From an uncultured bacterium (GTDB lineage Bacteria > Edwardsbacteria > AC1 > EtOH8), in contig CALMGM010000001.1 of NCBI GenBank assembly GCA_937863685.1, positions 1-64,000 of the forward strand: a DNA stretch of 64,000 bases, in the 5' to 3' direction. The notes under the pieces were generated by a model, which searched no databases, was not told where the DNA came from, and saw only the letters and a program-made list of their open reading frames with translations. This document shows, piece after piece, positions 1 through 64,000 of this stretch (position 1 is the stretch's first letter; each line of letters begins with the position of its first letter). A program made the translations under genes and the position numbers.

Positions 1-17
1 GCACCAGAAGGTTTTCA

Positions 18-51
18 GCAGCTGTCGTTAAAAACAGCTGCCTTTTATTTT
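18..51 (+). terminator. Rho-independent terminator of a gene left of the window
   Basis: Perfect 8-bp stem (18-25 with 34-41), 8-nt loop, then a T-rich run on the plus strand. It most likely ends a transcript that begins outside the window. Confidence 0.6.
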
Positions 52-240
52 CCGGGTTCCCCGCCAGCAGGAATGATAAAGGCTTATCGACGGCGGATCA
101 GCCGTTGCCGGGCCAATATCCTTCTGCCGGCTGAAAATCCCCGAGGGCCCACCAGTTTGACTTCTCGCTAGGCAGTAGTCCGCCTTGAGCGGGCACCAGG
201 AATATTCAAGGGACGATCATTTGATCGTCCCCTTTTTATT
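52..240 (+). ncRNA. Possible structured RNA ending in a strong terminator
   Basis: This stretch has no convincing reading frame but is rich in short complementary segments: CCGCC at about 61-65 with GGCGG at about 92-96 enclosing a GATAA/TTATC hairpin, a CAGCCG/CGGCTG pair, and CCGC/GCGG around 182-193. It ends in a 9-bp hairpin (210-218 with 223-231) followed by a T run, as an independent small RNA would. I could not match it to 6S RNA, RNase P RNA, tmRNA, SRP RNA or a riboswitch class I know. It could equally be an untranslated remnant. Confidence 0.3.
210..240 (+). terminator. Rho-independent terminator
   Basis: Nine-base-pair perfect stem (210-218 with 223-231), ATTT loop, then CTTTTTATTTT. 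It ends whatever is transcribed from 52-210 on the plus strand. Confidence 0.65.
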
Positions 241-242
241 TT

Positions 243-405
243 ACCTCTCCCCTGCCCCTCACCAATGTGGAGAGGGGTTTATTTTTACGCACAATAACGC
301 TCACTTAAAAATATGTCATCTAATAGGCCCCCTCCGCAGCGGAGGGATTAGGGGGCGATCAAATACCAAGGTGTATGTGTATTGCCCCGCATTAAGCGGG
401 GCAAT
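243..405. repeat. Cluster of palindromic intergenic elements
   Basis: Three separate palindromes lie in this gene-free stretch: CCTCTCC/GGAGAGG (about 244-277), CCCTCCG/CGGAGGG (about 332-348) nested inside a CCCCC/GGGGG pair, and a perfect 10-bp stem at 381-390 with 396-405. The last lies just downstream of the stop codon of the minus-strand lipoprotein gene and may help end its transcript, although no strong T run follows. The others look like dispersed REP-type elements. Confidence 0.45.
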
Positions 406-408
406 ACA

Positions 409-1020
409 TTACCTATTTGCTAATTCTACCAACTTTTCTTTTAATAAAACATAACCTTTTAGATTTTTTATTTGTGGCATTTTATCTATCTTTTTTATGA
501 TTTCTTTCACTTCTTTTGGGTCTTCTGGTGTTGTATTATAAATAATTCTTACACTCTCTGAATCCGGTAAGTTGATAACGGCCTTAATGAAATCTTCCTC
601 TGGTTTTTGCCAATGCTTTTCAATCATATCCGCGAAAATCTCACCTAATTCAGCATTGTTTTTATTGATAAGAGCCATTTTTATTGTATAGGTGATATTT
701 AAATTGCCTTTTAAAATTATACCAATAAATGTATTTAAGAGTTGTTCGTCTTCTTGCGTTTCCGGGAATGACTTTGCTTTGCTTCCAATTTTATTATTTT
801 CATTTAATTCATAATACTTTATAACAGAATCAATATTATTTGACGCATTATGTGCTATTGTAAAATTTTCAAGATTGTATTTTAAAGCACAATATATTGT
901 TGAGTCTTGTATAGTTTGCGCATTACTTTTAATATCAACTTTTGTATTATTATTTTCTTCTATTTTACCGCACGAATAAAATATTGCTGCGATGATTACG
1001 AATATTATTGTATTTCTCAT
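409..1020 (-). CDS. Small AT-rich lipoprotein of unknown function
   Basis: A 203-residue protein with a short signal peptide and a lipobox (F-Y-S-C, Cys17), so probably lipid-anchored in the cell envelope. The mature part is rich in Asn, Lys, Ile and Glu and is predicted soluble; I see no recognisable domain. The ATG is preceded by a GGGGG-type ribosome binding site. Base composition is clearly more AT-rich than the flanking genes, suggesting recent acquisition. It lies downstream of, and on the same strand as, the amidohydrolase gene, with a 22-bp gap. Confidence 0.7.
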   Translation of the reverse strand: MRNTIIFVIIAAIFYSCGKIEENNNTKVDIKSNAQTIQDSTIYCALKYNLENFTIAHNASNNIDSVIKYYELNENNKIGSKAKSFPETQEDEQLLNTFIGIILKGNLNITYTIKMALINKNNAELGEIFADMIEKHWQKPEEDFIKAVINLPDSESVRIIYNTTPEDPKEVKEIIKKIDKMPQIKNLKGYVLLKEKLVELANR

Positions 1021-1042
1021 ATAACCCCCAATAATTAATATT

Positions 1043-2617
1043 TTAAATTCCTCTCCCGCCGATAAAAGTCCTCTCCACTTTTATCTTGTGCACCTCCTCC
1101 GGTTTTATCTTGAAGATATCCTCCGACAGGCAGATAAAGTCCGCCGCCTTGCCCGGCTCCAGCGTCCCCTTCCAGCCCTCATCCCCCGAAGCATAGGCCG
1201 CGTCCACCGTATAGGCTTTTATCGCATTCCATAATGAAACCCTTTGCTCCGGATGGAACGGCGGACGATCCGGCGGGATCCTCTGCCGGGTGACGGCCGC
1301 CTGGATGGCCCGGAACGGATCGGGTGTTTCGATGGGACAATCCGAGCCGAAGACCATCCTGGCCCTGCTCCTGGACAGATCCCCGAACGGGTAGGCATAG
1401 GCCCCCCGCGCGCCCCAGTATCTTTCTATGAGATCCAGATCGGAGGGGCAGTGTATGGGCTGCACCGAGGCGATGATGTCCATTTCTTTGAATCTGGCGA
1501 TATCATCGGGATGGACCAGCTGGCAGTGCTCTATCCGATGCCGCAGATCTTTATTGAGATCCTTGGCCTTCTGAAAGGTATCCAAAACCAGGCGGTTAGC
1601 GGCATCGCCGATGGCATGAATAGCGCAGGCCAGCCCGTTCTGTGAGGCCCGGCTAACCAGGGCCAGCAGTTCCCCGGGCGGCATAGTGTTCATGCCCAAT
1701 GAGGGGCTGTTGCGGTACGGCTCAAGCATCAATGCCGTCTGTGAGCCCAGCGAGCCGTCGGCGAAGAGTTTTACCCCCCCGATCTTCAAATTCCTGTCCC
1801 CGAAGCCGCTTTTTATCCCGGCCGAGACCAGTCCGTCCAGGGCCTTGATGTTGTGGTAAAGCGTTCCTCGTAAGAATAATTTATTCCGCCTTGCCAGGGA
1901 CTGCAGGATATCGAATTCCTCCACCCCCTCCATGTTATGGAACCCGGTCAGGCCCATTTTGGCGAACATCTTCTGGCCCTGGATCACGGCCCGGGAATAT
2001 TCCTCAATTGACGCTTTGGGAGCCAGGCGGTAGTAGTGATTGGCCGCCTCCTCCCGCAGCAGACCGCTGGGCTTGCCCCTGGCGTCGCGCTCTATGGCGC
2101 CGCCGGGAATATCCGGCGTTTGGGAGTGGATATCCAGGGCCACCAGAGCTGACGAATTGAGCCAAACGGTGTGCCAGTCCTTGCTCCACAGCATCACCGG
2201 ATTGTTGATGGACACCGTGTCCAGGTCCTGGGCGGACGGCAGGCGGTCGTCGCTCCAGATATTCTTGTTCCAGCCGCCGCCGATGACCCACTGCCCGGGC
2301 GCCTTCCCGGTGACATATCTGGCTATAACCGACAAACATTCTTTTATGGACCGGATACCGTCCAGGTCAGGCCGGGAGGCCAGCAGGCAATAATTGCAGA
2401 AATGGGTATGGCAGTCGGTGAAGCCCGGCAGGACCACCTTCCCATTGAGGTCGATGATTTCCGGTTTCAGGGCCTTGTATTTTCCCAGTATCTGGCTGTT
2501 CCCGCCCACATCCAGGATGGCTCCGCCCCCGGCATCGCAGGCCAGAGCCTTGGCCCTCTGCCGCCCCTTCATGGTAAAGATGTCGGCGTTGATGATGACG
2601 GTTATGGAATTCTTCAT
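1043..2617 (-). CDS. YtcJ-like metal-dependent amidohydrolase
   Basis: A 524-residue enzyme of amidohydrolase family 3, a TIM-barrel hydrolase with a composite beta-sandwich at its ends. The first metal-binding motif H-x-H is His70/His72 (context T-D-C-H-T-H), barrel histidines appear in A-I-H-A-I-G-D and R-I-E-H-C, and the late Asp lies in F-G-S-D-C-P. Full length for the family. The substrate is unknown; relatives act on N-substituted amino acids or cyclic amides. No signal peptide, so cytoplasmic. The ATG directly follows the stop codon of the ABC-F gene, implying co-transcription. Confidence 0.88.
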   Translation of the reverse strand: MKNSITVIINADIFTMKGRQRAKALACDAGGGAILDVGGNSQILGKYKALKPEIIDLNGKVVLPGFTDCHTHFCNYCLLASRPDLDGIRSIKECLSVIARYVTGKAPGQWVIGGGWNKNIWSDDRLPSAQDLDTVSINNPVMLWSKDWHTVWLNSSALVALDIHSQTPDIPGGAIERDARGKPSGLLREEAANHYYRLAPKASIEEYSRAVIQGQKMFAKMGLTGFHNMEGVEEFDILQSLARRNKLFLRGTLYHNIKALDGLVSAGIKSGFGDRNLKIGGVKLFADGSLGSQTALMLEPYRNSPSLGMNTMPPGELLALVSRASQNGLACAIHAIGDAANRLVLDTFQKAKDLNKDLRHRIEHCQLVHPDDIARFKEMDIIASVQPIHCPSDLDLIERYWGARGAYAYPFGDLSRSRARMVFGSDCPIETPDPFRAIQAAVTRQRIPPDRPPFHPEQRVSLWNAIKAYTVDAAYASGDEGWKGTLEPGKAADFICLSEDIFKIKPEEVHKIKVERTFIGGRGI

Positions 2618-4558
2618 CTACTCGCTTTTCGCATGATAATGTTCCCAGCGGTCCAGCAGCCTCTGCAGCTCCTGCTTGTTGCCGTCGAACTCGTTCATCA
2701 GCTCCTTCATTTTATCGCCGTTCTTATAGACCTCGGGATCGGCCAGGCCGCCGGAGGGCGATTCCAAATGTCTCTGCCGGGCCTCCAGTTTCGCAATGCG
2801 GTGCTCCAGCTCGGAGATCAGTTTCAGCCTCTTGCGCTCCTCGGCCGCCTCCCGGGCCTTGCGCCGCTTGGCCTCCTGCCAGTCCGTCTTTTCCTCGCTG
2901 GTCGGTTCGGGTTTGGGATCATTGCCGGCGGCCTGGTTAGACTGGCGGTCCAGCTCCTTTTTATACAGATATTCGGAATAATTTCCGGGATACACCTTTA
3001 TCGCCTGGTCGGCCACCTCGATGATGGTGTCCACCACCTGGTCGATGATGTAGCGGTCGTGGGTCACCAGCACCACCGTCCCGTTGAACTCTTTTAGGGC
3101 CTGCTCCAGCACCTCCTTGCCCTTCAGGTCCAGGTGATTGGTGGGCTCGTCCATTATCAGCAGATTGGCCGGCAGCAGCAAGGTACAGCACAGGGCCAGC
3201 CGGGCCTTCTCCCCGCCGGACAGCACTTTGACCGGCTTGAAGACATCGTCCCCGGAGAACAGAAAAGCGCCCAGGATGGTCCGCACCCGGCCCGGGGTCT
3301 CGGTGGGGATGACCGATTCCACCTGTTCCATCACCGTCTTTGCGGGATCCAGCATCTCGGCGGTGTGCTGGGCAAAATAGGCGATGCTGACATTGGGATA
3401 CAGATTCTTCTGCCCCCGGGTGACCTCCTCTACCCCGGCCATCATCTTCAGCAGGGTGGTCTTGCCGGCCCCGTTGACCCCCAACAGGCCTATCTTGTGG
3501 CCCTTCTCCACCAGGAAGTCGATGTCCTTGAGCACCACCTTGTCGCCGTAGCATTTGGTGACGTTGGCCAGCTCCAGCATCCGCCGTCCGCAGTGGGGAG
3601 CCTCCGGCAGGCCCAGCCGGAAACTGCGCCGGCTCTGGGGTATCTCTATCCTCTCCGACAGCAGTTTCTCCAGCATCTTCTCCCGGCTGTGCACCATGGC
3701 CCGCTTGATGAAGTTGCCCCTCCAGCGGGCGATGAACTCCCGGATATGCTCGATCTCCTTGGCCTGCTCCTCCTTCTGCTTGACCAGCAGTTCCCGGCGC
3801 TTCTCCTTCTCCTCCAGGTAGCCGGAGTAATTGGTATGATAGAGCGAAAAGCGCCCCAGGTCCAGCTCGTATATCTTTTTGATGGTCCGGTCGATGAAAT
3901 ACCGGTCGTGCGAGATCACCACCATCGAGCCCTTGAAGCCTTTGAGATAGCCCTCCAGGAAGTCCATGGACTCGATGTCCAGGTGGTTGGTGGGCTCGTC
4001 CAGAAACAGGTAGGAGGGCTCCTCCAGTAAAAGCTTGGCCAGAGCCAGGCGCATCTGCCAGCCGCCGGAGAAATTCTCCACCGGCTGGTCCAGATCGGCC
4101 GGGGAAAATCCCAGCCCCTGCAGCACCGATCGGCCCCGGGTCTCCAGCAGGTAGCCGTCAAATCCCTCGAACATCTGATGCAGTTCGCCGTAGCGTTCCA
4201 CCACCGGGGCCAGTTCGGGGTCATCCTGGTCCATGGTGGACATCAGGCTGGAGAGCTGGTCTATCTCCTCCTGGATGGAGCGCTGGTCGGCGAAGACCGA
4301 CAGCGCCTCTTCCAGAACGGACCGGCCGGCCAGCACCACCTCCTCCTGGGGCAGATATCCGGTGCGCATGCCCTTGGAGCAGGCCCTCCGGCCCTGGGTG
4401 GGTGCCATCAAGCCCAGGGCCACCTTGAACAGGGTGGTCTTGCCGGCCCCGTTGGGGCCTACCAGGGCTATCCGTTCGTTAAGACCGATATTCCATCCCA
4501 AATTCTTGAAAAGGGTCTTATCGCCAAATGACACATTTATGTTGGAAAGCTGGATCAT
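2618..4558 (-). CDS. ABC-F family ATPase (ribosome-associated type)
   Basis: A 646-residue protein with two ABC ATPase domains and no membrane segments. Walker A motifs are G-P-N-G-A-G-K-T (about residue 33) and G-V-N-G-A-G-K-T (about 350); signatures F-S-G-G-W and L-S-G-G-E are each followed by D-E-P-T-N-H-L-D. The interdomain linker is charged, and the C-terminus is a Lys/Glu-rich coiled coil, as in Uup and YheS. ABC-F proteins act on the ribosome as translation factors or antibiotic-protection factors. The start M-I-Q-L-S-N at 4558 fits the family; an upstream ATG at 4699 would add an implausible tail overlapping the divergent promoter. Confidence 0.9.
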   Translation of the reverse strand: MIQLSNINVSFGDKTLFKNLGWNIGLNERIALVGPNGAGKTTLFKVALGLMAPTQGRRACSKGMRTGYLPQEEVVLAGRSVLEEALSVFADQRSIQEEIDQLSSLMSTMDQDDPELAPVVERYGELHQMFEGFDGYLLETRGRSVLQGLGFSPADLDQPVENFSGGWQMRLALAKLLLEEPSYLFLDEPTNHLDIESMDFLEGYLKGFKGSMVVISHDRYFIDRTIKKIYELDLGRFSLYHTNYSGYLEEKEKRRELLVKQKEEQAKEIEHIREFIARWRGNFIKRAMVHSREKMLEKLLSERIEIPQSRRSFRLGLPEAPHCGRRMLELANVTKCYGDKVVLKDIDFLVEKGHKIGLLGVNGAGKTTLLKMMAGVEEVTRGQKNLYPNVSIAYFAQHTAEMLDPAKTVMEQVESVIPTETPGRVRTILGAFLFSGDDVFKPVKVLSGGEKARLALCCTLLLPANLLIMDEPTNHLDLKGKEVLEQALKEFNGTVVLVTHDRYIIDQVVDTIIEVADQAIKVYPGNYSEYLYKKELDRQSNQAAGNDPKPEPTSEEKTDWQEAKRRKAREAAEERKRLKLISELEHRIAKLEARQRHLESPSGGLADPEVYKNGDKMKELMNEFDGNKQELQRLLDRWEHYHAKSE

Positions 4559-4600
4559 AGGATTGATTTTACCATAAAATGCCGGGCGATTGCAAAGGGC

Positions 4601-4629
4601 TTGACTTTTCATCCCGCGAGAGCGATAAT
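4601..4629 (+). promoter_or_regulatory. Sigma-70 promoter for the endonuclease I gene
   Basis: TTGACT (4601-4606), a 17-nt spacer and GATAAT (4624-4629), with the ATG 28 nt beyond. It lies in the 98-bp gap between the divergent ABC-F and endonuclease genes. Confidence 0.6.
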
Positions 4630-4656
4630 TACTTCGGATCGATGAAAAGGATGGAC

Positions 4657-5757
4657 ATGAAAAATCTAAAATTATGCCTATTGGCAATTTCAGTGACACT
4701 ATCTACCTTAGGATTGGTTTTCGCCGGGACCGTCCCGCCGGATTCCACCATCTTCCCGGGCCAGACCGGCGCCACCTTGCGGAATTCGCTGATCTCCGCC
4801 TATAAATCTACCGCCAATCTGGGTTACGATGCCGGGCGGGACACCATGTACGGAGTGATCGATAAGCTAAACGACAGCCTGGAATGCGTCTACAGCGGAT
4901 ATAAGATCTATATGCAGCCGGGCCAGGATCCCAGCACCTGGGCCTACGATCATGACATCAACTGCGAGCATAGCTGGCCCCAGAGCCTGCTGTCTTCCGG
5001 CACCGCCGTCTCCGATCTGCACCACCTCTTTCCCACCGATATCGAAGTGAACGGTGCCAGAGACAACAATCCCTTTGCGGAGATCCCTGATAATCTAACA
5101 ACCATTTGGTATTACAATAATACCACCACCTCCGCGATACCGTCCTCGAATATCAATCTCTATGCCGAGAATCGATCAAATACTGTGTTTGAGCCGCGCG
5201 AAGCACAAAAAGGAAATACTGCCCGGGCTATGTACTACATGCTTACCTTCTGGCAATCAAATTATATCGACTCAACCTGGTGGACCGGACAAAGGGATAT
5301 CCTCTATGCCTGGCACGCCAGCGACCCGGCCGATGCCCGGGAGATCGCCCGCACCAAGAAGATCGCCACCTACCAACAGGGCAAGGTCAATCCCTTCGTG
5401 CTGGACAGCACTTTGATCCGCCGAGCCTACTTTCCGGCTTTGGGAGTGGCGGACAATCCTCCGATCAACATAGCGGATAAGAACAGATTGTTCCAGAATC
5501 GTCCTAATCCTTTCAAGGAACGCACGATCATAAGCTACACCCTCTCTTCGCCGGGGCAGGCGCAGATAGAGATTTACAACCTCTTGGGGCAGGCAGTTAA
5601 GATGATCAAGGCGGATAAACCAACCCCCGGCAGATATGAATTTGAATGGAACGGCACCGACCAGGCAGGCAGGATTCTTCCGCCGGGGGTGTATTTTTAC
5701 CGGCTTTCGGTCAAAAGCAAAACGGTTGACCTGAAGCGAATGATGCTGCTGAAATGA
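4657..5757 (+). CDS. Secreted endonuclease I family nuclease with C-terminal sorting domain
   Basis: A 366-residue exported protein with a signal peptide (cleavage near V-F-A-G). Residues about 70-240 form an endonuclease I (His-Me finger) domain; the key segment is C-E-H-S-W-P-Q-S followed by D-L-H-H-L-F-P-T-D and N-x-x-R-x-N-N-P-F. Such enzymes cut DNA or RNA non-specifically outside the cytoplasm. The last ~85 residues are a FlgD-like/type-IX-like module (F-Q-N-R-P-N-P-F ... G-V-Y-F-Y-R-L), shared with two other proteins here. The ATG at 4657 has AAAAGG six bases upstream; in-frame ATGs at 4579, 4642 and 4651 lie ahead of or inside that site. Confidence 0.88.
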   Translation: MKNLKLCLLAISVTLSTLGLVFAGTVPPDSTIFPGQTGATLRNSLISAYKSTANLGYDAGRDTMYGVIDKLNDSLECVYSGYKIYMQPGQDPSTWAYDHDINCEHSWPQSLLSSGTAVSDLHHLFPTDIEVNGARDNNPFAEIPDNLTTIWYYNNTTTSAIPSSNINLYAENRSNTVFEPREAQKGNTARAMYYMLTFWQSNYIDSTWWTGQRDILYAWHASDPADAREIARTKKIATYQQGKVNPFVLDSTLIRRAYFPALGVADNPPINIADKNRLFQNRPNPFKERTIISYTLSSPGQAQIEIYNLLGQAVKMIKADKPTPGRYEFEWNGTDQAGRILPPGVYFYRLSVKSKTVDLKRMMLLK

Positions 5758-5762
5758 AGAAA

Positions 5763-5784
5763 GGGCCGGATTTCCGGCCCTTTT
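5763..5784. terminator. Bidirectional terminator between convergent genes
   Basis: GGGCCGG at 5763-5769 pairs with CCGGCCC at 5774-5780, with T runs on both strands. It separates the convergent endonuclease and GT9 genes. Confidence 0.75.
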
Positions 5785-5797
5785 GATTTATCAGCAA

Positions 5798-6904
5798 CTA
5801 AAAGATATCTTCCCGGGACAGCATCCTCCTGATGCCCGACTGGACCACATCCAGCTCGGCCGAGGCGCAGGTCTTGTCCAACCCCCGGACCCCGTAAAAA
5901 TTCCTGTTCAAGGGCCGCCAGAACTCCGGTTCGCTCCGGCCGAAGATGGCAAAGGTGGGGGTGCCCAGCGCAGCCGCCAGATGCATCACCCCGGTATCGT
6001 TGCAGACCATCAGCCTCAGCGGTTTCATCACCGAGGCCAGCTGGCGGATGTTCAGTCCGGACATTATTTTGATGTCGCTCTTCACCAGTCCCAGAAACCT
6101 CTCCCCCAGTTCCTCCTCCCCCGGCCCCCAAAAGACCGCTACCTGAAACCCGAACTCCTTGACCAGCCAGTCCGCCAGGGCGGCATAATTCTGGTGCGGC
6201 CAGCGGTTGCAAATATTGTAGGCTCCCAGATGGATGCCCACCGTCCGCTCCGGCATGATATGGTTCCTGTAAAGGATGTCCCTCCCCTGCTCCTCCTCCT
6301 GGGCCGACAGGGTGCATCGCTCCCCCATGTCGCCGGTCCCGATGCCCAGGTACTCCAGGATCTTCAGATTGCGGCGGGTCTCATGGGTCCGCTCCCCGTA
6401 ACCGGGGGCCAGCAGGTTATAAAACAGGTTACCCCTGACCCCCGGGAACGGATTCTCGGCCGAGCCCAAAATATATTTGGCCCCGGTCAAAACCGCCAGA
6501 ATGTCGCTGGAAAGCGAGTGGGATATGGTATTGAGCACAATAGCCAGGTCGCAGCCCTGCCTTAATCCCTTCCACAGCCTCCACAGCTTGGCCGGGGAGG
6601 CCTGATAAAGCTTTTCCGGGAAGACCAGGATCCGGTCTATGTCGGGATGGTGCTCCAGCACCCGGTAGGTATACTGCCGGGCCACCACGGTGATCCGGGC
6701 TTGGGGCAGGGACTGCCGGATGGCCCTGAAGGCCGGGGTGGACAACAACAGGTCCCCCAGCTGGTCATGCTGGCGAATGACTATCACCCGTTCGATCAGC
6801 GACAGGTCCACCTCCCGGGGTTGGTAATGCCGGCCAGGCAGGATCATCCCCATGATCTTCAGCAGGGCGGCTTTGAATATTTTCTCTAATGCCGGCAGCC
6901 TCAT
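5798..6904 (-). CDS. Glycosyltransferase family 9 (heptosyltransferase-like)
   Basis: A 368-residue GT9 (GT-B fold) enzyme, the family of LPS heptosyltransferases such as WaaC/WaaF. Seen: the N-terminal V-I-R-Q-H-D-Q-L-G-D-L motif near residue 45, and the C-terminal C-N-D-T-G-V-M-H-L-A-A-A-L-G-T-P motif near residue 307 with F-G-R-S-E-P shortly after. It probably adds a sugar to LPS or a related surface glycan at the inner face of the inner membrane. Its ATG overlaps the TGA of the upstream MsbA-like exporter gene by four bases, so the two are translationally coupled. Confidence 0.88.
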   Translation of the reverse strand: MRLPALEKIFKAALLKIMGMILPGRHYQPREVDLSLIERVIVIRQHDQLGDLLLSTPAFRAIRQSLPQARITVVARQYTYRVLEHHPDIDRILVFPEKLYQASPAKLWRLWKGLRQGCDLAIVLNTISHSLSSDILAVLTGAKYILGSAENPFPGVRGNLFYNLLAPGYGERTHETRRNLKILEYLGIGTGDMGERCTLSAQEEEQGRDILYRNHIMPERTVGIHLGAYNICNRWPHQNYAALADWLVKEFGFQVAVFWGPGEEELGERFLGLVKSDIKIMSGLNIRQLASVMKPLRLMVCNDTGVMHLAAALGTPTFAIFGRSEPEFWRPLNRNFYGVRGLDKTCASAELDVVQSGIRRMLSREDIF

Positions 6905-8790
6905 ATCGCGCCCGACGGATCCCCCTCTTTGTTGAATTGGAGATTGTACAGCTTCCAGTACAGGCCCCGGCCCTCCAGCAGGTCCTGATGTTTTCCCATT
7001 TCCGCGATCCGGCCCTTGTCCATCACCGCTATCCGGTCGGCCCGCTGGATGGTGGACAGCCGGTGGGCTATCACTATGGCGGTGCGGTTGGACATCAACC
7101 GGTCGATGGCCTGCTGCACCAGCACCTCCGACTGGGCGTCCAGGGCCGAGGTGGCCTCGTCAAATATCAAAATGGGCGGGTTCTTCAGGATGGCCCGGGC
7201 GATGGATATCCGCTGGCGTTCCCCGCCCGAAAGCCTGACCCCCCGTTCCCCGATGACGGTCCGGTATCCCTCCGGCATCTGGGATACGAACTGGTGGGCG
7301 TTGGCGGCCCGGGCGGCCTCCTCAACCTGCTGCTGGGTGGCCTCCCGCTTGCCGTAGGCTATATTGTTGAATATGGTGTCGTGGAACAATATGGTCTCCT
7401 GGCCCACTATGCCCATCAGCTGGCGCAGCGATTTCGAGTCCAGCTCCCGCAGATCCTTTCCGTCCAGAAAGATCGCCCCCTTGGTGGGGTCATAGAACCG
7501 CGGGATCATGTCTACCAGGGTCGATTTACCGGCCCCCGAGGGACCCACCAGGGCCAGCATCTCTCCCCGCTTTATCTCCAGGTTTATTTCTTTTAGCACC
7601 TCTTCCCCGCCGGCGGCAGGCCCGGAGTTGTCGGTATTTTGGCCGTCATTATAAGCAAAACTGACGTTCTTAAAATGGATCGTCTGGTTGAAGCAATCTA
7701 TCGAGACGGCATCGGGCCGGTCAACAATCTCCGGTTCCTGACCGAGAAGGCCGAATATCCTCTCGGCTGCCGCCAAACCGTGCTGTATGCTGGAATTGAC
7801 GCCGGCCATCCCGTTCAAGGGCTGGATCATGGAAAAAGCCGCCGCTAAAAAGACAAAAAACCGTTCCGGCCCGATAGCGTTTGCCCCGGCAATATAGTCC
7901 TTGGCTATCCAAATGATAAGTACCCCGACCAGGGCTCCCATATATTCCGTCAGCGGGGCTGACATCGCCGACATGGTTTCGAATTTGAATATCGTCCGGT
8001 AATATTCCTTGTTGCTTCTCCCGAATTTTTCCATCTCATATTCCTCGGTGGCAAAAGTCTTGACCAGTCTTATCCCGGAGATATTCTCGGCCACGATTGC
8101 GCTCAGGTCGGCGATCCTTTCCTGGAGGCGCCCTCCCCTTTTTCTTAGTTTGCGGCCGATCAGGGTAATCAGCAACAGACAGCCGGGAAGGATCAACATG
8201 GCGATGAAGGACAATTTCCAGGCCGCGATTATGACTATCGCCAGATAGACCATCACCTGGAACGATTGTCTCATTATCGACAATGATCCCTCGGTTATGG
8301 CCCCCCGTACCATATTGACATCGTTGGTCAGCCGGGACACCACCTGACCGACCTTGTTGCGCTGAAAATAGCCCAGCGAAAGCTGCTGCAGATGGCCATA
8401 CATCTGGTTCCTGATGTCCATGGTGATGTGTTGTTCAATATACACCGTCAGTATGCGTTGCAGATAATTGAACAGGTTCTTAATGAAGAATACCGCCAAT
8501 ATTATCCAGCACAGCTTGGCGATCCCGGAGATGCGTCCCCCTCTGGTCAGCCACCACAAGAACCAGTTTTTAAGCTGCCCCAAGGTGCTGCTTAAGCCTG
8601 CGGATAGATCGATTTTAAAAACTTGCTGGGAAATTTGTTCCGGCTGGCTGAACAGCACCTTCATGAAAGGTGCGATCACTCCCAGGGAAGCCCCGGAAAA
8701 AATTGCCAGGAACATCATGCATATCAAAGACAGGATGAACTGTTTTTTATATGGCGCCAGGTAGCTTAACAGACGCAGATAAAGACGCAT
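6901..8790 (-). CDS. MsbA-like ABC exporter (permease-ATPase fusion)
   Basis: A 629-residue half-transporter. The first ~330 residues hold six membrane segments of the ABC type-1 exporter fold. The ATPase domain (about 375-615) has Walker A G-P-S-G-A-G-K-S-T near residue 412, signature L-S-G-G-E-R-Q-R and Walker B I-L-I-F-D-E-A-T. It works as a homodimer; MsbA and its relatives flip lipid A or lipid-linked glycans or export lipids. Coupling to a GT9 gene favours an LPS or glycolipid substrate, but that is inference. Confidence 0.85.
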   Translation of the reverse strand: MRLYLRLLSYLAPYKKQFILSLICMMFLAIFSGASLGVIAPFMKVLFSQPEQISQQVFKIDLSAGLSSTLGQLKNWFLWWLTRGGRISGIAKLCWIILAVFFIKNLFNYLQRILTVYIEQHITMDIRNQMYGHLQQLSLGYFQRNKVGQVVSRLTNDVNMVRGAITEGSLSIMRQSFQVMVYLAIVIIAAWKLSFIAMLILPGCLLLITLIGRKLRKRGGRLQERIADLSAIVAENISGIRLVKTFATEEYEMEKFGRSNKEYYRTIFKFETMSAMSAPLTEYMGALVGVLIIWIAKDYIAGANAIGPERFFVFLAAAFSMIQPLNGMAGVNSSIQHGLAAAERIFGLLGQEPEIVDRPDAVSIDCFNQTIHFKNVSFAYNDGQNTDNSGPAAGGEEVLKEINLEIKRGEMLALVGPSGAGKSTLVDMIPRFYDPTKGAIFLDGKDLRELDSKSLRQLMGIVGQETILFHDTIFNNIAYGKREATQQQVEEAARAANAHQFVSQMPEGYRTVIGERGVRLSGGERQRISIARAILKNPPILIFDEATSALDAQSEVLVQQAIDRLMSNRTAIVIAHRLSTIQRADRIAVMDKGRIAEMGKHQDLLEGRGLYWKLYNLQFNKEGDPSGAI

Positions 8791-8798
8791 AATATTCC

Positions 8799-8827
8799 TT
8801 GACCTTATTGGTTTTTTATGATATTTT
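8799..8827 (+). promoter_or_regulatory. Predicted promoter giving a leaderless transcript
   Basis: TTGACC (8799-8804), 17-nt spacer, TATTTT (8822-8827). The expected transcription start, seven bases after the -10 box, is the A of the ATG at 8834, and no Shine-Dalgarno sequence is present. Confidence 0.4.
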
Positions 8828-8833
8828 TAAAAT

Positions 8834-9490
8834 ATGGATATTCTATCACCGCCCAAAACGGCCAGAGGCCGTTTTAAGAACAACTTCCTTGCCGGTCTGG
8901 TGGCCATATTGCCGGTGGGGCTGACCGCCTATCTTTGCTGGCTGCTGTTCAAATGGAGCGGCCAGCTGTTCGGCGAACTGCTGATCTACATCCCTTATCT
9001 CCAGACCCTTCCCCAGATCGCCCGCTGGGGCATTGGATTCATATTATTGATCGGGCTGATCTACCTGGTCGGCCTGCTGGCCTCTCACCTGCTGGGAAGG
9101 CGTCTTTTGAAGTTCTGGGAGAATGTTTTGACCAGGATCCCCTTGATCAGGATAATCTACGGCACCACCCGGCAGTTCACCGATAATTTCTTCACCAACA
9201 AATATGCTTTCCGCGAAGTGGTGGCGGTGGAATACCCCCGCCCCGGCACTTATTCTTTGGGTTTTCTTACTTCTGAGGTGCTGTGGGATATGGGAGAAGA
9301 TAGAAAGGGTTATTCGGTCTACCTCCCCAACACCCCCAATCCCACCGGAGGCCGGGTGATGATCGTCCCTCTGGAGCGGCTGTTCCGGGTAAACATTACC
9401 GTGGAGGAGGCCATAAAACTTATAGTTTCCGGGGGGATGGTTTCGCCTCAGGCACTTAATATAATGACGGCCCTTGACCAAGATGAATGA
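8834..9490 (+). CDS. DUF502 family inner-membrane protein
   Basis: A 218-residue protein of the DUF502 family. Two hydrophobic helices are visible (about 19-40 and 63-88), followed by a conserved soluble part with the family segment I-P-L-I-R-x-I-Y-G-T-x-R-Q and P-N-T-P-N-P-T-G-G. Function in bacteria is not established. No ribosome binding site precedes the ATG (see the promoter at 8799). It overlaps the next gene by eight bases, suggesting an operon. Confidence 0.85.
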   Translation: MDILSPPKTARGRFKNNFLAGLVAILPVGLTAYLCWLLFKWSGQLFGELLIYIPYLQTLPQIARWGIGFILLIGLIYLVGLLASHLLGRRLLKFWENVLTRIPLIRIIYGTTRQFTDNFFTNKYAFREVVAVEYPRPGTYSLGFLTSEVLWDMGEDRKGYSVYLPNTPNPTGGRVMIVPLERLFRVNITVEEAIKLIVSGGMVSPQALNIMTALDQDE

Positions 9491-10289
9491 TATCGTGAAG
9501 TTCCTGAATAGCTGTCTCCAGCGCCAGCCGGAGCTGTCCCACCACCAGCTGCAGGCCCTGCTGACCCGGGCCATGCAGCATCAGGTACTCTCCAAGGAAG
9601 AGGGCTCTATGATGCGGCGCATTCTGAACCTGGCGGACACACCGATATCCTCCATCATGATACCAAAATCCCAGCTGGTCTGCCTGGAAGCGTCGGCCAC
9701 CATGGGACAGATCGTGGACGCCTTCCTGAAATGGGGATTCTCCCGCCTGCCGGTCTACGAATCCGAGCCCGACAATATCATCGGGATAATCCACGTAAAA
9801 GAACTGCTGCGGTTCTGGCATCACCCGTCAAAGAATATCAGGGCCGTGGAATTCATTCGTCTGCCAAATTTCTTCCCCCAGACGATGAAAGTAGCCCAGG
9901 CCCTGTCGGAATTCCAAAAACGCAATATCTCCATTGCCATCGCCCTGAATGAATACGGGATACCTTCGGGGATGATCACCACCGAGGACCTGGTGGAGCA
10001 GATCGTGGGAGAGCTCTATGACGAATATAACGTGGAACTCAGGCATTACCGGGTGATGGAGAACGGCCACTACCTGGTGGATGCCGGCATCCCCCTGGAT
10101 AAATTCCAGGAAGTATTCAAATTAAACCTGGAAAGCCAGGCCCACACCTTGTCCGGCTATATCCTGGAAAAACTGCAAAGAATCCCTCTGCCCGGAGAAA
10201 AGTTCCGCATCCAGCAGATGGAATGCTCGGTGGAGGAGGGGACCCCCTCCAGGATCAGGAAACTGATGATAGTCAACCAGCGGATCTGA
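9483..10289 (+). CDS. CBS-pair and CorC/HlyC domain protein
   Basis: A 268-residue protein with two CBS domains (about residues 50-175) and a CorC_HlyC transporter-associated domain (about 190-265). The first CBS begins after I-S-S-I-M-I-P, and G-F-S-R-L-P-V-Y is typical. It lacks the DUF21 membrane domain of the larger CNNM/CorB-type proteins and resembles E. coli CorC/YbeX, linked to magnesium or cobalt resistance and ribosome-related phenotypes. The ATG at 9483 is preferred; a TTG at 9474 is possible. Overlap with the DUF502 gene implies coupling. Confidence 0.87.
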   Translation: MNDIVKFLNSCLQRQPELSHHQLQALLTRAMQHQVLSKEEGSMMRRILNLADTPISSIMIPKSQLVCLEASATMGQIVDAFLKWGFSRLPVYESEPDNIIGIIHVKELLRFWHHPSKNIRAVEFIRLPNFFPQTMKVAQALSEFQKRNISIAIALNEYGIPSGMITTEDLVEQIVGELYDEYNVELRHYRVMENGHYLVDAGIPLDKFQEVFKLNLESQAHTLSGYILEKLQRIPLPGEKFRIQQMECSVEEGTPSRIRKLMIVNQRI

Positions 10290-10301
10290 GCGGGCTTCCA
10301 G

Positions 10302-11018
10302 CTATGGATTATCCTCCGGCCCGGATTCCGGGGCCGGGGCATTGTGTCCGGCATCTTTCGGCAGCCCCTCCTGCCCGGCCTCCTGATTTTCGAAAAACAC
10401 CTCCTCCTGCACCCCGTGGTTTGGTATCTGCTCCTTCCTCAGCTCGGCGTCTATCTCCCGGTCGATCTTCTCCCGTTCCTCCTCCTTCTCCTTCAGGTAT
10501 TCCTCCAGTTCCTCGATCTTGGGAAGGTCCGAAAGGGTGGCCAGCCCGAAGTACCGCAGGAACTCCGGTGTGGTGCCGTACAGAATGGGCCTGCCGGGCC
10601 TCTCATCGCGGCCCACCACGGCCACCAGATTGCGCTCGGTCAGGGTGGACATCACCCCGTCGACATTGACCCCCCGGATAGCCTCTATGTCCCCCCTGAT
10701 TATGGGCTGCTTGTAGGCGATGATTGCCAGTGTCTCCAGGGCGGCAGCGGTCAGCTTGGCGGTCCGTTTTCCCCGGAATAGTTCCTGTACCCATTTGGCA
10801 TATTCCGGCCGGGTGTATATCTGGTAGCCTCCGGCCAGCTCCAGCAGGGAAAAGCTGTGCTCATCCCTTTCGTATTCGGTCTTGAGCTCGGCCAGCAGCT
10901 GGCGCAGTATCTTCTGATCTATCTCTCCCAGCAGGGATTTTAATTTGGGCAATGATATCGGTGTGTCGGTGGCGAACAGCAGGGCTTCGATCACTCTTTT
11001 AGCTTCGTTTCTATCCAT
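10302..11018 (-). CDS. scpB: Segregation and condensation protein B
   Basis: A 238-residue ScpB homologue. ScpB pairs bind ScpA and bridge the Smc heads in the condensin-like complex that organises the chromosome. Family features: the N-terminal I-E-A-L-L-F-A-T-D-x-P-I, then E-T-L-A-I-I-A-Y-K-Q-P-I and I-R-G-V, forming two winged-helix domains over residues 1-165. A charged Glu/Lys-rich tail of ~70 residues follows and is probably disordered. Usually next to scpA, but here it stands alone, convergent with the CBS gene (12-bp gap) and divergent from rpsT. Confidence 0.93.
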   Translation of the reverse strand: MDRNEAKRVIEALLFATDTPISLPKLKSLLGEIDQKILRQLLAELKTEYERDEHSFSLLELAGGYQIYTRPEYAKWVQELFRGKRTAKLTAAALETLAIIAYKQPIIRGDIEAIRGVNVDGVMSTLTERNLVAVVGRDERPGRPILYGTTPEFLRYFGLATLSDLPKIEELEEYLKEKEEEREKIDREIDAELRKEQIPNHGVQEEVFFENQEAGQEGLPKDAGHNAPAPESGPEDNP

Positions 11019-11147
11019 TAAGCATGTCCTTTAATTTTCGCTTCGGATTGTATTTTGAATATTATGCTTGACTTTCATATGAATGATATGATATTTTTAT
11101 ATCTTTGTAAAGCATAAAATTATCAACAACATATAAAATTTGGAGGA

Positions 11148-11420
11148 ATGAACGTGGCAGAGATCAAAAAGGTTGCCAAGAAGAAAAAAAGCTCGGTGGT
11201 TAAAAGAGCCCGGCAGGCTCTGGTCCGCAGAAAGACCAATTCGGCCGTCAAGTCCAAAATGCGCAAGGTGGTCAAAAAGGTAAAGACCGACAGCCCAAAA
11301 CCCGAATTGCTCTCCCTGGCATACTCGGAGATCGACAAAGCCGCCCGCAAAGGCACCATCCACAAAAGGACCGCTGCCCGCCAGAAATCCCGGCTGGCCA
11401 GGGCCGCCGCCAAGAAATAA
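11148..11420 (+). CDS. rpsT: 30S ribosomal protein S20
   Basis: A 90-residue, very Lys/Arg-rich, all-helical protein matching S20, which binds 16S rRNA in the small subunit. Typical features are the basic N-terminus, A-x-x-x-I-D-K-A-A-x-K-G-x-I-H-K-x-x-A-x-R-x-K-S-R-L near the end and the Ala/Lys C-terminus. The ATG has a strong TTGGAGGA site immediately upstream. The AT-rich 129-bp leader holds a TTGACT at 11068 with AT-rich -10 candidates near 11090. It is monocistronic, closed by a strong terminator. Confidence 0.95.
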   Translation: MNVAEIKKVAKKKKSSVVKRARQALVRRKTNSAVKSKMRKVVKKVKTDSPKPELLSLAYSEIDKAARKGTIHKRTAARQKSRLARAAAKK

Positions 11421-11449
11421 TCCCGGGCCGCCTAGCCCGGTTAAATAAA

Positions 11450-11484
11450 AGAATCGTCCCGAACAGTTCGGGACGATTCTTTTT
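11450..11484. terminator. Bidirectional terminator between rpsT and pilQ
   Basis: A 14-bp perfect stem (11450-11463 with 11467-11480) with a T run on the plus strand and the mirror run on the minus strand. It serves both convergent genes. Confidence 0.85.
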
Positions 11485-11496
11485 GTCTTACCAGGT

Positions 11497-13479
11497 CTAT
11501 TTGGATTTGATGATGTGCGGGGTAAGGAATATCAGGATCTCCCGCTTGGCGGTCGAGGTTGTGGTCGACCGGAACAAAGCGCCAATGATGGGAATGTCCA
11601 TCAGAATGGGGATCCCACTTTGGGACTTGCCGGCCTTGGTCTGCAAAAGGCCGCCTATCACCGCCGTTTCCCCGTCGTTCAGCACGATCTGGGTGGTGGC
11701 CTCGTTGGTCAGGATCACCACGCCGCCCAGGATGGTGGCCGTGGGGTCCAGATCGCTGATCTCGGTCTTGACATCCAGGGTGATGTTCTCCGAGGAATTG
11801 ATGTGCGGGGTGGTGGTCAGCACCATGCCGATGGTGTACATAGAAGTCACGGTATTTCCGCTCTCATCGCGCAGGGAGATAGGTATCTTCTTGCCGCCCA
11901 CGATCTTGGCTTCCTTGTTGTTGACCGAGGTGATCCGGGGATTGGAGATGGTATTGGCCTTGCGTTTTGATTCCAAGACCGACAATGTAGCATTAAGCTG
12001 GGCAAATGATCTGATAGTGCCGACGCTGATAGTAGGCCGGCTACCGGTAGGCAGCAATTGGGGAATTGATACGCCTTTTCCCCCAGCTGCAGCAACATCG
12101 GGACCCGGGCTTTGAACGTTATTGTCATAACTGGCCATATTGGTGATATCCCAGTTTATGCCCAGATCCTTGGTCACATCCATGTCCACGTCCACTATCC
12201 GGGCCATGATCTCCACCTGCATGGTGGCTGTATCCAGCAGTTTGATCAGTTCGGCGATCTCGTTCTGCTTATAGGACACTTCGTTGATCACCAGTGCGTT
12301 GGTGCGCTTGTCAACCTGGATGGAACCACGGGAACTGAGGATCTTGGCCAATGAGCCGGTGATCTCGCTGGCCACCGCGAATTCAATGGGATAGACCACC
12401 GTTACCAGTTCCTGGCCCTGCTCCCTCATCCGGATATTTTCGGTCGCCTGTTTGGGGCTCATTACCCTGATGATGCCGCCAGATTCCTCGACCACCAGCC
12501 CGGAGGCTTTGACGATCTCCTCGAAAGCCCTGCCCCAGGAAACATTGTGAAGCCTCATGCTCACTGAGCCCTTGACATCGCTGCCCACGATCATGTTCCG
12601 GCCGCTGTATTCGGCCATGGCCCTTAAAACAGTTATCACGTCGGCATTTTCCAGGTCCATGGAGACCGATCGGCCGCCGGAAAGTCCGCTGGAAGAAACC
12701 GAACGATATCTCGGTTTCTGCGGTTCTACATAAGTAGCCTTGGGCTGAATTGGGGTTGTCGGCAGGGCCATTTTTTCCGGGGGAGCCGGTGGCGCCTCCG
12801 GATATGACGGGGCAGCCGGCCTCTCCTCAATGACCGGAGGAGGGGTGCTGGGAGCAGTCGTTATCGGAGCGGCCGGGGGAGCAACCGGCTGTTCTTCCAT
12901 TACCGGAGCCGGGGCCGGCGGAGTCGGGGTCGAGGTCACCGGCACCACCGGAGTGGCCGGCTGTTCCTCCATCACCGGAGGCGGCGGTGTAGGCAAGCTG
13001 GGCGGCACCACTGGCTGAGTATTGGTGGTGGCGGACGCCATTTCGACAGGGGCTGTAGTGGCCTTCCACTCGGCAAAAGGAGAGGTATCCTTGGTGGTCA
13101 GGGCGATGATGATGTCGTTCTCCTCCGTCATCAGCAGATAATTTGGTTTCACCCCCATCTCGATCACCACCCTGGCGATCCCGCCCTCGCGGTCGAACTG
13201 GCTGGTGCTGATGGTGGTTATCCCGCCCTTGTTGACCGTCATGGTCTTGTTGCCGAAAGCAATGCTGCCTCCCTGGATATCGATCACCAGCCGGTCGGGC
13301 TTGGACAGGGTGAAATCCTTGTAGTCCAGGATATCATCCCCGGTGATCACTACCTGGGTGACCCCTTCGGCCTTCTTGACGGCGATATCCAGCACTTTGG
13401 CTGCATCGGCCAGCGAAAATACGGACAGCAGGACCGTTAAGGCCAGCAGCGGTATTTTGTTGCTTCTATGATAGCTCAT
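11497..13479 (-). CDS. pilQ: Type IV pilus outer-membrane secretin PilQ
   Basis: A 660-residue secretin precursor with an N-terminal signal peptide (cleavage near S-L-A-D-A). An AMIN domain (about 28-130) that may bind peptidoglycan is followed by a long Pro/Thr/Ala-rich linker (about 140-250) with repeated P-V-M-E-E-Q-P-like units, a secretin N-domain (S-M-D-L-E-N-A-D-V-I-T-V-L-R-A) and the beta-barrel domain ending in L-L-Q-T-K-A-G-K-S-Q-S-G-I-P-I-L. It forms the outer-membrane pore of the pilus. Its ATG overlaps the pilP stop codon by four bases, and it is last in the pilMNOPQ operon. Confidence 0.93.
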   Translation of the reverse strand: MSYHRSNKIPLLALTVLLSVFSLADAAKVLDIAVKKAEGVTQVVITGDDILDYKDFTLSKPDRLVIDIQGGSIAFGNKTMTVNKGGITTISTSQFDREGGIARVVIEMGVKPNYLLMTEENDIIIALTTKDTSPFAEWKATTAPVEMASATTNTQPVVPPSLPTPPPPVMEEQPATPVVPVTSTPTPPAPAPVMEEQPVAPPAAPITTAPSTPPPVIEERPAAPSYPEAPPAPPEKMALPTTPIQPKATYVEPQKPRYRSVSSSGLSGGRSVSMDLENADVITVLRAMAEYSGRNMIVGSDVKGSVSMRLHNVSWGRAFEEIVKASGLVVEESGGIIRVMSPKQATENIRMREQGQELVTVVYPIEFAVASEITGSLAKILSSRGSIQVDKRTNALVINEVSYKQNEIAELIKLLDTATMQVEIMARIVDVDMDVTKDLGINWDITNMASYDNNVQSPGPDVAAAGGKGVSIPQLLPTGSRPTISVGTIRSFAQLNATLSVLESKRKANTISNPRITSVNNKEAKIVGGKKIPISLRDESGNTVTSMYTIGMVLTTTPHINSSENITLDVKTEISDLDPTATILGGVVILTNEATTQIVLNDGETAVIGGLLQTKAGKSQSGIPILMDIPIIGALFRSTTTSTAKREILIFLTPHIIKSK

Positions 13480-13955
13480 CTTATGCTCCCTTTACTTTTA
13501 CTTTCAGTTAACGGGACAACAAATTTAACGGTACTTCCGGGATCGCCCTGTTCGAAGACCACCGAGCTGTCGGTGATGGCAAAGACCTTGCCCCCGATCA
13601 CCTGGTCTCCCGATTTTATAATATACCCTACTCCTTGTGTGTCGTTAACCAGAGCCAGCCTTCCCGAAGGCCCCCAGATGATGCCGGTCAGTGTAAGGTT
13701 GCTTACATCCAGGGAGCTGACGTCGGTCACTCCCGATCCCTCCCCCTTTTTTTGCACCAGGGACTTGAAAGGATCCCTGCGGCCCGCAGGTTCGTAAACA
13801 TAGGTTTCGGTCCTGAAAAGGGTGTCCTCACCGGCCGCCTTCATCTCTATCGCCCCGACAGCCGCTGGCGGGTCTGCGGCATAGCCTACAGACGCCAGGG
13901 CCAGAACGATGATCAAAAGGCTACCTGGTCCTGCGAGAAGTTGTAGCTTTTGCAC
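13476..13955 (-). CDS. pilP: Type IV pilus assembly protein PilP
   Basis: A 159-residue PilP-like periplasmic protein linking the PilNO inner-membrane platform to the PilQ secretin. A hydrophobic export signal covers about residues 8-26; the family hallmark Y-x-P-x-G-R-R-D-P-F-x-S-L appears at about residue 53, followed by the beta-domain segment L-T-G-I-I-W-G-P-S-G-R-L-A-L-V. The chosen start is GTG at 13955, nine bases after a GGGAGGAG site. It lies inside the end of pilO (35-bp overlap); the longer ATG options at 13991 and 14030 lack such a site. Confidence 0.85.
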   Translation of the reverse strand: MQKLQLLAGPGSLLIIVLALASVGYAADPPAAVGAIEMKAAGEDTLFRTETYVYEPAGRRDPFKSLVQKKGEGSGVTDVSSLDVSNLTLTGIIWGPSGRLALVNDTQGVGYIIKSGDQVIGGKVFAITDSSVVFEQGDPGSTVKFVVPLTESKSKGSIR

Positions 13956-14520
13956 TGGCTTGTTCTCCTCCCGATTTAAATACGTAGGCATTGGCCGTGA
14001 AATCGGCCTTGATGCTGCGTATCGGATCATTATTGGAATTGATTTTTATATTTGACGATATTACGATTCTTGACAAATTGCCCAGCTTGGCCATAAAAGT
14101 GGTGATCTGGTCAAAATTGCCGATGACCGACATGGTGATCGGGATAACCGAGGACAGTTGGGTGGCCGAAGCCAGGTTGCCTGGCTTGAACACCAGGAAC
14201 CTTACTCCGGACTCGATCCCGGCATTGGTTATCTTCTTGAGCAGGCTGGGAATCTCCTTGTCGGTGGGAAGCAGCTCCTGGGCTTTGCCCCACTTCTTCT
14301 CCAAGGCCTTATACTGTTCCTCCAACTCAGGAAGCTTGGCCACTGCAGCCCGGACCTGTTCCAGCTCCTGGCGCTGTTTTACCTCCTGGGCAGACAGATC
14401 CTGGATGCGTTTTTGGGAGGGCTGGTAGCTGAATTTGAAGAACAATCCGGCTATGATCAGGCCGAACAGTATCAGGCCGATGGTTATTTGTATCTTGGGA
14501 TCTTTGATGTCTATGCTCAT
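13921..14520 (-). CDS. pilO: Type IV pilus assembly protein PilO
   Basis: A 199-residue bitopic inner-membrane protein: a short cytoplasmic N-terminus, one membrane helix (about 12-28), a coiled coil (about 32-75) and a ferredoxin-like periplasmic domain. PilO pairs with PilN to form the alignment platform of the pilus machine. Its ATG overlaps the pilN stop codon by four bases, and pilP begins within its final codons. Confidence 0.9.
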   Translation of the reverse strand: MSIDIKDPKIQITIGLILFGLIIAGLFFKFSYQPSQKRIQDLSAQEVKQRQELEQVRAAVAKLPELEEQYKALEKKWGKAQELLPTDKEIPSLLKKITNAGIESGVRFLVFKPGNLASATQLSSVIPITMSVIGNFDQITTFMAKLGNLSRIVISSNIKINSNNDPIRSIKADFTANAYVFKSGGEQASAKATTSRRTR

Positions 14521-15161
14521 TTTGACCCCTTTCCGGCTGTTGGGCCACTCTCTTCCGTTGTACTGGCAGGCTTGTTTGAAGTCTCGCTATATTTTGAAGT
14601 GATGGAGAATTTCACTAATTCCCTTCCCTCGGATTCGGCTTTGGCGGTCTGGGCCAGTTCGACATTGGTAAAATAGCCCGATTCCTTGAGCCGGTCCATG
14701 AAATCAGCCACGATCAGGTTTGAGAAGGTCATCCCCTCCAAAGAGATCAGCTCCTTTTCATCCTTCATTGAGATGAGCCAGAGGTAGTCCGGCATGGCAT
14801 GGCTCAATTGATCCAGTAAAGTAACGGTATAAAACCGATTTTTATCGATCGATGATATCTCGTTAAGCTTGGTGCTTACAGCGGCCTGTTTTTGGAGATA
14901 ATCGTCCACCAGCCGCTTTGGCCCGGACAGCTTGGTCAGTTCCTCATTGTAGCCCTTGATCTTTGATTCCAGGCTGGATATCTGGGCCTTCTGCGAGATC
15001 ATGGTCAGTACGATGACCACCAGGATTATCACCACCCCCAGGACGCTGGCCAGAATGCCCACATTGAAAGGCAGCCTGGGCAGGGAGAAGCCGGCACCGG
15101 CTGGTTTGGCCCCGGCTACCTTTTCTACTCTGCGGTCGCGGATTAGATTGATCTGTATCAT
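14517..15161 (-). CDS. pilN: Type IV pilus assembly protein PilN
   Basis: A 214-residue protein beginning M-I-Q-I-N-L-I, matching the conserved I-N-L-L motif of PilN that binds the cleft of PilM. One membrane helix (about 33-53) is followed by a coiled coil and a ferredoxin-like periplasmic domain containing I-S-M-K-D-E-K-E-L. It starts directly after the pilM stop codon, in the classic pilM-N-O-P-Q order. Confidence 0.9.
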   Translation of the reverse strand: MIQINLIRDRRVEKVAGAKPAGAGFSLPRLPFNVGILASVLGVVIILVVIVLTMISQKAQISSLESKIKGYNEELTKLSGPKRLVDDYLQKQAAVSTKLNEISSIDKNRFYTVTLLDQLSHAMPDYLWLISMKDEKELISLEGMTFSNLIVADFMDRLKESGYFTNVELAQTAKAESEGRELVKFSITSKYSETSNKPASTTEESGPTAGKGSK

Positions 15162-16211
15162 TTATTTTACCTCCCTAAGCCCCAGGCCGATGGCCAGGGT
15201 AAGTATCGGAGAGACCTTTTCGCTGGCCACGGCTCCGAACAGACCCGGGTCGTAGCTGATCTTTTGCAAAGGATTTACTATTTCCACCGGGATCCCGAAT
15301 CTCTCCTTGAGATGGTCCTGCAGGGAGGGTATCAGGGCCCCGCCGCCCGACATATATATCCGGCTCATCCTCTCGCCCCCGCCGGACATGGCCAGGAAAG
15401 AAAGGGTCCGCTCTATGGATGAGGCGAAATCATCGGAAAACGACTGGAATACCGAAGCGGCCGATTCCTGGCTGACATCGGACACCGTCTCGCCCTTTAT
15501 CAGCTCGGTGGCCTGTTCATAGGAGATCCCCAAATTCTTCTGCATCAGCTGCAGGCAGGTATTGCTGGCCATCGGCAGGTCCCGGGTGAAATAGGGCACC
15601 CCGTTCTTGATGAAATTGATGTTGGTGTTGTCGGCCCCGATATTCACCAGAGCGATGATCTCGTCGGCCGGCATCTCATAGTTGGCCTCGAAGGCGTTCT
15701 GAACGGCAAAGGCTCCGTAATCCAACAGGATCGGATTCAATCCGGCGCCGGACAGCAGATCCAGATGGACGTTGATCGTCTCGTTCCTGGCCGCCACCAG
15801 CAGCACCTCCATCTGATTGTTGCCCGAATCGGGGTTGATGATCTGAAAGTCCAGCACCACATCGGAGATCTCGAACGGGACGTGCTGCTCGGCCTCCCAT
15901 TTGATCCTCTCCCGGGCCTCCTGCTCCTTCATCTTGTCCATGTTGATCCGCTTGACAATGACGCCCCGCCCGGAGACCGAGGTGATGACATTGTTGCTTT
16001 TTATCTGCCTGGTCTCCAACAGGGTCCTGATGGTGTCGATGACCAGCGTCCGGTCCATGATCTCGCCCTCAACGATGGCCTCCGGCAGCAGCGGCGCGAT
16101 GCCGTAATTGAGCAGCGCCAGCCCTTTGCCGGTCTTCTGGATCTCGACAATCTTTATCTGGCTACTGCCTATGTCCAACCCTATGGTGGCTGATTTTTTT
16201 CCAAAAAGCAT
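15162..16211 (-). CDS. pilM: Type IV pilus assembly protein PilM
   Basis: A 349-residue actin-fold ATPase of the PilM/FtsA family that docks on the cytoplasmic tail of PilN. Motifs: T-I-G-L-D-I-G-S-S-Q-I-K near the start (phosphate 1), A-L-V-N-I-G-A-D-N-T-N in the middle (phosphate 2) and Y-M-S-G-G-G-A-L-I-P (adenosine motif). The ATG at 16211 is preferred over one at 16277, because it matches the family N-terminus and leaves AGAGG nine bases upstream; the longer form would overlap the HTH gene. Confidence 0.9.
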   Translation of the reverse strand: MLFGKKSATIGLDIGSSQIKIVEIQKTGKGLALLNYGIAPLLPEAIVEGEIMDRTLVIDTIRTLLETRQIKSNNVITSVSGRGVIVKRINMDKMKEQEARERIKWEAEQHVPFEISDVVLDFQIINPDSGNNQMEVLLVAARNETINVHLDLLSGAGLNPILLDYGAFAVQNAFEANYEMPADEIIALVNIGADNTNINFIKNGVPYFTRDLPMASNTCLQLMQKNLGISYEQATELIKGETVSDVSQESAASVFQSFSDDFASSIERTLSFLAMSGGGERMSRIYMSGGGALIPSLQDHLKERFGIPVEIVNPLQKISYDPGLFGAVASEKVSPILTLAIGLGLREVK

Positions 16212-16260
16212 TTTGAGTTTACCTCTTTTATCGGTTATTATCAAACCAATTGATTTTTCT

Positions 16261-16452
16261 TCAGCCCGATTCGCCAATAAATTTCTGGATCTCGCTTCCC
16301 TTGACCAGCCAGCGCCGGCCGAATTTTTTACCGGGGAGATTTTTTTCGCTCAAATGCTTACGCACCGTCTGATCGGTCACCGCCAGGATCTTGGCTGTTT
16401 CCGAAACGGTGTACAGCTTCCCGGAATCTATTTCTTTTGGGGATACAGGCAT
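16261..16452 (-). CDS. Excisionase-like small HTH DNA-binding protein heading the pil operon
   Basis: A 63-residue protein built almost entirely of one MerR-like/excisionase-type winged HTH: L-Y-T-V-S-E-T-A-K-I-L-A-V-T then T-V-R-K-H-L, with the basic wing G-R-R-W-L-V-K-G-S-E-I and a closing I-x-x-F-I. Such domains occur in BldC-like regulators and phage excisionases. The ATG at 16452 follows GAGG by five bases; an in-frame TTG at 16467 is less likely. It ends 49 bp before pilM and is the first gene after a strong promoter, so it may regulate the pilus genes or itself. Confidence 0.75.
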   Translation of the reverse strand: MPVSPKEIDSGKLYTVSETAKILAVTDQTVRKHLSEKNLPGKKFGRRWLVKGSEIQKFIGESG

Positions 16453-16518
16453 ATTAACCTCGCTCAAGAATGAAGTATCGGTAAGTATATATGAATATAG
16501 ACTAAACTGCTTGTAGAC

Positions 16519-16547
16519 ATTTTATTCATTTTGTTCATATTTGTCAA
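16519..16547 (-). promoter_or_regulatory. Sigma-70 promoter of the HTH-pilMNOPQ operon
   Basis: On the minus strand: TTGACA (16547-16542), 17-nt spacer, TAAAAT (16524-16519). It lies about 67 bases before the HTH start codon. Confidence 0.7.
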
Positions 16548-16586
16548 GTACTTTTTTTATTTTTTTTTATTTTTTTATTTTTCCTC

Positions 16587-16615
16587 TTGACATAATCACT
16601 AAGTTGCACTATACT
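16587..16615 (+). promoter_or_regulatory. Sigma-70 promoter of the small lipoprotein gene
   Basis: TTGACA (16587-16592), 17-nt spacer, TATACT (16610-16615), leaving a leader of about 57 bases before the ATG. It is back-to-back with the pil operon promoter; the -35 boxes are 39 bp apart, separated by a T-rich tract. Confidence 0.75.
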
Positions 16616-16678
16616 ATCCAATTGATAAGGACACTTAAAGGGATGATTCAATAAACCAAATATTTTATGGAGGTTACC

Positions 16679-17089
16679 ATGAAAAAGTTAATTCCCCTGT
16701 TTTCTTTGGTCTTCATGGCCGGATTGGTAATTGTAGGGTGCAGTACACTGACCCCGGCCCCGGAGATCGTGATAATAGACACATCTCCTCCGGGGGGAAT
16801 TGTTGATTCCGTGATCGTGACCTTTGAAAATAAAAACGATGTTGATGCCATTATCACAAAAGAAGTGATATTGTTCCAGGACACATTGAATGCTTCAGAA
16901 TCTTATAGTTATGATATAAGCCAGTACGCTTCGGCAAACAGCATTGTTAAATTAACAACCGTATTCGGCTCTCTTCCCGTTTTAGGGGGTCCAGCCAGCG
17001 GAAGAACGATGAAACTTACCTTTACCGGCACCGATGCCTATGGATACAATAAAACATTCACTGTTTCCACCCAAAAAATTTGCTACTAA
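16679..17089 (+). CDS. Small lipoprotein of unknown function
   Basis: A 136-residue protein with a signal peptide and lipobox (V-I-V-G-C, Cys21), followed by a Thr/Val/Ser-rich beta-type domain with no recognised family. It is probably a surface or periplasmic lipoprotein with an immunoglobulin-like fold. GGAGG five bases before the ATG, a good promoter and a strong terminator make it a well-defined single-gene transcript, divergent from the pil operon. Confidence 0.75.
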   Translation: MKKLIPLFSLVFMAGLVIVGCSTLTPAPEIVIIDTSPPGGIVDSVIVTFENKNDVDAIITKEVILFQDTLNASESYSYDISQYASANSIVKLTTVFGSLPVLGGPASGRTMKLTFTGTDAYGYNKTFTVSTQKICY

Positions 17090-17100
17090 ACGAATATGAA

Positions 17101-17134
17101 AAGAGAGCTCCGGGAAACCCGGAGCTCTCTTTTC
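17101..17134. terminator. Bidirectional terminator
   Basis: A 14-bp stem (17101-17114 with 17118-17131) around an AAA loop, with T runs on both strands. It ends the lipoprotein gene and the nrdG end of the ribonucleotide reductase region. Confidence 0.85.
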
Positions 17135-17155
17135 TATATTTTTGGTATGTTTTGC

Positions 17156-17854
17156 CTATATTCCCCTTAAAATCACTCTTTCCACCAACCCCTCCGCCCT
17201 CTTTCTCATTTCGTCCAGATATTCCTCATTATATGGAGGCATATTGCGCAGTTCCTCATTTTCTGCATTTATCTGCACAAACTGCTGTAAAACCCACTTT
17301 TTTGCCCCTTTTATCTCCCGGGCTATGTTTTCCATCGAATCCAGGTCGTGATATTGCGGTACTATGGTGGTGCGGAACTCGTAATCCAATCCGGAGGACA
17401 TGATCAAAGCAATGCTTTCCCTGATATTATCCTTATTGACGGGAACACCGCAGGCCAGGTCATAGGATCCGTCGAAAGAGGCCTTGATGTCCATGGCGAT
17501 GAATTCCACCAATCCGGCCTCGATTATCCTCTTTAATCGGTCCGGAGCACTGCCGTTGGTGTCCAACTTGACCGGCAGGCCCATATCCTTCAGTTTCGTC
17601 AGCAGGGGCACCAGGTCCTTATGGATGGTCGGCTCGCCTCCTGTGACCACCACCCCGTCTATCCAGCCCTTCTTGGCCCTTAAAAACGTTTCTATGCGCT
17701 TCCAGGGGACGTCGGCGATCTGCTCCGGGTGCTTCACCAATATATGGTTGTGGCAGAACGGACAGCGGAAGTTGCATCCGGGAAGAAAAACGACTGAGAC
17801 GATCTTTCCGTCCCAGTCGATCAGCGATGTTTCGATGAAGCCTTTTATTTCCAT
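17156..17854 (-). CDS. nrdG: Anaerobic ribonucleotide reductase activating protein (radical SAM)
   Basis: A 232-residue radical SAM protein with the cluster motif C-N-F-R-C-P-F-C (Cys27, Cys31, Cys34) and a G-G-E-P-T SAM-binding segment. It belongs to the longer NrdG-like group often annotated as anaerobic RNR activating protein; the opening I-E-T-S-L-I-D-W-D-G-K is characteristic. It would use SAM and an electron to place the glycyl radical on the reductase. Here the likely target is the separate 95-residue glycyl-radical protein at 18432-18719, two genes upstream on the same strand. Confidence 0.87.
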   Translation of the reverse strand: MEIKGFIETSLIDWDGKIVSVVFLPGCNFRCPFCHNHILVKHPEQIADVPWKRIETFLRAKKGWIDGVVVTGGEPTIHKDLVPLLTKLKDMGLPVKLDTNGSAPDRLKRIIEAGLVEFIAMDIKASFDGSYDLACGVPVNKDNIRESIALIMSSGLDYEFRTTIVPQYHDLDSMENIAREIKGAKKWVLQQFVQINAENEELRNMPPYNEEYLDEMRKRAEGLVERVILRGI

Positions 17855-17917
17855 AATTACGATCGTTATGCGATAAATGGTACTATTACTTTGATAAAAA
17901 GATCCATAAACCTTTTT

Positions 17918-17974
17918 GTCATGCCATTGAAGAATGGCATCCAGGCATGGATTCCCGCCTGCGCTGGAATGACA
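17918..17974. repeat. Dispersed palindromic repeat, family A copy 1
   Basis: Contains ATTCCCGCCTGCGCTGGAAT (a GGATTCC...GGAATGACA-type palindrome) preceded by a GCCATT/AATGGC hairpin. Other copies are at 18334-18425 and 54504-54530. Copies 1 and 2 flank the redoxin gene. Confidence 0.65.
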
Positions 17975-18014
17975 CGTTGCGCTATTGATCTATCAAAGCA
18001 ATAATAAGCCCGGA

Positions 18015-18290
18015 TTATACCGCCGGATCCAGGTACGGCTTTAATTCCTTGGACAGCGGAGGCCGCTTCACCCAGCGGTCCATCTCGTCCTCGTTGTTCA
18101 GCAAGACCACGGTGGGGATGTCCGACACCTCGTAGAAGGCGCCCTCGGCCAGGCCGTCCACCGTGTCCATGTCGAAGTAGGTGAGCGGCACCTTGCCCTG
18201 AAACTCCCACTTGTCCAGGAAATAGTTGATCTTCTCCATGGCCTGCTTGCAGACCTGGCAGGTGGGCCGGCCGAAAACTTTCAATTCCAT
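18015..18290 (-). CDS. Glutaredoxin/thioredoxin-fold protein next to class III RNR genes
   Basis: A 91-residue redoxin with the active-site motif P-T-C-Q-V-C (Cys11, Cys14) and the cis-proline segment D-I-P-T-V-V-L-L. It resembles NrdH-type and glutaredoxin-like thiol donors. Class III reductases of the NrdD2 type take electrons from a thioredoxin/glutaredoxin system instead of formate, so this protein may be the reductant for NrdD; that assignment rests on context. The ATG at 18290 is preferred because it begins right at the fold; an ATG at 18326 would add 12 residues. Confidence 0.75.
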   Translation of the reverse strand: MELKVFGRPTCQVCKQAMEKINYFLDKWEFQGKVPLTYFDMDTVDGLAEGAFYEVSDIPTVVLLNNEDEMDRWVKRPPLSKELKPYLDPAV

Positions 18291-18333
18291 AGTATATGCC
18301 TTATCCTTATATGTTTGATTTATCATGCCCCAC

Positions 18334-18425
18334 TGTCATTCCCGTGCAGACGGGAATCCAGAAGGCTCTTTATTTATACGAACAAGCAATTGCTACTGGA
18401 TCCCCTCTTTCGAGGGGATGACATA
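18334..18425. repeat. Dispersed palindromic repeat, family A copy 2
   Basis: TGTCATTCCCGTGCAGACGGGAATCCA at the left end and a GGATCCCCTC...GAGGGGATGACA palindrome at the right end, in opposite orientation, enclose about 40 bases. The layout resembles a small MITE-like element with a TGTCAT/ATGACA boundary. Confidence 0.6.
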
Positions 18426-18431
18426 ATAACC

Positions 18432-18719
18432 CTAGGCTATCTGGGAGTGGTAGCGGTCCTTGAGCTCGCCCAGCTTGCCCTTGTTCCAGCCCTCGACGAT
18501 GGTGAAATATCCGGTGACCCGGGTGATGTGGTTGACGTCCCGGCCGCCCACGGTCTGGCTCTTGATGGTGGCCCAATCGTTCTTGGCGATGCCTTCGGCG
18601 CTGCAGCGCACCTTGACCCCGTGCTTCTTGTTGCGGATGATGACATCCCCGCCCTCTTCGGTGAAGTCGTAGATATGTTTCTCGGCGCTCAGTTTGTCTT
18701 TCAGTTCCTGCAGTTCCAT
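18432..18719 (-). CDS. Stand-alone glycyl-radical domain of class III ribonucleotide reductase
   Basis: A 95-residue protein whose last ~32 residues match the extreme C-terminus of anaerobic NrdD: I-T-R-V-T-G-Y-F followed by W-N-K-G-K-x-x-E-L-K-D-R-Y. In E. coli NrdD the equivalent R-V-C-G-Y-L glycine (Gly681) carries the radical; here it is Gly70. The first ~63 residues (charged, with one Cys) are not recognised and may dock on NrdD. The large NrdD at 21178-23607 ends just before this motif, so the radical site appears to be supplied in trans. The ATG at 18719 has GGAGG five bases upstream; an ATG at 18731 overlaps that site. Confidence 0.8.
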   Translation of the reverse strand: MELQELKDKLSAEKHIYDFTEEGGDVIIRNKKHGVKVRCSAEGIAKNDWATIKSQTVGGRDVNHITRVTGYFTIVEGWNKGKLGELKDRYHSQIA

Positions 18720-18962
18720 GATGACCTCCATTATATATTATTTTGATTTTTATCTGTTGGGACACGACCTGCCGTGTCCTTACAAAGTGCAACAGCTTAA
18801 TTACACACCATAGATGTCTATTTGCATACTACGCATGCTAGATCCTTTACCCCGGGAGCTTATTTGTTCACGTTATTGATTGATTATTTATTTATAAAGA
18901 GCTATTTTAAAAAATGCAAAATATATTTCTATCTACACACACTACGCATTAAACTACATTTG

Positions 18963-19730
18963 CTATTTTTCTTTTCCTTTTTGCCCCTCTTCACTTTTGT
19001 CGTCTTGCACGATATTTTGCATTCCTGACAGATATCTTGCCACAAGTGCATTATTGCCACCATATAACGTTTGATATGATAAGCCTTGAGGTATTTGATT
19101 ATAATAAGAACCGCTAGGCATATTCACTATTGGCATATCTACTTGTGCATCAACAAGATAATTTCTTCTTTCTTGGTTGCGCACAATTTCTAATATTTCT
19201 TGTAAAATATCTCTATCAGCTCTCTCTGTTTTCTGTTCTTTACTTTCAATTTTCGTAGCTTGTTCAAGCGCTTGTTCAAGTTTCGGCCAATATGTATTAA
19301 AAACGTCTTCTAGTAATGGCTCGGCAAGTGCGTTTTCACCGCATTTTTGGACAACGGAATTTATAGTATAAATAAGTTTCTTTATTTCATCTTTATTAAC
19401 TGTAGTGTGCTGGAACTGTGCTAAGGGCTGTTCAATATCCGTGGGGTTAAGACCTATTAATAGTGTGCAAACATATGCATCCTTTGTTTTAGACAATGCT
19501 CCAGCTTCATACAGAATCCATTTCGCATCAAGGTTTTCTTTTGTTAGGCATATAATACCTACTTTTGATTTTTCCAATCTATCAGCTATTTCAGGACCCC
19601 ACCTTAAACCCTTTGAAATATCCGTTGATATCCATGGCTCTACAGCTTGGATAACTTGCTTCAACCAATTTTCTAAAGCTTCCGCAATATATTTGCTTTG
19701 ATCCCCAGACCAACTTATAAAAACAAGCAT
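18963..19730 (-). CDS. TIR-domain protein
   Basis: A 255-residue protein with an N-terminal TIR domain (about 1-135): it begins M-L-V-F-I-S-W-S, and the W-x-x-x-E motif is W-I-L-Y-E (Trp71, Glu75), the Glu being the catalytic position of TIR NADases. A coiled-coil-like stretch (about 160-200, rich in Glu/Lys) and a low-complexity Gln/Tyr/Asn tail follow; no membrane helix. Bacterial TIR proteins often act in antiviral defence by degrading NAD+ or making signalling nucleotides; no partner gene is recognisable here. The gene is AT-rich compared with both neighbours, suggesting insertion into the nrd region. AAAGG lies six bases before the ATG. Confidence 0.82.
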   Translation of the reverse strand: MLVFISWSGDQSKYIAEALENWLKQVIQAVEPWISTDISKGLRWGPEIADRLEKSKVGIICLTKENLDAKWILYEAGALSKTKDAYVCTLLIGLNPTDIEQPLAQFQHTTVNKDEIKKLIYTINSVVQKCGENALAEPLLEDVFNTYWPKLEQALEQATKIESKEQKTERADRDILQEILEIVRNQERRNYLVDAQVDMPIVNMPSGSYYNQIPQGLSYQTLYGGNNALVARYLSGMQNIVQDDKSEEGQKGKEK

Positions 19731-19845
19731 GTGATACCTTTCACTATTATTGTGGCAACTACAACAGCATAAGTTATTTTAAAAATCTAAATGCTGGCTT
19801 GCCAACTGCCTTTAAAATTTGCGTTCTATATTAAAGCACCTCGTA

Positions 19846-21078
19846 TCAGACTTTCCCCGAAAACTGCTTGTCCCAATCTATCCTGGCCGTGAACTGCATG
19901 ACCACGAACAGCGTGGCGATACAGCAAATGGTGATGGCCAGCCCGGTGTAGCCCTCCCAGAAGAAGGCGTAGGAAAAGAACACCAGGTACACCAGCTGGG
20001 CCAGGGCCGTCTCCACCAGGGCAAAGCGGGCCCCGGCCACGATCCGCATGTAGGACACCGCCAGGAACACCGACACCGCCGCGCTGATGAAGAACGCCAG
20101 GTAGATGTCGGCGTGATCCGCCAGGTAGGCCATCAGCAGGTGAAAGGCGAAGAACGACGCGGCCAGGAAAAAGTAATGCATGGGGTGCAGTTTTATGCCG
20201 CGCAGGGCGGTGATGATGAACACCAGAAAGAAGAACAGGAACAATGACACCGGGGCGAAGAAGCTGATCTTGCTGACGAACGGCCCGGGGTTTATCTTCT
20301 TGGGCATCTCCATGCCGATCTGGATCCCGGAGATCAGGTTGCTGTACTGCCAGACCAGCTCCCATCCCTTTCCCTTTTTGGTCTTGGCGGTGGGCGAGAT
20401 GGCGTTCTCCGGAAAATCTATCCGCCCGAAATCGGTGGTCATGGCCAGCCGAAAGTTGCGGATCTGCGAGATATTATCCCCGAAGACGTACCACCACTGG
20501 TCCAGCCCCTGGGAGCGGTAGGCCACCCGCACCTGGGCAGTCTGGCCGGGCTCGAGCTTCACCCATTTCCAGATCTTGCCGTCGGTGGGCACCAGCTCCT
20601 TCTCCGGCACGCCGTTGACCGAGATGGCGAAATCGTCGTAGATGCCGTCCCGGGAGGGGAAGGAATACTGAAAGCAGACCTGACGGGCATCATGGGTGCT
20701 GTTGACCAGGCCGTAGGTGCCGTCGAAATCCACCTGGTAGGTGGAATACCACAGTAGGCCCTTTTTGCGGTGGGTCAGTTTCAGGTCGGCCCTGATGTCG
20801 CTGGATTCCAGGTTCAGGTAGTAATCGGACAGGCTGGTCCTGGTCTCGGTGACGGTCTTGCCCCCCTCGGTGGTTTTCACCACCTTCTGCTCCTGCTTGA
20901 CCTGGTAGAACACCAGCGGCGCGCTCTGGCGCTGGGGGGTGCCCCACAGCTGGCCCACCGCCCGTTTGAGCTTGTGGTCCTGGGAGTTGGTGCGGTCCAC
21001 CGTGACCCCGCCCAGTATCACCCAGGCCATGGCGGTGCAGAAGAACACGAAGACGATGGCGGCTATCTTTTTGGCCAT
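19846..21078 (-). CDS. CreD-like inner-membrane protein
   Basis: A 410-residue membrane protein with one N-terminal helix, a large extracytoplasmic domain (about 30-270) and a C-terminal block of five to six helices. The C-terminal signature L-H-P-M-H-Y-F-F-L-A-A-S-F-F-A-F-H-L-L and Q-F-T-A-R-I-D-W identify the CreD family (E. coli inner-membrane protein CreD), whose biochemical role is unclear but which is tied to envelope stress and beta-lactam response. GAGGTG precedes the ATG. It lies 99 bp downstream of nrdD on the same strand; a functional link to nucleotide reduction is not evident. Confidence 0.82.
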   Translation of the reverse strand: MAKKIAAIVFVFFCTAMAWVILGGVTVDRTNSQDHKLKRAVGQLWGTPQRQSAPLVFYQVKQEQKVVKTTEGGKTVTETRTSLSDYYLNLESSDIRADLKLTHRKKGLLWYSTYQVDFDGTYGLVNSTHDARQVCFQYSFPSRDGIYDDFAISVNGVPEKELVPTDGKIWKWVKLEPGQTAQVRVAYRSQGLDQWWYVFGDNISQIRNFRLAMTTDFGRIDFPENAISPTAKTKKGKGWELVWQYSNLISGIQIGMEMPKKINPGPFVSKISFFAPVSLFLFFFLVFIITALRGIKLHPMHYFFLAASFFAFHLLMAYLADHADIYLAFFISAAVSVFLAVSYMRIVAGARFALVETALAQLVYLVFFSYAFFWEGYTGLAITICCIATLFVVMQFTARIDWDKQFSGKV

Positions 21079-21177
21079 GATCGCACCTCGGAATGAATTT
21101 TGAATATTGAATGCAGAATATTGAACTGACCTTGCCTGCTTCTGAATTCTGTCTTCAATATTCTATATTCTTTAGGT

Positions 21178-23607
21178 CTATTTGATCCTCTCTATCCCGC
21201 TGACCCTCTTCCCGCTGCAGTGCGGGCACTCTTCCATCAGGCCCCGGTAGACCTTGCTGCAGACGTTGCAGGTGGTGAACTCCGGCGAGAAGGCGATCTG
21301 GGCGTTGCGGGTATGCCGGAAGGTCTTGGTGACGAAATTGGCGATGGACTCCGGAGACGGGTGGGAATCGGCGATCCAGATGTGGGTCAGGGCCCCGGCC
21401 TCGATCATGTCGTGGAACTTGCCCTCCTGCTTGACCCGGTCGATGGGATTGACCGGATGGGCCACGTTCAGGTAGGTGGAATTGGTGTAATAGACCGAGT
21501 TGTCCTTGAGGTTGCCCTTGACCACTTTCTCGGCCTCCTTGGGGAAGTGCTCCAGGTCCAGCTTGGCGAAGCGGAAGGCGGTGCTTTCGGCCGGGGTCTG
21601 CTCCAGCACGAACTTCATGTTGTATTCCTTGGCCAGCTCCTTGGTCTTGAGGTGCAGGTAGGCAATGATCTTCAGGCCGAACTTGAAGGCCTCGGTGGAT
21701 TGGTGCAGTTCCTGCCCGGTGTGGATCTGGACCATTTCGTTGAGGCCCAGCATGCCGATCAGGAACGACACCCGGGGCAGCCGCAGGTAGCTCTCGCCGT
21801 CCTTCTCCATGGCCAGCAGGGCCAGCGGCCCCTGCTCTTTTAGGGCCATCAGCTTTTCGATGAATTTTCTTTTCTGGATGTGGCCCTTGGCGGAGATGTG
21901 CAGGAAGTCATCAATCTTTTTATACAGGGCATTGGTGTCGCCCTTGGCCAAGTAGGCGATGCGCGGCAGGTTCAGGGTGATGTTCTGCAGGGCCGAGTAG
22001 CGCATCTTCCAGGGGAAGTGGGCGTCGTTCAGGTCGGACTCCTCCAGCTTGAAGGCCAGCCGGCAGCACTCGGAGATCTTGGCGGTCTCGCCCCGGTCGA
22101 ACACGAAATAGGTGTTGCCCTTCTCGGCCGCCACCTGGGAGATATGGTTGAGAAAATCCTGGTGGCCGGGGGTCAGGTAGAATTTCTCGGTGATGTGCAC
22201 CTGCGGCTTGGGAAAGAAGAAGGGGCGCCCGGTGCCGTCCCCGCCCTTGTAGACGTCGAACAGGGCCCAGGCAAAACGCTGGGCTTCCTTTAGATAGTCG
22301 CCATATTTCTTGCCGGTATATTCTCCTCCCGGGCCGATGGCCGGAACGTTCTCAAAATGCTTGGGGGTCTCCCAGTAGATGTTCAGGTCGGAGAAGATGG
22401 CCTGGCCGCCCCGGGCCACCGACTGCTGGCTGTATTCGAAGATCATCATCTGGGCCAGCTGCTGCATATCGCGGTCGGACATGCCCACCAGGTACGGCGC
22501 AAAGAAGACGTTGACGGCATCCCAGCCGATGGCCCCGGCAAAGTGCCCCTGCAGGGCGGCCGAGAATTTCACCATGTGGGCCAGCAAGGTGTCGGCATGC
22601 CTGGCCGGCTTGGCGATGGATAACGCGTTGGGCAAAGACAGCCCGAATTTTTTGACATATTCCAGGCTCTGGCCGGAACAATAGGGGCGATTGATGAAGC
22701 CCAGGTCGTGCAGGTGAATGTCGCCCCGGGAGTGGGCGTCGGCCACCTCCTGGGAGAAGACCTTGGCCAATGCGTACTGCTTGTTGATGGTCTCGGCCAG
22801 CGACATGTTGGTGGCCTCGGGATTGTGGGGAATATTGGCATTCTCCCGGTTGCGGTCGGTCAGGATCTTCTCCACGTCGAACAGGGGAAGCCCCAGGCGG
22901 GAGTGCTTCTTGCGGGCCTCCTCCAGGCCGTGTTCCACCAGCTTGGCGTCAACCAATTCGCGGACCAGGGACGAGGTCAGGCGCTTGACCTTGGCGCTGA
23001 TGATCTGGTCCTCCACTTCCCGGGCCACCTTGTGGGCGATATCCTCGGCCACCCCGGCCTCCTTCTTTAGGGCGGCGATGATCCGGTCCCGGTCCCACTG
23101 GACTATGTTGTCGTCCGACACCCGGACGAACAGCGCCAGGTCGGTGGCATCCTGCTCCCTGCCGGCCTCTGCAGGATCGGGCTTGGCAACGATCTTCTGC
23201 TGGCGGATCTTGGAGCGTTGGTCGCGGTAAAGAATGTAGGCCTTGGCGGTCTTGGCATGGCCGCGTTCGATCAAGACTTTTTCCACGGCATCCTGGACCT
23301 GTTCCACGTTGGGCAGATGATCGCCCTTGGAGGAATACAAAAAGAGCACCACCTCGTCGGCCAGGTTCTCGGAGACGCTGCTGTCCGAGCCGCCCACCGC
23401 CTGGGCGGCCTTGAAGATGGCTTCGGTGATCTTGCGCTTGTCGAAGTTGACGATGTTGCCGTTGCGTTTCTGGACCAGATGAAACATCTTGTTGGCCAAA
23501 GAGCTGTGCAGGTCCTTGATCTTCTCTCCGGCAAATAAAAAGCGGGGAGGCTCCTGGGTGTCGGGGGTGGGCGGGCTGGCTAGTAGCTCACGGTTCTTAT
23601 CTGGCAT
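21178..23607 (-). CDS. nrdD: Class III ribonucleoside-triphosphate reductase, lacking its own glycyl-radical loop
   Basis: An 809-residue anaerobic reductase making deoxynucleotides from NTPs. Two ATP-cone regulatory domains (about 40-140 and 155-250) precede the ten-stranded barrel. Likely catalytic cysteines are in P-Y-C-S-G-Q-S-L and S-E-C-C-R-L. The C-terminus has a zinc ribbon, C-N-V-C (780, 783) and C-P-H-C (794, 797), then ends S-G-I-E-R-I-K-stop. Relatives continue here with R-x-T/C-G-Y and ~30 more residues carrying the radical glycine; no such sequence follows the stop in any frame I checked. The missing part matches the protein at 18432-18719. A GAGGGA site overlaps the nrdR stop seven bases upstream, so it is coupled to nrdR. 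Confidence 0.92.
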   Translation of the reverse strand: MPDKNRELLASPPTPDTQEPPRFLFAGEKIKDLHSSLANKMFHLVQKRNGNIVNFDKRKITEAIFKAAQAVGGSDSSVSENLADEVVLFLYSSKGDHLPNVEQVQDAVEKVLIERGHAKTAKAYILYRDQRSKIRQQKIVAKPDPAEAGREQDATDLALFVRVSDDNIVQWDRDRIIAALKKEAGVAEDIAHKVAREVEDQIISAKVKRLTSSLVRELVDAKLVEHGLEEARKKHSRLGLPLFDVEKILTDRNRENANIPHNPEATNMSLAETINKQYALAKVFSQEVADAHSRGDIHLHDLGFINRPYCSGQSLEYVKKFGLSLPNALSIAKPARHADTLLAHMVKFSAALQGHFAGAIGWDAVNVFFAPYLVGMSDRDMQQLAQMMIFEYSQQSVARGGQAIFSDLNIYWETPKHFENVPAIGPGGEYTGKKYGDYLKEAQRFAWALFDVYKGGDGTGRPFFFPKPQVHITEKFYLTPGHQDFLNHISQVAAEKGNTYFVFDRGETAKISECCRLAFKLEESDLNDAHFPWKMRYSALQNITLNLPRIAYLAKGDTNALYKKIDDFLHISAKGHIQKRKFIEKLMALKEQGPLALLAMEKDGESYLRLPRVSFLIGMLGLNEMVQIHTGQELHQSTEAFKFGLKIIAYLHLKTKELAKEYNMKFVLEQTPAESTAFRFAKLDLEHFPKEAEKVVKGNLKDNSVYYTNSTYLNVAHPVNPIDRVKQEGKFHDMIEAGALTHIWIADSHPSPESIANFVTKTFRHTRNAQIAFSPEFTTCNVCSKVYRGLMEECPHCSGKRVSGIERIK

Positions 23608-23614
23608 GTTTCCC

Positions 23615-24088
23615 TCACTTTTTTATGTTTTTCTGCTGGCTTTTCTCGGCGAATGATTTGGCGGCATCGGCGAATTCGGACACCTCGCGGAAGGAACGGT
23701 ACACCGAGGCAAAACGCACGTAGGCCACCCCGTCCAGCTCCTGGAGATGCTTCATCACATGTTCCCCGATGATATCGGCCGGCACCTCGTTGTGGCCCCC
23801 AGACTGGAGCTCGTTCTCGATGGCTTCCACCATCCTCTCCAGGGCATCGATGCTGATGGGCCTCTTCTCCACCGCCCGGCGGACACCGGAAAGCAGCTTC
23901 TGGCGGTCGAAAGCCTCCCGCCGGCCGTCCTTCTTGATGACCATCAGGGCTGATTCTATGTACTCGTAAGTGGTATAACGGCGATGGCATTGCAGGCATT
24001 CCCGCCGGCGGCGTATGGCCTGGCCATCCTTACATAAGCGGGAGTCGATCACCTTGTCCTTGGGGAAAGAACAGGCTGGACATTTCAT
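23615..24088 (-). CDS. nrdR: Transcriptional repressor NrdR
   Basis: A 157-residue NrdR: an N-terminal zinc ribbon (M-K-C-P-A-C and C-L-Q-C-H-R-R-Y-T-T-Y-E) and an ATP-cone domain (about 50-140, with V-I-K-K-D-G-R-R-E-A-F-D). It senses ATP/dATP and represses ribonucleotide reductase genes by binding paired NrdR boxes. It is the first gene of the nrdR-nrdD unit, and two box-like sites lie in its own promoter, consistent with autoregulation. Confidence 0.95.
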   Translation of the reverse strand: MKCPACSFPKDKVIDSRLCKDGQAIRRRRECLQCHRRYTTYEYIESALMVIKKDGRREAFDRQKLLSGVRRAVEKRPISIDALERMVEAIENELQSGGHNEVPADIIGEHVMKHLQELDGVAYVRFASVYRSFREVSEFADAAKSFAEKSQQKNIKK

Positions 24089-24094
24089 GACATA

Positions 24095-24141
24095 CCCCTT
24101 TATTTTGTGGCAAGGGGGTAATTATGCACCATATATGGCCT
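24095..24141 (-). promoter_or_regulatory. Tandem NrdR-box-like operator
   Basis: Two 16-bp sites, 24126-24141 (core CACCATATATGG) and 24095-24110 (CCCCTTTATTTTGTGG), each match the NrdR box consensus ACACWATATATWGTGT at 11 of 16 positions. Their centres are 31 bp apart (15 bp between sites), the spacing known for NrdR operators. The first lies within the -35/-10 spacer and the second just downstream of the predicted transcription start. Confidence 0.65.
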
Positions 24142-24149
24142 GATGTCAA
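24121..24149 (-). promoter_or_regulatory. Sigma-70 promoter of nrdR-nrdD
   Basis: On the minus strand: TTGACA (24149-24144), 17-nt spacer, CATAAT (24126-24121). Transcription would start near 24114, about 26 bases before the nrdR ATG. Confidence 0.7.
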
Positions 24150-24251
24150 GCCTAAAATCAGCGCTGGAGGGAATATTTTGTGACTTTTTTTATTATTTTT
24201 GGTATCCATTTTGCATAAACAGATTTATAACATGTTGCATAACAATAAAAT

Positions 24252-24280
24252 AAAAACGGCAGTAAAAAACTGCCGTTTTT
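24252..24280. terminator. Terminator downstream of the FG-GAP protein gene
   Basis: A 12-bp perfect stem (24252-24263 with 24269-24280) with A/T tracts on both sides. It lies 112 bases past the stop codon at 24392 in the minus direction. The rest of the 24150-24391 gap is AT-rich and holds no other feature I can support. Confidence 0.7.
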
Positions 24281-24391
24281 AGGTAGATTTTGCCTGTGGT
24301 TTTAGAAAAATATATCGGGTATTTTTAAAGGCACTCGTGTATTTATATAATATATTGCCCAGGTTAGTGTTACCTATCTATATAATATAAA

Positions 24392-26212
24392 TTATCTCAA
24401 AATTATCATTTTTTTGGTGCCAGACCAATCACCACAATTCAACCTATAGATATAAACTCCGTTGGCGGCAGTTCTCCCCGAATTGTCCTTGCCGTTCCAG
24501 CTGGCCGAATAAATACCGGGCTGCTGGTGGCCTTCTACCAATGTATTTACCAATTGTCCCAGCGTATTGTAGATCTTCAAGCTGACGTTTCCGGGCTTGG
24601 CCAACTGGTAGCTGATATGGGTCTGGCTTCTGAGTGGATTCGGGACATTTTGGAATAATTGATATTCATAATTGGTAATCGGCAACTCCGGTCTTCCCGC
24701 CACGCCTGTTGCGCTATCCGGTCCGAAGAATATTGTGGTATCATTTAACGCTTTGGCCTGAATTTTATAATAATATTTTGTACCCGTAGAAACAGAAGAA
24801 TCGTTGAATGCATATGCCTGTAAGGTCGTATCCAGCCGAATCGTATCATACGTGGTGTGTACCAAGCTATAAGGCCCCGAAATTGCCGAGGCTCTTAGCA
24901 CATTGAATCCATAGTTGGCAAACTGCCTGGAAGTGGCCCAATTTACCTTTATACAGCTATCCTGTGCGGTTGCCCGCAGGCTGTCAAAAGTTGCTTCGCC
25001 CATTATTTCATATATTTTGGTATCGTAATATTCTATTGTACCGCTGGGTTTGATAAAATAATAACCGCTGGATATGATCTCGCAATAGCCGTTTTTATTA
25101 ACATCATAAACTCCAACAACTGCTCTATTAAGTCTACTGCTATATGGTCCTGGTCCGGTGATACCTTTATAAATACGTTGATAATTATCATTGCCAAATG
25201 CCTTGAACACAAGAAGGCTTTCCGGTGTAACCACCACCATTTCCAATGTATCGTCCCCGTCAATATCGCCTGTTTTTAAATCCCAACCAGTACCCATATT
25301 GGGGCCGGTGTTTGTAGAAAGATTTGTTTGCAGGGTAATGCTCCAGGAGCACCCGTAAGAATTAACGGCTGTAGCTTCAAATATTGTTATTACATTATCC
25401 CATTTATCCGTACCGTCATTATGCCTGCCAGCGATAATGAATTCCGGCTTGCCATCCCCATCCATATCCCCTGCTTGGGCAGCTTTATAAGCGCCCTTGG
25501 TATATACACTGTCCTGGGCTTCCAGTTGGTAGGTATCATCACCGATACATTCATAAGTATAAACATCGGCAACCTGGTCGAAAGCTCCATCGTCAGCAAA
25601 GGTGAATTCCATCCTGCCGTCTCCATCCCAGTCACCAAAGGCTATGCCCCCATAATATGCTGCTACAGGCGGCTTATCTTTAAAAACCAATTGATACTGG
25701 TTATCCCCCGTGCATTCGTATATGCGGGTGGTCCAATCTGTTCTTGCCCTGCATAGTATTTCCTTTTTGCCATCCTGATCCAGATCGGTAATATATGCAT
25801 CCCAAGGATCAGCAGTATCTGCCGTATCTGCCCAGACTAAATTTGATATATATGAATTATAATCAGGCGACTCCCAGACGGTAATTGGTCCACCAGCATT
25901 TCGCCCTACCATGTCGGCTAAACTATCATCATCAATATAACCGGCACACCAAGATTCAGAACTGCATGGTGGATTTATGCTGAGATAGGAATAATTATTA
26001 TCACCTTCATATAACCATAGTGACCATGGCCATGGTATTGCCAGATTGCTTTCATAAAAATATATTTCATTCAGGCCGTTATGATCGCTGTCAATCACGG
26101 TTAAATTATAAATCGTGCTTTTATCTGAAGAATATATCTGCTTCAACGAAACAGCGAAAGCCGATATGCATAACAGCACCAAAAGACAGCACAATAAAAG
26201 TATTTTCTTCAT
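24392..26212 (-). CDS. Secreted FG-GAP/VCBS-repeat protein with C-terminal sorting domain
   Basis: A 606-residue exported protein with a signal peptide (to about residue 20). Residues about 30-390 contain repeated D-x-D-x-D-G calcium-binding loops (D-Q-D-G-K-K-E, D-W-D-G-D-G-R-M-E, D-M-D-G-D-G-K-P-E) typical of a FG-GAP/VCBS beta-propeller. A fibronectin-III-like domain follows (about 410-510). The last ~85 residues are the FlgD-like/type-IX-like module (L-F-Q-N-V-P-N-P ... G-V-Y-I-Y-R-L). Likely a cell-surface or released binding protein; the ligand is unknown. Confidence 0.85.
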   Translation of the reverse strand: MKKILLLCCLLVLLCISAFAVSLKQIYSSDKSTIYNLTVIDSDHNGLNEIYFYESNLAIPWPWSLWLYEGDNNYSYLSINPPCSSESWCAGYIDDDSLADMVGRNAGGPITVWESPDYNSYISNLVWADTADTADPWDAYITDLDQDGKKEILCRARTDWTTRIYECTGDNQYQLVFKDKPPVAAYYGGIAFGDWDGDGRMEFTFADDGAFDQVADVYTYECIGDDTYQLEAQDSVYTKGAYKAAQAGDMDGDGKPEFIIAGRHNDGTDKWDNVITIFEATAVNSYGCSWSITLQTNLSTNTGPNMGTGWDLKTGDIDGDDTLEMVVVTPESLLVFKAFGNDNYQRIYKGITGPGPYSSRLNRAVVGVYDVNKNGYCEIISSGYYFIKPSGTIEYYDTKIYEIMGEATFDSLRATAQDSCIKVNWATSRQFANYGFNVLRASAISGPYSLVHTTYDTIRLDTTLQAYAFNDSSVSTGTKYYYKIQAKALNDTTIFFGPDSATGVAGRPELPITNYEYQLFQNVPNPLRSQTHISYQLAKPGNVSLKIYNTLGQLVNTLVEGHQQPGIYSASWNGKDNSGRTAANGVYIYRLNCGDWSGTKKMIILR

Positions 26213-26781
26213 TTGAAAAACCCCTTTCAGGGTATTAACCGTTTTGATTCCCTTATGTGTTCTTTTTCTTTTTTGTCCCGCCCCTTTCGTTTGCCAGGCA
26301 AGTAGGTCTACTCAGGGCAGGCTCCAGAAAAAGAACCAAAAAGAAAAAAGCTCGTCGCTAAACCTCTGCTCAGAAGCCCTATGTCGTCGGCCTAAATTTG
26401 ACAAACTCGCTTTGCTCAAACAATGCCAAATTCTTAAGTGCCTCCGCTAAAGCTATGGCACTCGTGGAAGCCCAATATAATGCATAAGCGGACGGCCTCC
26501 ACTTTTCAGCAACAGAGCTAACGCGACCTTTCCCTGCTCACCGGCAGGTGCATAAATGGGGTCCGGGGGCACAGTACGGGTTGACTGCTGAAAACAAATA
26601 CCTGATCGACCTATGCACCGCAGCGTGTGCCCTCAACAGCAGAAACGGAAAGTATCATTATCATTGTGAAAATCATCAAGCCTGTGCCCCCGGCGGGTCT
26701 TTCGCCCTTTCTGCCCGGACAGAAAGGGCAGCAAGACACACACCACAGACAACCCAATATTCATATTGTTGCTTATACCCT
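26213..26781. other. 569-bp gene-free region rich in inverted repeats
   Basis: No plausible gene on either strand. Visible structures are a 10-bp inverted repeat GTTCTTTTTC/GAAAAAGAAC (26259-26268, 26327-26336), a 12-bp perfect inverted repeat CCGGGGGCACAG/CTGTGCCCCCGG (26563-26574, 26682-26693) with 107 bases between the arms, and a perfect hairpin with 10-bp stem and 6-nt loop at 26704-26729. It may be a degenerate mobile element or a non-coding RNA locus. Confidence 0.5.
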
Positions 26782-27957
26782 TTAAATGCTTTTATAGATT
26801 TCCACCCACCTCTCCAATATGTTATCCCAGCTAAAGTTACGCTTCAATTGCTGATAGGCTCCCTCGGTAACTTTAGTTCTTAGGTCCTCATCTGTCAATA
26901 TCCTGGTAATTGCCCTGGCCAGAGCCCTGGGATCCTTCTCCGGAACCAGCAGTCCGGTCTCCTCATTTATTATGATATCGGTTATGCCACCCAGATCACT
27001 GCCTATGACCGGCACCTTGTAATTCATGGCCTCCAGGATGACCACCCCCAGCCCCTCGGTATCGCCCTTGGAATCTATGATGGCCGGCAGAACGAACACC
27101 GAAGCGCTGCGGTAGGCGCTCTCCAGCTCGGACTCGCTAACCCAGCCCGGCAGGCTTATCTTCCTTCCCAGATCTTGTGCCAGAGCCCGTTCCCTCAGCT
27201 TCTCCCTCTCTGGACCGTCACCAATGATGGCCAGATGGATATCCAGTTCCTGCGGCAGGTACTTAAGAGCATCGATCAGATAGATGATGCCCTTGCGTTC
27301 CACCAATCTGCTGACTGAAAGAATGATCTGGGCACCGGCCGGAGGCCGGGAGAACTCTTTGTTCTCCGGCAGGCTGATGGTATAGGGTATCACCTCCACC
27401 GGAACATCGGCCAGTTCCCTGATCTCGCCTGCGGTATAGTTGGAGATAGCCACCACCCGGTGGGACATCCGGGCCGACCAGCTTAAAAAGCCCTTCAGGA
27501 AAGGCAGGGATCGCTTCACCCAGCGCAGTTCCACCCCGTAAAAGGTGGTGACCACCGGCAGGCCGAAGAATGTCTTGGCTATCCATCCGAATATGGCATG
27601 CGGCAACGGCCAATGGACATGGACAGCATCGTATTTGTTTTGTTTCAGAACCTTGACCAATCCGATCATCCCGCCGATGACATAGAAAACCGGCATGATC
27701 TTGTACAACAGGGACCTCTTCATGCGGTCCGGGGTGGTCTCCTCGTGGGTCAGATCCTCCCAGCGCTTGAAGAAATAACGAAAACGGTGCACCGGCAGCC
27801 CGTGGACCACCTGGTCGCCCAAGCCTTTGTAGGACGGAGTGAATATCCCGGCCTCCAGGCCATGCGCCGGATAATGCCTCAGCATCTCGATCAGCCAGGG
27901 CGTAATGATGTCCTTTTCATCTCTGGGAAAAGCGGTGACAATGTGTAGGATTTTCAT
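26782..27957 (-). CDS. Glycosyltransferase family 4
   Basis: A 391-residue GT-B glycosyltransferase. It begins M-K-I-L-H-I-V-T-A-F-P, and the donor-binding half carries I-L-S-V-S-R-L-V-E-R-K-G, I-G-D-G-P-E-R and the E-x7-E-like segment E-G-L-G-V-V-I-L-E-A-M near residue 300. It most likely builds surface polysaccharide or a glycolipid; donor and acceptor cannot be read from sequence. ATG 27957 is chosen over 27975 because it starts the fold; a TATAAT box (27969-27964) places the transcription start at or near this ATG, suggesting a leaderless message. Confidence 0.87.
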   Translation of the reverse strand: MKILHIVTAFPRDEKDIITPWLIEMLRHYPAHGLEAGIFTPSYKGLGDQVVHGLPVHRFRYFFKRWEDLTHEETTPDRMKRSLLYKIMPVFYVIGGMIGLVKVLKQNKYDAVHVHWPLPHAIFGWIAKTFFGLPVVTTFYGVELRWVKRSLPFLKGFLSWSARMSHRVVAISNYTAGEIRELADVPVEVIPYTISLPENKEFSRPPAGAQIILSVSRLVERKGIIYLIDALKYLPQELDIHLAIIGDGPEREKLRERALAQDLGRKISLPGWVSESELESAYRSASVFVLPAIIDSKGDTEGLGVVILEAMNYKVPVIGSDLGGITDIIINEETGLLVPEKDPRALARAITRILTDEDLRTKVTEGAYQQLKRNFSWDNILERWVEIYKSI

Positions 27958-27963
27958 GGAAGA

Positions 27964-27969
27964 ATTATA
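27964..27969 (-). promoter_or_regulatory. -10 box near the GT4 start codon
   Basis: Minus-strand TATAAT whose expected start site, seven bases downstream, is the A of ATG 27957. An ACAAAA-CA-TTTTGT inverted repeat lies in its spacer; no clear -35 box is visible. Confidence 0.35.
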
Positions 27970-28017
27970 GCACAAAATGTTTTGTTTGAGAAAATAATTT
28001 TCGGGATCGGGCCAAGG

Positions 28018-28458
28018 TCAAAAAGCCTGCCCTCCGCCGGGTTCTGCCGATGGCCTTTGTCGTTCCCGCGACCAGTCGGGCAGTACTTTTTTCAGCCAGC
28101 CGGAGGCCGTCCTGCACCCAAGATGGTCGATGCTGAGACTGTCGCCGACGATAGTTTTCCGGTATCTCTTGACCACTACTGCTGAAATCGTAAAAGAGGT
28201 GTCGTTCAATGCCGGGATCCGGTAGATAAAAAATTTTGATTCCGGCAAGGGGACGCCCAGCATGGCGATGTCCTCCGCGTAATATCCCTGCTCGGCGTAA
28301 AAGGCATGTTGGGCGGTGCGCAGCATGGTCAGAACGCCGGATACCCGGTCATGAGGAGGGTGCAGGAATACATCCAGCTCGAACAGGAACCATTTCAAAA
28401 AGATGGCCGTCGCCGTAGTCAGGACCGCAGCAATGAGAATGTTTCTGATTTTTTTCAT
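28018..28458 (-). CDS. Pilin-like membrane-anchored protein
   Basis: A 146-residue protein with one N-terminal hydrophobic helix (about 8-28). It then has a segment typical of type IV pilin-like and pseudopilin proteins, L-R-T-A-Q-H-A-F-Y-A-E-Q-G-Y-Y-A. No classical prepilin peptidase site (G-F-T-L-x-E) is seen, so it may be pilin-fold in structure only. The C-terminus is basic and Pro/Arg-rich. It could be a minor pilin or a secretion-related protein; function unknown. Confidence 0.6.
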   Translation of the reverse strand: MKKIRNILIAAVLTTATAIFLKWFLFELDVFLHPPHDRVSGVLTMLRTAQHAFYAEQGYYAEDIAMLGVPLPESKFFIYRIPALNDTSFTISAVVVKRYRKTIVGDSLSIDHLGCRTASGWLKKVLPDWSRERQRPSAEPGGGQAF

Positions 28459-28553
28459 AACACCAGTAACTATACAAATTTTCCGCGATCGTTGTCAACA
28501 AAAAAGGCTGCTGCTTCGCTTTGTCTGCCGCGCTTCGATACTGTAGGAAAAAC

Positions 28554-28584
28554 AAAGAAGGGCCGCTGTCAGCGGCCCTTCTTT
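28554..28584. terminator. Terminator after the clostripain-like protease gene
   Basis: A 14-bp perfect stem (28554-28567 with 28571-28584) with a GTC loop, 20 bases past the stop codon at 28605 on the minus strand. Confidence 0.7.
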
Positions 28585-28604
28585 ATTGGACTAAATGGTC
28601 TGCT

Positions 28605-31600
28605 CTATTTGACCAGCACCATCTTTCTGGTCTGACTGAAATCCCCCGATGACAGTTTATAGAGATATACCCCTTCGGCCACCTTTCTTCCGGCATCATC
28701 CCTGGCGTCCCACATGGCCTGGTAATAGCCGGCGTTATGATAGCCGTCCACCAGTGTCCTCACCAGCTGTCCGGTAAGATTGTATACCTTGAGCGTGACA
28801 TTGGCCGGTTTTTCCATCTGGTAGGCTATCAGGGTCTTGTACCTGACCGGGTTGGGCGCGTTCTGGAACAGCAGGTTTGACAGCGTCATCCCCTGCGGAT
28901 TGAGCCGGGTATCCAGGTTTTCATCTATGGGCGAACTCCAGGCGGTCGGTGGGGTGAACAGCGCCGCTGAATTGACCGCGGCCGTGGCCGCCACGCCCAG
29001 CGTGCCGCCCTGGTTCTCCACCCCCGAGGCATAGGTTTCGGTGGTGATGCTGCCCCACTGGATCTTGATCTTGCCGTCGGGGGTCAGGATCATCTGGAAG
29101 GTCTGGGTGCTGGTGTTGGAGTAATTCTTGACGGCGTTGAACGACACCACAAACTTGGTGGCCGATGAATAATAGGTGATGGTGCCTCCGCCCGATACGT
29201 TAAGGTCCCTCCACAGCCCGGCTATCAGGGCATTGGGAGCCGCAGTGTTGGGGATGGCGGCCGGGCTGTAGGCGGTGGAGCTGGTGCCGAAATTGAGGAA
29301 CCCGTTGGAGCAGATGTTGACTGTGGTATAGCTGGTGCCGTAGAAGTTGAAGGTAAAACCGATGGACTTGCTGACGCTCTGGTCGTCTCCGGTCAGGCCG
29401 CTGGCCGTGGTGGCCGAGGCATCCCAGCTGTAGGTAGCGGTGCTCTTGGTGTAATTTGCGGTGGTGCCTCCGCTGGAGCCTCCCTTGATATACTCGTCCC
29501 ACACGGTGCTGGAGGCGACGGGAAGGTTATTGTAAGTGGCGTCGTAATTGGAGCCGTCGATCTTGCAGTGGTAGACCGCAATGCCCCGGGCATTGGCATA
29601 GGTGGACGAGTTCTTGTACAGCTTGACCGCCGATGTCACCGCGCCGATCACGTTGTCGCAGGCGGTGGTAAGGGTGGGCCGGGTGGTGATGGCGGCCTTG
29701 ACCTTGGTGGCGAAGTCCGACAGATCTATATGGTAGCTGAAATAGCTGGTCGAGAACTTGAGGGTGTTGGTCAGCGCCGTGCTGATGCTGGTGCCCAGGC
29801 CGGCCCCCCGGGCCGCCATCAGCTCGGTGGCCAATGTATTGACCTTGGTATCCAGGTCGGAGACCAGGGTCAGGTCCACCACCGACAGAGTCGACTGGCC
29901 GGAGGTCCCGTTGATAATGGCCTTGCCCAAGTCGATGGCGCTGGTGGTGGGAGTGGTGTTAAGTGTGTTCAGCCAGGTGGTATAATACCAGCCGGCGGCC
30001 CCTTCGGTCTCTTCGGAAACGTTGGCAACGTTGGCATAATTGCGGGATATGTCCAACACCTCCCACATGCCCATCAGGCAGGCATCCCAGCCGATATGGT
30101 CCAGGTTCCGGCCCAGGACGGTCTTGATCTGGGCCATGGCCCCGGCGAACTCGCCGTTGGCGATGCCGATCACCGAGCCGTGGGAATCATCGTTGGAAAA
30201 TCCCTTGAGGACCTCGTTCTCGCCGTCCTTCTTGTACCAGCCGTCGCCGTGATCCCACATGACCAAGGAATAGCGATTGGCCGGGTAGTTCTGGATGGCC
30301 CAAGTGGCGAAGCTGACCAAAGTGGCGGGATTGCCCATGTCCACTTCGCCCAGGTCCGATATCTGGTAGGCCGCAGTGGGGGTCATCCCGCTGGCGATCT
30401 TGAAACGTTTGCAGCTGGTCCAGTTCTCGTAGGTCGTTTCATAGCTGGACGAGCGGTCCATCTGGACGACGACATTGATCTTGCCCGAGCTGTAGGAGGC
30501 GGCCGCCATCTCCAGGAAGTCGTTGATCCCGTCGGCCTCCAGGTTGTTATCGGCGTTCAGGTAGATCATGACGGTCCATTCGGCCCCGCCGGTGCTGGCC
30601 GCCGCCTGGGAAACGGTGATGGTCTTGGGCGAGCCGGTAGTGCCGGTGGGCGCGGTAGCTGTGACGGTCACCGTGGCTGATCGGGCCGCGCCGGTGTTGG
30701 CCGCGGCAGTCATGGTGAACGAGCCCGGGGTGCTGCCGCTGGCCGTCGAGGTGGTGAGCCAGGTGGCGTCATCGGACACGGTATAGGAGATGACGTCAGC
30801 CGTGGCGGAATTGGTTACGCTGACTGTGCCGGAAGTTCCGCCAGCGGCCGCCGGTGACCAGGAGCTCATACTGACGGACAGGGCGGGGGTCGGAGTGGTC
30901 CCGCCGGTCACCGTGATGATCAGGGTGTAATTGCCGGAGCCGCTGTATTCATAGGCCCGGGCATACCAATAGCCGGTCGCGGTCGCAGTGAAGACCACCG
31001 AATCGGCCAGGCCGGTTCCCAGGGTGCTGGTGGCCTTCTGGGCCTGTGAGGGATCGTAGAGATACAGATCGTAATCCGCTGAAGAAGGTGGCACCACCTT
31101 CACCTTGATCTGCTGTCCGGCGGTCACGTTGAACTTGAAATAATCATCCCGGTCCGTGGCATCCAGATAGCAGGTATAGGTTGCCGGAGCCACCGACAAA
31201 GCGGCGGCGAATGTGTTTCCGGCATCGGTCCCGGAGCCGGCATCATTCTGGGTAACGGTGGAGGTGGTCCCGGTAAGGACTACGTCATCGATGTATACAC
31301 CGGTGTTTTGGACGCTGCCGTCGGAATTGAAATAAAAGCGGACCTGGGTGGCGGTGTTGGGAATGCTGACCGACTGCTGGGCCCAAGTCTGATAGCTGCC
31401 GGCCCTCTGCCAGGCAGTGGTCCAGGTGCTGCCCACCAAGTACTGCACCCGGATATAGTCGTAGCCGCTCTCGCTGTACTGCCAGATGTAGAATTTCAGA
31501 GTGACATCGGTATATCCTGACAAACTGACCGTTTTGGTCATATAATTGTTCTGGTTGGCGCCGTAGGGGCTGACATTATCGCACATGGCGCTGTAGGATG

Positions 31601-31766
31601 AGCTGTAATATTTGGTGGAGGTCTTGGTCCAGCCCCCGGTGGTGGGCGAAAGCGTCCAGCCGGTGGGGAAGCCGGTCATATTGTCCGAGAAGATTGTGGT
31701 CTGGGCCGAGGTCATGCCTGCCAAAAGGATGATGGCAGATACCACGAATAAACCGATCTTTTTCAT
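28605..31766 (-). CDS. Secreted clostripain-family (C11) cysteine protease, multidomain
   Basis: A 1053-residue exported protein. In order: signal peptide (to about 22, S-A-Q); a jelly-roll/MAM-like domain (about 23-170); a bacterial pre-peptidase C-terminal domain (about 180-285); a BACON-like beta domain (about 290-385); a C11 peptidase domain (about 390-760) with catalytic His506 in W-D-H-G-D-G-W and Cys563 in W-D-A-C-L-M-G; a further beta domain; and the FlgD-like sorting module (L-F-Q-N-A-P-N-P ... G-V-Y-L-Y-K-L). C11 enzymes cut after Arg or Lys. The ATG at 31766 follows AAGGTGGT; an upstream in-frame ATG at 31817 would break the signal peptide. Confidence 0.88.
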   Translation of the reverse strand: MKKIGLFVVSAIILLAGMTSAQTTIFSDNMTGFPTGWTLSPTTGGWTKTSTKYYSSSYSAMCDNVSPYGANQNNYMTKTVSLSGYTDVTLKFYIWQYSESGYDYIRVQYLVGSTWTTAWQRAGSYQTWAQQSVSIPNTATQVRFYFNSDGSVQNTGVYIDDVVLTGTTSTVTQNDAGSGTDAGNTFAAALSVAPATYTCYLDATDRDDYFKFNVTAGQQIKVKVVPPSSADYDLYLYDPSQAQKATSTLGTGLADSVVFTATATGYWYARAYEYSGSGNYTLIITVTGGTTPTPALSVSMSSWSPAAAGGTSGTVSVTNSATADVISYTVSDDATWLTTSTASGSTPGSFTMTAAANTGAARSATVTVTATAPTGTTGSPKTITVSQAAASTGGAEWTVMIYLNADNNLEADGINDFLEMAAASYSSGKINVVVQMDRSSSYETTYENWTSCKRFKIASGMTPTAAYQISDLGEVDMGNPATLVSFATWAIQNYPANRYSLVMWDHGDGWYKKDGENEVLKGFSNDDSHGSVIGIANGEFAGAMAQIKTVLGRNLDHIGWDACLMGMWEVLDISRNYANVANVSEETEGAAGWYYTTWLNTLNTTPTTSAIDLGKAIINGTSGQSTLSVVDLTLVSDLDTKVNTLATELMAARGAGLGTSISTALTNTLKFSTSYFSYHIDLSDFATKVKAAITTRPTLTTACDNVIGAVTSAVKLYKNSSTYANARGIAVYHCKIDGSNYDATYNNLPVASSTVWDEYIKGGSSGGTTANYTKSTATYSWDASATTASGLTGDDQSVSKSIGFTFNFYGTSYTTVNICSNGFLNFGTSSTAYSPAAIPNTAAPNALIAGLWRDLNVSGGGTITYYSSATKFVVSFNAVKNYSNTSTQTFQMILTPDGKIKIQWGSITTETYASGVENQGGTLGVAATAAVNSAALFTPPTAWSSPIDENLDTRLNPQGMTLSNLLFQNAPNPVRYKTLIAYQMEKPANVTLKVYNLTGQLVRTLVDGYHNAGYYQAMWDARDDAGRKVAEGVYLYKLSSGDFSQTRKMVLVK

Positions 31767-32030
31767 TTTACCACCTTTATAAATGTTAATGATTATCATA
31801 ACTTGATATAAATGCATATACTATACCAAACAAATTTTTAATATTAAACTATTACCTAATGCATTATATTGCAGATCGTTAAATATTAGCACCAAAAAAC
31901 AAAGGCAATTATATTTCTTATTTTTGTATCATATAGAGACATAATTGATAAAATCAACCTTTATCATAGATCAAATTAGTGAAAAGAAATTCTAATATAT
32001 TGTTTATCAATATGTTAAAATATATCATGC

Positions 32031-32049
32031 TTGTATCATTATGTTACAT
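32031..32049 (+). repeat. Operator-like 19-mer, copy 1
   Basis: TTGTATCATTATGTTACAT. It differs from the copy at 32240-32258 at two of 19 positions; each has TGTA and TACA ends in inverted order. Confidence 0.5.
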
Positions 32050-32199
32050 TTTATTAATCTGTTATATTATATCATCTCTTTAGATGTCAGATTTTTTATT
32101 ACCCAAGAAATATAACACCAGATGTATTGATTTTTTTACTGATTTTAATAAGTCGGGTTTAAAATCTATAGGGGTAATAAAAATACAACTAGAATTTTC

Positions 32200-32228
32200 T
32201 TGAAATTCAGGAAAGTCTGTGTTAAACT
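32200..32228 (+). promoter_or_regulatory. Sigma-70 promoter of the kinase-activator operon
   Basis: TTGAAA (32200-32205), 17-nt spacer, TAAACT (32223-32228). The start site near 32235 lies just before the second operator-like repeat. Confidence 0.55.
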
Positions 32229-32239
32229 AATTTTTAACA

Positions 32240-32258
32240 TTGTATCACTTTGTTACAT
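32240..32258 (+). repeat. Operator-like 19-mer, copy 2
   Basis: TTGTATCACTTTGTTACAT, ending one base before the kinase ATG and about five bases after the predicted transcription start, a position where a bound protein would block transcription or initiation. Confidence 0.5.
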
Positions 32259-35200
32259 ATGTCCAGATTAGCAAAGAACATTAAGATCGGTACTAAATAC
32301 CAGGTCCAGGAATTTTTGGGCCAGGGAGCAAATAGCCAGGTTTATAAAGTTAAAGACCTGGCTACGGGAGCAATCCTGGCCCTAAAACTTTTCTCCGGCG
32401 ATTCTGTTACTATCAACCAATTGTGTCAGGAATTTCGTTGTCTATCCGATCTTTCCCATCCCAACCTAGCCAGGGCCTTTGGATATGAGCATTATAAGGA
32501 CGGATGTTTTTTCGTGATGGAGTTTCTGCCTGGGCCAGATATCCTGGAAAGCTGCCGCAGCCTGGACCTTATGGGAAAATGCCGGAAACTGATCGATCTG
32601 TGCCAGGCCTTGGAATACATCCATTCCCGGGACATTGTCCATCTTGATCTCAAACCGTCCAATCTGTTGCTTGACGGACTGGGAACGGTGAAGTTGCTGG
32701 ATTTCGGGCTGGCTCAGAGTACTGTGAATATTTCACCTCTTAAAATATCCGGCACTCCCTCGTATATCCCACCGGAGATCATCTCCGGCCAGGCTCCTGA
32801 TGGAAGGGCGGATCTGTATTCGCTGGGAGTGCTGATGTACCAGATATTCACCGGGAACCTGCCCTTCCAAGCTCCGACCATCAAGGAATTGGTCAAAAAA
32901 CATCTCTATCATCAACCCCAGCCCCCCAGGGTTTATGATCAATCCATACCGGAGCAAATATCGGCCTTGATCTTAAGGCTGATAAGCAAGGACCCCAATG
33001 CCAGGCCGGCCCTGGCCAGCGAGGTAGCTTCGGAGTTGGCTGGCCTCATTAAGCTGGACCGCGCCGAACTCCCCACAATATCCCGGTCACCTTTCATTTT
33101 AAATTGCCGCATGGCAGGGCGGGACAAGGAGATGAATCAGCTCCGCCAGGCGGTCCAGAATGCCATTGCCGGACAGGGACACAGTATCTTTATTTCTGGG
33201 GAGACCGGCATCGGCCGTACCAAGCTTTTGATCGAATTCTCCCTGCAATCCCAATTGCTGGAATGCCAGGTATTGTGGGCCCGTTGTTATCAGCCGGATG
33301 CCGCCGCCTTCGGCTTAATAGTCCAGCTGCTTGATCAGGTACAATCCCTGGCTCAGAATTTTTGTCCCCAAACACTTGACGAATTCGGGCCTCAACTGTC
33401 GGAGATCGTTCCCGGATTGACCGGCCGGCCTGAAATTAAAAACCTTCCGCCACCGCCAATTCTGCCAGCCCAGGAACAGCGTCTTCGTCTTTTGGACGCC
33501 ATGACCAATTTCATCATTAAAACACTGGTGAGCGCTCCTTCCCGGGCTACGGTGATCATTTTAGAGAGCATTCAATGGGCGGATCGCGAAAGCCTGGAGG
33601 CCCTCTGTCATTTGGCCCGGAATATCGGACGGGCCCCGATTTTGGTGGTGGGAAGTTTTAGAAGCGATGAGATTGAATCCGGCCATTTCCTGAGGACCGC
33701 CGTCGAGAACCTGGCATCCGACAACCTGGCGGAACAGGTCTTTCTTAAGCGTCTCAGCCGCAATGAGGTCTCGGAGCTGATCCGAGCCGTTTTCCCCCGG
33801 CTGGAGAATCTGGAACCGTTGCTGGTTAAAATTTACGATGAGACCGATGGCAACCCCCTCCTGATAGAGGAGACCCTGTACTACCTGATGGATGCCGGTT
33901 TTATCATACGACGTCATGGTCGCTGGCAAATAACCACTTTGACACCGGAACGCTTGGACCTGCCCGGCAGCCTGACCTTGTCCTTCCGGGCCAAGCTGGG
34001 GAAATTATCGCCGGGACAATTGCTGATAATGCAATCCCTGGCCGTAATGGAGCGGCCGGCCACCTTCCAGGAGATCCAGGGTCTTACCGAGATGGAGGAC
34101 GGCCAACTGAGCCGGGACCTGTTACACCTTAAAGGCCAAAGCCTGCTGGCCTGGCTGCAGGACGAAAAGGGAGAACCGGCCTACGGCCTGCACCATTTTA
34201 AGATCGTCCCCGAGATATGTCTTACCATCAGCCATGAGCTATCTTCCGCCCTGCATCGCAGGGCGGCCCTGATCATGGAAAAGCATAAAAGCCGCTCGCT
34301 GCAGGATACGGTCCTGCTGTCCAGCCACTGGGAGGCTGCCGGAGAACCGGCTAAGGCTGCGGAATGCCATCTGCGGGCAGGCGACGATCTGTCCGAATTC
34401 TCCAAACGACAGGCCATCGAACATTACCGGAGGGCCCTGGAACTGCTGCCATCCCCCCACGACATCCCGGTGTTGGAAAAGGTGCAGAAATTATACTATG
34501 TTTCCGGTGAATATCAAAAAGCGCTGGAGCAAGCCCTAGAGATATCTCAGATCCAGGGCCCCTCTCCGGAGATATATTATAAAATTGGGCGCTGCCTCGA
34601 GCGCCTGGGAGATTACGACCGCTCAACGGAATATCTGCAGAAAGGATTGTCGGTCTCACAGGGAGACGCCCTGTCGGCGGCCCGTTTGATGGGAGCCCTG
34701 GCCATAACCAGCATAGGCCGGGGTGAATACCGCAATGCCGAAAAAATCTGCCAATCGGCTTTAAAGCAACTCCCCTTGAACAGCCGGCCAACAGTGGAGG
34801 CCGAACTATATAATACTTTGGGGCAGGCCTACTGGCACCTGGCCGAATGGAGCCAGGCCCTCTCGGTCCATCGCAGAAGCCTTGAGATAAAAGAACGCGA
34901 AGGCAGCCTCTACGGCATTGCTACCAGTTACAACAATCTTGGATCGGTCTATTACCGGATGTACGAATGGGACAAGGCGGCCGAGTGTCACAGGAAAAGC
35001 TTCTCCCTGCGAGAGAAGATCGGCGATATCAGCGGCCTGGCCCGCTCCTATAACAACCTGGCCCTGATTTACCGGCATCTTTACGATTGGGAAAGAGCCT
35101 TGGAATTCCACGGCAAATGCCTGCAGACCATGGAGCGGATCGGGCTGGGACTGGAAACCGCCGCATCGCTGGTGGATATAGGCCTGATCCATAAAGCCAA

Positions 35201-35972
35201 GGGCGAATGGGACCAGGCTCTCTGGAGTTATAACCGGGCCATCCAGCTGGCGGTCAACATAGGAGCCAAGAACCTGCTGCTGGACGCCTATATCCGAAAG
35301 GCCGAACTCTACCTGGCCCTGGGAAGTCTTGAGGACTCTAGCCTATTCTGCCAGAAATCGCTGGCTATGGCCGGGGAACTGGGCGGCCGGCTGGAACTGG
35401 GAAGGGGGCTGAACATATCGGGGCGCATCAGCCAGATGCGTCAGCAGTGGGATAACGCCCGGGAAGCCCTTACCAGCGCCCGGGAGATCTTCTCGGAACT
35501 GGACATCAAGGCCGGGGAGGCTTACATCCTGAAGAACCTGGCCGACCTGCACCGCGAGCTGGGACAGTTGGAGGAATCCGTCGCCCTGGCCGACAAATCG
35601 CTCAGCCTGGCCCAACGGGTAGAGGAACAGCAACTGGTCTCGGAAATCCTGTTGCTGAAGGGTGAATTGCTGGAAGAGAAAGGACAGGATGGTTACCGTT
35701 TCATGGAGTGGTCGCTGGAGATCGCAAACCAGGTGAACGTCATCGAAACCACCTGGCCGGTGTATTCGGCCATGGTCCGCCATCATTTAAAAAATAAAAA
35801 GTACCCTGCGGCCCTGGAGTGCTGCCAGAAGACCCTGCTTCTGTTTAAACAGTCGCTGGCCAATATCAGCCAACCGGAGCTAAAAACCTCCTATATCCTG
35901 GCCCCCCGGCGACGGCAGCTGTTCCGGGATATAAAATTATTGAGCCAGGAGGTGCTGAACCATGCCGGTTAG
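32259..35972 (+). CDS. Ser/Thr protein kinase fused to a STAND-type ATPase and TPR repeats
   Basis: A 1237-residue signalling protein. Residues about 8-265 are a complete Hanks-type kinase: glycine loop G-Q-G-A-N-S-Q-V, Lys in L-A-L-K-L, catalytic H-L-D-L-K-P-S-N, metal-binding L-D-F-G and G-T-P-S-Y-I-P-P-E. Residues about 285-620 are an AAA/STAND ATPase domain, but Walker A reads G-E-T-G-I-G-R-T (Arg for Lys) and Walker B L-E-S-I-Q-W-A-D, so hydrolysis may be impaired. From about 700 to the end run some ten TPR-like repeats. The layout resembles PknK-type regulators. The next gene, a sigma54 activator, overlaps its end by 11 bases and is the likely target. ATG 32259 is chosen; TTG 32250 is possible. 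Confidence 0.88.
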   Translation: MSRLAKNIKIGTKYQVQEFLGQGANSQVYKVKDLATGAILALKLFSGDSVTINQLCQEFRCLSDLSHPNLARAFGYEHYKDGCFFVMEFLPGPDILESCRSLDLMGKCRKLIDLCQALEYIHSRDIVHLDLKPSNLLLDGLGTVKLLDFGLAQSTVNISPLKISGTPSYIPPEIISGQAPDGRADLYSLGVLMYQIFTGNLPFQAPTIKELVKKHLYHQPQPPRVYDQSIPEQISALILRLISKDPNARPALASEVASELAGLIKLDRAELPTISRSPFILNCRMAGRDKEMNQLRQAVQNAIAGQGHSIFISGETGIGRTKLLIEFSLQSQLLECQVLWARCYQPDAAAFGLIVQLLDQVQSLAQNFCPQTLDEFGPQLSEIVPGLTGRPEIKNLPPPPILPAQEQRLRLLDAMTNFIIKTLVSAPSRATVIILESIQWADRESLEALCHLARNIGRAPILVVGSFRSDEIESGHFLRTAVENLASDNLAEQVFLKRLSRNEVSELIRAVFPRLENLEPLLVKIYDETDGNPLLIEETLYYLMDAGFIIRRHGRWQITTLTPERLDLPGSLTLSFRAKLGKLSPGQLLIMQSLAVMERPATFQEIQGLTEMEDGQLSRDLLHLKGQSLLAWLQDEKGEPAYGLHHFKIVPEICLTISHELSSALHRRAALIMEKHKSRSLQDTVLLSSHWEAAGEPAKAAECHLRAGDDLSEFSKRQAIEHYRRALELLPSPHDIPVLEKVQKLYYVSGEYQKALEQALEISQIQGPSPEIYYKIGRCLERLGDYDRSTEYLQKGLSVSQGDALSAARLMGALAITSIGRGEYRNAEKICQSALKQLPLNSRPTVEAELYNTLGQAYWHLAEWSQALSVHRRSLEIKEREGSLYGIATSYNNLGSVYYRMYEWDKAAECHRKSFSLREKIGDISGLARSYNNLALIYRHLYDWERALEFHGKCLQTMERIGLGLETAASLVDIGLIHKAKGEWDQALWSYNRAIQLAVNIGAKNLLLDAYIRKAELYLALGSLEDSSLFCQKSLAMAGELGGRLELGRGLNISGRISQMRQQWDNAREALTSAREIFSELDIKAGEAYILKNLADLHRELGQLEESVALADKSLSLAQRVEEQQLVSEILLLKGELLEEKGQDGYRFMEWSLEIANQVNVIETTWPVYSAMVRHHLKNKKYPAALECCQKTLLLFKQSLANISQPELKTSYILAPRRRQLFRDIKLLSQEVLNHAG

Positions 35973-37590
35973 CCAGAGGATGCAGAACGCAGAGAACCTG
36001 ATAGTCGAAGCGGAGCTGGAGCTGGCCTCCATCGCCCAGGCGCTGGAGGAACGGAGAAATACGGCTTCGTTTCTTTCCCCGGATCAGGGCCGGGAACGGC
36101 TGGACCTTCTGCTGGAGGTATCCCGCCGACTCAGCCGGGTGTTGAATTTGGACCAATTGCTGAACGTGATAATGGATTCGGTGCTCTCCCTGACCCGGGC
36201 CGAACGCGGATTTTTGATGCTTTACGAAGAGGATGTTCTGAAGTTCCGGGTGATCCGCAACCCCCAAAACCAGGAATGGGCGGGCGAGGACTACCAGATC
36301 AGCCATACCCTGACCCAGCAGGTGATAGACAGCGGACAGCCGCTTTGGGTGAAAGATGCCTGCCAGGATGCCAATTACAGCCAGTCGGCCTCCATCGCCG
36401 ATCTCAAGCTGCGCTCCTGCATGTGCGTGCCTCTTTTTTCGGGACAGGCCGACAGCCGAAAGCTGTTGGGAGTGATATATGTAGATAGCCAGCAGCTTCA
36501 CGAAAGTTTCTCCGCCCAAGATCTGGATCTTTTTTCCGCCCTGGCGGCCCAGGCAGCCATCTCCATCGAGAACGCCCGGCTGGTTGAGGATATCCGCCGT
36601 CTGGAGGGAGAGAAGCGGGCACAGCTGGAACAGGAAAACCTCTCGCTGCAGAAATTGTTGGAGGAGAAGGGAGAACTGCTGGGCCAGGGCCAGGCCATGG
36701 AACGGGTGTTCACCATGATCCGCCGGGTCTCCGGCTCGGATGCCAGCATCCTGTTGCTGGGCGAATCCGGCACCGGAAAGGGCCTGGCGGCCAAAGCCAT
36801 TCATCAGCTTTCGCCCCGTCAGGACATGCCTTTTGTGGTCATAGACTGTGGGGCCATCCCGGAGAACCTGCTGGAATCTGAGCTGTTCGGGTACGAGAAA
36901 GGCGCCTTCACCGGAGCCTATGCCAAAAAGCCGGGTAAATTCGAAATGGCCAATGGCGGGACGATCTTCCTGGATGAGGTCGGCGACCTTCCCCTGCTAC
37001 TGCAGGCCAAGCTGCTGCGGGTGCTGCAGGAGGGCGTCATTGAGCATATCGGGGGGCGCGACCCCATCAAGGTGGACGTCAGGGTGATAGCCGCCACCAA
37101 CCGTAACCTGGAGGGCGAAGTGAAAGCCCAAAAATTCCGTCAGGACCTGTTTTACCGGCTGAACGTGGTCACCATCGATATGCCGGCCCTCCGGGAGCGC
37201 CGAAGCGATGTCCTGCTGCTGGCCAGCATCTTCCTGGAGCGTTTTGCGGCCAAATACAGGAAGGGCATCACCGGTTTCGAGAGCCAGGCCAAACAGGCCC
37301 TGATGGAGCATCCCTGGCCCGGCAATGTGCGTGAACTGGAGCACCGGATCGAACGGGCGGTGATCATGTGCGACGAGAAACAGATAACCGCCCAGCACCT
37401 GGAATTGAAGCAGGATACCCGGGCCCGGGCCGCTTTTGGTCGGCTCAAGGACATCAAGCAGGATCTGGAAAGGCAGCTGCTGTCGCAGGCCCTGGCCGAC
37501 AACCAGGGGGATATCACGGCCACCGCCAGACAGCTGGGGATAACCCGGCAGCAGGTATACCGCCTGATGGCCAGGCATGAGGTAAAATGA
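35962..37590 (+). CDS. GAF-domain sigma54-dependent transcriptional activator
   Basis: A 542-residue bacterial enhancer-binding protein. An N-terminal helical stretch leads into a GAF sensor domain (about 45-205), then a sigma54-interaction AAA+ domain (about 230-460) with Walker A G-E-S-G-T-G-K-G, the sigma54-contacting G-A-F-T-G-A loop, Walker B T-I-F-L-D-E-V and the arginine-finger region F-R-Q-D-L-F-Y-R-L. A Fis-type HTH closes the protein (A-R-Q-L-G-I-T-R-Q-Q-V-Y-R-L). There is no receiver domain, so control may come through GAF ligands or the kinase encoded upstream. AGGAGGT lies inside the kinase gene end, so the two are translationally coupled. Confidence 0.93.
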   Translation: MPVSQRMQNAENLIVEAELELASIAQALEERRNTASFLSPDQGRERLDLLLEVSRRLSRVLNLDQLLNVIMDSVLSLTRAERGFLMLYEEDVLKFRVIRNPQNQEWAGEDYQISHTLTQQVIDSGQPLWVKDACQDANYSQSASIADLKLRSCMCVPLFSGQADSRKLLGVIYVDSQQLHESFSAQDLDLFSALAAQAAISIENARLVEDIRRLEGEKRAQLEQENLSLQKLLEEKGELLGQGQAMERVFTMIRRVSGSDASILLLGESGTGKGLAAKAIHQLSPRQDMPFVVIDCGAIPENLLESELFGYEKGAFTGAYAKKPGKFEMANGGTIFLDEVGDLPLLLQAKLLRVLQEGVIEHIGGRDPIKVDVRVIAATNRNLEGEVKAQKFRQDLFYRLNVVTIDMPALRERRSDVLLLASIFLERFAAKYRKGITGFESQAKQALMEHPWPGNVRELEHRIERAVIMCDEKQITAQHLELKQDTRARAAFGRLKDIKQDLERQLLSQALADNQGDITATARQLGITRQQVYRLMARHEVK

Positions 37591-37614
37591 CCTCAGGCCT
37601 ATCCGATCTCAAAT

Positions 37615-37649
37615 CAAAAACGGGTCAAGCAAAGCTTGACCCGTTTTTG
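37615..37649. terminator. Bidirectional terminator
   Basis: A 16-bp stem (37615-37630 with 37634-37649) with an AAA loop and T/A tracts. It separates the convergent sigma54-activator and cyclophilin genes. Confidence 0.85.
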
Positions 37650-37659
37650 ATGGTTCGTA

Positions 37660-38289
37660 TTATTGTTTGACAGTGATGCTCTTGATGGTGATATTCTTGG
37701 TCGGGCGGTCGCGCATATCGCGGGGCTGTTTGGCTATGATATCCACCACCTCCATGCCTTTGACCACCTTGCCGAAGGGGATGAAGCCCATCTGATCCAG
37801 CCGGGCGCACTTGTCGTCCAGGTTGATGAAGAACTGGGCGTCGGACTGGGAGTCTATCGGCTGGTTTCGCGAGGAAGAAGCCATGGAGACTGTTCCCCGC
37901 AGGTTGGATCTCTTACGCGGTTCGGCGTCCATCTGTTCCCCGCCGTAACCGTCGTTTCCCTGATCGCCGTCCTTGGATAGCGGATCTCCGCCCTGGATCA
38001 CAAAACCCGGCACCAGCCGGTGAAAAGTAGTTCCGTCGAATGACTGGGCCAAAGTCTTGCTGACGAAGTTTAGGACGGTCTTGGGAGCGTCCTTGGGGAA
38101 CAGCTCGATCTCGATCTGGCCGAAATCGGTATCGATGACCACCACCGGTTTCTCCATGATCTTCTTGACATCGGGCTGGGCCTGGGTGCCGGCCGGAGCC
38201 TGGCTCTGTACGGCTTCCATCTCCTCCTTCTTGCAGGAGACCAGGGCCAAAAGCGAAAGGCCTATAATTACTGTTAATACTTTCCTCAT
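37660..38289 (-). CDS. Cyclophilin-type peptidyl-prolyl isomerase lipoprotein
   Basis: A 209-residue protein with a signal peptide and lipobox (L-V-S-C, Cys19) and a cyclophilin domain (about 48-205). Catalytic-site segments are seen: F-H-R-L-V-P-G-F-V-I-Q-G-G-D and D-A-Q-F-F-I-N. It catalyses proline isomerisation in envelope protein folding. A linker rich in Gln and Ala separates the lipid anchor from the domain. It lies 72 bp downstream of the tonB-like gene on the same strand, but a hairpin between them suggests partial separation. Confidence 0.9.
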   Translation of the reverse strand: MRKVLTVIIGLSLLALVSCKKEEMEAVQSQAPAGTQAQPDVKKIMEKPVVVIDTDFGQIEIELFPKDAPKTVLNFVSKTLAQSFDGTTFHRLVPGFVIQGGDPLSKDGDQGNDGYGGEQMDAEPRKRSNLRGTVSMASSSRNQPIDSQSDAQFFINLDDKCARLDQMGFIPFGKVVKGMEVVDIIAKQPRDMRDRPTKNITIKSITVKQ

Positions 38290-38314
38290 TATTTCCTCCC
38301 TTTGATATTAAGAT

Positions 38315-38343
38315 GCCCCGAACCAAAATACTCGGTCCGGGGC
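38315..38343 (-). terminator. Hairpin between the tonB-like and cyclophilin genes
   Basis: GCCCCGAACC (38315-38324) pairs with GGTCCGGGGC (38334-38343) with one imperfect pair. No T run follows on the minus strand, so it may attenuate rather than end transcription. Confidence 0.4.
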
Positions 38344-38361
38344 ACTATGGCATTTTTGCTG

Positions 38362-39177
38362 TTATTGATTGAGTTTGAAGGTCACCGGCCACATCACCCA
38401 GACCCTGACCGGTTTCCCGCCCGGGGCAATGGCCGGGGTGAATATGCACTGTTTTCCGGCCTCCACCGCCGCCTCGTCCAGCGAAACGTTTCCGGAGCTT
38501 TTGGCCACCACGGCCATTTTAATGTGTCCGTCGAAGTCCACCAGCAGCTGCAGATATACCTTTCCTTCGATACCGGCTTTCTTGACTATGTCCGGATAGA
38601 CGGCTTGGCCGGCCTTGATGATCTCGGGGGCCTTGTCCACCGCCACAAAGGCCTGCCGGTCGGGGACCAGGTCCTCCACCTGCAGGTTGCTGGCGCCGGA
38701 AGCGCCCTCGGTGGTGGCCAAGCCTGCCGACATGGCACCGAGTTCGGACTGGGTATAGGCAGCCTCGTCCACCGCCTTGTCATCGGCTACTGGTTTGGGA
38801 ACACCCATGGTGGGGGCTGCGGCCACCGCGGCCGAGGCCACCTGCACCTGCTCCACATTGGAGCTGCTCAAAGAAGGCGGGGCGCCCAGCTGGCTGTAGG
38901 TGATCCTGACCATCGGGGCATCTGGTATCGGCCGGTGGGCCTCTATATATGCGTTGACCGCAAAATATGAGAGCCCTCCCAGCACCAGCACCATCATGGC
39001 TGTCAGCGATATCAGCATGCCCTTCTTGAGATGCAGGGGGATCAATACCTTGGATTGTTTGACGCCAAAACCCATGGACGAATATTCCCGGGCCTGAATG
39101 GTGACCACCAGCCAGGCTATGATCAGTCCCACCAGGGTACCGGCCACCGGAAAGAAAATATTGATGTTATTGTTCAT
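38362..39177 (-). CDS. TonB-like energy transducer
   Basis: A 271-residue protein with two hydrophobic segments (about 5-25 and 54-74) and a C-terminal TonB domain (about 185-270). The domain has V-Y-P-D-I-V-K-K-A-G-I-E-G-K-V-Y-L-Q and a closing P-V-R-V-W-V-M-W-P-V-T-F. TonB carries proton-motive energy from ExbB/ExbD to outer-membrane receptors. The central linker is Ala/Val-rich rather than the usual Pro/Lys-rich. It follows the second exbD-like gene by three bases. Confidence 0.87.
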   Translation of the reverse strand: MNNNINIFFPVAGTLVGLIIAWLVVTIQAREYSSMGFGVKQSKVLIPLHLKKGMLISLTAMMVLVLGGLSYFAVNAYIEAHRPIPDAPMVRITYSQLGAPPSLSSSNVEQVQVASAAVAAAPTMGVPKPVADDKAVDEAAYTQSELGAMSAGLATTEGASGASNLQVEDLVPDRQAFVAVDKAPEIIKAGQAVYPDIVKKAGIEGKVYLQLLVDFDGHIKMAVVAKSSGNVSLDEAAVEAGKQCIFTPAIAPGGKPVRVWVMWPVTFKLNQ

Positions 39178-39180
39178 ATT

Positions 39181-39879
39181 TTATTTCCCCCCCTTCGCGG
39201 CGGCAGCGGCTTTCTTTTTGGCTTCCTCGATGGCTTTCAGATGATCCTCGGTCTGCTCCACGATGGCAAATCGGGCGATCTGGTTCTGCTGGATGGCATC
39301 CATCACCGCCACCACCTTGTCGTAACTGCTCTCCCGGTTCACCTGCACCAGCACCGTCAGACGGCAGATCTTCTCATCCCGGACCATGTCCAGACTGTCC
39401 CGGATCTCCCGGGGAATCCTTTTGCCCTTGTTGTCTGCCATGAATTTATCGTATTTGTCCAGAAAATCCGGACCCGACTCGTAATAAACCTGGGTGCGGC
39501 CGTCGATGTGGGCCGGCATCTTCTTGATATTATCCAGCTTGCTGCTCAGCATCAGGGAATCAAGCGAATTGCCCTCCACCGGAGCCGGGACATCAAAACC
39601 GATATTCTGTAAAATGGTGCCGTCCTTCATGATATTCACCGAAAGCACATTGGACTGGGCCACCGGCTTCTCGGTGCCGGGCTCTGTTTCCGGGGGCAGG
39701 GTGATCTCGATGGCCTGGGGTTCCTTGAACCGGGTGGTGGTCATGAAGAATATCACCAACAGAAAGCCGATATCCACCATCGGGGTCATATCCAGGACTA
39801 TATTGGGCCGGCCTTTGCGTTTGCGTAATCCGCCTTTTTTCTTGCCGCTTTCTTGGGGCCCCATATCTACTGCGCCCAT
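39181..39879 (-). CDS. ExbD/TolR-type protein (second copy)
   Basis: A 232-residue ExbD-family protein. A basic N-terminus is followed by the membrane helix with the proton-relay Asp, in I-V-L-D-M-T-P-M-V-D-I-G-F-L-L, and a periplasmic domain ending in an Ala/Lys-rich tail. At 232 residues it is longer than classical ExbD (~140) because of an insertion in the periplasmic part. The ATG at 39879 has GGGAGGTGATG just upstream, four bases after the preceding stop; longer starts would extend back into that gene. Confidence 0.88.
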   Translation of the reverse strand: MGAVDMGPQESGKKKGGLRKRKGRPNIVLDMTPMVDIGFLLVIFFMTTTRFKEPQAIEITLPPETEPGTEKPVAQSNVLSVNIMKDGTILQNIGFDVPAPVEGNSLDSLMLSSKLDNIKKMPAHIDGRTQVYYESGPDFLDKYDKFMADNKGKRIPREIRDSLDMVRDEKICRLTVLVQVNRESSYDKVVAVMDAIQQNQIARFAIVEQTEDHLKAIEEAKKKAAAAAKGGK

Positions 39880-39883
39880 GCCA

Positions 39884-40657
39884 TCACCTCCCTTCTTCGC
39901 CAAATATCGGTTTGGCATCCGCTTTAAGGTTGGTCACCAGAGAAAACCTTAACATGTTGACGTCTTTTTTCTGCAGGATGCTGGTCAGGTCAAGCATCTT
40001 TCCCGATAGGCAATTCTTGTCCACCAAAAGGACCATCATCAGTTTGGGGTTGCGCATGCGCTCCTCGACCACAGTCATGGCGATGTTTCCCAGCAGCAGC
40101 GGCTGGGCCGCATCCTTGCCGGTGGAATACCATATCATCATGCTGTCGACCCTGGCGGTATACTGTTCGGGGGTCAGGGAGACAATCTCCTGTTTGGCCC
40201 ACTTGCTGATGAAATTATCCTTCCTCTGCACCTCGCGGATGGCCAGCTCGGCTGCCCGGCCCCTGGTAAGGGGTTTGCCGGGAGCTGAGGCGATCTCCTT
40301 AAGCAGATCCTCCGAAGCCGAGGGGAGCAGGGTCCCGTCCATACCCCTTAGAGCCGCCACCGTCACGTTGGGATCGGCCGTGGATTCTTTGATGTTGGCG
40401 ATCAGGGTCAAAAGATTACTCGGCCCGATACTGTCGGCCAAAGCCGCGGCCTTCTCCGGAGCCAGCACATTGATGACCATGACATTGGCCTCGGGGACCT
40501 TTAAGGGAGAACGCGAATCGGGCAGCATGACCTCCACCGTTACCGGAGGACGGGCATGATAAGTGGACATGAAGAAGATGACCAGCAGAAAGGCGATGTC
40601 AACCATCGGGGTCATATCCAGGACGATCCTGGCCCGACGTTTCATCTTTGCTGACAT
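39884..40657 (-). CDS. ExbD/TolR-type protein (first copy)
   Basis: A 257-residue ExbD-family protein with the hallmark I-V-L-D-M-T-P-M-V-D-I-A-F-L-L-V-I-F-F helix near the start and a large periplasmic domain carrying a ~110-residue insertion. It pairs with the MotA/TolQ/ExbB-type channel encoded just upstream (one-base gap). Two non-identical ExbD proteins following one ExbB is the arrangement seen in Bacteroidetes-type clusters. Confidence 0.88.
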   Translation of the reverse strand: MSAKMKRRARIVLDMTPMVDIAFLLVIFFMSTYHARPPVTVEVMLPDSRSPLKVPEANVMVINVLAPEKAAALADSIGPSNLLTLIANIKESTADPNVTVAALRGMDGTLLPSASEDLLKEIASAPGKPLTRGRAAELAIREVQRKDNFISKWAKQEIVSLTPEQYTARVDSMMIWYSTGKDAAQPLLLGNIAMTVVEERMRNPKLMMVLLVDKNCLSGKMLDLTSILQKKDVNMLRFSLVTNLKADAKPIFGEEGR

Positions 40658-40658
40658 C

Positions 40659-41480
40659 TTATTTTTCTCCTATCGTCAAAAGTTGCTGCATCTCGTAAAT
40701 GGCCTCGTCGGTGCCGAACTGGAACAGGGAGACCTTGTTCATGAAATAATTGTTGGCCACGATGCCGCCGATGCCGTTGAACAGTCCGCCGGCGGTGTTG
40801 ATCAGGGCCTCGGAGATGCCGCGGGCCAGTTCGGAGGCATCCGGAGCACCGGCGTGAGCCATGGCCTGGAAGGCGCGGATCATGCCGATGGTGGTGCCCA
40901 TCAGGCCCACCATGGTTCCGATGGAGGCGATGGTGGTCAGCATTATCAGGTTGCGCTCCAACAGCGGGGTCTCCAGCATGTTGGCCTCTTCGATGGCCCG
41001 GAGCAGCTCGGCGCTCTTCTTGTCGGCTGAGATGTTCTCGCTCTGCAGTGCCAGGTATTTCTCCAATCCGGCTCTTAGGACGTTGGCGGTGGAGCCTCTC
41101 TGGGCGTTGCAGGCGGCGATGGCCCCGGTGATGTTTCCGGCCCTCAGCAGTTCGCGGAACTCCTCCATGAAAACGGTCAGATTCTTGGCGCCGCGGGCCC
41201 GGCCGATGGTCAGGCTGCGCTCGATAATATAGGTGAACAACAGCACCAGCAGGAATACCAGGATGATCACCACCGGGCCTCCGGCCTGGATATACTCCGG
41301 GAGGGTCTTATAGATCACAAACGATACCGCCAGTCCGATGACGTAAAGTATCAGGGTCACCAAACCGATCTTCTTGGTGCGGGCCAGGGCGATGCCCAAC
41401 CCAGCGGCTACGATAGCCGGGACGACTCCCATGATCAGGATTTTGACGATCATCGGAGCGTTCATCAGTCCGTTCAACAT
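40659..41480 (-). CDS. MotA/TolQ/ExbB proton-channel protein
   Basis: A 273-residue membrane protein with N-terminal helices (about 10-45 and 65-85) and the conserved C-terminal pair (about 178-245). The pore segment reads L-T-T-I-A-S-I-G-T-M-V-G-L-M-G-T-T-I-G-M-I. It forms the proton channel with ExbD and TonB, powering outer-membrane transport or, in relatives, motility. AGGAGGT lies ten bases before the ATG. Confidence 0.9.
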   Translation of the reverse strand: MLNGLMNAPMIVKILIMGVVPAIVAAGLGIALARTKKIGLVTLILYVIGLAVSFVIYKTLPEYIQAGGPVVIILVFLLVLLFTYIIERSLTIGRARGAKNLTVFMEEFRELLRAGNITGAIAACNAQRGSTANVLRAGLEKYLALQSENISADKKSAELLRAIEEANMLETPLLERNLIMLTTIASIGTMVGLMGTTIGMIRAFQAMAHAGAPDASELARGISEALINTAGGLFNGIGGIVANNYFMNKVSLFQFGTDEAIYEMQQLLTIGEK

Positions 41481-41603
41481 TGTTTTAAACTACCTCCTGT
41501 GCTTTTTGATTTTTATTTGGCTTCTCAAAATTGAGAGCCGGTTAATTGAATTTATCCGTTTCTCCGGTTTCCATAGCTGGAATAAATATGAGGGCGGCGG
41601 TGA

Positions 41604-43106
41604 TTACCAGACCTCCACTTTGGGTTTAAGGGCGGCCAGAACCTCCTTGGCAATCTTGTTGCCCGGGTCGGCCTTTAATATGGCATTGGCCTCGGTCGAA
41701 GCCTTGGCCTTGAAAGCCTTCTCATTGAACTTATTGAAAATATACAGATAATGCTGGGACAGGGCCTCCATGGCCGGGATAGCTTCCTTGACAGGGGTGA
41801 TATTCTTGCCCATCTTCAGGGCTTTGGCCTGCAGGAAGGTGTTGATGGCCTTTTCGTAAATTGCCCGAATCTCGGCTTTGGAAGCCTTGCTGGCTTGGCC
41901 CTTCAATGAATAGCTGTATCCCATGTTCATCAGGGCACCGAAGGCCGTGGTCGGATTTTTTTCAATGCGTTTCTGGTACCACTGGATGGCCTCATCGTAA
42001 TATCCGGCATAATAATAAGCATTGGCCATATCGTAATAGGTATCCTCAACCTTGGAGGGATCCAGTTCCATCCGTTTCTGGTAGGCGTTGATGGCCGCAT
42101 CGAACATCAGCCTGGAATTTATGGTATCCTTGCTTGCTGAATAGGTTGTCCCAGCCCTGATATAGACTCTAGCAGCCTCATACCAGCGGGTGGGGTCAAC
42201 CGGAGACAGTTCCAGGGATTTAGTGAAGGACTGGGACGATTCGATGTAATTTTTCACATCGAATTGCAGGGTCCCCAAGAGATACCAGACCCCGTCGTTC
42301 TCGGGGTCCATTTTGGAGACCTTTTTGGCCTCGATGATGGCCGGCTCGATCAGGCTGGAATCCTTCTGCATCTGATAGGACTTGGCCAGCATGTAGTGGC
42401 CGGCAGCGTCCTTGGGCGACAGCTCGGTGTATTTTTTGAAATATCGGGAGGCCTCGACATACTTGCCGCTCTGGAAATAAGCATTGCCCAGGTCCAGGTT
42501 GACGTCGGTGAAATCGGGGTTGAGTTTGATGGCCTGCAGATACTCGGCCATGGCTTCGTTGTAGTTCCGCTTGCGGAAATAGAGATTGGCCAGACCGTTA
42601 TGGGCGCTGGCATTGTTGGGATCCATTTGCAGTACCTGGCGGAAGATCTCGCCGGCCTCATTCAGTTGCCCCTTGTCCAGGTATACCTTTCCCAGCTGGT
42701 ATTTGAGATCCACATCGTTGGGCTTCTTAATCAACAACTCCTTGATCAGGGTCTCGGCCTCGTCCAGCTTGCCGGCCTTGTGATAGGTGACGGCCAGTTC
42801 GGTCAATGCCTCGGGGTATTTCAGGTCTCGGGCCGTCTTGAATTCGGCGATGGCCTCGTCGAACATCTTTCTCTCCACATATATCTGGGCCAGGCGGAAA
42901 TGAGCCTCCTTGAGCTTGGACTTCCTCTGAATGGCCTGGCGGTAGAAATCGATGGCCTGGTCAAAATCGCCCTGGTTGTCCGCCGTGATGCCCTGCTGCA
43001 GGAGATCCTCGGCCTTGGGCTTCCCGGCCTGGGAGGTTGTGGCGCAACCGATAAGGCACAACACCAAAGCCATCAGAACGAGATCGGTGATCTTCAATAA
43101 CTTCAT
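41604..43106 (-). CDS. TPR-repeat lipoprotein
   Basis: A 500-residue protein with a signal peptide and lipobox (L-I-G-C, Cys21). At least ten consecutive TPR units follow (for example A-I-D-F-Y-R-Q-A-I, A-I-A-E-F-K-T-A, A-M-A-E-Y-L-Q-A-I-K-L-N-P). It is probably a periplasmic or outer-membrane scaffold. It lies between the PstS-like and ExbB-like genes in one operon, so it likely works with the TonB system. Confidence 0.87.
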   Translation of the reverse strand: MKLLKITDLVLMALVLCLIGCATTSQAGKPKAEDLLQQGITADNQGDFDQAIDFYRQAIQRKSKLKEAHFRLAQIYVERKMFDEAIAEFKTARDLKYPEALTELAVTYHKAGKLDEAETLIKELLIKKPNDVDLKYQLGKVYLDKGQLNEAGEIFRQVLQMDPNNASAHNGLANLYFRKRNYNEAMAEYLQAIKLNPDFTDVNLDLGNAYFQSGKYVEASRYFKKYTELSPKDAAGHYMLAKSYQMQKDSSLIEPAIIEAKKVSKMDPENDGVWYLLGTLQFDVKNYIESSQSFTKSLELSPVDPTRWYEAARVYIRAGTTYSASKDTINSRLMFDAAINAYQKRMELDPSKVEDTYYDMANAYYYAGYYDEAIQWYQKRIEKNPTTAFGALMNMGYSYSLKGQASKASKAEIRAIYEKAINTFLQAKALKMGKNITPVKEAIPAMEALSQHYLYIFNKFNEKAFKAKASTEANAILKADPGNKIAKEVLAALKPKVEVW

Positions 43107-43156
43107 AGCAGGTCATCTCCCCACGATATTTGTAATTATGGATAGATTTGATGGTC

Positions 43157-44098
43157 TTACTTCTTGATGGTCACCGGCATGGTGGCCGGGACATAGCCCT
43201 GCTGGGCGGCTATCTTCTGGCCCTCGACCGAAGAAACATAGGTGATGAATCCGTGAGCCAGGCTTGACATCCCCTGGGAATAGGTTCTTTCCAGAATATC
43301 GTTTACATACATGTACACGGGGTGGCTTAACGGATAGTTCCCTTCGTAGACCGTCTTTTGGTTGGGCTGAAAATACCCGCTCTCCTTGACCTGGGCTATA
43401 TCCAGAGCTTTGATGCCGGTTTCCTTGACCGGAGGCCATACATCCCAGTCCCGATAAAGAGCGTTCATGGAGACCAGGCCGATGGCGCTGGGATGGCTTT
43501 TGACCAGTTCCACTATCTGGGCGGTGGTGGTGCAGGGGTAGGATTTGGCGGCATACTCCCCGCCGTTCAGCACCAGCTGCTGAAAATACTCATAGTGCCC
43601 CATATTGGGCCCGGGAATCACCGGCACCAGGTTATCTATATTACCGCCCAGCCTGCTCCAGCTGGTGATCCTCCCGGAAAATATCTCCGACAATTGTTCG
43701 AAATCCAGCCGCTGTACCTTGTTCCCGGAATTGACTATCACCGCCAGCCCGTCGTAGGCGATCTTGTATTCCTTGGCCAGGCCGCCGTTGGCTTTGATTA
43801 TAGAATCCTCGGCAGAGGTTACGGGTCGGTTCATCACTGCAATCCTAGCCCGGCCCTCGTTGAGGGCCGCGATGGCCGCCTTGGAGCCGCCTTCATCGAC
43901 CACGATGGCCGACCTGGGATATAGGGCCATGAATGATTGGGATTGGCGCCTGATCATCCTGACGGCCGCATCCTCTCCCTTGATCACTATTCTCCCGGCG
44001 GTCTGAGTCTCATCGGTTTTGCTGTTTTGGGGGCCGCAGCCAAACACCGGCAGTAAGGCCAACCCAATGTAAAGGCAGAATTTGAGATGACTTTTCAT
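43157..44098 (-). CDS. PstS-like substrate-binding lipoprotein
   Basis: A 313-residue PstS-family periplasmic binding protein with lipobox (V-F-G-C, Cys21). Family segments include R-I-A-V-M-N-R-P-V-T-S-A-E and L-S-E-I-F-S-G-R-I-T-S-W-S. No pstCAB genes are near; instead it opens the TPR-ExbB-ExbD-ExbD-TonB operon, as in Bacteroidetes, where its ligand is not known. The gene has a near-consensus promoter just upstream. Confidence 0.85.
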   Translation of the reverse strand: MKSHLKFCLYIGLALLPVFGCGPQNSKTDETQTAGRIVIKGEDAAVRMIRRQSQSFMALYPRSAIVVDEGGSKAAIAALNEGRARIAVMNRPVTSAEDSIIKANGGLAKEYKIAYDGLAVIVNSGNKVQRLDFEQLSEIFSGRITSWSRLGGNIDNLVPVIPGPNMGHYEYFQQLVLNGGEYAAKSYPCTTTAQIVELVKSHPSAIGLVSMNALYRDWDVWPPVKETGIKALDIAQVKESGYFQPNQKTVYEGNYPLSHPVYMYVNDILERTYSQGMSSLAHGFITYVSSVEGQKIAAQQGYVPATMPVTIKK

Positions 44099-44118
44099 TT
44101 TGATTGAGTAGAACGTTA

Positions 44119-44147
44119 ATTATAAATAGATAAATATGTAAAGTCAA
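44119..44147 (-). promoter_or_regulatory. Strong promoter of the PstS-like/TPR/ExbB/ExbD/ExbD/TonB operon
   Basis: On the minus strand: TTGACT (44147-44142), 17-nt spacer, TATAAT (44124-44119). The start codon of the first gene is 20 bases beyond the -10 box. Confidence 0.75.
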
Positions 44148-44181
44148 GAGGAAATCTCAAAAAATATTCAATAATCTTTGG

Positions 44182-45051
44182 TCAGTCCAACAGCTTGGCT
44201 AGGTCATTCCATTGGTCCCGACCTGGCTGCCGCTGCTGCGCCAACCTTAGAACCAGCCTTCCCAAGACCTTATAAAGTTCGGTTCCCTGAGGAAAGTCCT
44301 TATTTAAAGCCTCCAGATGGCCGGATACCGTTTGAAAATCAGCCCTCTCAATGGGTCCGCTCAAGGAATTTTCCAGGCCAGCCTCCCCCAGATTCTCCAG
44401 CACCGTCCCGGCCAGGGCCTTAAGCATGGCTTCAGCCTTTCCCGGCTCGGATACTGCGGATTGCATCATCTGTCTTGCGGAATATAACAGGGCCGTAAGA
44501 TAATTGGATGCCACCACGCTGGAGAGATGATAGAGGTTCTTGCGGGAGGTCTTGATCTCCACCGGAAAACAATCCAGAGATTCTATCAGAGGGCCGATCC
44601 TGGCCAGAGCCACGGCATCGCCCTCGATCCCAAAATAGATCCCCTTATAACGTATCCATGGGCTTAGGGGCCGGGAGAAGCTTGCCAGGGGATGCATAGA
44701 AGCCATCGAGGCCCCCAGCATCTTGTTGGCCACTAGTATCGATGCCGGCAGGAACCCCGAACAGTGGCAGATTATCTGGCCCTTGGAAATGGCCTGCCGG
44801 GAAGCCAGCTGGTCGGAAACTGCCTTTATGCTGTCATCGGGAACCGCCAGCAGCACCAACTCCACCCCCTTGGTCACCGCCACAGGATCGCTGCCCCAGA
44901 CGGCCGGCCTTACCGCCTGGACAGCTTCCTTAAGCCTGGCCGGATCGTTGTCGGACAGCCCGATGATCCGGTAGCCGCTCTCAGCCAGGGCCAGAGCCAG
45001 AGTGCTTCCCAGTTTGCCGGTCCCGATCAGGGATACGGCCGGTTTTTCCAT
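44182..45051 (-). CDS. Rossmann-fold and DUF2520 domain protein
   Basis: A 289-residue protein with an N-terminal NAD(P)-binding fold (V-S-L-I-G-T-G-K-L-G-S-T-L at residues 6-18) and a C-terminal helical DUF2520 domain (about 135-265). The arrangement resembles F420-dependent NADP oxidoreductases and 6-phosphogluconate dehydrogenase-like enzymes. The substrate is unknown. The next gene upstream is an MFS transporter 14 bp away on the same strand. Confidence 0.83.
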   Translation of the reverse strand: MEKPAVSLIGTGKLGSTLALALAESGYRIIGLSDNDPARLKEAVQAVRPAVWGSDPVAVTKGVELVLLAVPDDSIKAVSDQLASRQAISKGQIICHCSGFLPASILVANKMLGASMASMHPLASFSRPLSPWIRYKGIYFGIEGDAVALARIGPLIESLDCFPVEIKTSRKNLYHLSSVVASNYLTALLYSARQMMQSAVSEPGKAEAMLKALAGTVLENLGEAGLENSLSGPIERADFQTVSGHLEALNKDFPQGTELYKVLGRLVLRLAQQRQPGRDQWNDLAKLLD

Positions 45052-45065
45052 GATCGTTCCCTCAA

Positions 45066-46325
45066 TTAATAAATTGAGACATTTTGCCGCTGCTCTTTTC
45101 TATTATACAGCAGGTAGAAGGAAACCGCCGAAACCGCATAACAGCCTGCCGTGAGATAATATGGTATGGCATATCCATAATGCTGCATAGCCCATCCCGA
45201 GAAAGCCGTAGAGAAGGTCCAGGACAGATTCCAGGCCATGGTGGCGATGCTGTTGGCGGTGGCCCTGACGTCATCCGGAACGATCTCCATCATAAAAGCC
45301 GCTGAGATCGGCGAGGACATCTGCATCAGGCTGGCCCTCATCCAGAAGGAAAGCACCGCAACAAAAAGAACCTTCTCGGCTCCCAGGCTTATCAGGAACG
45401 GCAACGAAAGCAGTTCCATGACCACCACGGTCCTTACCTTGCCAAAGCGTTTGGCCAGGGCCGGCCCAATCAGCACCGCGGCCAGGGTGAATACCTGGGA
45501 TACCGAAAAATACAATCCGATCTGGCTGCTGGAAGCCCCGAATCTTTTGGCAAAATATAAGTTGAAGAACGGTATCACTAAGCCGGCACCCAGCCCGATC
45601 CAGAAATTGCACCAGACAAACCCCCCGGAGGCCCGGAATCCCTGCTGCAGTTTTTTGAGATCAATCAGATTAGAGCTTCCCCGATCTCTCTGGGTTTCGG
45701 ATATTTTTTGGATAGGCCACAGGGCCGATAGGGAAATGGCCGATCCTAGCAGGAGCGAAACCCGATAGGCCTGAAAAGTCCCTGTTCCGAAGATTGTTCT
45801 GACCAGGGAAGGAAGCCCTCCCGCGGCCAAGTTCCCCAGAATCCCGGCCAACAGCATCACGGCGAACGAAGCTGAAAAAAGATGGGTCCGTTCCTCTTCC
45901 CGGCTGTTTTCCATCATGAATGGCGCCGTGGACAGCGTATAGACCGTAGCCGAGGCCCCTCCTAAAAAACTTAAGCTTAAAAGCCAAGGGCCATTGACAG
46001 TCAGCGCCCGAAGGACCGAGAGCAGGGCCCCGGCCAAGGTGCCTATGAGCATGGCCCTCTTCCGTCCCAGCCGGTCGGAAAGGATGCCGGAGGGAATGGC
46101 CGTGATCACCAGGGCCAGGCCGATCAAGGAAAGAATACTGCCTATTGTCCCCTCCTGCAGCCCCCCTTCGGTCAAATAGAGATTGAACAGAACCCCGAAA
46201 AAGGAGAAACCGACGGATATCAGGAAGTTGGACAACAGATATAGCTTGGCATTTCGCGAAAAGCATCCGGTCAGCTTGAAATAACTGACAAATAATCCGA
46301 GGGCCGTCATCTTGAATGGCTTCAT
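45066..46325 (-). CDS. Major facilitator superfamily transporter
   Basis: A 419-residue membrane protein with about twelve helices. The MFS loop motif G-I-L-S-D-R-L-G-R-K-R-A lies between helices 2 and 3. It is probably a secondary efflux or uptake carrier; the substrate cannot be read from the sequence. It sits between the DUF2520 gene and hflX, all on the minus strand with short gaps. Confidence 0.85.
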   Translation of the reverse strand: MKPFKMTALGLFVSYFKLTGCFSRNAKLYLLSNFLISVGFSFFGVLFNLYLTEGGLQEGTIGSILSLIGLALVITAIPSGILSDRLGRKRAMLIGTLAGALLSVLRALTVNGPWLLSLSFLGGASATVYTLSTAPFMMENSREEERTHLFSASFAVMLLAGILGNLAAGGLPSLVRTIFGTGTFQAYRVSLLLGSAISLSALWPIQKISETQRDRGSSNLIDLKKLQQGFRASGGFVWCNFWIGLGAGLVIPFFNLYFAKRFGASSSQIGLYFSVSQVFTLAAVLIGPALAKRFGKVRTVVVMELLSLPFLISLGAEKVLFVAVLSFWMRASLMQMSSPISAAFMMEIVPDDVRATANSIATMAWNLSWTFSTAFSGWAMQHYGYAIPYYLTAGCYAVSAVSFYLLYNRKEQRQNVSIY

Positions 46326-46351
46326 CTGTATATACCGACCAAAGACAGCAT

Positions 46352-47434
46352 TTATTCCGATGGTTCTCGGGATTCCATTCTTTCCCTGATCAGATCCAAC
46401 AGTTCCTGGCGGCCCTGGCCGTTCAGGGCTGATATAAATGCCGCTTCGGGAAACCTTTCTTTCAATTCCTCCAAGGTGGACTGATCGAGCAGATCTGTCT
46501 TGTTGAATACCAACAATTCCGGACGTTCGGCCTTTATCTCCTTCAGCACCTCCTCCACTGCGGAGATCTCTTTGTGATAGAGGTTATGGGAAGCATCCAC
46601 CACCTGCAGCACCAGATCGGACCGGTTGACCTCCTCCAGGGTGGCCCGGAAAGAAGCCACCAGCAGGTGGGGCAACCTCCGGATGAAGCCCACAGTATCG
46701 GTCAGCAGGAATTTTTCCCCCGAGGCCAGCACCACCGCCCTGGTGGTGGCGTCCAAGGTGGCGAACAGCCGGTCCTCCACTTTGACCCGGGATTTTGACA
46801 ACAGGTTCATCAGAGTGGATTTGCCGGCGTTGGTGTATCCCACCAAGGCGATCTGAAAAACACCGGCCCGGGATTTTCTCTGGACCTTGCGCTGCTGTTC
46901 TATCTTTTTGAGATCCTGTTTGAGCCGCGAGATCCTCTGACGGATCTTCCTCCGGTCCAACTCCAGCTGTTTCTCCCCCGGACCCCTGGTCCCTATGCCG
47001 GCTCCGGGGTCGGTCATCTCCAAGCCGGCCCCCACCAGGCGGGAGAAGCGGTATTGCAACTGGGCCAGCTCTACCTGGATCTTGGATTCGGCGGTCCGGG
47101 CATGCAGGGCAAAGATGTCCATGATCAACTCCGCCCGGTCCACCACCCGGCAGCCCAGCCTTTCCTGGATCTTGGAGGCTTGGCTGGGCGTTAAGCTGTG
47201 GTCGAAGATCACCAGATCGGCCCGGCTGTCCCCGGCCGCCTGCGCCAATTCATCCAGCTTCCCTTTGCCGATGAAATATGTGGCATCTGGACGGGCCCGC
47301 TTTTGCACCAAGTGGTCGATCACCACAGCCCCGGCAGTATCGGCCAGCCGGGCCAGCTCCTTTAGTGATTCCTCTTCCTCGAAAATACTGCCCCGGTCCA
47401 GCACGGTGCCCACCAATATCGCCCTCTGCTTCAT
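46352..47434 (-). CDS. hflX: Ribosome-associated GTPase HflX
   Basis: A 360-residue HflX GTPase. The N-terminal domain contains G-K-G-K-L-D-E-L and D-H-S-L-T-P-S-Q, a coiled linker follows G-P-G-E-K-Q-L-E-L-D-R-R, and the G domain has Walker A G-Y-T-N-A-G-K-S-T, D-T-V-G-F-I and N-K-T-D. HflX splits stalled or hibernating ribosomes, notably after heat or antibiotic stress. It is slightly shorter than E. coli HflX at the C-terminus. Confidence 0.93.
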   Translation of the reverse strand: MKQRAILVGTVLDRGSIFEEEESLKELARLADTAGAVVIDHLVQKRARPDATYFIGKGKLDELAQAAGDSRADLVIFDHSLTPSQASKIQERLGCRVVDRAELIMDIFALHARTAESKIQVELAQLQYRFSRLVGAGLEMTDPGAGIGTRGPGEKQLELDRRKIRQRISRLKQDLKKIEQQRKVQRKSRAGVFQIALVGYTNAGKSTLMNLLSKSRVKVEDRLFATLDATTRAVVLASGEKFLLTDTVGFIRRLPHLLVASFRATLEEVNRSDLVLQVVDASHNLYHKEISAVEEVLKEIKAERPELLVFNKTDLLDQSTLEELKERFPEAAFISALNGQGRQELLDLIRERMESREPSE

Positions 47435-47541
47435 GATTGATCCTCTTCCTAAACCCGTTGTCTGGCCAAGAGGCCCCCGTTCGGCAAAATCTATCCCTGC
47501 CGGTCAACCGGAGGCCCCGTAGATTGATGCTGGTATCCGCC

Positions 47542-50427
47542 CTATGGTGTGGCCCCGGCTTCCTTTTGCTTCAATTCCTCCTGGATCCGCCGGGTCAGCT
47601 CGGGCAGCATCCCGGCCTCCACCATCTTGTCGAACACCTCCAGTGCCCGGTCGTAATGGGCCAGGGCCTCCTGGTTGGCATAGGCCTTCTTGGCCTTGTC
47701 CCCGGCCTCCACCGAGTAGAAAAAGGCCGGTTCCCAGTTCTGAGCATGGAAATAATGGTGCGACAGCAGTTCCAGCACCTCTTCGATCTTGGTCTCGTTG
47801 CTGAGCTCCAGATGGTCGCCGATGTTGTTGTGCAGTTCCCGGCGACGGCTAAACGACAGGCTGTCGTATGCCACCTCCTGGGTCATGATGTGCTTGAAGT
47901 AATAATTGTCCTCCTGCTCCGAAAGCACCAGGTCCAGGCCCCTCAGGCTGTTGAGGTGTGGGTTGATCTCTATTTTTTTGGGGTAGATGGCCTGTAAAAT
48001 ATTACGGTCGAATTCGCGTCCGATCACCGAGGATATCTGCAGCACCTCCCTGGTCTCGGCCGGCAAGCGGTCAATACGGCTCATGATCACTCCCTGGACC
48101 GTGTCCGGGATGTTGATCTTGGCGGTGTCACTGGTCACCACCTGCCATTTGCCGTCCTTCTCGGTGACCACCTTCTGTTCGATCAGCGACTTGACCACTT
48201 CCTCCACAAAGAACGGGTTGCCCTGGGACTTTTTCAGGATCAGCTGTTCCAGCTCCTGCGGCATCCCTTCGATGTTCAGCATGGTCTTCACCAGTTCCAG
48301 GCTCTCCTCCTGGCTCAGCTCCTTAAGGGTCATCTGGCTGTGGTATTCCTTGCCGGCAAATTCGTGCTTGGCCTCGATGGGCCGGTAGACCAAACACAGC
48401 ACTATGGGCTTGTCGCCGATATTACGCGCCACGTAGTTCAGCAGTCCCAGGGAAGCCCCGTCGGCCCAGTGCAAGTCCTCGATGATCAGCAGCAGCGGCT
48501 CCTGGGCCGCCCCCCAGCTGAAGATGTCCAGCACCAGGTCGAACAGCCGCTGCTGCCTGAGTTTGGCGTCCAGCGATTTGGTCAGCTCGGTCTCCGGCAT
48601 TGGCACACCCACCACCTCCCCGATGATCGGCGCCCAATCCTTGAGGGCCGGATCGATGATCTCCAGCATCCTGTGGATGCGTGAGGTCTTCTGGTCCATG
48701 GTATCGGTGTCCTTTATCCCCAGATAGGTCTTCAGCAGGTCGGCCCAGGGCAGGTAGGAAATAGCCGCACCGTAGGACTGGCAGTTGCCCACGAAGAAGG
48801 AGTATCCCCGCTCGGCCCAGTTTTGGATCAGCTCCCGGGATAGCCTGGATTTCCCTATGCCGGCCTCGCCCACCACCGAGATGATCTGACCCTGGCCGGA
48901 GATGCCCTTCTCCACGATGTTGTTCAACAGTTCCTTTTCCTTCTGTCGGCCCACCATGGCCTTGGATTCGGTCATCCATTTGGCAAAGACATCCTCGCCT
49001 GATATGTCCTTTTTGCTCACCTGATATATGGTGACGGGATGCTTCTTGCCCTTGAATTCCCTCTCCCCCAGGCCCTTGAATCCGAACTTTCCGGAGTTCT
49101 TGCGTTGGATGGAGGCGGGAGCCAGCAGTTCCTGCTCCCCGGCCGACGACATCAGGCGGGCCGCCAGGTTGACCTCGTCCCCCATCACGGTGAATTCGCG
49201 GCGCAGGGCCGATCCTACGGTCCCGGCGTAGACATAGCCGCTGTTGATCCCGAACCTCTGCTTGACCCCCCCGTACTGGAACTCCTGGTGGTCCAGCATC
49301 TCCAGGCCGCACAGCAGGGCCCGTTCCTCGTCGTTCTCGTGGGCGATGTGGGCCCCGAACAGGATCAGCACCTTGTGTCCCTGGGAGCTGAAATCCACCT
49401 TGTTGATTATCCCGCCGTAGCGTTCCACCGTTCCCTGCAGTACCGAGAAATAATTCTGGGCCTTGGAGACGGCATGCTGGTCGTCGTCGAAATCCACCCC
49501 CCAGACATTAAGGAACAGCATGGTCACCCGGCGGTGCTCGCCGCTGATCCCGCCCGATTTGGGATCGGTCAGGATCCTCTGCCACAGCCAGTTGGAGAAA
49601 TAAAGGCGCATCGCCTCCAGTTGTTCTATTGATTGCCCGATATCCGGAGCCTCCTCTTGCCCTCCCTGATCTATGTGAGAAGCCTTGTCGTTCACCTTGA
49701 TCAGTTTGTAGGTGTCGCCCTGGGCCGGCTCGGCCGCTATCATGCCCTTGGTTTTATCATAGAAGTCTCGGCTGATAAGTATCTCCGCCTGGGAGGAGAG
49801 GTCCTCTATCTGGGAGGCATAGTTGGTGACCCGTCCGGCCATGAAGTACTCCAGATCGATCTCCTTCCGGCCCACGCTGAAGACCTTGGTGGGTCCGAGA
49901 TGCAGGGCCAGGTGCAGGCTGATGGGGAAGGCCCCGGCCGAGGTCTTGATCTCGGTGAAATTCCGGACGAACTCCTGCATCTCATAGGCGGCCTGCAAGG
50001 CCCTTAAATGGCTGGGAGATCTTTCGCCGGCCAATGTTTCGAACCCGGCGCTGAAGGCATCGCCCCCGAAATATATGATGTCGCCGCCGTAGTTATGGAC
50101 GATCTTGATCAGCGGGGCAAAATAACTGTTGATGATGCCGGTGACCTCTTCGGCTCCCTCCCGGCCTATGCGGGACAGCCTTTCCGAGAGCACCGTAAAA
50201 CCGGTGACATCGGCCAGCAGCAGGGCCTGCTCCACCCTGGCCCCGGCCTGGAGCGCTTGGTGATGCTTCCTGATTCCGCCCGGCAGGTAGGAAGAAAAGA
50301 CCCTGGTCAGCTCCGCCAAGTGGTTTAAGGCCTGTTCCTTTTCGCCCGGTGCCAGTGTTCCCGCGGAGAACTTGGCGGCCGTCGCCTCCCCCAGGTACTG
50401 GCTTAGATCTTTTTTCTCGGTGCTCAT
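47542..50427 (-). CDS. Tandem adenylate/guanylate cyclase-domain protein with ATPase and helical-repeat tail
   Basis: A 961-residue protein resembling mammalian soluble adenylyl cyclase in layout. Cyclase domain 1 (about 65-210) has both metal-binding Asp (D73 in L-A-D-V-T-G-F and D123 in F-G-G-D-A-F). Domain 2 (about 285-440) lacks the first Asp (F-L-N-V-W-G) but keeps I-N-K-V and ends with V-M-G-D-E-V-N-L-A-A-R. A STAND-type ATPase follows (about 480-780) with intact Walker A G-E-A-G-I-G-K-S and Walker B I-I-E-D-L-H-W-A-D, then a helical tail. It likely makes a cyclic nucleotide in response to a ligand. It lies 41 bp downstream of glmS. Confidence 0.87.
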   Translation of the reverse strand: MSTEKKDLSQYLGEATAAKFSAGTLAPGEKEQALNHLAELTRVFSSYLPGGIRKHHQALQAGARVEQALLLADVTGFTVLSERLSRIGREGAEEVTGIINSYFAPLIKIVHNYGGDIIYFGGDAFSAGFETLAGERSPSHLRALQAAYEMQEFVRNFTEIKTSAGAFPISLHLALHLGPTKVFSVGRKEIDLEYFMAGRVTNYASQIEDLSSQAEILISRDFYDKTKGMIAAEPAQGDTYKLIKVNDKASHIDQGGQEEAPDIGQSIEQLEAMRLYFSNWLWQRILTDPKSGGISGEHRRVTMLFLNVWGVDFDDDQHAVSKAQNYFSVLQGTVERYGGIINKVDFSSQGHKVLILFGAHIAHENDEERALLCGLEMLDHQEFQYGGVKQRFGINSGYVYAGTVGSALRREFTVMGDEVNLAARLMSSAGEQELLAPASIQRKNSGKFGFKGLGEREFKGKKHPVTIYQVSKKDISGEDVFAKWMTESKAMVGRQKEKELLNNIVEKGISGQGQIISVVGEAGIGKSRLSRELIQNWAERGYSFFVGNCQSYGAAISYLPWADLLKTYLGIKDTDTMDQKTSRIHRMLEIIDPALKDWAPIIGEVVGVPMPETELTKSLDAKLRQQRLFDLVLDIFSWGAAQEPLLLIIEDLHWADGASLGLLNYVARNIGDKPIVLCLVYRPIEAKHEFAGKEYHSQMTLKELSQEESLELVKTMLNIEGMPQELEQLILKKSQGNPFFVEEVVKSLIEQKVVTEKDGKWQVVTSDTAKINIPDTVQGVIMSRIDRLPAETREVLQISSVIGREFDRNILQAIYPKKIEINPHLNSLRGLDLVLSEQEDNYYFKHIMTQEVAYDSLSFSRRRELHNNIGDHLELSNETKIEEVLELLSHHYFHAQNWEPAFFYSVEAGDKAKKAYANQEALAHYDRALEVFDKMVEAGMLPELTRRIQEELKQKEAGATP

Positions 50428-50468
50428 ATCTTCCCCCGCATTATATTTTTGATTTTATTTACTGTATA

Positions 50469-52301
50469 TTATTCCACGGTAACGCTCTTGGCCAGATTTC
50501 TCGGCTGATCCACGTTACAACCCCGGAGCACGGCAATGTGGTAGGCCAGCAGCTGCAGCGGTATACTGTTTATTATCGGCCCGAAATAGCTGTAGGTCCG
50601 CGGAACCTTTATCACGAACTCGGCCAGTTTGTCTATCTCGTCATCGTCTATATTGGCAATGGCTATCACCCGGCCTTTGCGAGCCCTCACCTCCTGGATA
50701 TTGCTGATCACCTTGTCGTAGATGGCATCCTTGGGCACGATGAACACCACCGGCATGTTCTCGTCGATCAGGGCGATGGGGCCGTGTTTCATCTCGGCGG
50801 CCGGATAGCCCTCGGCATGAATGTAGGAGATCTCCTTTAGCTTGAGGGCCCCTTCCAGGGCTGTCGGGAAATTGCTGCCCCGGCCCAGGTAGAGGAAATT
50901 GTCGGCATCCTTGAATTCCCGGGCGATGGCCTTGATCTGGTCGTCCAGCTGCAGGACGGTCCTTACCTTCTCCGGGATGGCAGCCAGATCCTGGGCGATC
51001 TTGGCCAAGGTCGTCTGGGGCAGGCCCCGGTTCCTGGCCAGCAACAGGGCGATCTGCGAAAGCACGGCGATCTGCGAAGTGAAGGCCTTGGTGGAGGCCA
51101 CCCCGATCTCCGGCCCGGCGTGAATGTAAACCCCGGCGTCGGTCTCCCGGGCGATGGTGCTGCCCACCACGTTGACTATCCCGATCACCGGAGCCCCCCG
51201 GGATCTGGCCTCCCTGAGGGCCGCCAGGGTATCGGCGGTCTCGCCGCTCTGGCTTATCACCATCACCACATCGTCCGGCCTGATGACCGGGTTGCGAAAG
51301 CGGAACTCCGAGGCGTAATCCACATCCACCGGGATCCGCCCCAGCTGTTCCAGCATGTACTTCCCCACCAGGGCGGCGTGCCAGGAGGTCCCGCAGGAGG
51401 TGATGATTATCCTCCGGGCCTTTAACAGTTTATCCATCACCGAAAGCAGGCCGCCCAGCCGGACATCGCCCTCCTTGACCATCAGGCGGCCGCGCATGGC
51501 ATTCTCCAGGGAAGTGGGCTGCTCGTTTATCTCCTTGAGCATGAAATGCTCATAGCCGCCGCGTTCTATCTGCTCCAGAGAAAAGGTTATCTCCTCTATC
51601 TGTTTGACCACCTGCTGATCGTGAATGGTCTTGGTGTAGAAGGAGTCGGCCGAGATGCAGGCCATCTCGTCATCGTTGAGATAAACCACTTGCCGGGTAT
51701 GCTCCACCAGAGCGGCGGCATCCGAAGCGATCAGATTCTCCCCTTCGCCCACCCCTATCACCAGAGGGCTGCCCCGGCGGGCGGCAATGATCTTGTCGGG
51801 CTCTCTGGGCGATATCACCAGGATCCCGAAAGTTCCCTCCACCTCCAGCAGGGCATATCGGACGGCGGAGAACAGGTCCCTGGTCTTTTTGTACATCTCC
51901 TCTATCAGGTGGACCAGCACCTCGGTATCAGTGGCGGTCCTGATCTGATGGCCGTCCTGGATCAGTTTTTTCTTGAGGGTGGAGTAGTTCTCAATGATCC
52001 CGTTGTGGATGATGGCTATCTCTTGATTGCAGTCCCAATGGGGATGGGCATTCAGGTCATCCGGCTCGCCGTGGGTGGCCCAGCGGGTGTGCCCGATCCC
52101 CAAAGAGGATGAAAGCTTCTTCCCTTCGATCATAGCCGCCAGGTCGGCCACCTTGCCGGCCTTCTTCTCGATGATCAGTTTGCCGTCCTTGATCAGAGCC
52201 AACCCGGCCGAATCGTATCCCCGGTATTCCAGGCGCTTTAGGCCTTCCATTATAAGGGGGACGCAGTTCTTGGCCCCGATGTAACCGACTATTCCGCACA
52301 T
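50469..52301 (-). CDS. glmS: Glutamine-fructose-6-phosphate aminotransferase
   Basis: A 610-residue GlmS making glucosamine-6-phosphate, the entry to peptidoglycan and LPS amino sugars. The N-terminal glutaminase starts M-C-G-I-V-G-Y with the nucleophile Cys2. Two SIS sugar-isomerase domains follow (about 285-420 and 455-600), with C-G-T-S-W-H-A and the closing P-R-N-L-A-K-S-V-T-V-E typical of the family. glmM lies immediately upstream (199-bp gap) on the same strand, giving two consecutive pathway steps together. Confidence 0.96.
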   Translation of the reverse strand: MCGIVGYIGAKNCVPLIMEGLKRLEYRGYDSAGLALIKDGKLIIEKKAGKVADLAAMIEGKKLSSSLGIGHTRWATHGEPDDLNAHPHWDCNQEIAIIHNGIIENYSTLKKKLIQDGHQIRTATDTEVLVHLIEEMYKKTRDLFSAVRYALLEVEGTFGILVISPREPDKIIAARRGSPLVIGVGEGENLIASDAAALVEHTRQVVYLNDDEMACISADSFYTKTIHDQQVVKQIEEITFSLEQIERGGYEHFMLKEINEQPTSLENAMRGRLMVKEGDVRLGGLLSVMDKLLKARRIIITSCGTSWHAALVGKYMLEQLGRIPVDVDYASEFRFRNPVIRPDDVVMVISQSGETADTLAALREARSRGAPVIGIVNVVGSTIARETDAGVYIHAGPEIGVASTKAFTSQIAVLSQIALLLARNRGLPQTTLAKIAQDLAAIPEKVRTVLQLDDQIKAIAREFKDADNFLYLGRGSNFPTALEGALKLKEISYIHAEGYPAAEMKHGPIALIDENMPVVFIVPKDAIYDKVISNIQEVRARKGRVIAIANIDDDEIDKLAEFVIKVPRTYSYFGPIINSIPLQLLAYHIAVLRGCNVDQPRNLAKSVTVE

Positions 52302-52500
52302 AATATTAGATGATGGTTAACAGATTTTAGATGTTGGGATAATAAATAGCTGGCACACAGATTTCACTGATTGTTTTACAAAACAAATAATTTTGTTGCT
52401 ATCGTCATCCTGAGTAATGCTACTTGTCTGGCAATCGAAGGATCTATTGACACAAAGTATCTTATATTCTATCGTGATTTGAATTCCAGTTAATTATGAT
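52302..52500. repeat. Intergenic repeat debris between glmM and glmS
   Basis: No gene. It contains a CACAGATTTCACTGATT phrase (about 52355-52371), also found in altered form near 54645-54665, and a copy of repeat family B (52402-52445). Confidence 0.45.
52402..52445 (+). repeat. Dispersed repeat family B, copy 1
   Basis: Begins TCGTCATCCTGAGTAATG and ends CGAAGGATCT. An inverted, diverged copy occurs at 54580-54624. Confidence 0.6.
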
Positions 52501-53850
52501 CTAGCCCTTGTTATTCCCGATTATCTGCCTGACCAACCACCGGGTCTTTTTCACCTCCCGCGCCTCGGCGATCACCCGCACGATCGGTTCGGTGCCAGAG
52601 GCCCTTACATGCACCCAGGCATCGGGCCAGATATATTTAAGGCCGTCCCTTTTATCAATTTTGCATTGGGTGAATATTTTCGCCGTCTCGACCAGAAACC
52701 TTTTAGGATCCTTTATCGTCAAAGTGGTTTTGATCATGTGATAGCTGGGTATTTTCTCGGCGATCTGTGACAATGGAAGATTCTCCTCTGTCAGCACCTG
52801 CAATATCAAGGCAATCCCGGCGGAGGCGTCGCGGGCGTAGTTGAGTTCGGGGATGATTATCCCCCCGTTGCCCTCGCCGCCGATAAGGGCCCGGTGCTTT
52901 TTCATGGCGCCGACCACGTTGGCCTCACCCACCGGGGTCCGGATGACGCTGGTCTTGAACTGGCCGGCCAGGTCATCAATCATCCGGCTGGTTGACAGAT
53001 TGGTGACGGCCTTGGTCTTGAAATGCGAGAACATGAACCGGGCGGCCAAAGCCAGGGAATATTCCTCGCCTATCGCTTTGCCCCTGTCGGAGACCAGGGA
53101 CAGCCGGTCCACGTCGGCGTCGGTGGCGAAACCGATGTCAGCACGATGAGCAATGACAGCTTTCTCCAGTTCCTTCAGATTCTTGGCCTGCGGTTCTATG
53201 GGCCGGGAGAACTTTCCGCTGGATTCGTTGTGCAGTGAGATGACCCGGCAGCCCAATTCTTTGAGCAGCAGGCTGAATATCGGCCCGCCGGCCCCGTGGC
53301 AGGTGTCCACCACCACTTTGAATTTTTTCCTTCTGATGGCCGGAATATCCAAAAATGACAATTTTAGTATTTTGGACACATGGTCGTTGATGGCCTCGGG
53401 ATATTCTCTGCTGCTCCCCAGCCGGTCATATTTTTTATGGTCAAATTTTCCGGAATGGAAAAGGGCGATGACCTTTTCGCCCTGGCCTTTATCTAAAAAC
53501 AGACCTCCGCCAGAGACGAATTTAAGGGCGTTCCATTGGGAAGGATTGTGGCTGGCGGTGATGGCGATGCCCCCTTTGGCCTTCAGTAATCTGGTCATCA
53601 GTTGGACGGTGGGGGTGGGAACGATACCGATCCTGATTACCTGGCAGCCCACCGAGCGCAGGCCGGCCTCAACCGCCATTTCCATCACCGGTCCGGACAG
53701 GCGGGAATCGCGCCCCAGCACCACCGGACCGCCTCCGACAAAGGTGCCGAAGGCCGCGGCGAATTTCAGGGCCAGTTCGGGGGGCAGGCTGGTTCCCACC
53801 ACGCCCCTGATCCCGGCCACGCTGATCATCAATTTATCGTGAGTAGACAA
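52501..53850 (-). CDS. glmM: Phosphoglucosamine mutase (GlmM-type phosphohexomutase)
   Basis: A 449-residue alpha-D-phosphohexomutase. The phosphoserine loop is T-A-S-H-N-P (Ser ~99), the metal loop D-A-D-V-D-R-L, the sugar-binding loop G-G-E-G-N-G-G-I, and the phosphate-binding loop R-A-S-G-T-E-P. The GlmM assignment, converting glucosamine-6-phosphate to the 1-phosphate, follows mainly from its position next to glmS; a phosphomannomutase/phosphoglucomutase specificity is possible. Confidence 0.85.
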   Translation of the reverse strand: MSTHDKLMISVAGIRGVVGTSLPPELALKFAAAFGTFVGGGPVVLGRDSRLSGPVMEMAVEAGLRSVGCQVIRIGIVPTPTVQLMTRLLKAKGGIAITASHNPSQWNALKFVSGGGLFLDKGQGEKVIALFHSGKFDHKKYDRLGSSREYPEAINDHVSKILKLSFLDIPAIRRKKFKVVVDTCHGAGGPIFSLLLKELGCRVISLHNESSGKFSRPIEPQAKNLKELEKAVIAHRADIGFATDADVDRLSLVSDRGKAIGEEYSLALAARFMFSHFKTKAVTNLSTSRMIDDLAGQFKTSVIRTPVGEANVVGAMKKHRALIGGEGNGGIIIPELNYARDASAGIALILQVLTEENLPLSQIAEKIPSYHMIKTTLTIKDPKRFLVETAKIFTQCKIDKRDGLKYIWPDAWVHVRASGTEPIVRVIAEAREVKKTRWLVRQIIGNNKG

Positions 53851-53953
53851 GATATGTTACCTAAAGTTATCTATAGTTAACTGATTATGCTTCGTTAGTG
53901 GTACTGCTTGCCCCACAAGCAAGATACAACTTGTTTATTGGTCGTCATTTTAA

Positions 53954-54442
53954 CTAATCATAGGGCGTTTCGTTTCCTTCAAGCAACTTCTTGTGTGCGA
54001 GCATTAGTGCGAACACAAAATAGCCAACACCGTAATAGAAGAAAAACAACAACAGAATTTTGAAGTAAATTGTAATAATATTAGCAACCCAGAGCGTTGT
54101 TATGTGGTGAATCATTTGGACTTCTGCAAATTTGACTACGAGAGCCATTACAAGAAGTAACACTGCATGAAGGAAACGTTCACCAACCGTTCGGAATATA
54201 TCAGCCCTCTTTTCATCATTCTTAATTCTGGATGACAGATTCAGGGTTAAACCTGAAAGTGTGGCAGTAACAGCTATTGAAGCTGACACCAGCTTGTAAA
54301 AATCTATTGCAGCAACACCTTGGAACTCGTTCATTGAAAAGTGATACAGCACAAAAAAGCAAACTAGTGGCGGCCCTAAAACGAAAAGCCCGGACAGAGT
54401 CAATTTAAAAATTCGCCCTAATATTTTTCTAAGTTTTCTCAT
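53954..54442 (-). CDS. Small integral membrane protein of unknown function
   Basis: A 162-residue protein with four predicted membrane helices (about 13-38, 50-68, 88-108 and 118-148) and a basic N-terminus. No recognised domain. It is more AT-rich than neighbouring genes and flanked by repeat-rich non-coding DNA, so it may be an acquired gene. The ATG at 54442 is preferred; an in-frame ATG at 54493 adds 17 polar residues. Confidence 0.6.
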   Translation of the reverse strand: MRKLRKILGRIFKLTLSGLFVLGPPLVCFFVLYHFSMNEFQGVAAIDFYKLVSASIAVTATLSGLTLNLSSRIKNDEKRADIFRTVGERFLHAVLLLVMALVVKFAEVQMIHHITTLWVANIITIYFKILLLFFFYYGVGYFVFALMLAHKKLLEGNETPYD

Positions 54443-54503
54443 GGTTAACGGGACACAAACATATTTTGATTTATATTGCGTATTTATTGGCACAGGACTT
54501 CTC

Positions 54504-54530
54504 TGGATTCCCGCCTGCGCGGGAATGACA
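54504..54530. repeat. Dispersed palindromic repeat, family A copy 3
   Basis: GGATTCCCGCCTGCGCGGGA followed by ATGACA, the cleanest copy of the family in the window. Confidence 0.65.
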
Positions 54531-54579
54531 AGACCGTTTTAAAAACAACTCTGTGCGCTTTGTGCGCTCCGTGGTTAAA

Positions 54580-54624
54580 AGATCCTTCGGCTTGTCGGGC
54601 AAGAAGTAATACTCAGGATGACGA
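54580..54624 (-). repeat. Dispersed repeat family B, copy 2 (inverted)
   Basis: On the minus strand it begins TCGTCATCCTGAGTATTAC and ends CCGAAGGATCT, matching both ends of 52402-52445 at the same length. Confidence 0.6.
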
Positions 54625-54681
54625 AAGCAATGATAATACCGTGAAAGGATCCGTGTAAATCCGCGTCCCATTTATCACAGT

Positions 54682-54694
54682 ATGGAGCCGCTGA
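54682..54694. repeat. Duplicate of the tRNA-Thr 3' end
   Basis: ATGGAGCCGCTGA is repeated exactly at 54746-54758, where it covers the encoded CCA, the discriminator base and the acceptor stem of the tRNA. Between the copies lies a GTCCGCC/GGCGGAC palindrome. It could be an integration scar or a partial tRNA duplication. Confidence 0.5.
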
Positions 54695-54746
54695 TCCTCC
54701 TGCGTCCGCCTTTGGCTGACTGCGGCGGACAAGCCCAAGCTCAACA

Positions 54747-54822
54747 TGGAGCCGCTGACCGGAATCGAACCGGTGACCTACGCATTACGAGTGCGTCGCT
54801 CTACCAACTGAGCTACAGCGGC
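54747..54822 (-). tRNA. tRNA-Thr (anticodon CGT)
   Basis: Reading the minus strand from 54822: a 7-bp acceptor stem GCCGCTG/CAGCGGC, D-arm with AGCTCAGTTGGTAGAGC, anticodon arm ACGCA-CTCGTAA-TGCGT giving anticodon CGT, and T-arm GGTTCGATTCC, ending TCCA with CCA encoded. 76 bases. It decodes ACG. A TAGAAT box lies about 20 bases upstream. Confidence 0.95.
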
Positions 54823-54871
54823 AACAAGACTTTTCTATTCTATCATTATCAAAACGAAAAGTAAATAAAAT

Positions 54872-55651
54872 TTACTCTCTTTTTGCGGGTTTATTATTCT
54901 TCCAAAGGACGACCGATGATGCCAGTGCAAAAACGATCAACCCCAGGCTTATCCATTGATTGTTGGTAAGTCCCAGAAGCCCAATCTGGCTGTCTTCGTA
55001 ATAACGGAAATGATCCAGCAGGAAGCGCCAGATGCCGTACATGCCCAGGAACAGGCAGAACATCGCACCGGGGAAATGTTTTCTTTTTCCCAGCCACAGC
55101 AATAATACCATGGCAGCCAATCCGAATATCGTTTCGTAAAGCTGGGTGGGATGCAGGGCGCAGCTGAAGGCCGCTCCGGCGGCGGTGTCGGCCGGAAATT
55201 TCACCCCCCAGGGCAGGGATGACGGATTTCCGAAACAACATCCGTTCAAAAAACAACCGAAGCGTCCGATGCCCAGACCCAGGGCAAAGGCCGGGGCCGC
55301 CATATCGGCCAGCGGCCAGAAGGCGATGCCCTTCTTCTTGAGATAGATCACGCCGGCCGGCACCGCCAGCAGGACGCCACCGTAGAAAGTGAGCCCCCCC
55401 TCCCACACCGCCAGCGCCGTCAACGGCCTTGGGGCGTATTCGGCCCAGTGACTCAAAACATAGAAGGCCCGGGAGCCGACCACCGAGGCCATCATCACCA
55501 CCAGCCCGAAATCCATTATCACATCCTTGGACAGGCCGGACCCTTTGGCCCTGGATTCCAGCAGCAGGATGGCCGCCAGGAACGACAGGGCCAGCATCAA
55601 GCCGTAGCTGTGCAGGGTGAAGGGGCCGATCTTGAAAATGATGGGAAGCAT
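54872..55651 (-). CDS. lgt: Prolipoprotein diacylglyceryl transferase
   Basis: A 259-residue Lgt, the inner-membrane enzyme attaching diacylglycerol to the lipobox cysteine of prolipoproteins, such as the five lipoproteins encoded here. About seven helices. Signature R-F-G-C-F-L-N-G-C-C-F-G with the conserved Arg and Asn, and H-P-T-Q-L-Y-E. It lies between the tRNA gene and rodA on the minus strand. Confidence 0.94.
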   Translation of the reverse strand: MLPIIFKIGPFTLHSYGLMLALSFLAAILLLESRAKGSGLSKDVIMDFGLVVMMASVVGSRAFYVLSHWAEYAPRPLTALAVWEGGLTFYGGVLLAVPAGVIYLKKKGIAFWPLADMAAPAFALGLGIGRFGCFLNGCCFGNPSSLPWGVKFPADTAAGAAFSCALHPTQLYETIFGLAAMVLLLWLGKRKHFPGAMFCLFLGMYGIWRFLLDHFRYYEDSQIGLLGLTNNQWISLGLIVFALASSVVLWKNNKPAKRE

Positions 55652-55777
55652 CTTTTAATAATATTGTTGGATTGAAGTATTCAGTACCCGGTAGTTGGTA
55701 TACTGTAGGGGGCATGATAAATTAAAATTCCCGAAGAAGAAATCCCCGATATCTATGGCCTATTCACCGAAATCCGT

Positions 55778-57004
55778 CTAGTATTCATAGCGGCGCAGGC
55801 CGATGTTCAGCAGCAATCCGATCATCATCAGGTTGATGATCAGGGCCGAGCCGCCGTAGCTCAGGAACGGCAGGGGGATCCCGGTCACCGGCAGAACCCC
55901 CAGGGCCATGCCGATGTTCAGGATCACGTGGTATCCCAAAATGGACAGAATGCCCACCGCCGCCAGGCCGGCAAAGCGGTTCCGGGCCTGCCGGGCTATC
56001 ACTATGCCGCGGTACACCATCCAGAAGAACAACAGCAATAGCAGCAGACATCCGATAAACCCAAATTCCTCGCTAAAGGTGGCAAAGATGAAATCGGTGT
56101 GCTGCTCGGGCAGAAAGGACAGTTTTTTCTGGGTTCCTTCCAAAAAGCCCTGGCCCCAAAAGCCCCCGGAACCCACCGCGATCTTGGACTGCAGGACATG
56201 CCAGCCGGCTCCCCGGGGATCGATCCCGGGATTGAGAAATATCATGATCCTCATCCTCTGGTAATCCTTGAGCCCCTGCCAAAGGAACGGGGTGATGCTT
56301 CCGATCACTGTGTTCAGCACGAAGATCCAGGAGGCATATTTGAATTTCATCCGGAAGAACCAGAACGACAGCAGCAGCAGGATCATGAAACCTATCCAGC
56401 TGGGCATGGAGAAAACCGCCACCATGGAAAGGACCGGCGAGAGCAGATACAGGATGTTCTTTACCGGATATCCCTGCCAGAAGATCATGGCGATGAACAG
56501 CGCCCCGAAGGAGAGCGAGGTCCCCAGGTCCGGTTCGATCAGCACCAGTCCCAGCGGCACCACCACTATGGCCAACGGTAGCAGGATGCCCAAAAAGCCC
56601 GCTTGGCCCAGGTCCTTCCTGTAAATAAGCTTGGCCAGGGCAAAGATGGTCGCCATCTTGGCGATCTCCGAGGGCTGGAACATCTGCCCCCCCAGACGTA
56701 TCCAGCGATGGGTATTCATATGCTTGGGCCCCAGCAGGACCGCCGCCAGCAGAACCATTGAAATGCCGTATATCGGCCAGGCAAAGGCTTCCAGATAACG
56801 GTAGGGCACGACCACCGCCGCCACCAAAGCCGCCAGGCCGATGGCCAGTGACACCAGTTGCTTTCGCCAGATCCCTTCAAATCCGGGTTGATCGGTCTGG
56901 GTGGCGCTGTACACCGCCAGAATGCCTATGCAGACCAGAATCAAAACGGATGCCAGCAGCTGCATATCGAAATCGCGGTTGGAATGGAATTCGAACAGCT
57001 TCAT
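55778..57004 (-). CDS. rodA: Rod-shape peptidoglycan polymerase RodA
   Basis: A 408-residue SEDS-family glycosyltransferase with about ten helices. Motifs include L-I-E-P-D-L-G-T-S (catalytic Asp region), P-E-Q-H-T-D-F-I-F-A and the end motif G-I-P-L-P-F-L-S-Y-G-G-S. It polymerises glycan strands with PBP2 in the elongasome. Its ATG overlaps the mrdA stop by four bases, and it is last in the mreB-C-D-mrdA-rodA operon. Confidence 0.95.
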   Translation of the reverse strand: MKLFEFHSNRDFDMQLLASVLILVCIGILAVYSATQTDQPGFEGIWRKQLVSLAIGLAALVAAVVVPYRYLEAFAWPIYGISMVLLAAVLLGPKHMNTHRWIRLGGQMFQPSEIAKMATIFALAKLIYRKDLGQAGFLGILLPLAIVVVPLGLVLIEPDLGTSLSFGALFIAMIFWQGYPVKNILYLLSPVLSMVAVFSMPSWIGFMILLLLSFWFFRMKFKYASWIFVLNTVIGSITPFLWQGLKDYQRMRIMIFLNPGIDPRGAGWHVLQSKIAVGSGGFWGQGFLEGTQKKLSFLPEQHTDFIFATFSEEFGFIGCLLLLLLFFWMVYRGIVIARQARNRFAGLAAVGILSILGYHVILNIGMALGVLPVTGIPLPFLSYGGSALIINLMMIGLLLNIGLRRYEY

Positions 57005-58812
57005 GGAACCGCCGTCACTTTGAGATTATCGTCCTTGGTTATGCCCTGCTGCGCCAGGTACTGACGGATCAGCTTGCCGGCCAACGGCGCGGCCACCGCC
57101 GATCCGTGCCCAGCATTCTCCACTAAAACCGCCACCGAGATCACCGGGTCATCCTTGGGCGCAAAGGCCACGAACCAGGAATGATCATCTCCATGTGGGT
57201 TCTGAGCAGTGCCGGTCTTCCCTGCCACTTCGATTCCATAGATCCTGGCCGAGCCGCCGGTGCCGCCGGGCTGGTTGACCACCCCGGCCAGGGCCTCCTT
57301 GATTATGGCTATGGCGTTGGGAGAGATGCCCAGTTGATGGCTTTTCAATTTTTCCTTTTCCAGCAATTCCCCTTTGTAATCCTCGATCTTCAGGACCAGG
57401 TGCGGCTGAAAAAGCATTCCGCCATTTCCGATGGCCCCGTACATGACAGCCAGCTGCAGGGGAGTGACCAGCAGCTCCCCCTGGCCGATGGACAAATTGG
57501 CCGGAACCCCGCCGCCCCAGCTTCCCCTCCCCAGCCGCTTTTCGTACCAACTGATGGTGGGCACCAGCCCGGGAACCTCCTGGGGCAGGTCGATCCCTGT
57601 CTCCGATCCCAGGCCGACCTTGAGGCACAGATCGGAAATGCCCTGGACCCCCAGCATTTGCCCTAATTGATAGAAATATACATCGCAGGACTGGACTATG
57701 GCCTCATGCAAATTCAGCGATCCGTGCCCCCCGGCCTTCCAGCATTTGAACACCCGGTTGCCTATCCTCAGCGAACCGCGGCAGGCTTTGGGCAGCAATT
57801 TTTTTTCATCGATCAGGCCGCTGTCCAGCGCCGCAGCTGCGGTGAAGACCTTGAAGGTCGAGCCCGGGGGATAGACGCTGCGGATGGCCCGGTCCCAAAG
57901 AGGGAAAGAGGGATCGCTGGCCAGCCGGCTCCAGTTTTCGGGGCTGATGCCGGTGGAAAATAGATCGGGGTTAAAATTGGGACTGCTGACCAGGGCCAGT
58001 ATCTGTCCGGTCCGGGGGTCCACCGCCACCGCCGATCCCTGCATGCCGTCGACAAACAGGCTCTCGGCCAGCTGCTGCAGTCTCCAGTCGATGGTCAGGT
58101 AGAGATTGACCCCGGGCACCGGCTCCAGCCTCTCCAGATCGGGAATGTTGCCCTGCTCCCGGCCCTTGGCATCGACCTCCACGAATTCGCAGCCGTCGCT
58201 GCCCCGCAGCAGATTTTCGTACTGTTTCTCCAGCCCGCCCTTGCCCAAAAAATCCCCCAGCCGGTAGCCCTGATCTTTGAGCCTTTCGTATTCCCTGGAG
58301 TTCAGTTCGGAAGTATAGCCTATCAGGTGGCTGGCATAACTTCCGAACGGGGCCTTGCGCCTCGATTCGGTGGCCAGGCGCAGGCCCGGCAGCTTGTCGG
58401 CATGCTCCTCGATCACCGCCACCTGTTCCGGGGCCAGATTCCGGACAATGGACACCGGATCCTTGGGGTAGGCCCGTCTCTGAAAAGTTATCTCCTGTTT
58501 GACCGAATTGCTGTCCAGCCCCAGTATCCGGGCGGCAGTTATCACCGCCGGTCCCCAGTCCCTGACCGCCACCAGCACCAGGTTAAAAGCCGGTTTGCTC
58601 TCGGCAATGATGACGCTGTCCCGGGAGAATATCAATCCCCGGGCGGCCGGGATGGCGACCTTGCGGACCCGGTTCTGCCGGGCATAGTTCTTATATTTGG
58701 CCCCTTCCACTATCTGAAGCTGGGCGGTCCGGATCAGTAGCACCGACAGGGCCGCTATCCAGAAGATCAGGGCCGCCGCCGCCCGGGAGCTGTTCTTATA
58801 ATCCTGCGCCAT
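57001..58812 (-). CDS. mrdA: Penicillin-binding protein 2 (elongasome transpeptidase)
   Basis: A 603-residue class B PBP. An N-terminal membrane anchor (about 12-30) precedes a dimerisation domain and the transpeptidase domain with catalytic S-x-x-K in P-P-G-S-T-F-K (Ser ~318), the second motif Q-S-C-D (S-x-D/N position) and K-T-G-T-A-Q. It crosslinks peptidoglycan during side-wall growth with RodA, downstream of MreC/MreD. Confidence 0.95.
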   Translation of the reverse strand: MAQDYKNSSRAAAALIFWIAALSVLLIRTAQLQIVEGAKYKNYARQNRVRKVAIPAARGLIFSRDSVIIAESKPAFNLVLVAVRDWGPAVITAARILGLDSNSVKQEITFQRRAYPKDPVSIVRNLAPEQVAVIEEHADKLPGLRLATESRRKAPFGSYASHLIGYTSELNSREYERLKDQGYRLGDFLGKGGLEKQYENLLRGSDGCEFVEVDAKGREQGNIPDLERLEPVPGVNLYLTIDWRLQQLAESLFVDGMQGSAVAVDPRTGQILALVSSPNFNPDLFSTGISPENWSRLASDPSFPLWDRAIRSVYPPGSTFKVFTAAAALDSGLIDEKKLLPKACRGSLRIGNRVFKCWKAGGHGSLNLHEAIVQSCDVYFYQLGQMLGVQGISDLCLKVGLGSETGIDLPQEVPGLVPTISWYEKRLGRGSWGGGVPANLSIGQGELLVTPLQLAVMYGAIGNGGMLFQPHLVLKIEDYKGELLEKEKLKSHQLGISPNAIAIIKEALAGVVNQPGGTGGSARIYGIEVAGKTGTAQNPHGDDHSWFVAFAPKDDPVISVAVLVENAGHGSAVAAPLAGKLIRQYLAQQGITKDDNLKVTAVP

Positions 58813-58817
58813 AGCCG

Positions 58818-59300
58818 TTACCTTTTACCGAAGGTCCAGCGTTCCAGGGCCGGCAGGATGATGGCAGCCGCCAGGGCGGTAAGGAGGGCGCTCCCCAGGC
58901 CGAACCTGATAAAATAACCTGGATAGGAGGTAAGCGTGCCCCCGTCCCGCCCGAAAAACACAAACAGCTGATACACCAGCGTCAGCACCGCGGTCAAAGC
59001 CGCCTGGCTCAAGAGCTGTTCCCGGTAGATCCTGTCCCTGGCCATTCCGGTAAGATAACCGGTGATGGTCCCGCCCACTGAGAACAAGCCCATGGTGGGA
59101 GGATGATAACAGTCCGCCAGAAATCCCGCCAACAGCCCGGCCCATACCCCGGACGACACCCCCTCGCGCAGCCCGGCCAAAGCGATCACTATCACCAGGA
59201 AATTGGGCATCAGTCCCCAGGGGCTGACCATATTTATCACCGAGCTTTGCAGAAAAACGGCCAGCCATGCCAACAATAGTATCTTGATGATCTTGATCAT
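58818..59300 (-). CDS. mreD: Rod-shape-determining protein MreD
   Basis: A 160-residue membrane protein with five to six helices and the typical small-residue pattern G-L-L-A-G-F-L-A-D-C-Y. It links MreC to the elongation machinery. It overlaps mreC by four bases and precedes mrdA by five. Confidence 0.9.
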   Translation of the reverse strand: MIKIIKILLLAWLAVFLQSSVINMVSPWGLMPNFLVIVIALAGLREGVSSGVWAGLLAGFLADCYHPPTMGLFSVGGTITGYLTGMARDRIYREQLLSQAALTAVLTLVYQLFVFFGRDGGTLTSYPGYFIRFGLGSALLTALAAAIILPALERWTFGKR

Positions 59301-60250
59301 TGCCCGGCCCCTCCCGGCAGCTCCGATTCATCCGGCACCGGTACCGGTGCCTGGGGCAGCCGGATATCCATCTCCGGTGGAGGCGGTGCTGCGATCCTTC
59401 TCCGGGGCCTGGATGCCAGGCTGTCCTGAGTCTTGACCGGGGACAGCGATGGCAGCGGCGGATTGACCCCGCCGGTGATGATGAATATCTGGCTGATCCG
59501 GTTCAGGTCCAGCGAGGGATTGATCTCAATATTCAGGGTCAGCTGTCTTTTGTCAATCAGGATCTTCTCCACCGTGCCCAGCAGCAGGCCCGAAGGGAAG
59601 ACCTGCCCGTAACCCGATGTCAAAACGGTGTCGCCCTTCCTGACGTCGGACCTTAAGGGGACCCTGTCCAGGATGCATCTCTGGCCCCGGTCGGTGCGAA
59701 AGATGCCCAACACCCGGCTGCGGGCCACTATGGCGCTGACCCGGGAATCCTTGTCGAAGATGGTGGCCACCTGGGAATATTCCGGCCCGGAACTGACCAC
59801 CTTTCCCACCAGTCCTCTGTCTATTATGGCAGGCATGTCCTGCCCGACCCCTTTGGGATTGTTCGGTTCAACTATCAGTGCGGAAGCTCTGGCCGACGGC
59901 TCACGGCCCACTACCCGGGCGGGTCTCAGCAGCCACTGGGTACGTGATCTCAAGTCCAGCAGCTTTCGGAATTCATCGTTCTCCTGGGCTGCCTCCTTCA
60001 GCGAAATGTTCTCCAGAGAGGCCACCGCCAGGCGCTGTCTCAATTCCTGGTTATCCTTCCAGCTGGAGAAAAGCGACCGGGCCTGGCTGGCCGGATACTC
60101 CAGCGGGGCAAAAATGGTCCCCACCACCCCGCTTCCCAGGGCGGTCTTAAGCCCGGAGGGCAGCAGGGCCAGCACCGCCGATATCAGCAGAGCGGCTATC
60201 AGCACCGCAATGTCATGCCGGTGCCATATCCTTCGGTTGAACAGAAGCAT
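59297..60250 (-). CDS. mreC: Rod-shape-determining protein MreC
   Basis: A 317-residue bitopic protein: an N-terminal membrane helix (about 15-32), a coiled coil (about 60-95) and two periplasmic beta domains (about 100-265), with family segments A-R-V-V-G-R and T-S-G-Y-G-Q-V-F-P-S-G-L. The last ~50 residues are Pro/Arg-rich and probably disordered, a variable region in the family. It activates PBP2/RodA. Confidence 0.93.
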   Translation of the reverse strand: MLLFNRRIWHRHDIAVLIAALLISAVLALLPSGLKTALGSGVVGTIFAPLEYPASQARSLFSSWKDNQELRQRLAVASLENISLKEAAQENDEFRKLLDLRSRTQWLLRPARVVGREPSARASALIVEPNNPKGVGQDMPAIIDRGLVGKVVSSGPEYSQVATIFDKDSRVSAIVARSRVLGIFRTDRGQRCILDRVPLRSDVRKGDTVLTSGYGQVFPSGLLLGTVEKILIDKRQLTLNIEINPSLDLNRISQIFIITGGVNPPLPSLSPVKTQDSLASRPRRRIAAPPPPEMDIRLPQAPVPVPDESELPGGAGQ

Positions 60251-60269
60251 CAGTATCGATTACTCCAGA

Positions 60270-61322
60270 TCATTCGCGGCGGCTCTGCATCAGCACGTTG
60301 TCGAAGTTGTCCTGGCTCTCCAGTATCCGGCCGGCCCCCAGCACGATGCATTCCCGGGGATTGTCGGCCACCTTGATGGGCAGGTTGGTCTCCTCGCGCA
60401 GCAGAGCGTCCAGCCCCTTCAGCAGCGACCCGCCCCCGGTCATCACGATCCCGGCGTCCACGATATCGGCTGCCAGCTCCGGCGGGGTCTGCTCCAGGGC
60501 CTTCTTCACCGCCAGCACTATCAGGTTGATGGGCTCCCGCAGGGCCTCGCGGATCTCCTCGCTGCGGACCTTGACCGCCCGGGGAATGCCGGACACCAGG
60601 TCCCGGCCTTTGACCTCCATCTCCCGGCTCTCCTCCACCGGAAAGGCCGAGCCGATCTTTATCTTGATGTCCTCGGCGGTCTGCTCGCCGATCAGGACGC
60701 TGTAGCTCTTTCGGAGGTATTCCACGATGGCCTCGTCCATCTCGTCGCCGGCGGTGCGGATGGAGGTGTTGCTGACGATGCCGGACAGGGCGATCACCGC
60801 GATCTCGGTGGTGCCGCCGCCGATGTCTATCACCATGCTGCCGATGGGCGAGCTGACCGGCAGCCCCACCCCGATGGCCGCCGCGATCGGCTCGGCCACC
60901 AGGTAGACCTCGCGGGCCCCGGCGTGCTCGGCCGAGTCGCGCACCGCCCGCTTTTCCACCTCGGTGATGCCCGAAGGCACGCAGACGATCACCCGGGGTT
61001 TGACTATGGAGCGCCGTTTCTGGGCCATCTTGATGAAGGCTCTCAGCATCTCCTCGCAGATCTCGAAATCGGCGATCACCCCGTCCTTCATGGGCCGGAT
61101 GGCCTTTATCTCGTCGGGGGTCCTGCCCAGCATCTTTTTGGCCTCGTCGCCCACCGCAATGGCTATGCCTGTCTTCTTCTCGATGGCCACCACCGAGGGC
61201 TGGTGCAGGACTATCCCCTTGCCCTCCACATAGACCAAGGTGCTGGCGGTTCCCAGGTCCACCGCCATGTCGTGGGAGATCACGCTGGAAAAGATGTCCC
61301 GTAAATTAGGTAGCTTTATCAT
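60270..61322 (-). CDS. mreB: Actin-like rod-shape protein MreB
   Basis: A 350-residue MreB with phosphate-1 motif A-V-D-L-G-T-A-S-T, the catalytic region V-A-E-P-I-A-A-A-I-G-V-G, phosphate-2 V-I-D-I-G-G-G-T-T-E and adenosine motif V-M-T-G-G-G-S-L-L. It polymerises under the membrane to direct wall synthesis. A strong TTGGAGGA site lies before the ATG. It is the first gene of the cell-shape operon. Confidence 0.96.
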   Translation of the reverse strand: MIKLPNLRDIFSSVISHDMAVDLGTASTLVYVEGKGIVLHQPSVVAIEKKTGIAIAVGDEAKKMLGRTPDEIKAIRPMKDGVIADFEICEEMLRAFIKMAQKRRSIVKPRVIVCVPSGITEVEKRAVRDSAEHAGAREVYLVAEPIAAAIGVGLPVSSPIGSMVIDIGGGTTEIAVIALSGIVSNTSIRTAGDEMDEAIVEYLRKSYSVLIGEQTAEDIKIKIGSAFPVEESREMEVKGRDLVSGIPRAVKVRSEEIREALREPINLIVLAVKKALEQTPPELAADIVDAGIVMTGGGSLLKGLDALLREETNLPIKVADNPRECIVLGAGRILESQDNFDNVLMQSRRE

Positions 61323-61411
61323 TGTTCCTCCAAGTTGGATGGTATTTTACAGGGTTAAAGTACAAATGTAGAAAAGCAGACGAAACGGAGACCAAAATTA
61401 CTGCCGGACCA

Positions 61412-62101
61412 TCAGCTCCCGGTGCTTTCGTAGGCCCGGGCCCCCTGGCGCCAGACCAGCAGGGCCAGACTCAAGAAGATCAGTGCCACCGCCGGGGTCA
61501 TCCAGACGTATATCGAATATTTGTTTTTTCCCAGCACATACATCGAGGGAAAAAAGGCGGTGAAAGCATACGGTATTATAAAGGTCAGGATCACCCGCAC
61601 CACCCGGTTGAAGATGGTCACCGGATAGCGGGAGAAACCCTCCAGCATCAGCATCACCGAGACCACGCTGCCCCGGTCGTTGAACCAGAAGGTCAGGCTG
61701 ACCAGGATGGTGAAGATCGCCAGGTAGATGGTGCAGGCCGCCAGCACCAGGCCGAAGGTGACCAGATAATCGCCGGCATTAAGATGCAGATGCATCCGGG
61801 ACAAGGCGTAGGACATCATCGACAGGCCCACCAGGATGGTGGAGCTCTCCTCCCAGTAGATGCGTTCGGTGACCACCTGGAAAAAGCTGTTCAGGGGCCG
61901 CAGCAATATCCGGTCGAAGTTGCCCTCGATGATGTAACGTTCGCTCAGTTCCAGCAGGTTGGAGAAAAAGGTGAAGAACAGACCCAGGCTGACCTGGGAG
62001 AAGCCGAAGATGAAGAATATCTCCTCCTTGTGCCACCCCTTAAGGCTGGGGACCTTGACGAACAGCGAGACGATGAACAGCACCCCTATCAACTGCATCA
62101 T
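61412..62101 (-). CDS. ABC-2 type permease (DUF990-like), N-terminus extends upstream without a normal start codon
   Basis: A 229-residue membrane protein from the first canonical ATG, with about five helices. It resembles the second permease of daunorubicin-type/DUF990 ABC exporters. In the same frame the reading frame continues upstream to about 62212, and that stretch reads like the missing family N-terminus (Y-I-N-L-L-R-A-Y-L-S-N-S-I-K and Y-R-E-D-F-L), but it contains no ATG, GTG or TTG. With an ATC at 62212 the protein would be 266 residues, the same length as its partner permease. Rare initiation, a mutated start or a sequence error are possible. Confidence 0.8.
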   Translation of the reverse strand: MMQLIGVLFIVSLFVKVPSLKGWHKEEIFFIFGFSQVSLGLFFTFFSNLLELSERYIIEGNFDRILLRPLNSFFQVVTERIYWEESSTILVGLSMMSYALSRMHLHLNAGDYLVTFGLVLAACTIYLAIFTILVSLTFWFNDRGSVVSVMLMLEGFSRYPVTIFNRVVRVILTFIIPYAFTAFFPSMYVLGKNKYSIYVWMTPAVALIFLSLALLVWRQGARAYESTGS

Positions 62102-62257
62102 GGCCCCGGCGATGAAGCCGGACAGGAAATCCTCCCGGTAGGCCAGGCGGGACTTGATGGAGTTGGACAGGTAGGCCCGCAGCAGGTTTATGTAGAAGAT
62201 GAAGCGTTTGATATTGGTTCCGGTTTATGTTTTTGATATTCCATTTTAAAATTTGTA

Positions 62258-63058
62258 TCATCCGCCCTGGATCTCCAGCCGCTTGATGGCGTAGTGCCAG
62301 ACGATCTGCCCGGTCAGGTAGATGATCACGATCCACATGATCTGCAACAGCACCCCCTGGTGGACCTTGGACAGCGGTTCCATCCCCAGGTAGATGCGCA
62401 GCGGGGCGTAGGCAATGTATTTGAAGGGCAGCCAGAACAGCACCTTCTGCACCCAGTCGGGGAAGAAAGTGATCGGGATCATCACCCCGGAGAACACCTC
62501 CACCAGCAGCTGTTTGAAGCGCAGCACCCCCTCGTTGTTGCGGGTGAAGAAGGCCACCAGCCCGGTCAGATAGCTGATGCCGGCATGCAGGAAGAAGCTC
62601 AGGATGACGCTCAATGGGAACAGGTACGGCCCCAGCTTCCCGCTGGGCAGGCTGACCGGGAAGATCATCGATGCTACGATGATGATGGGCAGGGTCATGA
62701 ACAGGAACATGAACACCGCCCGGCCGAAGGCCCTGAAATAATGGTACAGCTGGAAATTGGTGGGCTTCAACAGGTCCATGGCGATGGAGCCGTCCCTCAC
62801 CGCATCCCCGATCATCCGATCGATCCGGTTGGCGAAAAAGGTCCGGGCCGACCAGCCGATCACCACGTAGGTCATCATCTGCTCCATGGTAAAGCCGGCG
62901 ATCACCTGGTGCTTGGCAAAAACCGCCTTCCACAAAAAATAATTCAGGGCGATGATCAGCAGGTAGGAGACGAAGCTCATCAGCACCTGGAAGCGGTAGG
63001 CCAGGTAGGTCAGGTAGCCCATCCGCATGAAGGCCCAGTATTTGGCCAGCCGGTTCAC
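62258..63058 (-). CDS. ABC-2 type permease (DUF990-like)
   Basis: A 266-residue membrane protein with about six helices; it begins with an amphipathic basic N-terminus (Y-L-T-Y-L-A-Y-R-F-Q) and includes I-A-M-D-L-L-K-P-T-N-F, which is characteristic of this permease family. It forms an exporter with the ATPase encoded just upstream (four-base overlap) and the second permease downstream. Substrate unknown. Confidence 0.87.
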   Translation of the reverse strand: MNRLAKYWAFMRMGYLTYLAYRFQVLMSFVSYLLIIALNYFLWKAVFAKHQVIAGFTMEQMMTYVVIGWSARTFFANRIDRMIGDAVRDGSIAMDLLKPTNFQLYHYFRAFGRAVFMFLFMTLPIIIVASMIFPVSLPSGKLGPYLFPLSVILSFFLHAGISYLTGLVAFFTRNNEGVLRFKQLLVEVFSGVMIPITFFPDWVQKVLFWLPFKYIAYAPLRIYLGMEPLSKVHQGVLLQIMWIVIIYLTGQIVWHYAIKRLEIQGG

Positions 63059-64000
63059 GGCTTTACCTGCCGGCCCTGAGTATATATCTCACGGACCACA
63101 TCCTCGATCTTGGGATTCTCCAGCTCCAGATCCCGCACCTCCAGCTTGGACAACAATTGGCCGATGATCTCCGGAGCGGCCACTTTTTTACGGTCGAAGA
63201 TGAACTCCCAGTGAAAGGGATTGCTGCTCTCCATCTCCACCGGATATTCCGCCAACACCTTCTCCAGCCCGGGGCGTTCGATGGGCAGGATGAAATCCAC
63301 CAGCAGGCGCCGGCGGCCCACCGCCCGGTCCTTGAGCGATTTAAGGTCGCCGTCGTAGATCAGGCGTCCGTGGTCTATCATGATCACCCGCCGGCACAGG
63401 TGTTCGATGTCGCTAAGGTCGTGGGTGGTCAGGATCACGGTGGTGTTGTATTCCCGGTTGATCTCCTTGATGAAATCCCGGATGCTGGATTTGACCGCGA
63501 TATCCAGCCCGATGGTGGGCTCGTCCAAAAACAGCACCGGAGGGTTGTGCAGCAGCGAGGCCGCCAGGTCGCAGCGCATCCGCTGGCCCAGGGAAAGTTT
63601 GCGGACCGGGATGTTCAGCAGGTCCGCGATCCCCAGCACCTCCTCGAACTTTTTAAGCCGGGCTTCGAAATCCGCTTTGGGTATCTCGTAGATCTTCTGC
63701 AGCAGCCGCAGGGCCTCGATCACCGCGATGTCCCACCACAGCTGAGTGCGCTGGCCGAACACCACCCCGATCTGCTTTACATGCTGGTATCTCTGCTTGT
63801 AGGGCACCAGCCCCTGGACTCTGATGCCGCCGGAGGTGGGCACCAGGATCCCGGTCAGCATCTTGATGGTGGTGGATTTGCCGGCCCCGTTGGCTCCGAT
63901 GTATCCCACCACCTCGCCCGGTTCGATGGAGAAGCTGATATGGTCCACCGCCCGGACGATCTCGTACTTGCGGTTGACCAGGTCCTTGAAAGAGCCCCAC
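63055..64000 (-). CDS. ABC exporter ATP-binding protein (5' end beyond window)
   Basis: A partial gene; at least 314 residues lie in the window. Walker A is G-A-N-G-A-G-K-S-T, signature L-S-L-G-Q-R-M-R-C-D-L-A, Walker B V-L-F-L-D-E-P-T, and the H-loop T-T-H-D. The frame stays open through 64000 with plausible coding (S-F-K-D-L-V-N-R-K-Y-E-I-V-R-A-V), so the GTG at 63948 is not the real start. It powers the two ABC-2 permeases that follow. Confidence 0.92.
   Translation of the reverse strand, partial: WGSFKDLVNRKYEIVRAVDHISFSIEPGEVVGYIGANGAGKSTTIKMLTGILVPTSGGIRVQGLVPYKQRYQHVKQIGVVFGQRTQLWWDIAVIEALRLLQKIYEIPKADFEARLKKFEEVLGIADLLNIPVRKLSLGQRMRCDLAASLLHNPPVLFLDEPTIGLDIAVKSSIRDFIKEINREYNTTVILTTHDLSDIEHLCRRVIMIDHGRLIYDGDLKSLKDRAVGRRRLLVDFILPIERPGLEKVLAEYPVEMESSNPFHWEFIFDRKKVAAPEIIGQLLSKLEVRDLELENPKIEDVVREIYTQGRQVKP

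What the first reader, a model, noticed from the sequence alone, without database searches (positions are those of the whole stretch)
18432..23607. Split class III ribonucleotide reductase with the glycyl-radical domain encoded by a separate small gene
Seen: the 809-residue NrdD has two ATP-cones, the barrel and the C-terminal zinc ribbon, but stops at G-I-E-R-I-K, about two residues before the place where family members have R-x-T/C-G-Y. A 95-residue protein 2.5 kb downstream on the same strand ends with I-T-R-V-T-G-Y-F and W-N-K-G-K-x-x-E-L-K-D-R-Y, exactly the missing tail. Known: in E. coli NrdD the glycine in R-V-C-G-Y (Gly681) carries the essential radical made by NrdG. Inference: the radical is placed on the small protein, which inserts into NrdD in trans, as GrcA/YfiD does for pyruvate formate-lyase. 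The ~63-residue N-terminal part would be the docking module. nrdG and a CxxC redoxin gene lie next to it. I cannot tell whether such splits are already catalogued.
Basis: partly seen in the sequence, partly recalled or inferred. Interest (0 to 1): 0.85.

Follow-up and report, generated by a model that had tools for sequence, protein, structure and literature searches.

The report
Ribonucleotide reductase with detachable radical subunit
This bacterium's only detectable enzyme for making DNA building blocks lacks the glycine that must carry its radical; a separate 95-residue protein carries that glycine instead, and relatives of this small protein, in bacteria, archaea and phages, look like the first "spare part" family for this enzyme class.

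Summary
nrdD (21178-23607, -) encodes a complete class III RNR core that stops one residue before the radical glycine. A 95-aa gene (18719-18432, -) carries the missing R-V-T-G-Y-F...W-N-K-G-K segment. No other RNR was detected in the genome. The split is conserved in every family member that has nrdD.

The small protein belongs to an undescribed family: a conserved ~60-residue N-terminal module (predicted fold, no known relative) plus an NrdD-type glycyl-radical segment. I found it standalone in 55 named genome loci (many candidate bacterial phyla, Thermoplasmata, Nanohaloarchaea) and 70 viral loci. About half the scored genomes have tail-less NrdD and half an intact NrdD, the situation of the PFL spare part GrcA/YfiD. 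Tail loss occurred at least about 7 times in this NrdD clade, several times at the oxygen-cleavage point. In an unbiased sample 12/12 tail-less genomes carry the small gene. One genome keeps the NrdD tail but with the radical Gly changed to Asp, while its small protein keeps Gly.

Best explanation: NrdG puts the radical on the small protein, which docks into NrdD in trans; a spare part became an obligate subunit. Not shown biochemically. Simpler adjacent splits, without the module, occur in other NrdD clades.

The parts
21178..23607 (-). nrdD, class III RNR large chain without the radical glycine (809 aa; two ATP-cones, barrel, Zn ribbon; ends ..GIERIK)
   Evidence: Pfam NRDD 435.6 bits to profile position 539/562, two ATP-cones; catalytic Cys310, Cys514/515 and Glu674 retained as in fused relatives
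18432..18719 (-). small glycyl-radical-domain subunit (95 aa): N-terminal module, then ..NHITRVTGYFTIVEGWNKGKLGELKDRYHSQIA
   Evidence: NRDD positions 530-560; family alignments A1/A2; AlphaFold2 model; Shine-Dalgarno seen
18510..18512 (-). codon of the putative radical glycine (Gly70 of 95)
   Evidence: GGA inside cgg gtc acc gga tat; aligns to the radical Gly of P. copri NrdD (Gly711, chain numbering +4 in 8p23)
17156..17854 (-). nrdG2, radical-SAM activase
   Evidence: NCBIfam TIGR02495 195.7 bits, cut-off 131
18015..18326 (-). CxxC redoxin, possible reductant for NrdD
   Evidence: weak thioredoxin/glutaredoxin matches; syntenic in f1 genomes
23615..24088 (-). nrdR, RNR repressor (neighbour)
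   Evidence: TIGR00244 193 bits

Best explanation
This is a two-chain class III ribonucleotide reductase. The radical-SAM activase NrdG2 installs the glycyl radical on Gly70 of the 95-aa protein. That protein inserts its R-V-T-G-Y loop into the tail-less NrdD, next to the active-site cysteines, replacing the missing C-terminus. Its N-terminal alpha-beta-beta-beta-alpha-alpha module probably serves as the docking or recognition part. The arrangement most likely arose from a spare-part protein like GrcA/YfiD: once an autonomous radical subunit existed, the NrdD tail could be lost, often right at the glycine where oxygen cleaves these enzymes. Shown: both genes, their conservation, the exact junction, co-occurrence, recurrent tail loss, retained catalytic residues. 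Inferred: radical installation, docking, catalysis.
For: NrdD and the small protein together make one NRDD domain, with a ~10-residue duplicated stretch at the joint, as YfiD duplicates a PFL strand (PMC8683613). No other RNR detected. Tail-less NrdD keeps Cys310, the CCR pair and Glu674. Sampled independently of the small gene: 12/12 tail-less genomes have it, against 5 of about 30 fused ones (Fisher p 6e-7, not corrected for kinship). On the NrdD clade tree the tail state changes 9 times, at least 7 on well-supported branches. Within one Eisenbacteria clade all stages occur: fused + small (G078, G400), Gly-to-Asp tail + small (G395), no tail + small (G219, G348 and others). Window-family and nanohaloarchaeal NrdDs end exactly one residue before the Gly position, and most Eisenbacteria ones within the next four residues. 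The small gene lies 3' of nrdD with a redoxin and nrdG2 in the family, unlinked elsewhere.
Against: No biochemistry and no two-chain model. Genomes are mostly MAGs; the window genome is 97.9% complete, and same-genus G002 shows no RNR at all, so an RNR could be missed. The GRD part of the small protein is modelled with low confidence on its own (pLDDT ~54-66). Whether the genome has other glycyl radical enzymes was not tested.
Confidence: 0.88

Rival explanations
1. The small protein serves another glycyl radical enzyme, or a repair role only, and the tail-less NrdD is a dying gene.
For: About half of the scored genomes with the small protein have an intact NrdD. A truly degenerate NrdD exists in G107, beside a class II RNR.
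Against: The segment is NrdD-type, matching no PFL-type Gly_radical model. The window NrdD keeps the catalytic residues that the G107 paralog has lost and is the only RNR found. Tail-less NrdD never occurs without the small gene in the unbiased sample.
Confidence: 0.05
2. One protein is restored from two genes by intron, intein, frameshift or trans-splicing.
For: Phage nrdD genes are often split by introns or inteins (PMC3653736, PMC12363816).
Against: The genes are 2.4 kb apart with other genes between, each with its own start and stop; the small gene adds a non-NrdD module and is on another contig in G219 and G348.
Confidence: 0.02
3. Sequencing or assembly error hides a normal tail at the end of nrdD.
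For: Draft genomes.
Against: The same end is found in the other family genomes, and comparable ends in unrelated lineages.
Confidence: 0.01

Closest known systems
GrcA/YfiD of E. coli and Y06I of phage T4 (spare parts for pyruvate formate-lyase)
   Same: Small protein with an extra N-terminal half and a glycyl-radical segment that supplies the glycine in trans; duplicates the strand before the cleavage site; a phage version exists (PMC8683613).
   Different: NrdD-type segment, not PFL-type; N-terminal half predicted folded, not disordered; here obligate because NrdD has no glycine. PMC8683613 states that only PFL spare parts were validated and that others are possible.
Single-chain class III RNR (NrdD of E. 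coli, T4, T. maritima, P. copri)
   Same: ATP-cones (where present), barrel, Zn ribbon, Cys residues, NrdG activase.
   Different: The radical glycine and the C-terminal tail are on another polypeptide.
Split class II RNR NrdJa/NrdJb of Pseudomonas (PMC4520616)
   Same: An RNR catalytic chain divided into two gene products.
   Different: Other class, other cut point, no protein radical moved to the second chain.
Intron- or intein-interrupted phage nrdD (PMC3653736, PMC12363816)
   Same: nrdD in pieces.
   Different: There the pieces are rejoined or decaying; here two stable genes with a new domain.

Membership tests
Class III RNR (NrdD) | NRDD catalytic domain, Zn ribbon | tested here: met
   435.6 bits, TIGR02487 above cut-off
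Class III RNR (NrdD) | Active-site cysteines and glutamate | tested here: met
   Cys310, Cys514/515 and Glu674 conserved with fused relatives
Class III RNR (NrdD) | Radical glycine in the same chain | tested here: not met
   Chain ends one residue before it; supplied by the small protein
Class III RNR (NrdD) | Cognate radical-SAM activase | tested here: met
   nrdG2 TIGR02495 in the same cluster
Class III RNR (NrdD) | Enzymatic activity | not testable with these tools
   needs assay
GrcA/YfiD family | PFL-type glycyl-radical domain (Gly_radical) | tested here: not met
   Pfam hit is NRDD only
GrcA/YfiD family | Disordered N-terminal half | tested here: not met
   Residues 1-60 predicted folded, mean pLDDT mostly above 90
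GrcA/YfiD family | Supplies a glycyl radical in trans | not testable with these tools
   inferred from comparative genomics only
Split class II RNR | Class II catalytic domain | tested here: not met
   no PF02867 or TIGR02505 match

The most novel reading that the evidence does not exclude
A general family of autonomous radical subunits for class III RNR exists in bacteria, archaea and tailed phages. It repairs oxygen-cleaved NrdD where NrdD is intact, has become an obligate subunit at least about seven times, and is carried by phages without NrdD in their contigs to keep host dNTP synthesis running. One phage fuses it to its own family-A DNA polymerase.
Probability: 0.6. Interest if true: 0.93.

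Novelty: new variant of a known kind. Interest (0 to 1): 0.86.

Why it matters
It would be the first RNR whose protein radical is carried by a detachable subunit other than the class I beta chain, and the first spare-part family for a glycyl radical enzyme other than PFL, a possibility raised as open in PMC8683613. It gives natural intermediates (fused plus spare part, dead-glycine tail, no tail) for how a repair protein becomes an essential subunit, and lets NrdD-NrdG-glycyl-domain interactions be studied with separable pieces. Phage copies suggest that viruses of anaerobes maintain host dNTP supply this way.

Tried and rejected
Fold search of the small protein against PDB and viral models: nothing at E<=0.001; weak HicA-like alpha-beta-beta-beta-alpha matches only. 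Single-sequence model poor (collected in 62). PHROGs and 50,697 annotated phage genomes: no small-protein family and no hits for two queries. Plasmids: no hit for the other type of small tail gene. Literature: no description of split bacterial NrdD or an NrdD spare part in the held library; Wei et al. 2014 (NrdD subtypes) is not held, so prior mention cannot be excluded. L100 was first labelled fused because the profile match ran to 556; inspection shows no glycine loop. labels for L013 and L015, whose matches cross a stop, may also be wrong.

Full report
Observation. The ORFs are as described. NrdD (21178-23607, -) matches NRDD from position 1 to 539 of 562 with two ATP-cones; the small ORF matches 530-560. 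The genome-wide scan finds just these two pieces. The small gene most likely starts at 18719, behind GGAGG, giving 95 aa with Gly70 as the candidate radical residue. Against P. copri NrdD (8p23), NrdD aligns up to the residue two before the glycine, and the small-family profile aligns across the glycine, so about ten residues are present in both chains.

Only RNR found. The genome (97.9% complete, 14 contigs) has no class I/II catalytic domain (PF02867) and no monomeric class II enzyme (TIGR02505), with positive controls ringing. Same-genus G002 (100% complete) lacks any detected RNR, so absence by gap or by an unrecognised enzyme is possible.

Conserved split. In the window's family, all genomes with nrdD (G000, G001, G003, G004, G006-G009) have tail-less NrdD plus the small gene; the two without nrdD (G002, G005) lack both. 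Gene order is nrdR-nrdD-(variable insert)-small-redoxin-nrdG2 where contigs allow. dN/dS of the small gene is 0.09-0.58.

Family of small proteins. A1 (11 sequences) and A2 (49) show a conserved N-terminal module plus a segment close to HITR[VI][TV]GY[FY]..W-N-K-[GS]-K-x-G-E-L-x-D-R. With A2, AlphaFold2 folds residues 1-60 as alpha-beta-beta-beta-alpha-alpha, with block means mostly above 90; the glycyl segment alone is uncertain apart from a C-terminal helix. No recognised fold relative.

Distribution. Of 80 named loci from genome contigs, 55 are standalone small proteins and 25 are fused NrdD tails: Eisenbacteria, Planctomycetota, Elusimicrobia, Omnitrophota, Saganbacteria, Thermoplasmata, Nanohaloarchaea and others. 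Of 50 such genomes scored for NrdD, by my reading 22 have NrdD without the glycine, 20 have an intact NrdD, and 8 are undetermined because of fragments or no NrdD found. Those genomes were chosen by the small protein. In the sample chosen by kinship and NrdD instead, tail-less NrdD of this clade always has the small protein (12 of 12), fused NrdD only in 5 of about 30 (Fisher p 6e-7; relatedness not corrected; G007's NrdD lies at a contig edge).

Recurrent loss and intermediates. On a tree of 74 clade NrdDs built without the tail, tail state changes 9 times, at least 7 on supported branches (quick method, SH-aLRT only). In every fused enzyme measured the radical glycine is 13 residues after the last Zn-ribbon Cys; the window family and nanohaloarchaeal chains end at 12, Eisenbacteria ones at 13-16 in most cases, while planctomycete chains keep about 40 residues without a Gly-Tyr loop. 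In G395 the NrdD tail is full length but reads RVSDY (codon GAC), while that genome's small protein reads RVTGY. G107 carries a NrdD paralog that has also lost its cysteines and sits near a class II RNR, showing what real decay looks like.

Other splits. About three dozen further genomes in the broad sample have tail-less NrdD of other clades, mostly with a 45-80-residue tail gene directly downstream and without the module (..CEVYSRVVGYLRPxxQWNxGK.. or RIRRITGYLVGTVDRFNNAK). Across class III RNR the split/fused state changes about 12 times on the tree (a few labels uncertain). So detaching the glycyl segment is a recurrent theme; the module-bearing family is the distinctive part.

Phages. 70 of 80 viral loci are standalone small proteins. 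Of 44 records searched whole, 43 hold no NrdD; one holds a tail-less NrdD in a 1,630-residue frame (records may be fragments). Neighbours include terminase, portal, head and replication genes. One ORF fuses the module and glycyl segment to a family-A DNA polymerase; no second example was found.

Mechanism. Shown: gene structure, junction, conservation, co-occurrence, repeated tail loss. Following from known class III and PFL/YfiD biochemistry: a glycine in this motif is radicalised by a radical-SAM activase and must reach an active-site Cys; YfiD does this in trans, needs its N-terminal half for binding, and duplicates the strand left on cleaved PFL (PMC8683613). E. coli with PFL G734A plus GrcA still makes formate (PMC12338860), a laboratory parallel to G395. 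Inferred: the same here, obligately.

Novelty. In the held literature I found only PFL spare parts described as validated, with others posed as possible (PMC8683613). Subscription papers and database annotations of small NRDD proteins could not be checked.

Noticed in passing
L269 5001-7409 (IMGVR_UViG_3300017971_000443): 802-aa phage ORF: small glycyl-radical module (RVCGYF..WNKGK) fused in frame to a family-A DNA polymerase with 3'-5' exonuclease; only example found.
   Followed up: partly
L355 (genome G395, NrdD) with L191 3402-3683: NrdD keeps its tail but the radical Gly is Asp (RVSDY); the separate small protein in the same genome keeps RVTGY.
   Followed up: yes
L038-L070, L074-L076: Other NrdD clades have tail-less NrdD with a short tail gene (45-80 aa) usually directly downstream, lacking the N-terminal module; taxa unnamed here.
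   Followed up: partly
genomes G002 and G005 (same genus / same family): No NrdD, small protein, PF02867 or TIGR02505 found; G002 is 100% complete in 9 contigs. Source of dNTPs unexplained.
   Followed up: no
window 18963-19730 (-): TIR-domain protein gene, A+T-rich by eye, lying between the creD-like gene and the small gene; not matched at this place in the relatives examined.
   Followed up: partly
window 19846-21078 (-): CreD-like membrane protein between nrdD and the small gene, conserved at this place in several relatives; link to RNR unknown.
   Followed up: no
L134/L135 upstream of the small gene: A short ORF with a CIGCH motif (DUF1858-like by eye) precedes the unlinked small gene in two Eisenbacteria-type genomes.
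   Followed up: no
L077 2330-4198 (G107): Degenerate NrdD paralog without the CCR motif, Zn ribbon or tail, near nrdR and a class II RNR.
   Followed up: partly

What the first reader, a model, noticed from the sequence alone, without database searches (positions are those of the whole stretch)
18780..19850. AT-rich TIR-domain gene inserted in the nucleotide-reduction region
The TIR gene keeps the W-x-x-x-E motif with the catalytic Glu75 and is markedly more AT-rich than both flanks. It separates nrdD/creD from the glycyl-radical gene. TIR NADases deplete NAD+ during phage attack, so a link with dNTP supply would be interesting, though simple insertion is the more cautious reading. The coiled coil and low-complexity tail may mediate assembly.
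Basis: partly seen in the sequence, partly recalled or inferred. Interest (0 to 1): 0.5.

Follow-up and report, generated by a model that had tools for sequence, protein, structure and literature searches.

The report
TIR gene inside split reductase operon
A mobile immune-type (TIR) gene has landed in one bacterium's DNA-building-block operon, in a gap where relatives carry other foreign-looking genes or almost nothing; the more surprising point is that the operon's reductase is itself made in two pieces, with its radical-bearing tip encoded by a separate small gene on the far side of that gap.

Summary
In detail: an AT-rich 255-aa TIR gene (18963-19730, minus strand; W71-x3-E75) lies between nrdD/creD and a small glycyl-radical gene. 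A functional TIR-dNTP link is not supported: 0 of 9 family relatives (Candidatus Edwardsbacteria) have this TIR, 7 show the nrd cluster, and the same gap there holds a restriction-modification pair, other AT-rich ORFs, or little. Its homologues sit on phages, prophages and plasmids. AT-richness is typical of the family (60 of 71 viral loci). Likely role, inferred: stand-alone NAD-cleaving phage-defence effector.

The "glycyl-radical gene" is the missing end of NrdD. In all 8 family genomes with NrdD the main protein stops where fused relatives have the radical glycine (stop codon read in 7), and a ~95-aa protein supplies the RVTGYF loop. No class I/II reductase was found in 10 genomes. Related small proteins accompany intact NrdD in 6 other genomes and glycine-less NrdD in 5; a shorter kind lies just downstream of glycine-less NrdD in 22 of 24 further loci. 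This suggests a repair "spare part" that repeatedly became an obligate subunit. Eight paper searches in one open library found no account of it in cells.

The parts
18963..19730 (-). TIR-domain gene, 255 aa; TIR domain in the first ~150 residues, helical region after it; W71/E75
18732..19845 (.). AT-rich stretch (GC 0.351) filling the variable slot between creD and the glycyl-radical gene
   Evidence: slot short or otherwise filled in relatives
18432..18719 (-). detached NrdD glycyl-radical gene, 95 aa from the conserved start MELQ (ORF opens at 18731); carries HITRVTGYF
   Evidence: Pfam NRDD positions 530-560 of 562; conserved in 8 of 10 family genomes, this one included
21178..23607 (-). 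nrdD main chain, 809 aa, ATP cones and catalytic barrel; ends ...GIERIK at the codon aligned with the radical glycine
   Evidence: Pfam NRDD 1-539 of 562; alignment to fused relatives
19846..21078 (-). CreD-like membrane protein gene, usual member of the cluster
   Evidence: Pfam CreD E 2.3e-16; full length in 4 of 7 relatives
18015..18326 (-). glutaredoxin/thioredoxin-like gene, likely NrdD reductant (inferred)
   Evidence: weak, below cut-off: Glrx-like 19.9 bits of 26, Thioredoxin 19.2 of 23.5; same place in 7 of 7 relatives
17156..17854 (-). nrdG2, radical SAM activase
   Evidence: TIGR02495 195.7 bits, cut-off 131.15
23615..24088 (-). nrdR, repressor of nrd genes
   Evidence: Zn_ribbon_NrdR and ATP-cone

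Best explanation
The TIR gene is a horizontally acquired, stand-alone TIR effector of a phage- and plasmid-borne family. It sits in a variable slot of the nrd cluster of a Candidatus Edwardsbacteria genome and most likely has no functional tie to nucleotide reduction. Shown: presence in this genome only among its family, slot variability, mobile relatives, invariant W/E, TIR fold in the model. Inferred: it cleaves NAD+ (or makes a signal from it) on phage attack. The slot lies between the two genes of a split class III ribonucleotide reductase. NrdD lacks the radical glycine; a 95-aa protein brings the RVTGYF loop. Inferred mechanism: the small protein docks on NrdD, its loop fills the place of the missing tip, NrdG2 puts the radical on its glycine, and the radical passes to the NrdD active-site cysteine, as in a repaired YfiD-PFL complex but permanently.
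For: TIR: own genome only among 61; relatives on plasmids, prophages and phages; 114 stretches of viral contigs encode relatives, 80 kept; no recurrent partner gene within 1.5 kb, the largest neighbour family being in 9 of 75 loci; fold matches SPARTA TIR-APAZ, plant TIR and SARM1. Slot: AT-rich ORFs in 4 of 8 clusters, gaps of 112-259 bases in 3 of 8, one with an N6/N4 methylase plus MvaI/BcnI nuclease. Split NrdD: 8 of 8 family genomes with NrdD; stop at the aligned Gly position; small protein under purifying selection (dN 0.014, dS 0.21 between G000 and G003); no class I/II RNR model in 10 genomes.
Against: Nothing marks how the TIR stretch came in: no second gene of a mobile element is seen in it, and the creD 3'-end copies at G001 and G003 and the nrdD one at G009 have no counterpart beside the TIR. 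A 14-base AT-rich match (13 identical) lies on both sides of the TIR gene, but 18 of 300 shuffles score as high. One plasmid relative has two more TIR genes within about 3 kb, so the family is not always alone. NADase activity, defence and the NrdD-small protein complex are untested. The small protein's model is poor (pLDDT 62). dN/dS of the small gene rises to about 0.4-0.6 between the window's genus and the others. G002 and G005 show no RNR at all, which I cannot explain.
Confidence: 0.82

Rival explanations
1. The TIR protein is functionally coupled to the nrd operon, for example sensing or limiting dNTP supply during infection.
For: Same strand and inside the cluster.
Against: Absent from 9 of 9 family relatives, 7 of which show the nrd cluster; relatives of the TIR lie in unrelated contexts; the same slot holds unrelated genes in other genomes.
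Confidence: 0.04
2. The TIR gene is a decaying or inactive passenger without defence function.
For: C-terminal region is short and unlike its relatives'; found in one genome of the family only.
Against: Open frame, all 17 invariant columns of the family kept, W71 and E75 among them.
Confidence: 0.15
3. The small protein is a GrcA-like repair part for another glycyl radical enzyme, not the missing piece of this NrdD.
For: Its ~58-aa N-terminal part lies outside the NrdD models' match; YfiD of PFL is built alike (PMC8683613, Discussion part 1). Other glycyl radical enzymes of this genome were not sought.
Against: The window protein's loop matches NrdD models only; it shares a fragment with nrdG2 in 7 of 7 relatives, with nrdD in 6 and with nrdR in 5; NrdD lacks exactly this loop.
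Confidence: 0.07
4. The NrdD split is an assembly or frameshift artefact.
For: The named relatives are metagenome assemblies.
Against: Same break in 8 assemblies, with three different stop codons among the 7 read; in the 7 with both genes on one contig over 1.1 kb lie between them; no loop follows the stop in the stretches printed for six relatives.
Confidence: 0.02

Closest known systems
Stand-alone bacterial TIR proteins (PADLOC TIR-TM model PDLC03016; phrog_13899; plasmid/prophage 'toll/interleukin-1 receptor domain-containing protein')
   Same: Residues 1-188/189 match both models (E 1.5e-64; 3e-71); mobile context
   Different: C-terminal part does not match; no hydrophobic membrane segment visible in it by eye
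SPARTA TIR-APAZ and SARM1 TIR NADases
   Same: TIR fold (Foldseek E down to 5.8e-6), catalytic-type Glu
   Different: No APAZ, Argonaute or SARM1 partner domain in the protein; 11-16% identity in those rows; activity untested
YfiD/GrcA spare part of pyruvate formate-lyase
   Same: Small stand-alone protein with a C-terminal glycyl-radical loop and an N-terminal part of about 60 aa
   Different: Loop is of NrdD type; in Edwardsbacteria the main enzyme has no glycine of its own, so the part would be obligatory
Split RNRs: class II NrdJa/NrdJb, phage Aeh1 NrdA-a/b, phage nrdD interrupted by introns, inteins or breaks (PMC9669993, PMC3653736, passages)
   Same: One RNR chain encoded by two genes
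   Different: Different class or different break; here the break removes just the radical loop at its glycine, in cellular genomes, and recurs. PMC3653736 also says that some cellular organisms contain split RNR genes; its references were not followed

Membership tests
Bacterial TIR (TIR_2, PF13676) | Profile score above gathering cut-off | tested here: met
   37.2 vs 28 bits
Bacterial TIR (TIR_2, PF13676) | Catalytic-type Glu in W-x3-E | tested here: met
   W71/E75 invariant in 40 sequences
Bacterial TIR (TIR_2, PF13676) | NAD+ cleavage | not testable with these tools
   needs an enzyme assay
PADLOC TIR-TM | N-terminal model region | tested here: met
   model 1-193 of 293
PADLOC TIR-TM | C-terminal part (TM by its name; meaning of the name guessed, not looked up) | tested here: not met
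   model 194-293 unmatched; no hydrophobic stretch in residues 189-255 by eye (sequence)
Thoeris (ThsB) | ThsA gene beside the TIR gene | tested here: not met
   neighbours are creD and nrd genes; ThsA not sought elsewhere in the genome
Class III RNR (NrdD) | NRDD barrel with ATP cone | tested here: met
Class III RNR (NrdD) | Radical glycine at the C-terminus of the same chain | tested here: not met
   chain stops at that codon; loop in a separate gene
Class III RNR (NrdD) | NrdG activase | tested here: met
   TIGR02495 above cut-off
GrcA/YfiD-like spare part | Stand-alone glycyl-radical domain | tested here: met
GrcA/YfiD-like spare part | Host enzyme keeps its own glycine (repair role) | tested here: not met
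   absent in Edwardsbacteria; kept in 6 other genomes with a related small protein
GrcA/YfiD-like spare part | Radical installed in complex with the cut enzyme | not testable with these tools
   needs EPR

The most novel reading that the evidence does not exclude
Edwardsbacteria live on a class III ribonucleotide reductase that is permanently in the form oxygen would cut it to: NrdD ends at the radical-glycine codon, and a cheap, replaceable 95-aa subunit carries the radical. This arose from a spare-part protein that first accompanied intact NrdD and then became obligatory, several times in bacteria and, with a different break, in archaea. Because the two genes no longer need to touch, the space between them has become a landing slot for foreign defence genes such as this TIR.
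Probability: 0.55. Interest if true: 0.72.

Novelty: new variant of a known kind. Interest (0 to 1): 0.5.

Why it matters
The TIR insertion alone is an ordinary example of a defence-type gene at a variable site (taken alone: a new member of a known kind). The split NrdD matters more. Andorfer et al. (PMC8683613; passages and Discussion part 1 seen) say that only two spare-part proteins, both for pyruvate formate-lyase, are validated and that others may exist for other glycyl radical enzymes. Here are candidate NrdD-specific ones with a visible series: intact enzyme plus spare part, then glycine-less enzyme plus apparently obligatory part. It can be tested with three small genes.

Tried and rejected
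Functional TIR-nrd link: rejected. Integration marks at the TIR stretch: creD 3'-end copies are found at G001 and G003, and an nrdD 3'-end copy at G009, but not here (the best creD match is reached by 256 of 300 shuffles after the TIR and 70 of 300 before it). The repeat-finding tools were not run on the window. A palindrome pattern I wrote for the repeat near 18760 found nothing in the window, not even that repeat, so it was badly written. Scans with the single TIR protein found no relatives; an alignment query worked on viral contigs. Viral scan for the small glycyl protein: none of 328 pattern matches confirmed. The small protein's structure model was too weak to search with. The TIR-TM/CBASS and mEp390/TIR paper searches gave no paper.

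Rows dropped: L026 and L048 were read in a wrong frame and L047 ends early, so the glycine alignment rests on the 7 Edwardsbacteria rows and the fused L010, L011, L065 and L012; the G004 tail (L026) was read. In one search most loci and four loci were missed by my search patterns; the two calls together give the counts. and one search used 75 of 80 loci.

Paper searches on a split or detached NrdD radical domain: (10 of 10 used). They cover one open-access library only; absence there is not proof. Seen as passages: PMC9531940, PMC9669993, PMC11226230, PMC11528403, PMC4390871, PMC12288474, PMC3653736; PMC8683613 as passages plus Discussion part 1 of 2. All other papers: listing only.

Full report
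What was checked. The TIR ORF is 18963-19730 on the minus strand, 255 aa, with a TIR_2 domain above the Pfam cut-off, W71 and E75 in the stated motif, both invariant in a 40-sequence alignment (39 of the 80 viral loci plus the window). Its GC is 0.361 against 0.467 and 0.580 in the 3 kb flanks; the AT-rich stretch is about 18732-19845.

Where it is. The closest named relatives are Candidatus Edwardsbacteria (record titles; the contig of relative G003 is JAGVNJ010000044.1 by length and match). Ten genomes of this family are held, this one included. The minus-strand order is nrdR, nrdD, creD-like, TIR, a small glycyl-radical gene, a glutaredoxin/thioredoxin-like gene (below Pfam cut-offs), nrdG2.

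Is TIR tied to nrd? The TIR protein was found in 1 of 61 genomes, its own; 0 of 9 family relatives have it. Seven relatives show the cluster, two of them (G007, G004) on contigs that lack its start. Between nrdD or creD and the small gene, G008, G007 and G004 have 112, 165 and 259 bases; G003 has 965 bases with two extra copies of the creD 3' end and no clear gene; G001 has an AT-rich stretch with a 72-aa ORF rich in hydrophobic residues and only a creD 3' remnant; G006 has two AT-rich ORFs without Pfam match and no creD; G009 has an N6/N4 DNA methylase and an MvaI/BcnI-type restriction enzyme and no creD. So, this genome included, 4 of 8 clusters hold AT-rich ORFs in this one slot. Against a unique hotspot: G007 and G004 also carry an extra GC-rich gene (DUF4389 in the one scanned) between the thioredoxin-like gene and nrdG2.

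What the TIR is. Tblastn found 11 plasmid records and 4 phage records of 2 phages. Nine were opened, two of them without annotation. The others: a prophage-like region on an E. coli plasmid, between holin and Q genes; phage mEp390, in the same place; a small mobilizable Serratia plasmid, beside its replication gene; an Acidithiobacillus plasmid, with two more TIR genes nearby; a P2-like phage; and two cyanobacterial plasmids, one with the gene directly beside a type III-B cas10 gene. In viral contigs 114 stretches encode relatives, 80 kept. Of 75 loci examined, the most frequent neighbour families within 1.5 kb occur in 9 each, so no partner gene is evident. Of 71 with enough flank, 60 have the TIR gene less GC-rich than both sides, mean difference -0.092: AT-richness belongs to the family. 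The model of the window protein (pLDDT 85) matches the TIR domains of SPARTA, plant TIR proteins and SARM1; TM-scores over the query are modest (0.28-0.45). Two other TIR_2 domains above the cut-off occur elsewhere in this genome. The likely role is a stand-alone TIR effector in phage defence; enzyme activity is inferred.

The flanking enzyme is split. NrdD (21178-23607) matches Pfam NRDD positions 1-539 of 562; the small ORF matches 530-560. In 8 of 10 family genomes there is one NrdD main chain (in G007 on two contigs), broken in the same way, and one small gene; in G004 and G007 the Pfam search did not list the small gene but the protein and alignment searches found it. All 8 main chains end GI-x-x-IK. 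Aligned to fused relatives reading GITRITGYF, GITRIVGYF and GITRVTGFF, the stop codon falls in the column of the radical glycine; in the 7 genomes whose stop was read it is TAG five times, TGA once and TAA once. Nothing like the loop follows the stop in the stretches of about 40 codons printed for six relatives. The main chain aligns with solved NrdD structures over most of its length. The small proteins of the 7 relatives are 64-97% identical to the window's and under purifying selection: strong within a genus (dN 0.014, dS 0.21 for G000-G003; dN 0.039, dS 0.45 for G008-G009), weaker across genera (for example dN 0.28, dS 0.51 for G000-G007).

It is probably the working enzyme. Class I/II large-subunit models PF02867 and PF17975 match 0 of 10 family genomes, while PF02867 rings in 11 of 14 control genomes and PF17975 in 1 of 14. 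In the 8 genomes with NrdD, the two-piece enzyme is the only RNR found. Against a simple story, G002 (listed 100% complete) and G005 show neither NrdD nor the others; I cannot explain this.

It is not unique. In 386 genomes the small-protein alignment matched 101; in 44 of these (8 Edwardsbacteria) some match lies in a frame under 200 aa, in the other 57 only in longer frames. I took 35 of the 36 others with a short frame for a second search, leaving out G219, a 40-aa fragment at a contig end. A small protein of the Edwardsbacteria kind, with its N-terminal part, is in 10 of these (8 of the 10 read), in a Thermoplasmata and a Margulisiibacteriota assembly, and as two copies, one cut by a contig end, in a second Thermoplasmatota. 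NrdD in the same genome keeps its own glycine loop in 6 (G082, G379, G251, G129, G080, G061) and lacks it in 5 (G368, G223, G352, G155, G292; G368 keeps a degenerate tail); for G062 NrdD is cut by a contig end and for G063 no main chain was found. G082 (own loop) and G223/G352 (loop lost) belong to one family, f70. Another kind (53-79 aa between stops in 20 of 22, longer in L192 and L193; EVYSRVVGY-like loops) lies just downstream of a glycine-less NrdD in 22 of 24 loci (L184-L207). Of the other two, G343 has it on another contig and G044 was not parsed, although one search places it directly downstream. In 6 of the 22 the second ORF is in the frame of the first, so reading through the stop is not excluded there. 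The last of the 35, G092, shows only a contig-end fragment. In two archaeal assemblies the break lies within the zinc finger instead. On a tree of 32 NrdD cores without the tail, own/lost needs 5 changes, or 4 with the two archaeal rows set aside; G292 was too short and left out, and the 24 loci of the second kind are not in this tree.

Mechanism proposed. Shown: the gene split, its conservation, the missing glycine, the loop in trans. Inferred: the small protein docks, receives the radical from NrdG2 while bound, and hands it to the cysteine in the barrel. The model is YfiD: its residues 1-60 matter for binding oxygen-cut PFL, and its glycine takes up the radical well only with cut PFL present (PMC8683613, Discussion part 1 read). 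That paper states that only the two PFL spare parts are validated and that others may exist. PMC3653736 (passages) reports nrdD split in phages by introns, inteins or breaks, and says that some cellular organisms contain split RNR genes, without the passages naming NrdD. No paper I saw describes a detached NrdD radical domain in cells; the searches are listed in Tried and rejected.

Verdict. The TIR is a new member of a known kind, in an ordinary kind of place, with no sign of a dNTP link. The split class III reductase on its flanks is the more interesting feature, and is why the overall score is not low.

Noticed in passing
window 18432-18719 and 21178-23607: NrdD is split: main chain stops at the radical-glycine codon and a 95-aa gene supplies the loop; the same in 8 of 8 family genomes that have NrdD.
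   Followed up: yes
   Followed up: partly
L047 near 3840; L066: Two archaeal NrdDs are broken inside the zinc finger, so that the two CxxC pairs lie on separate reading frames or ORFs.
   Followed up: partly
L013 9072-9270; L014 slot; L017 6900-6968: The last 60 or so bases of creD or nrdD are duplicated in or beside the variable slot, as if inserts restore the 3' end of the gene they enter.
   Followed up: partly
G002 and G005 (family relatives): No NrdD, class I or class II RNR model matches in either genome, although G002 is listed as 100% complete in 9 contigs.
   Followed up: partly
L077 3001-3843: A relative of the TIR gene lies directly beside a type III-B cas10 gene on a Gloeothece plasmid.
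   Followed up: no
L018 3381-4013; L019 3232-3963: A membrane-type gene (DUF4389 in L018) is inserted between the thioredoxin-like gene and nrdG2 in the two genomes of one Edwardsbacteria genus.
   Followed up: no
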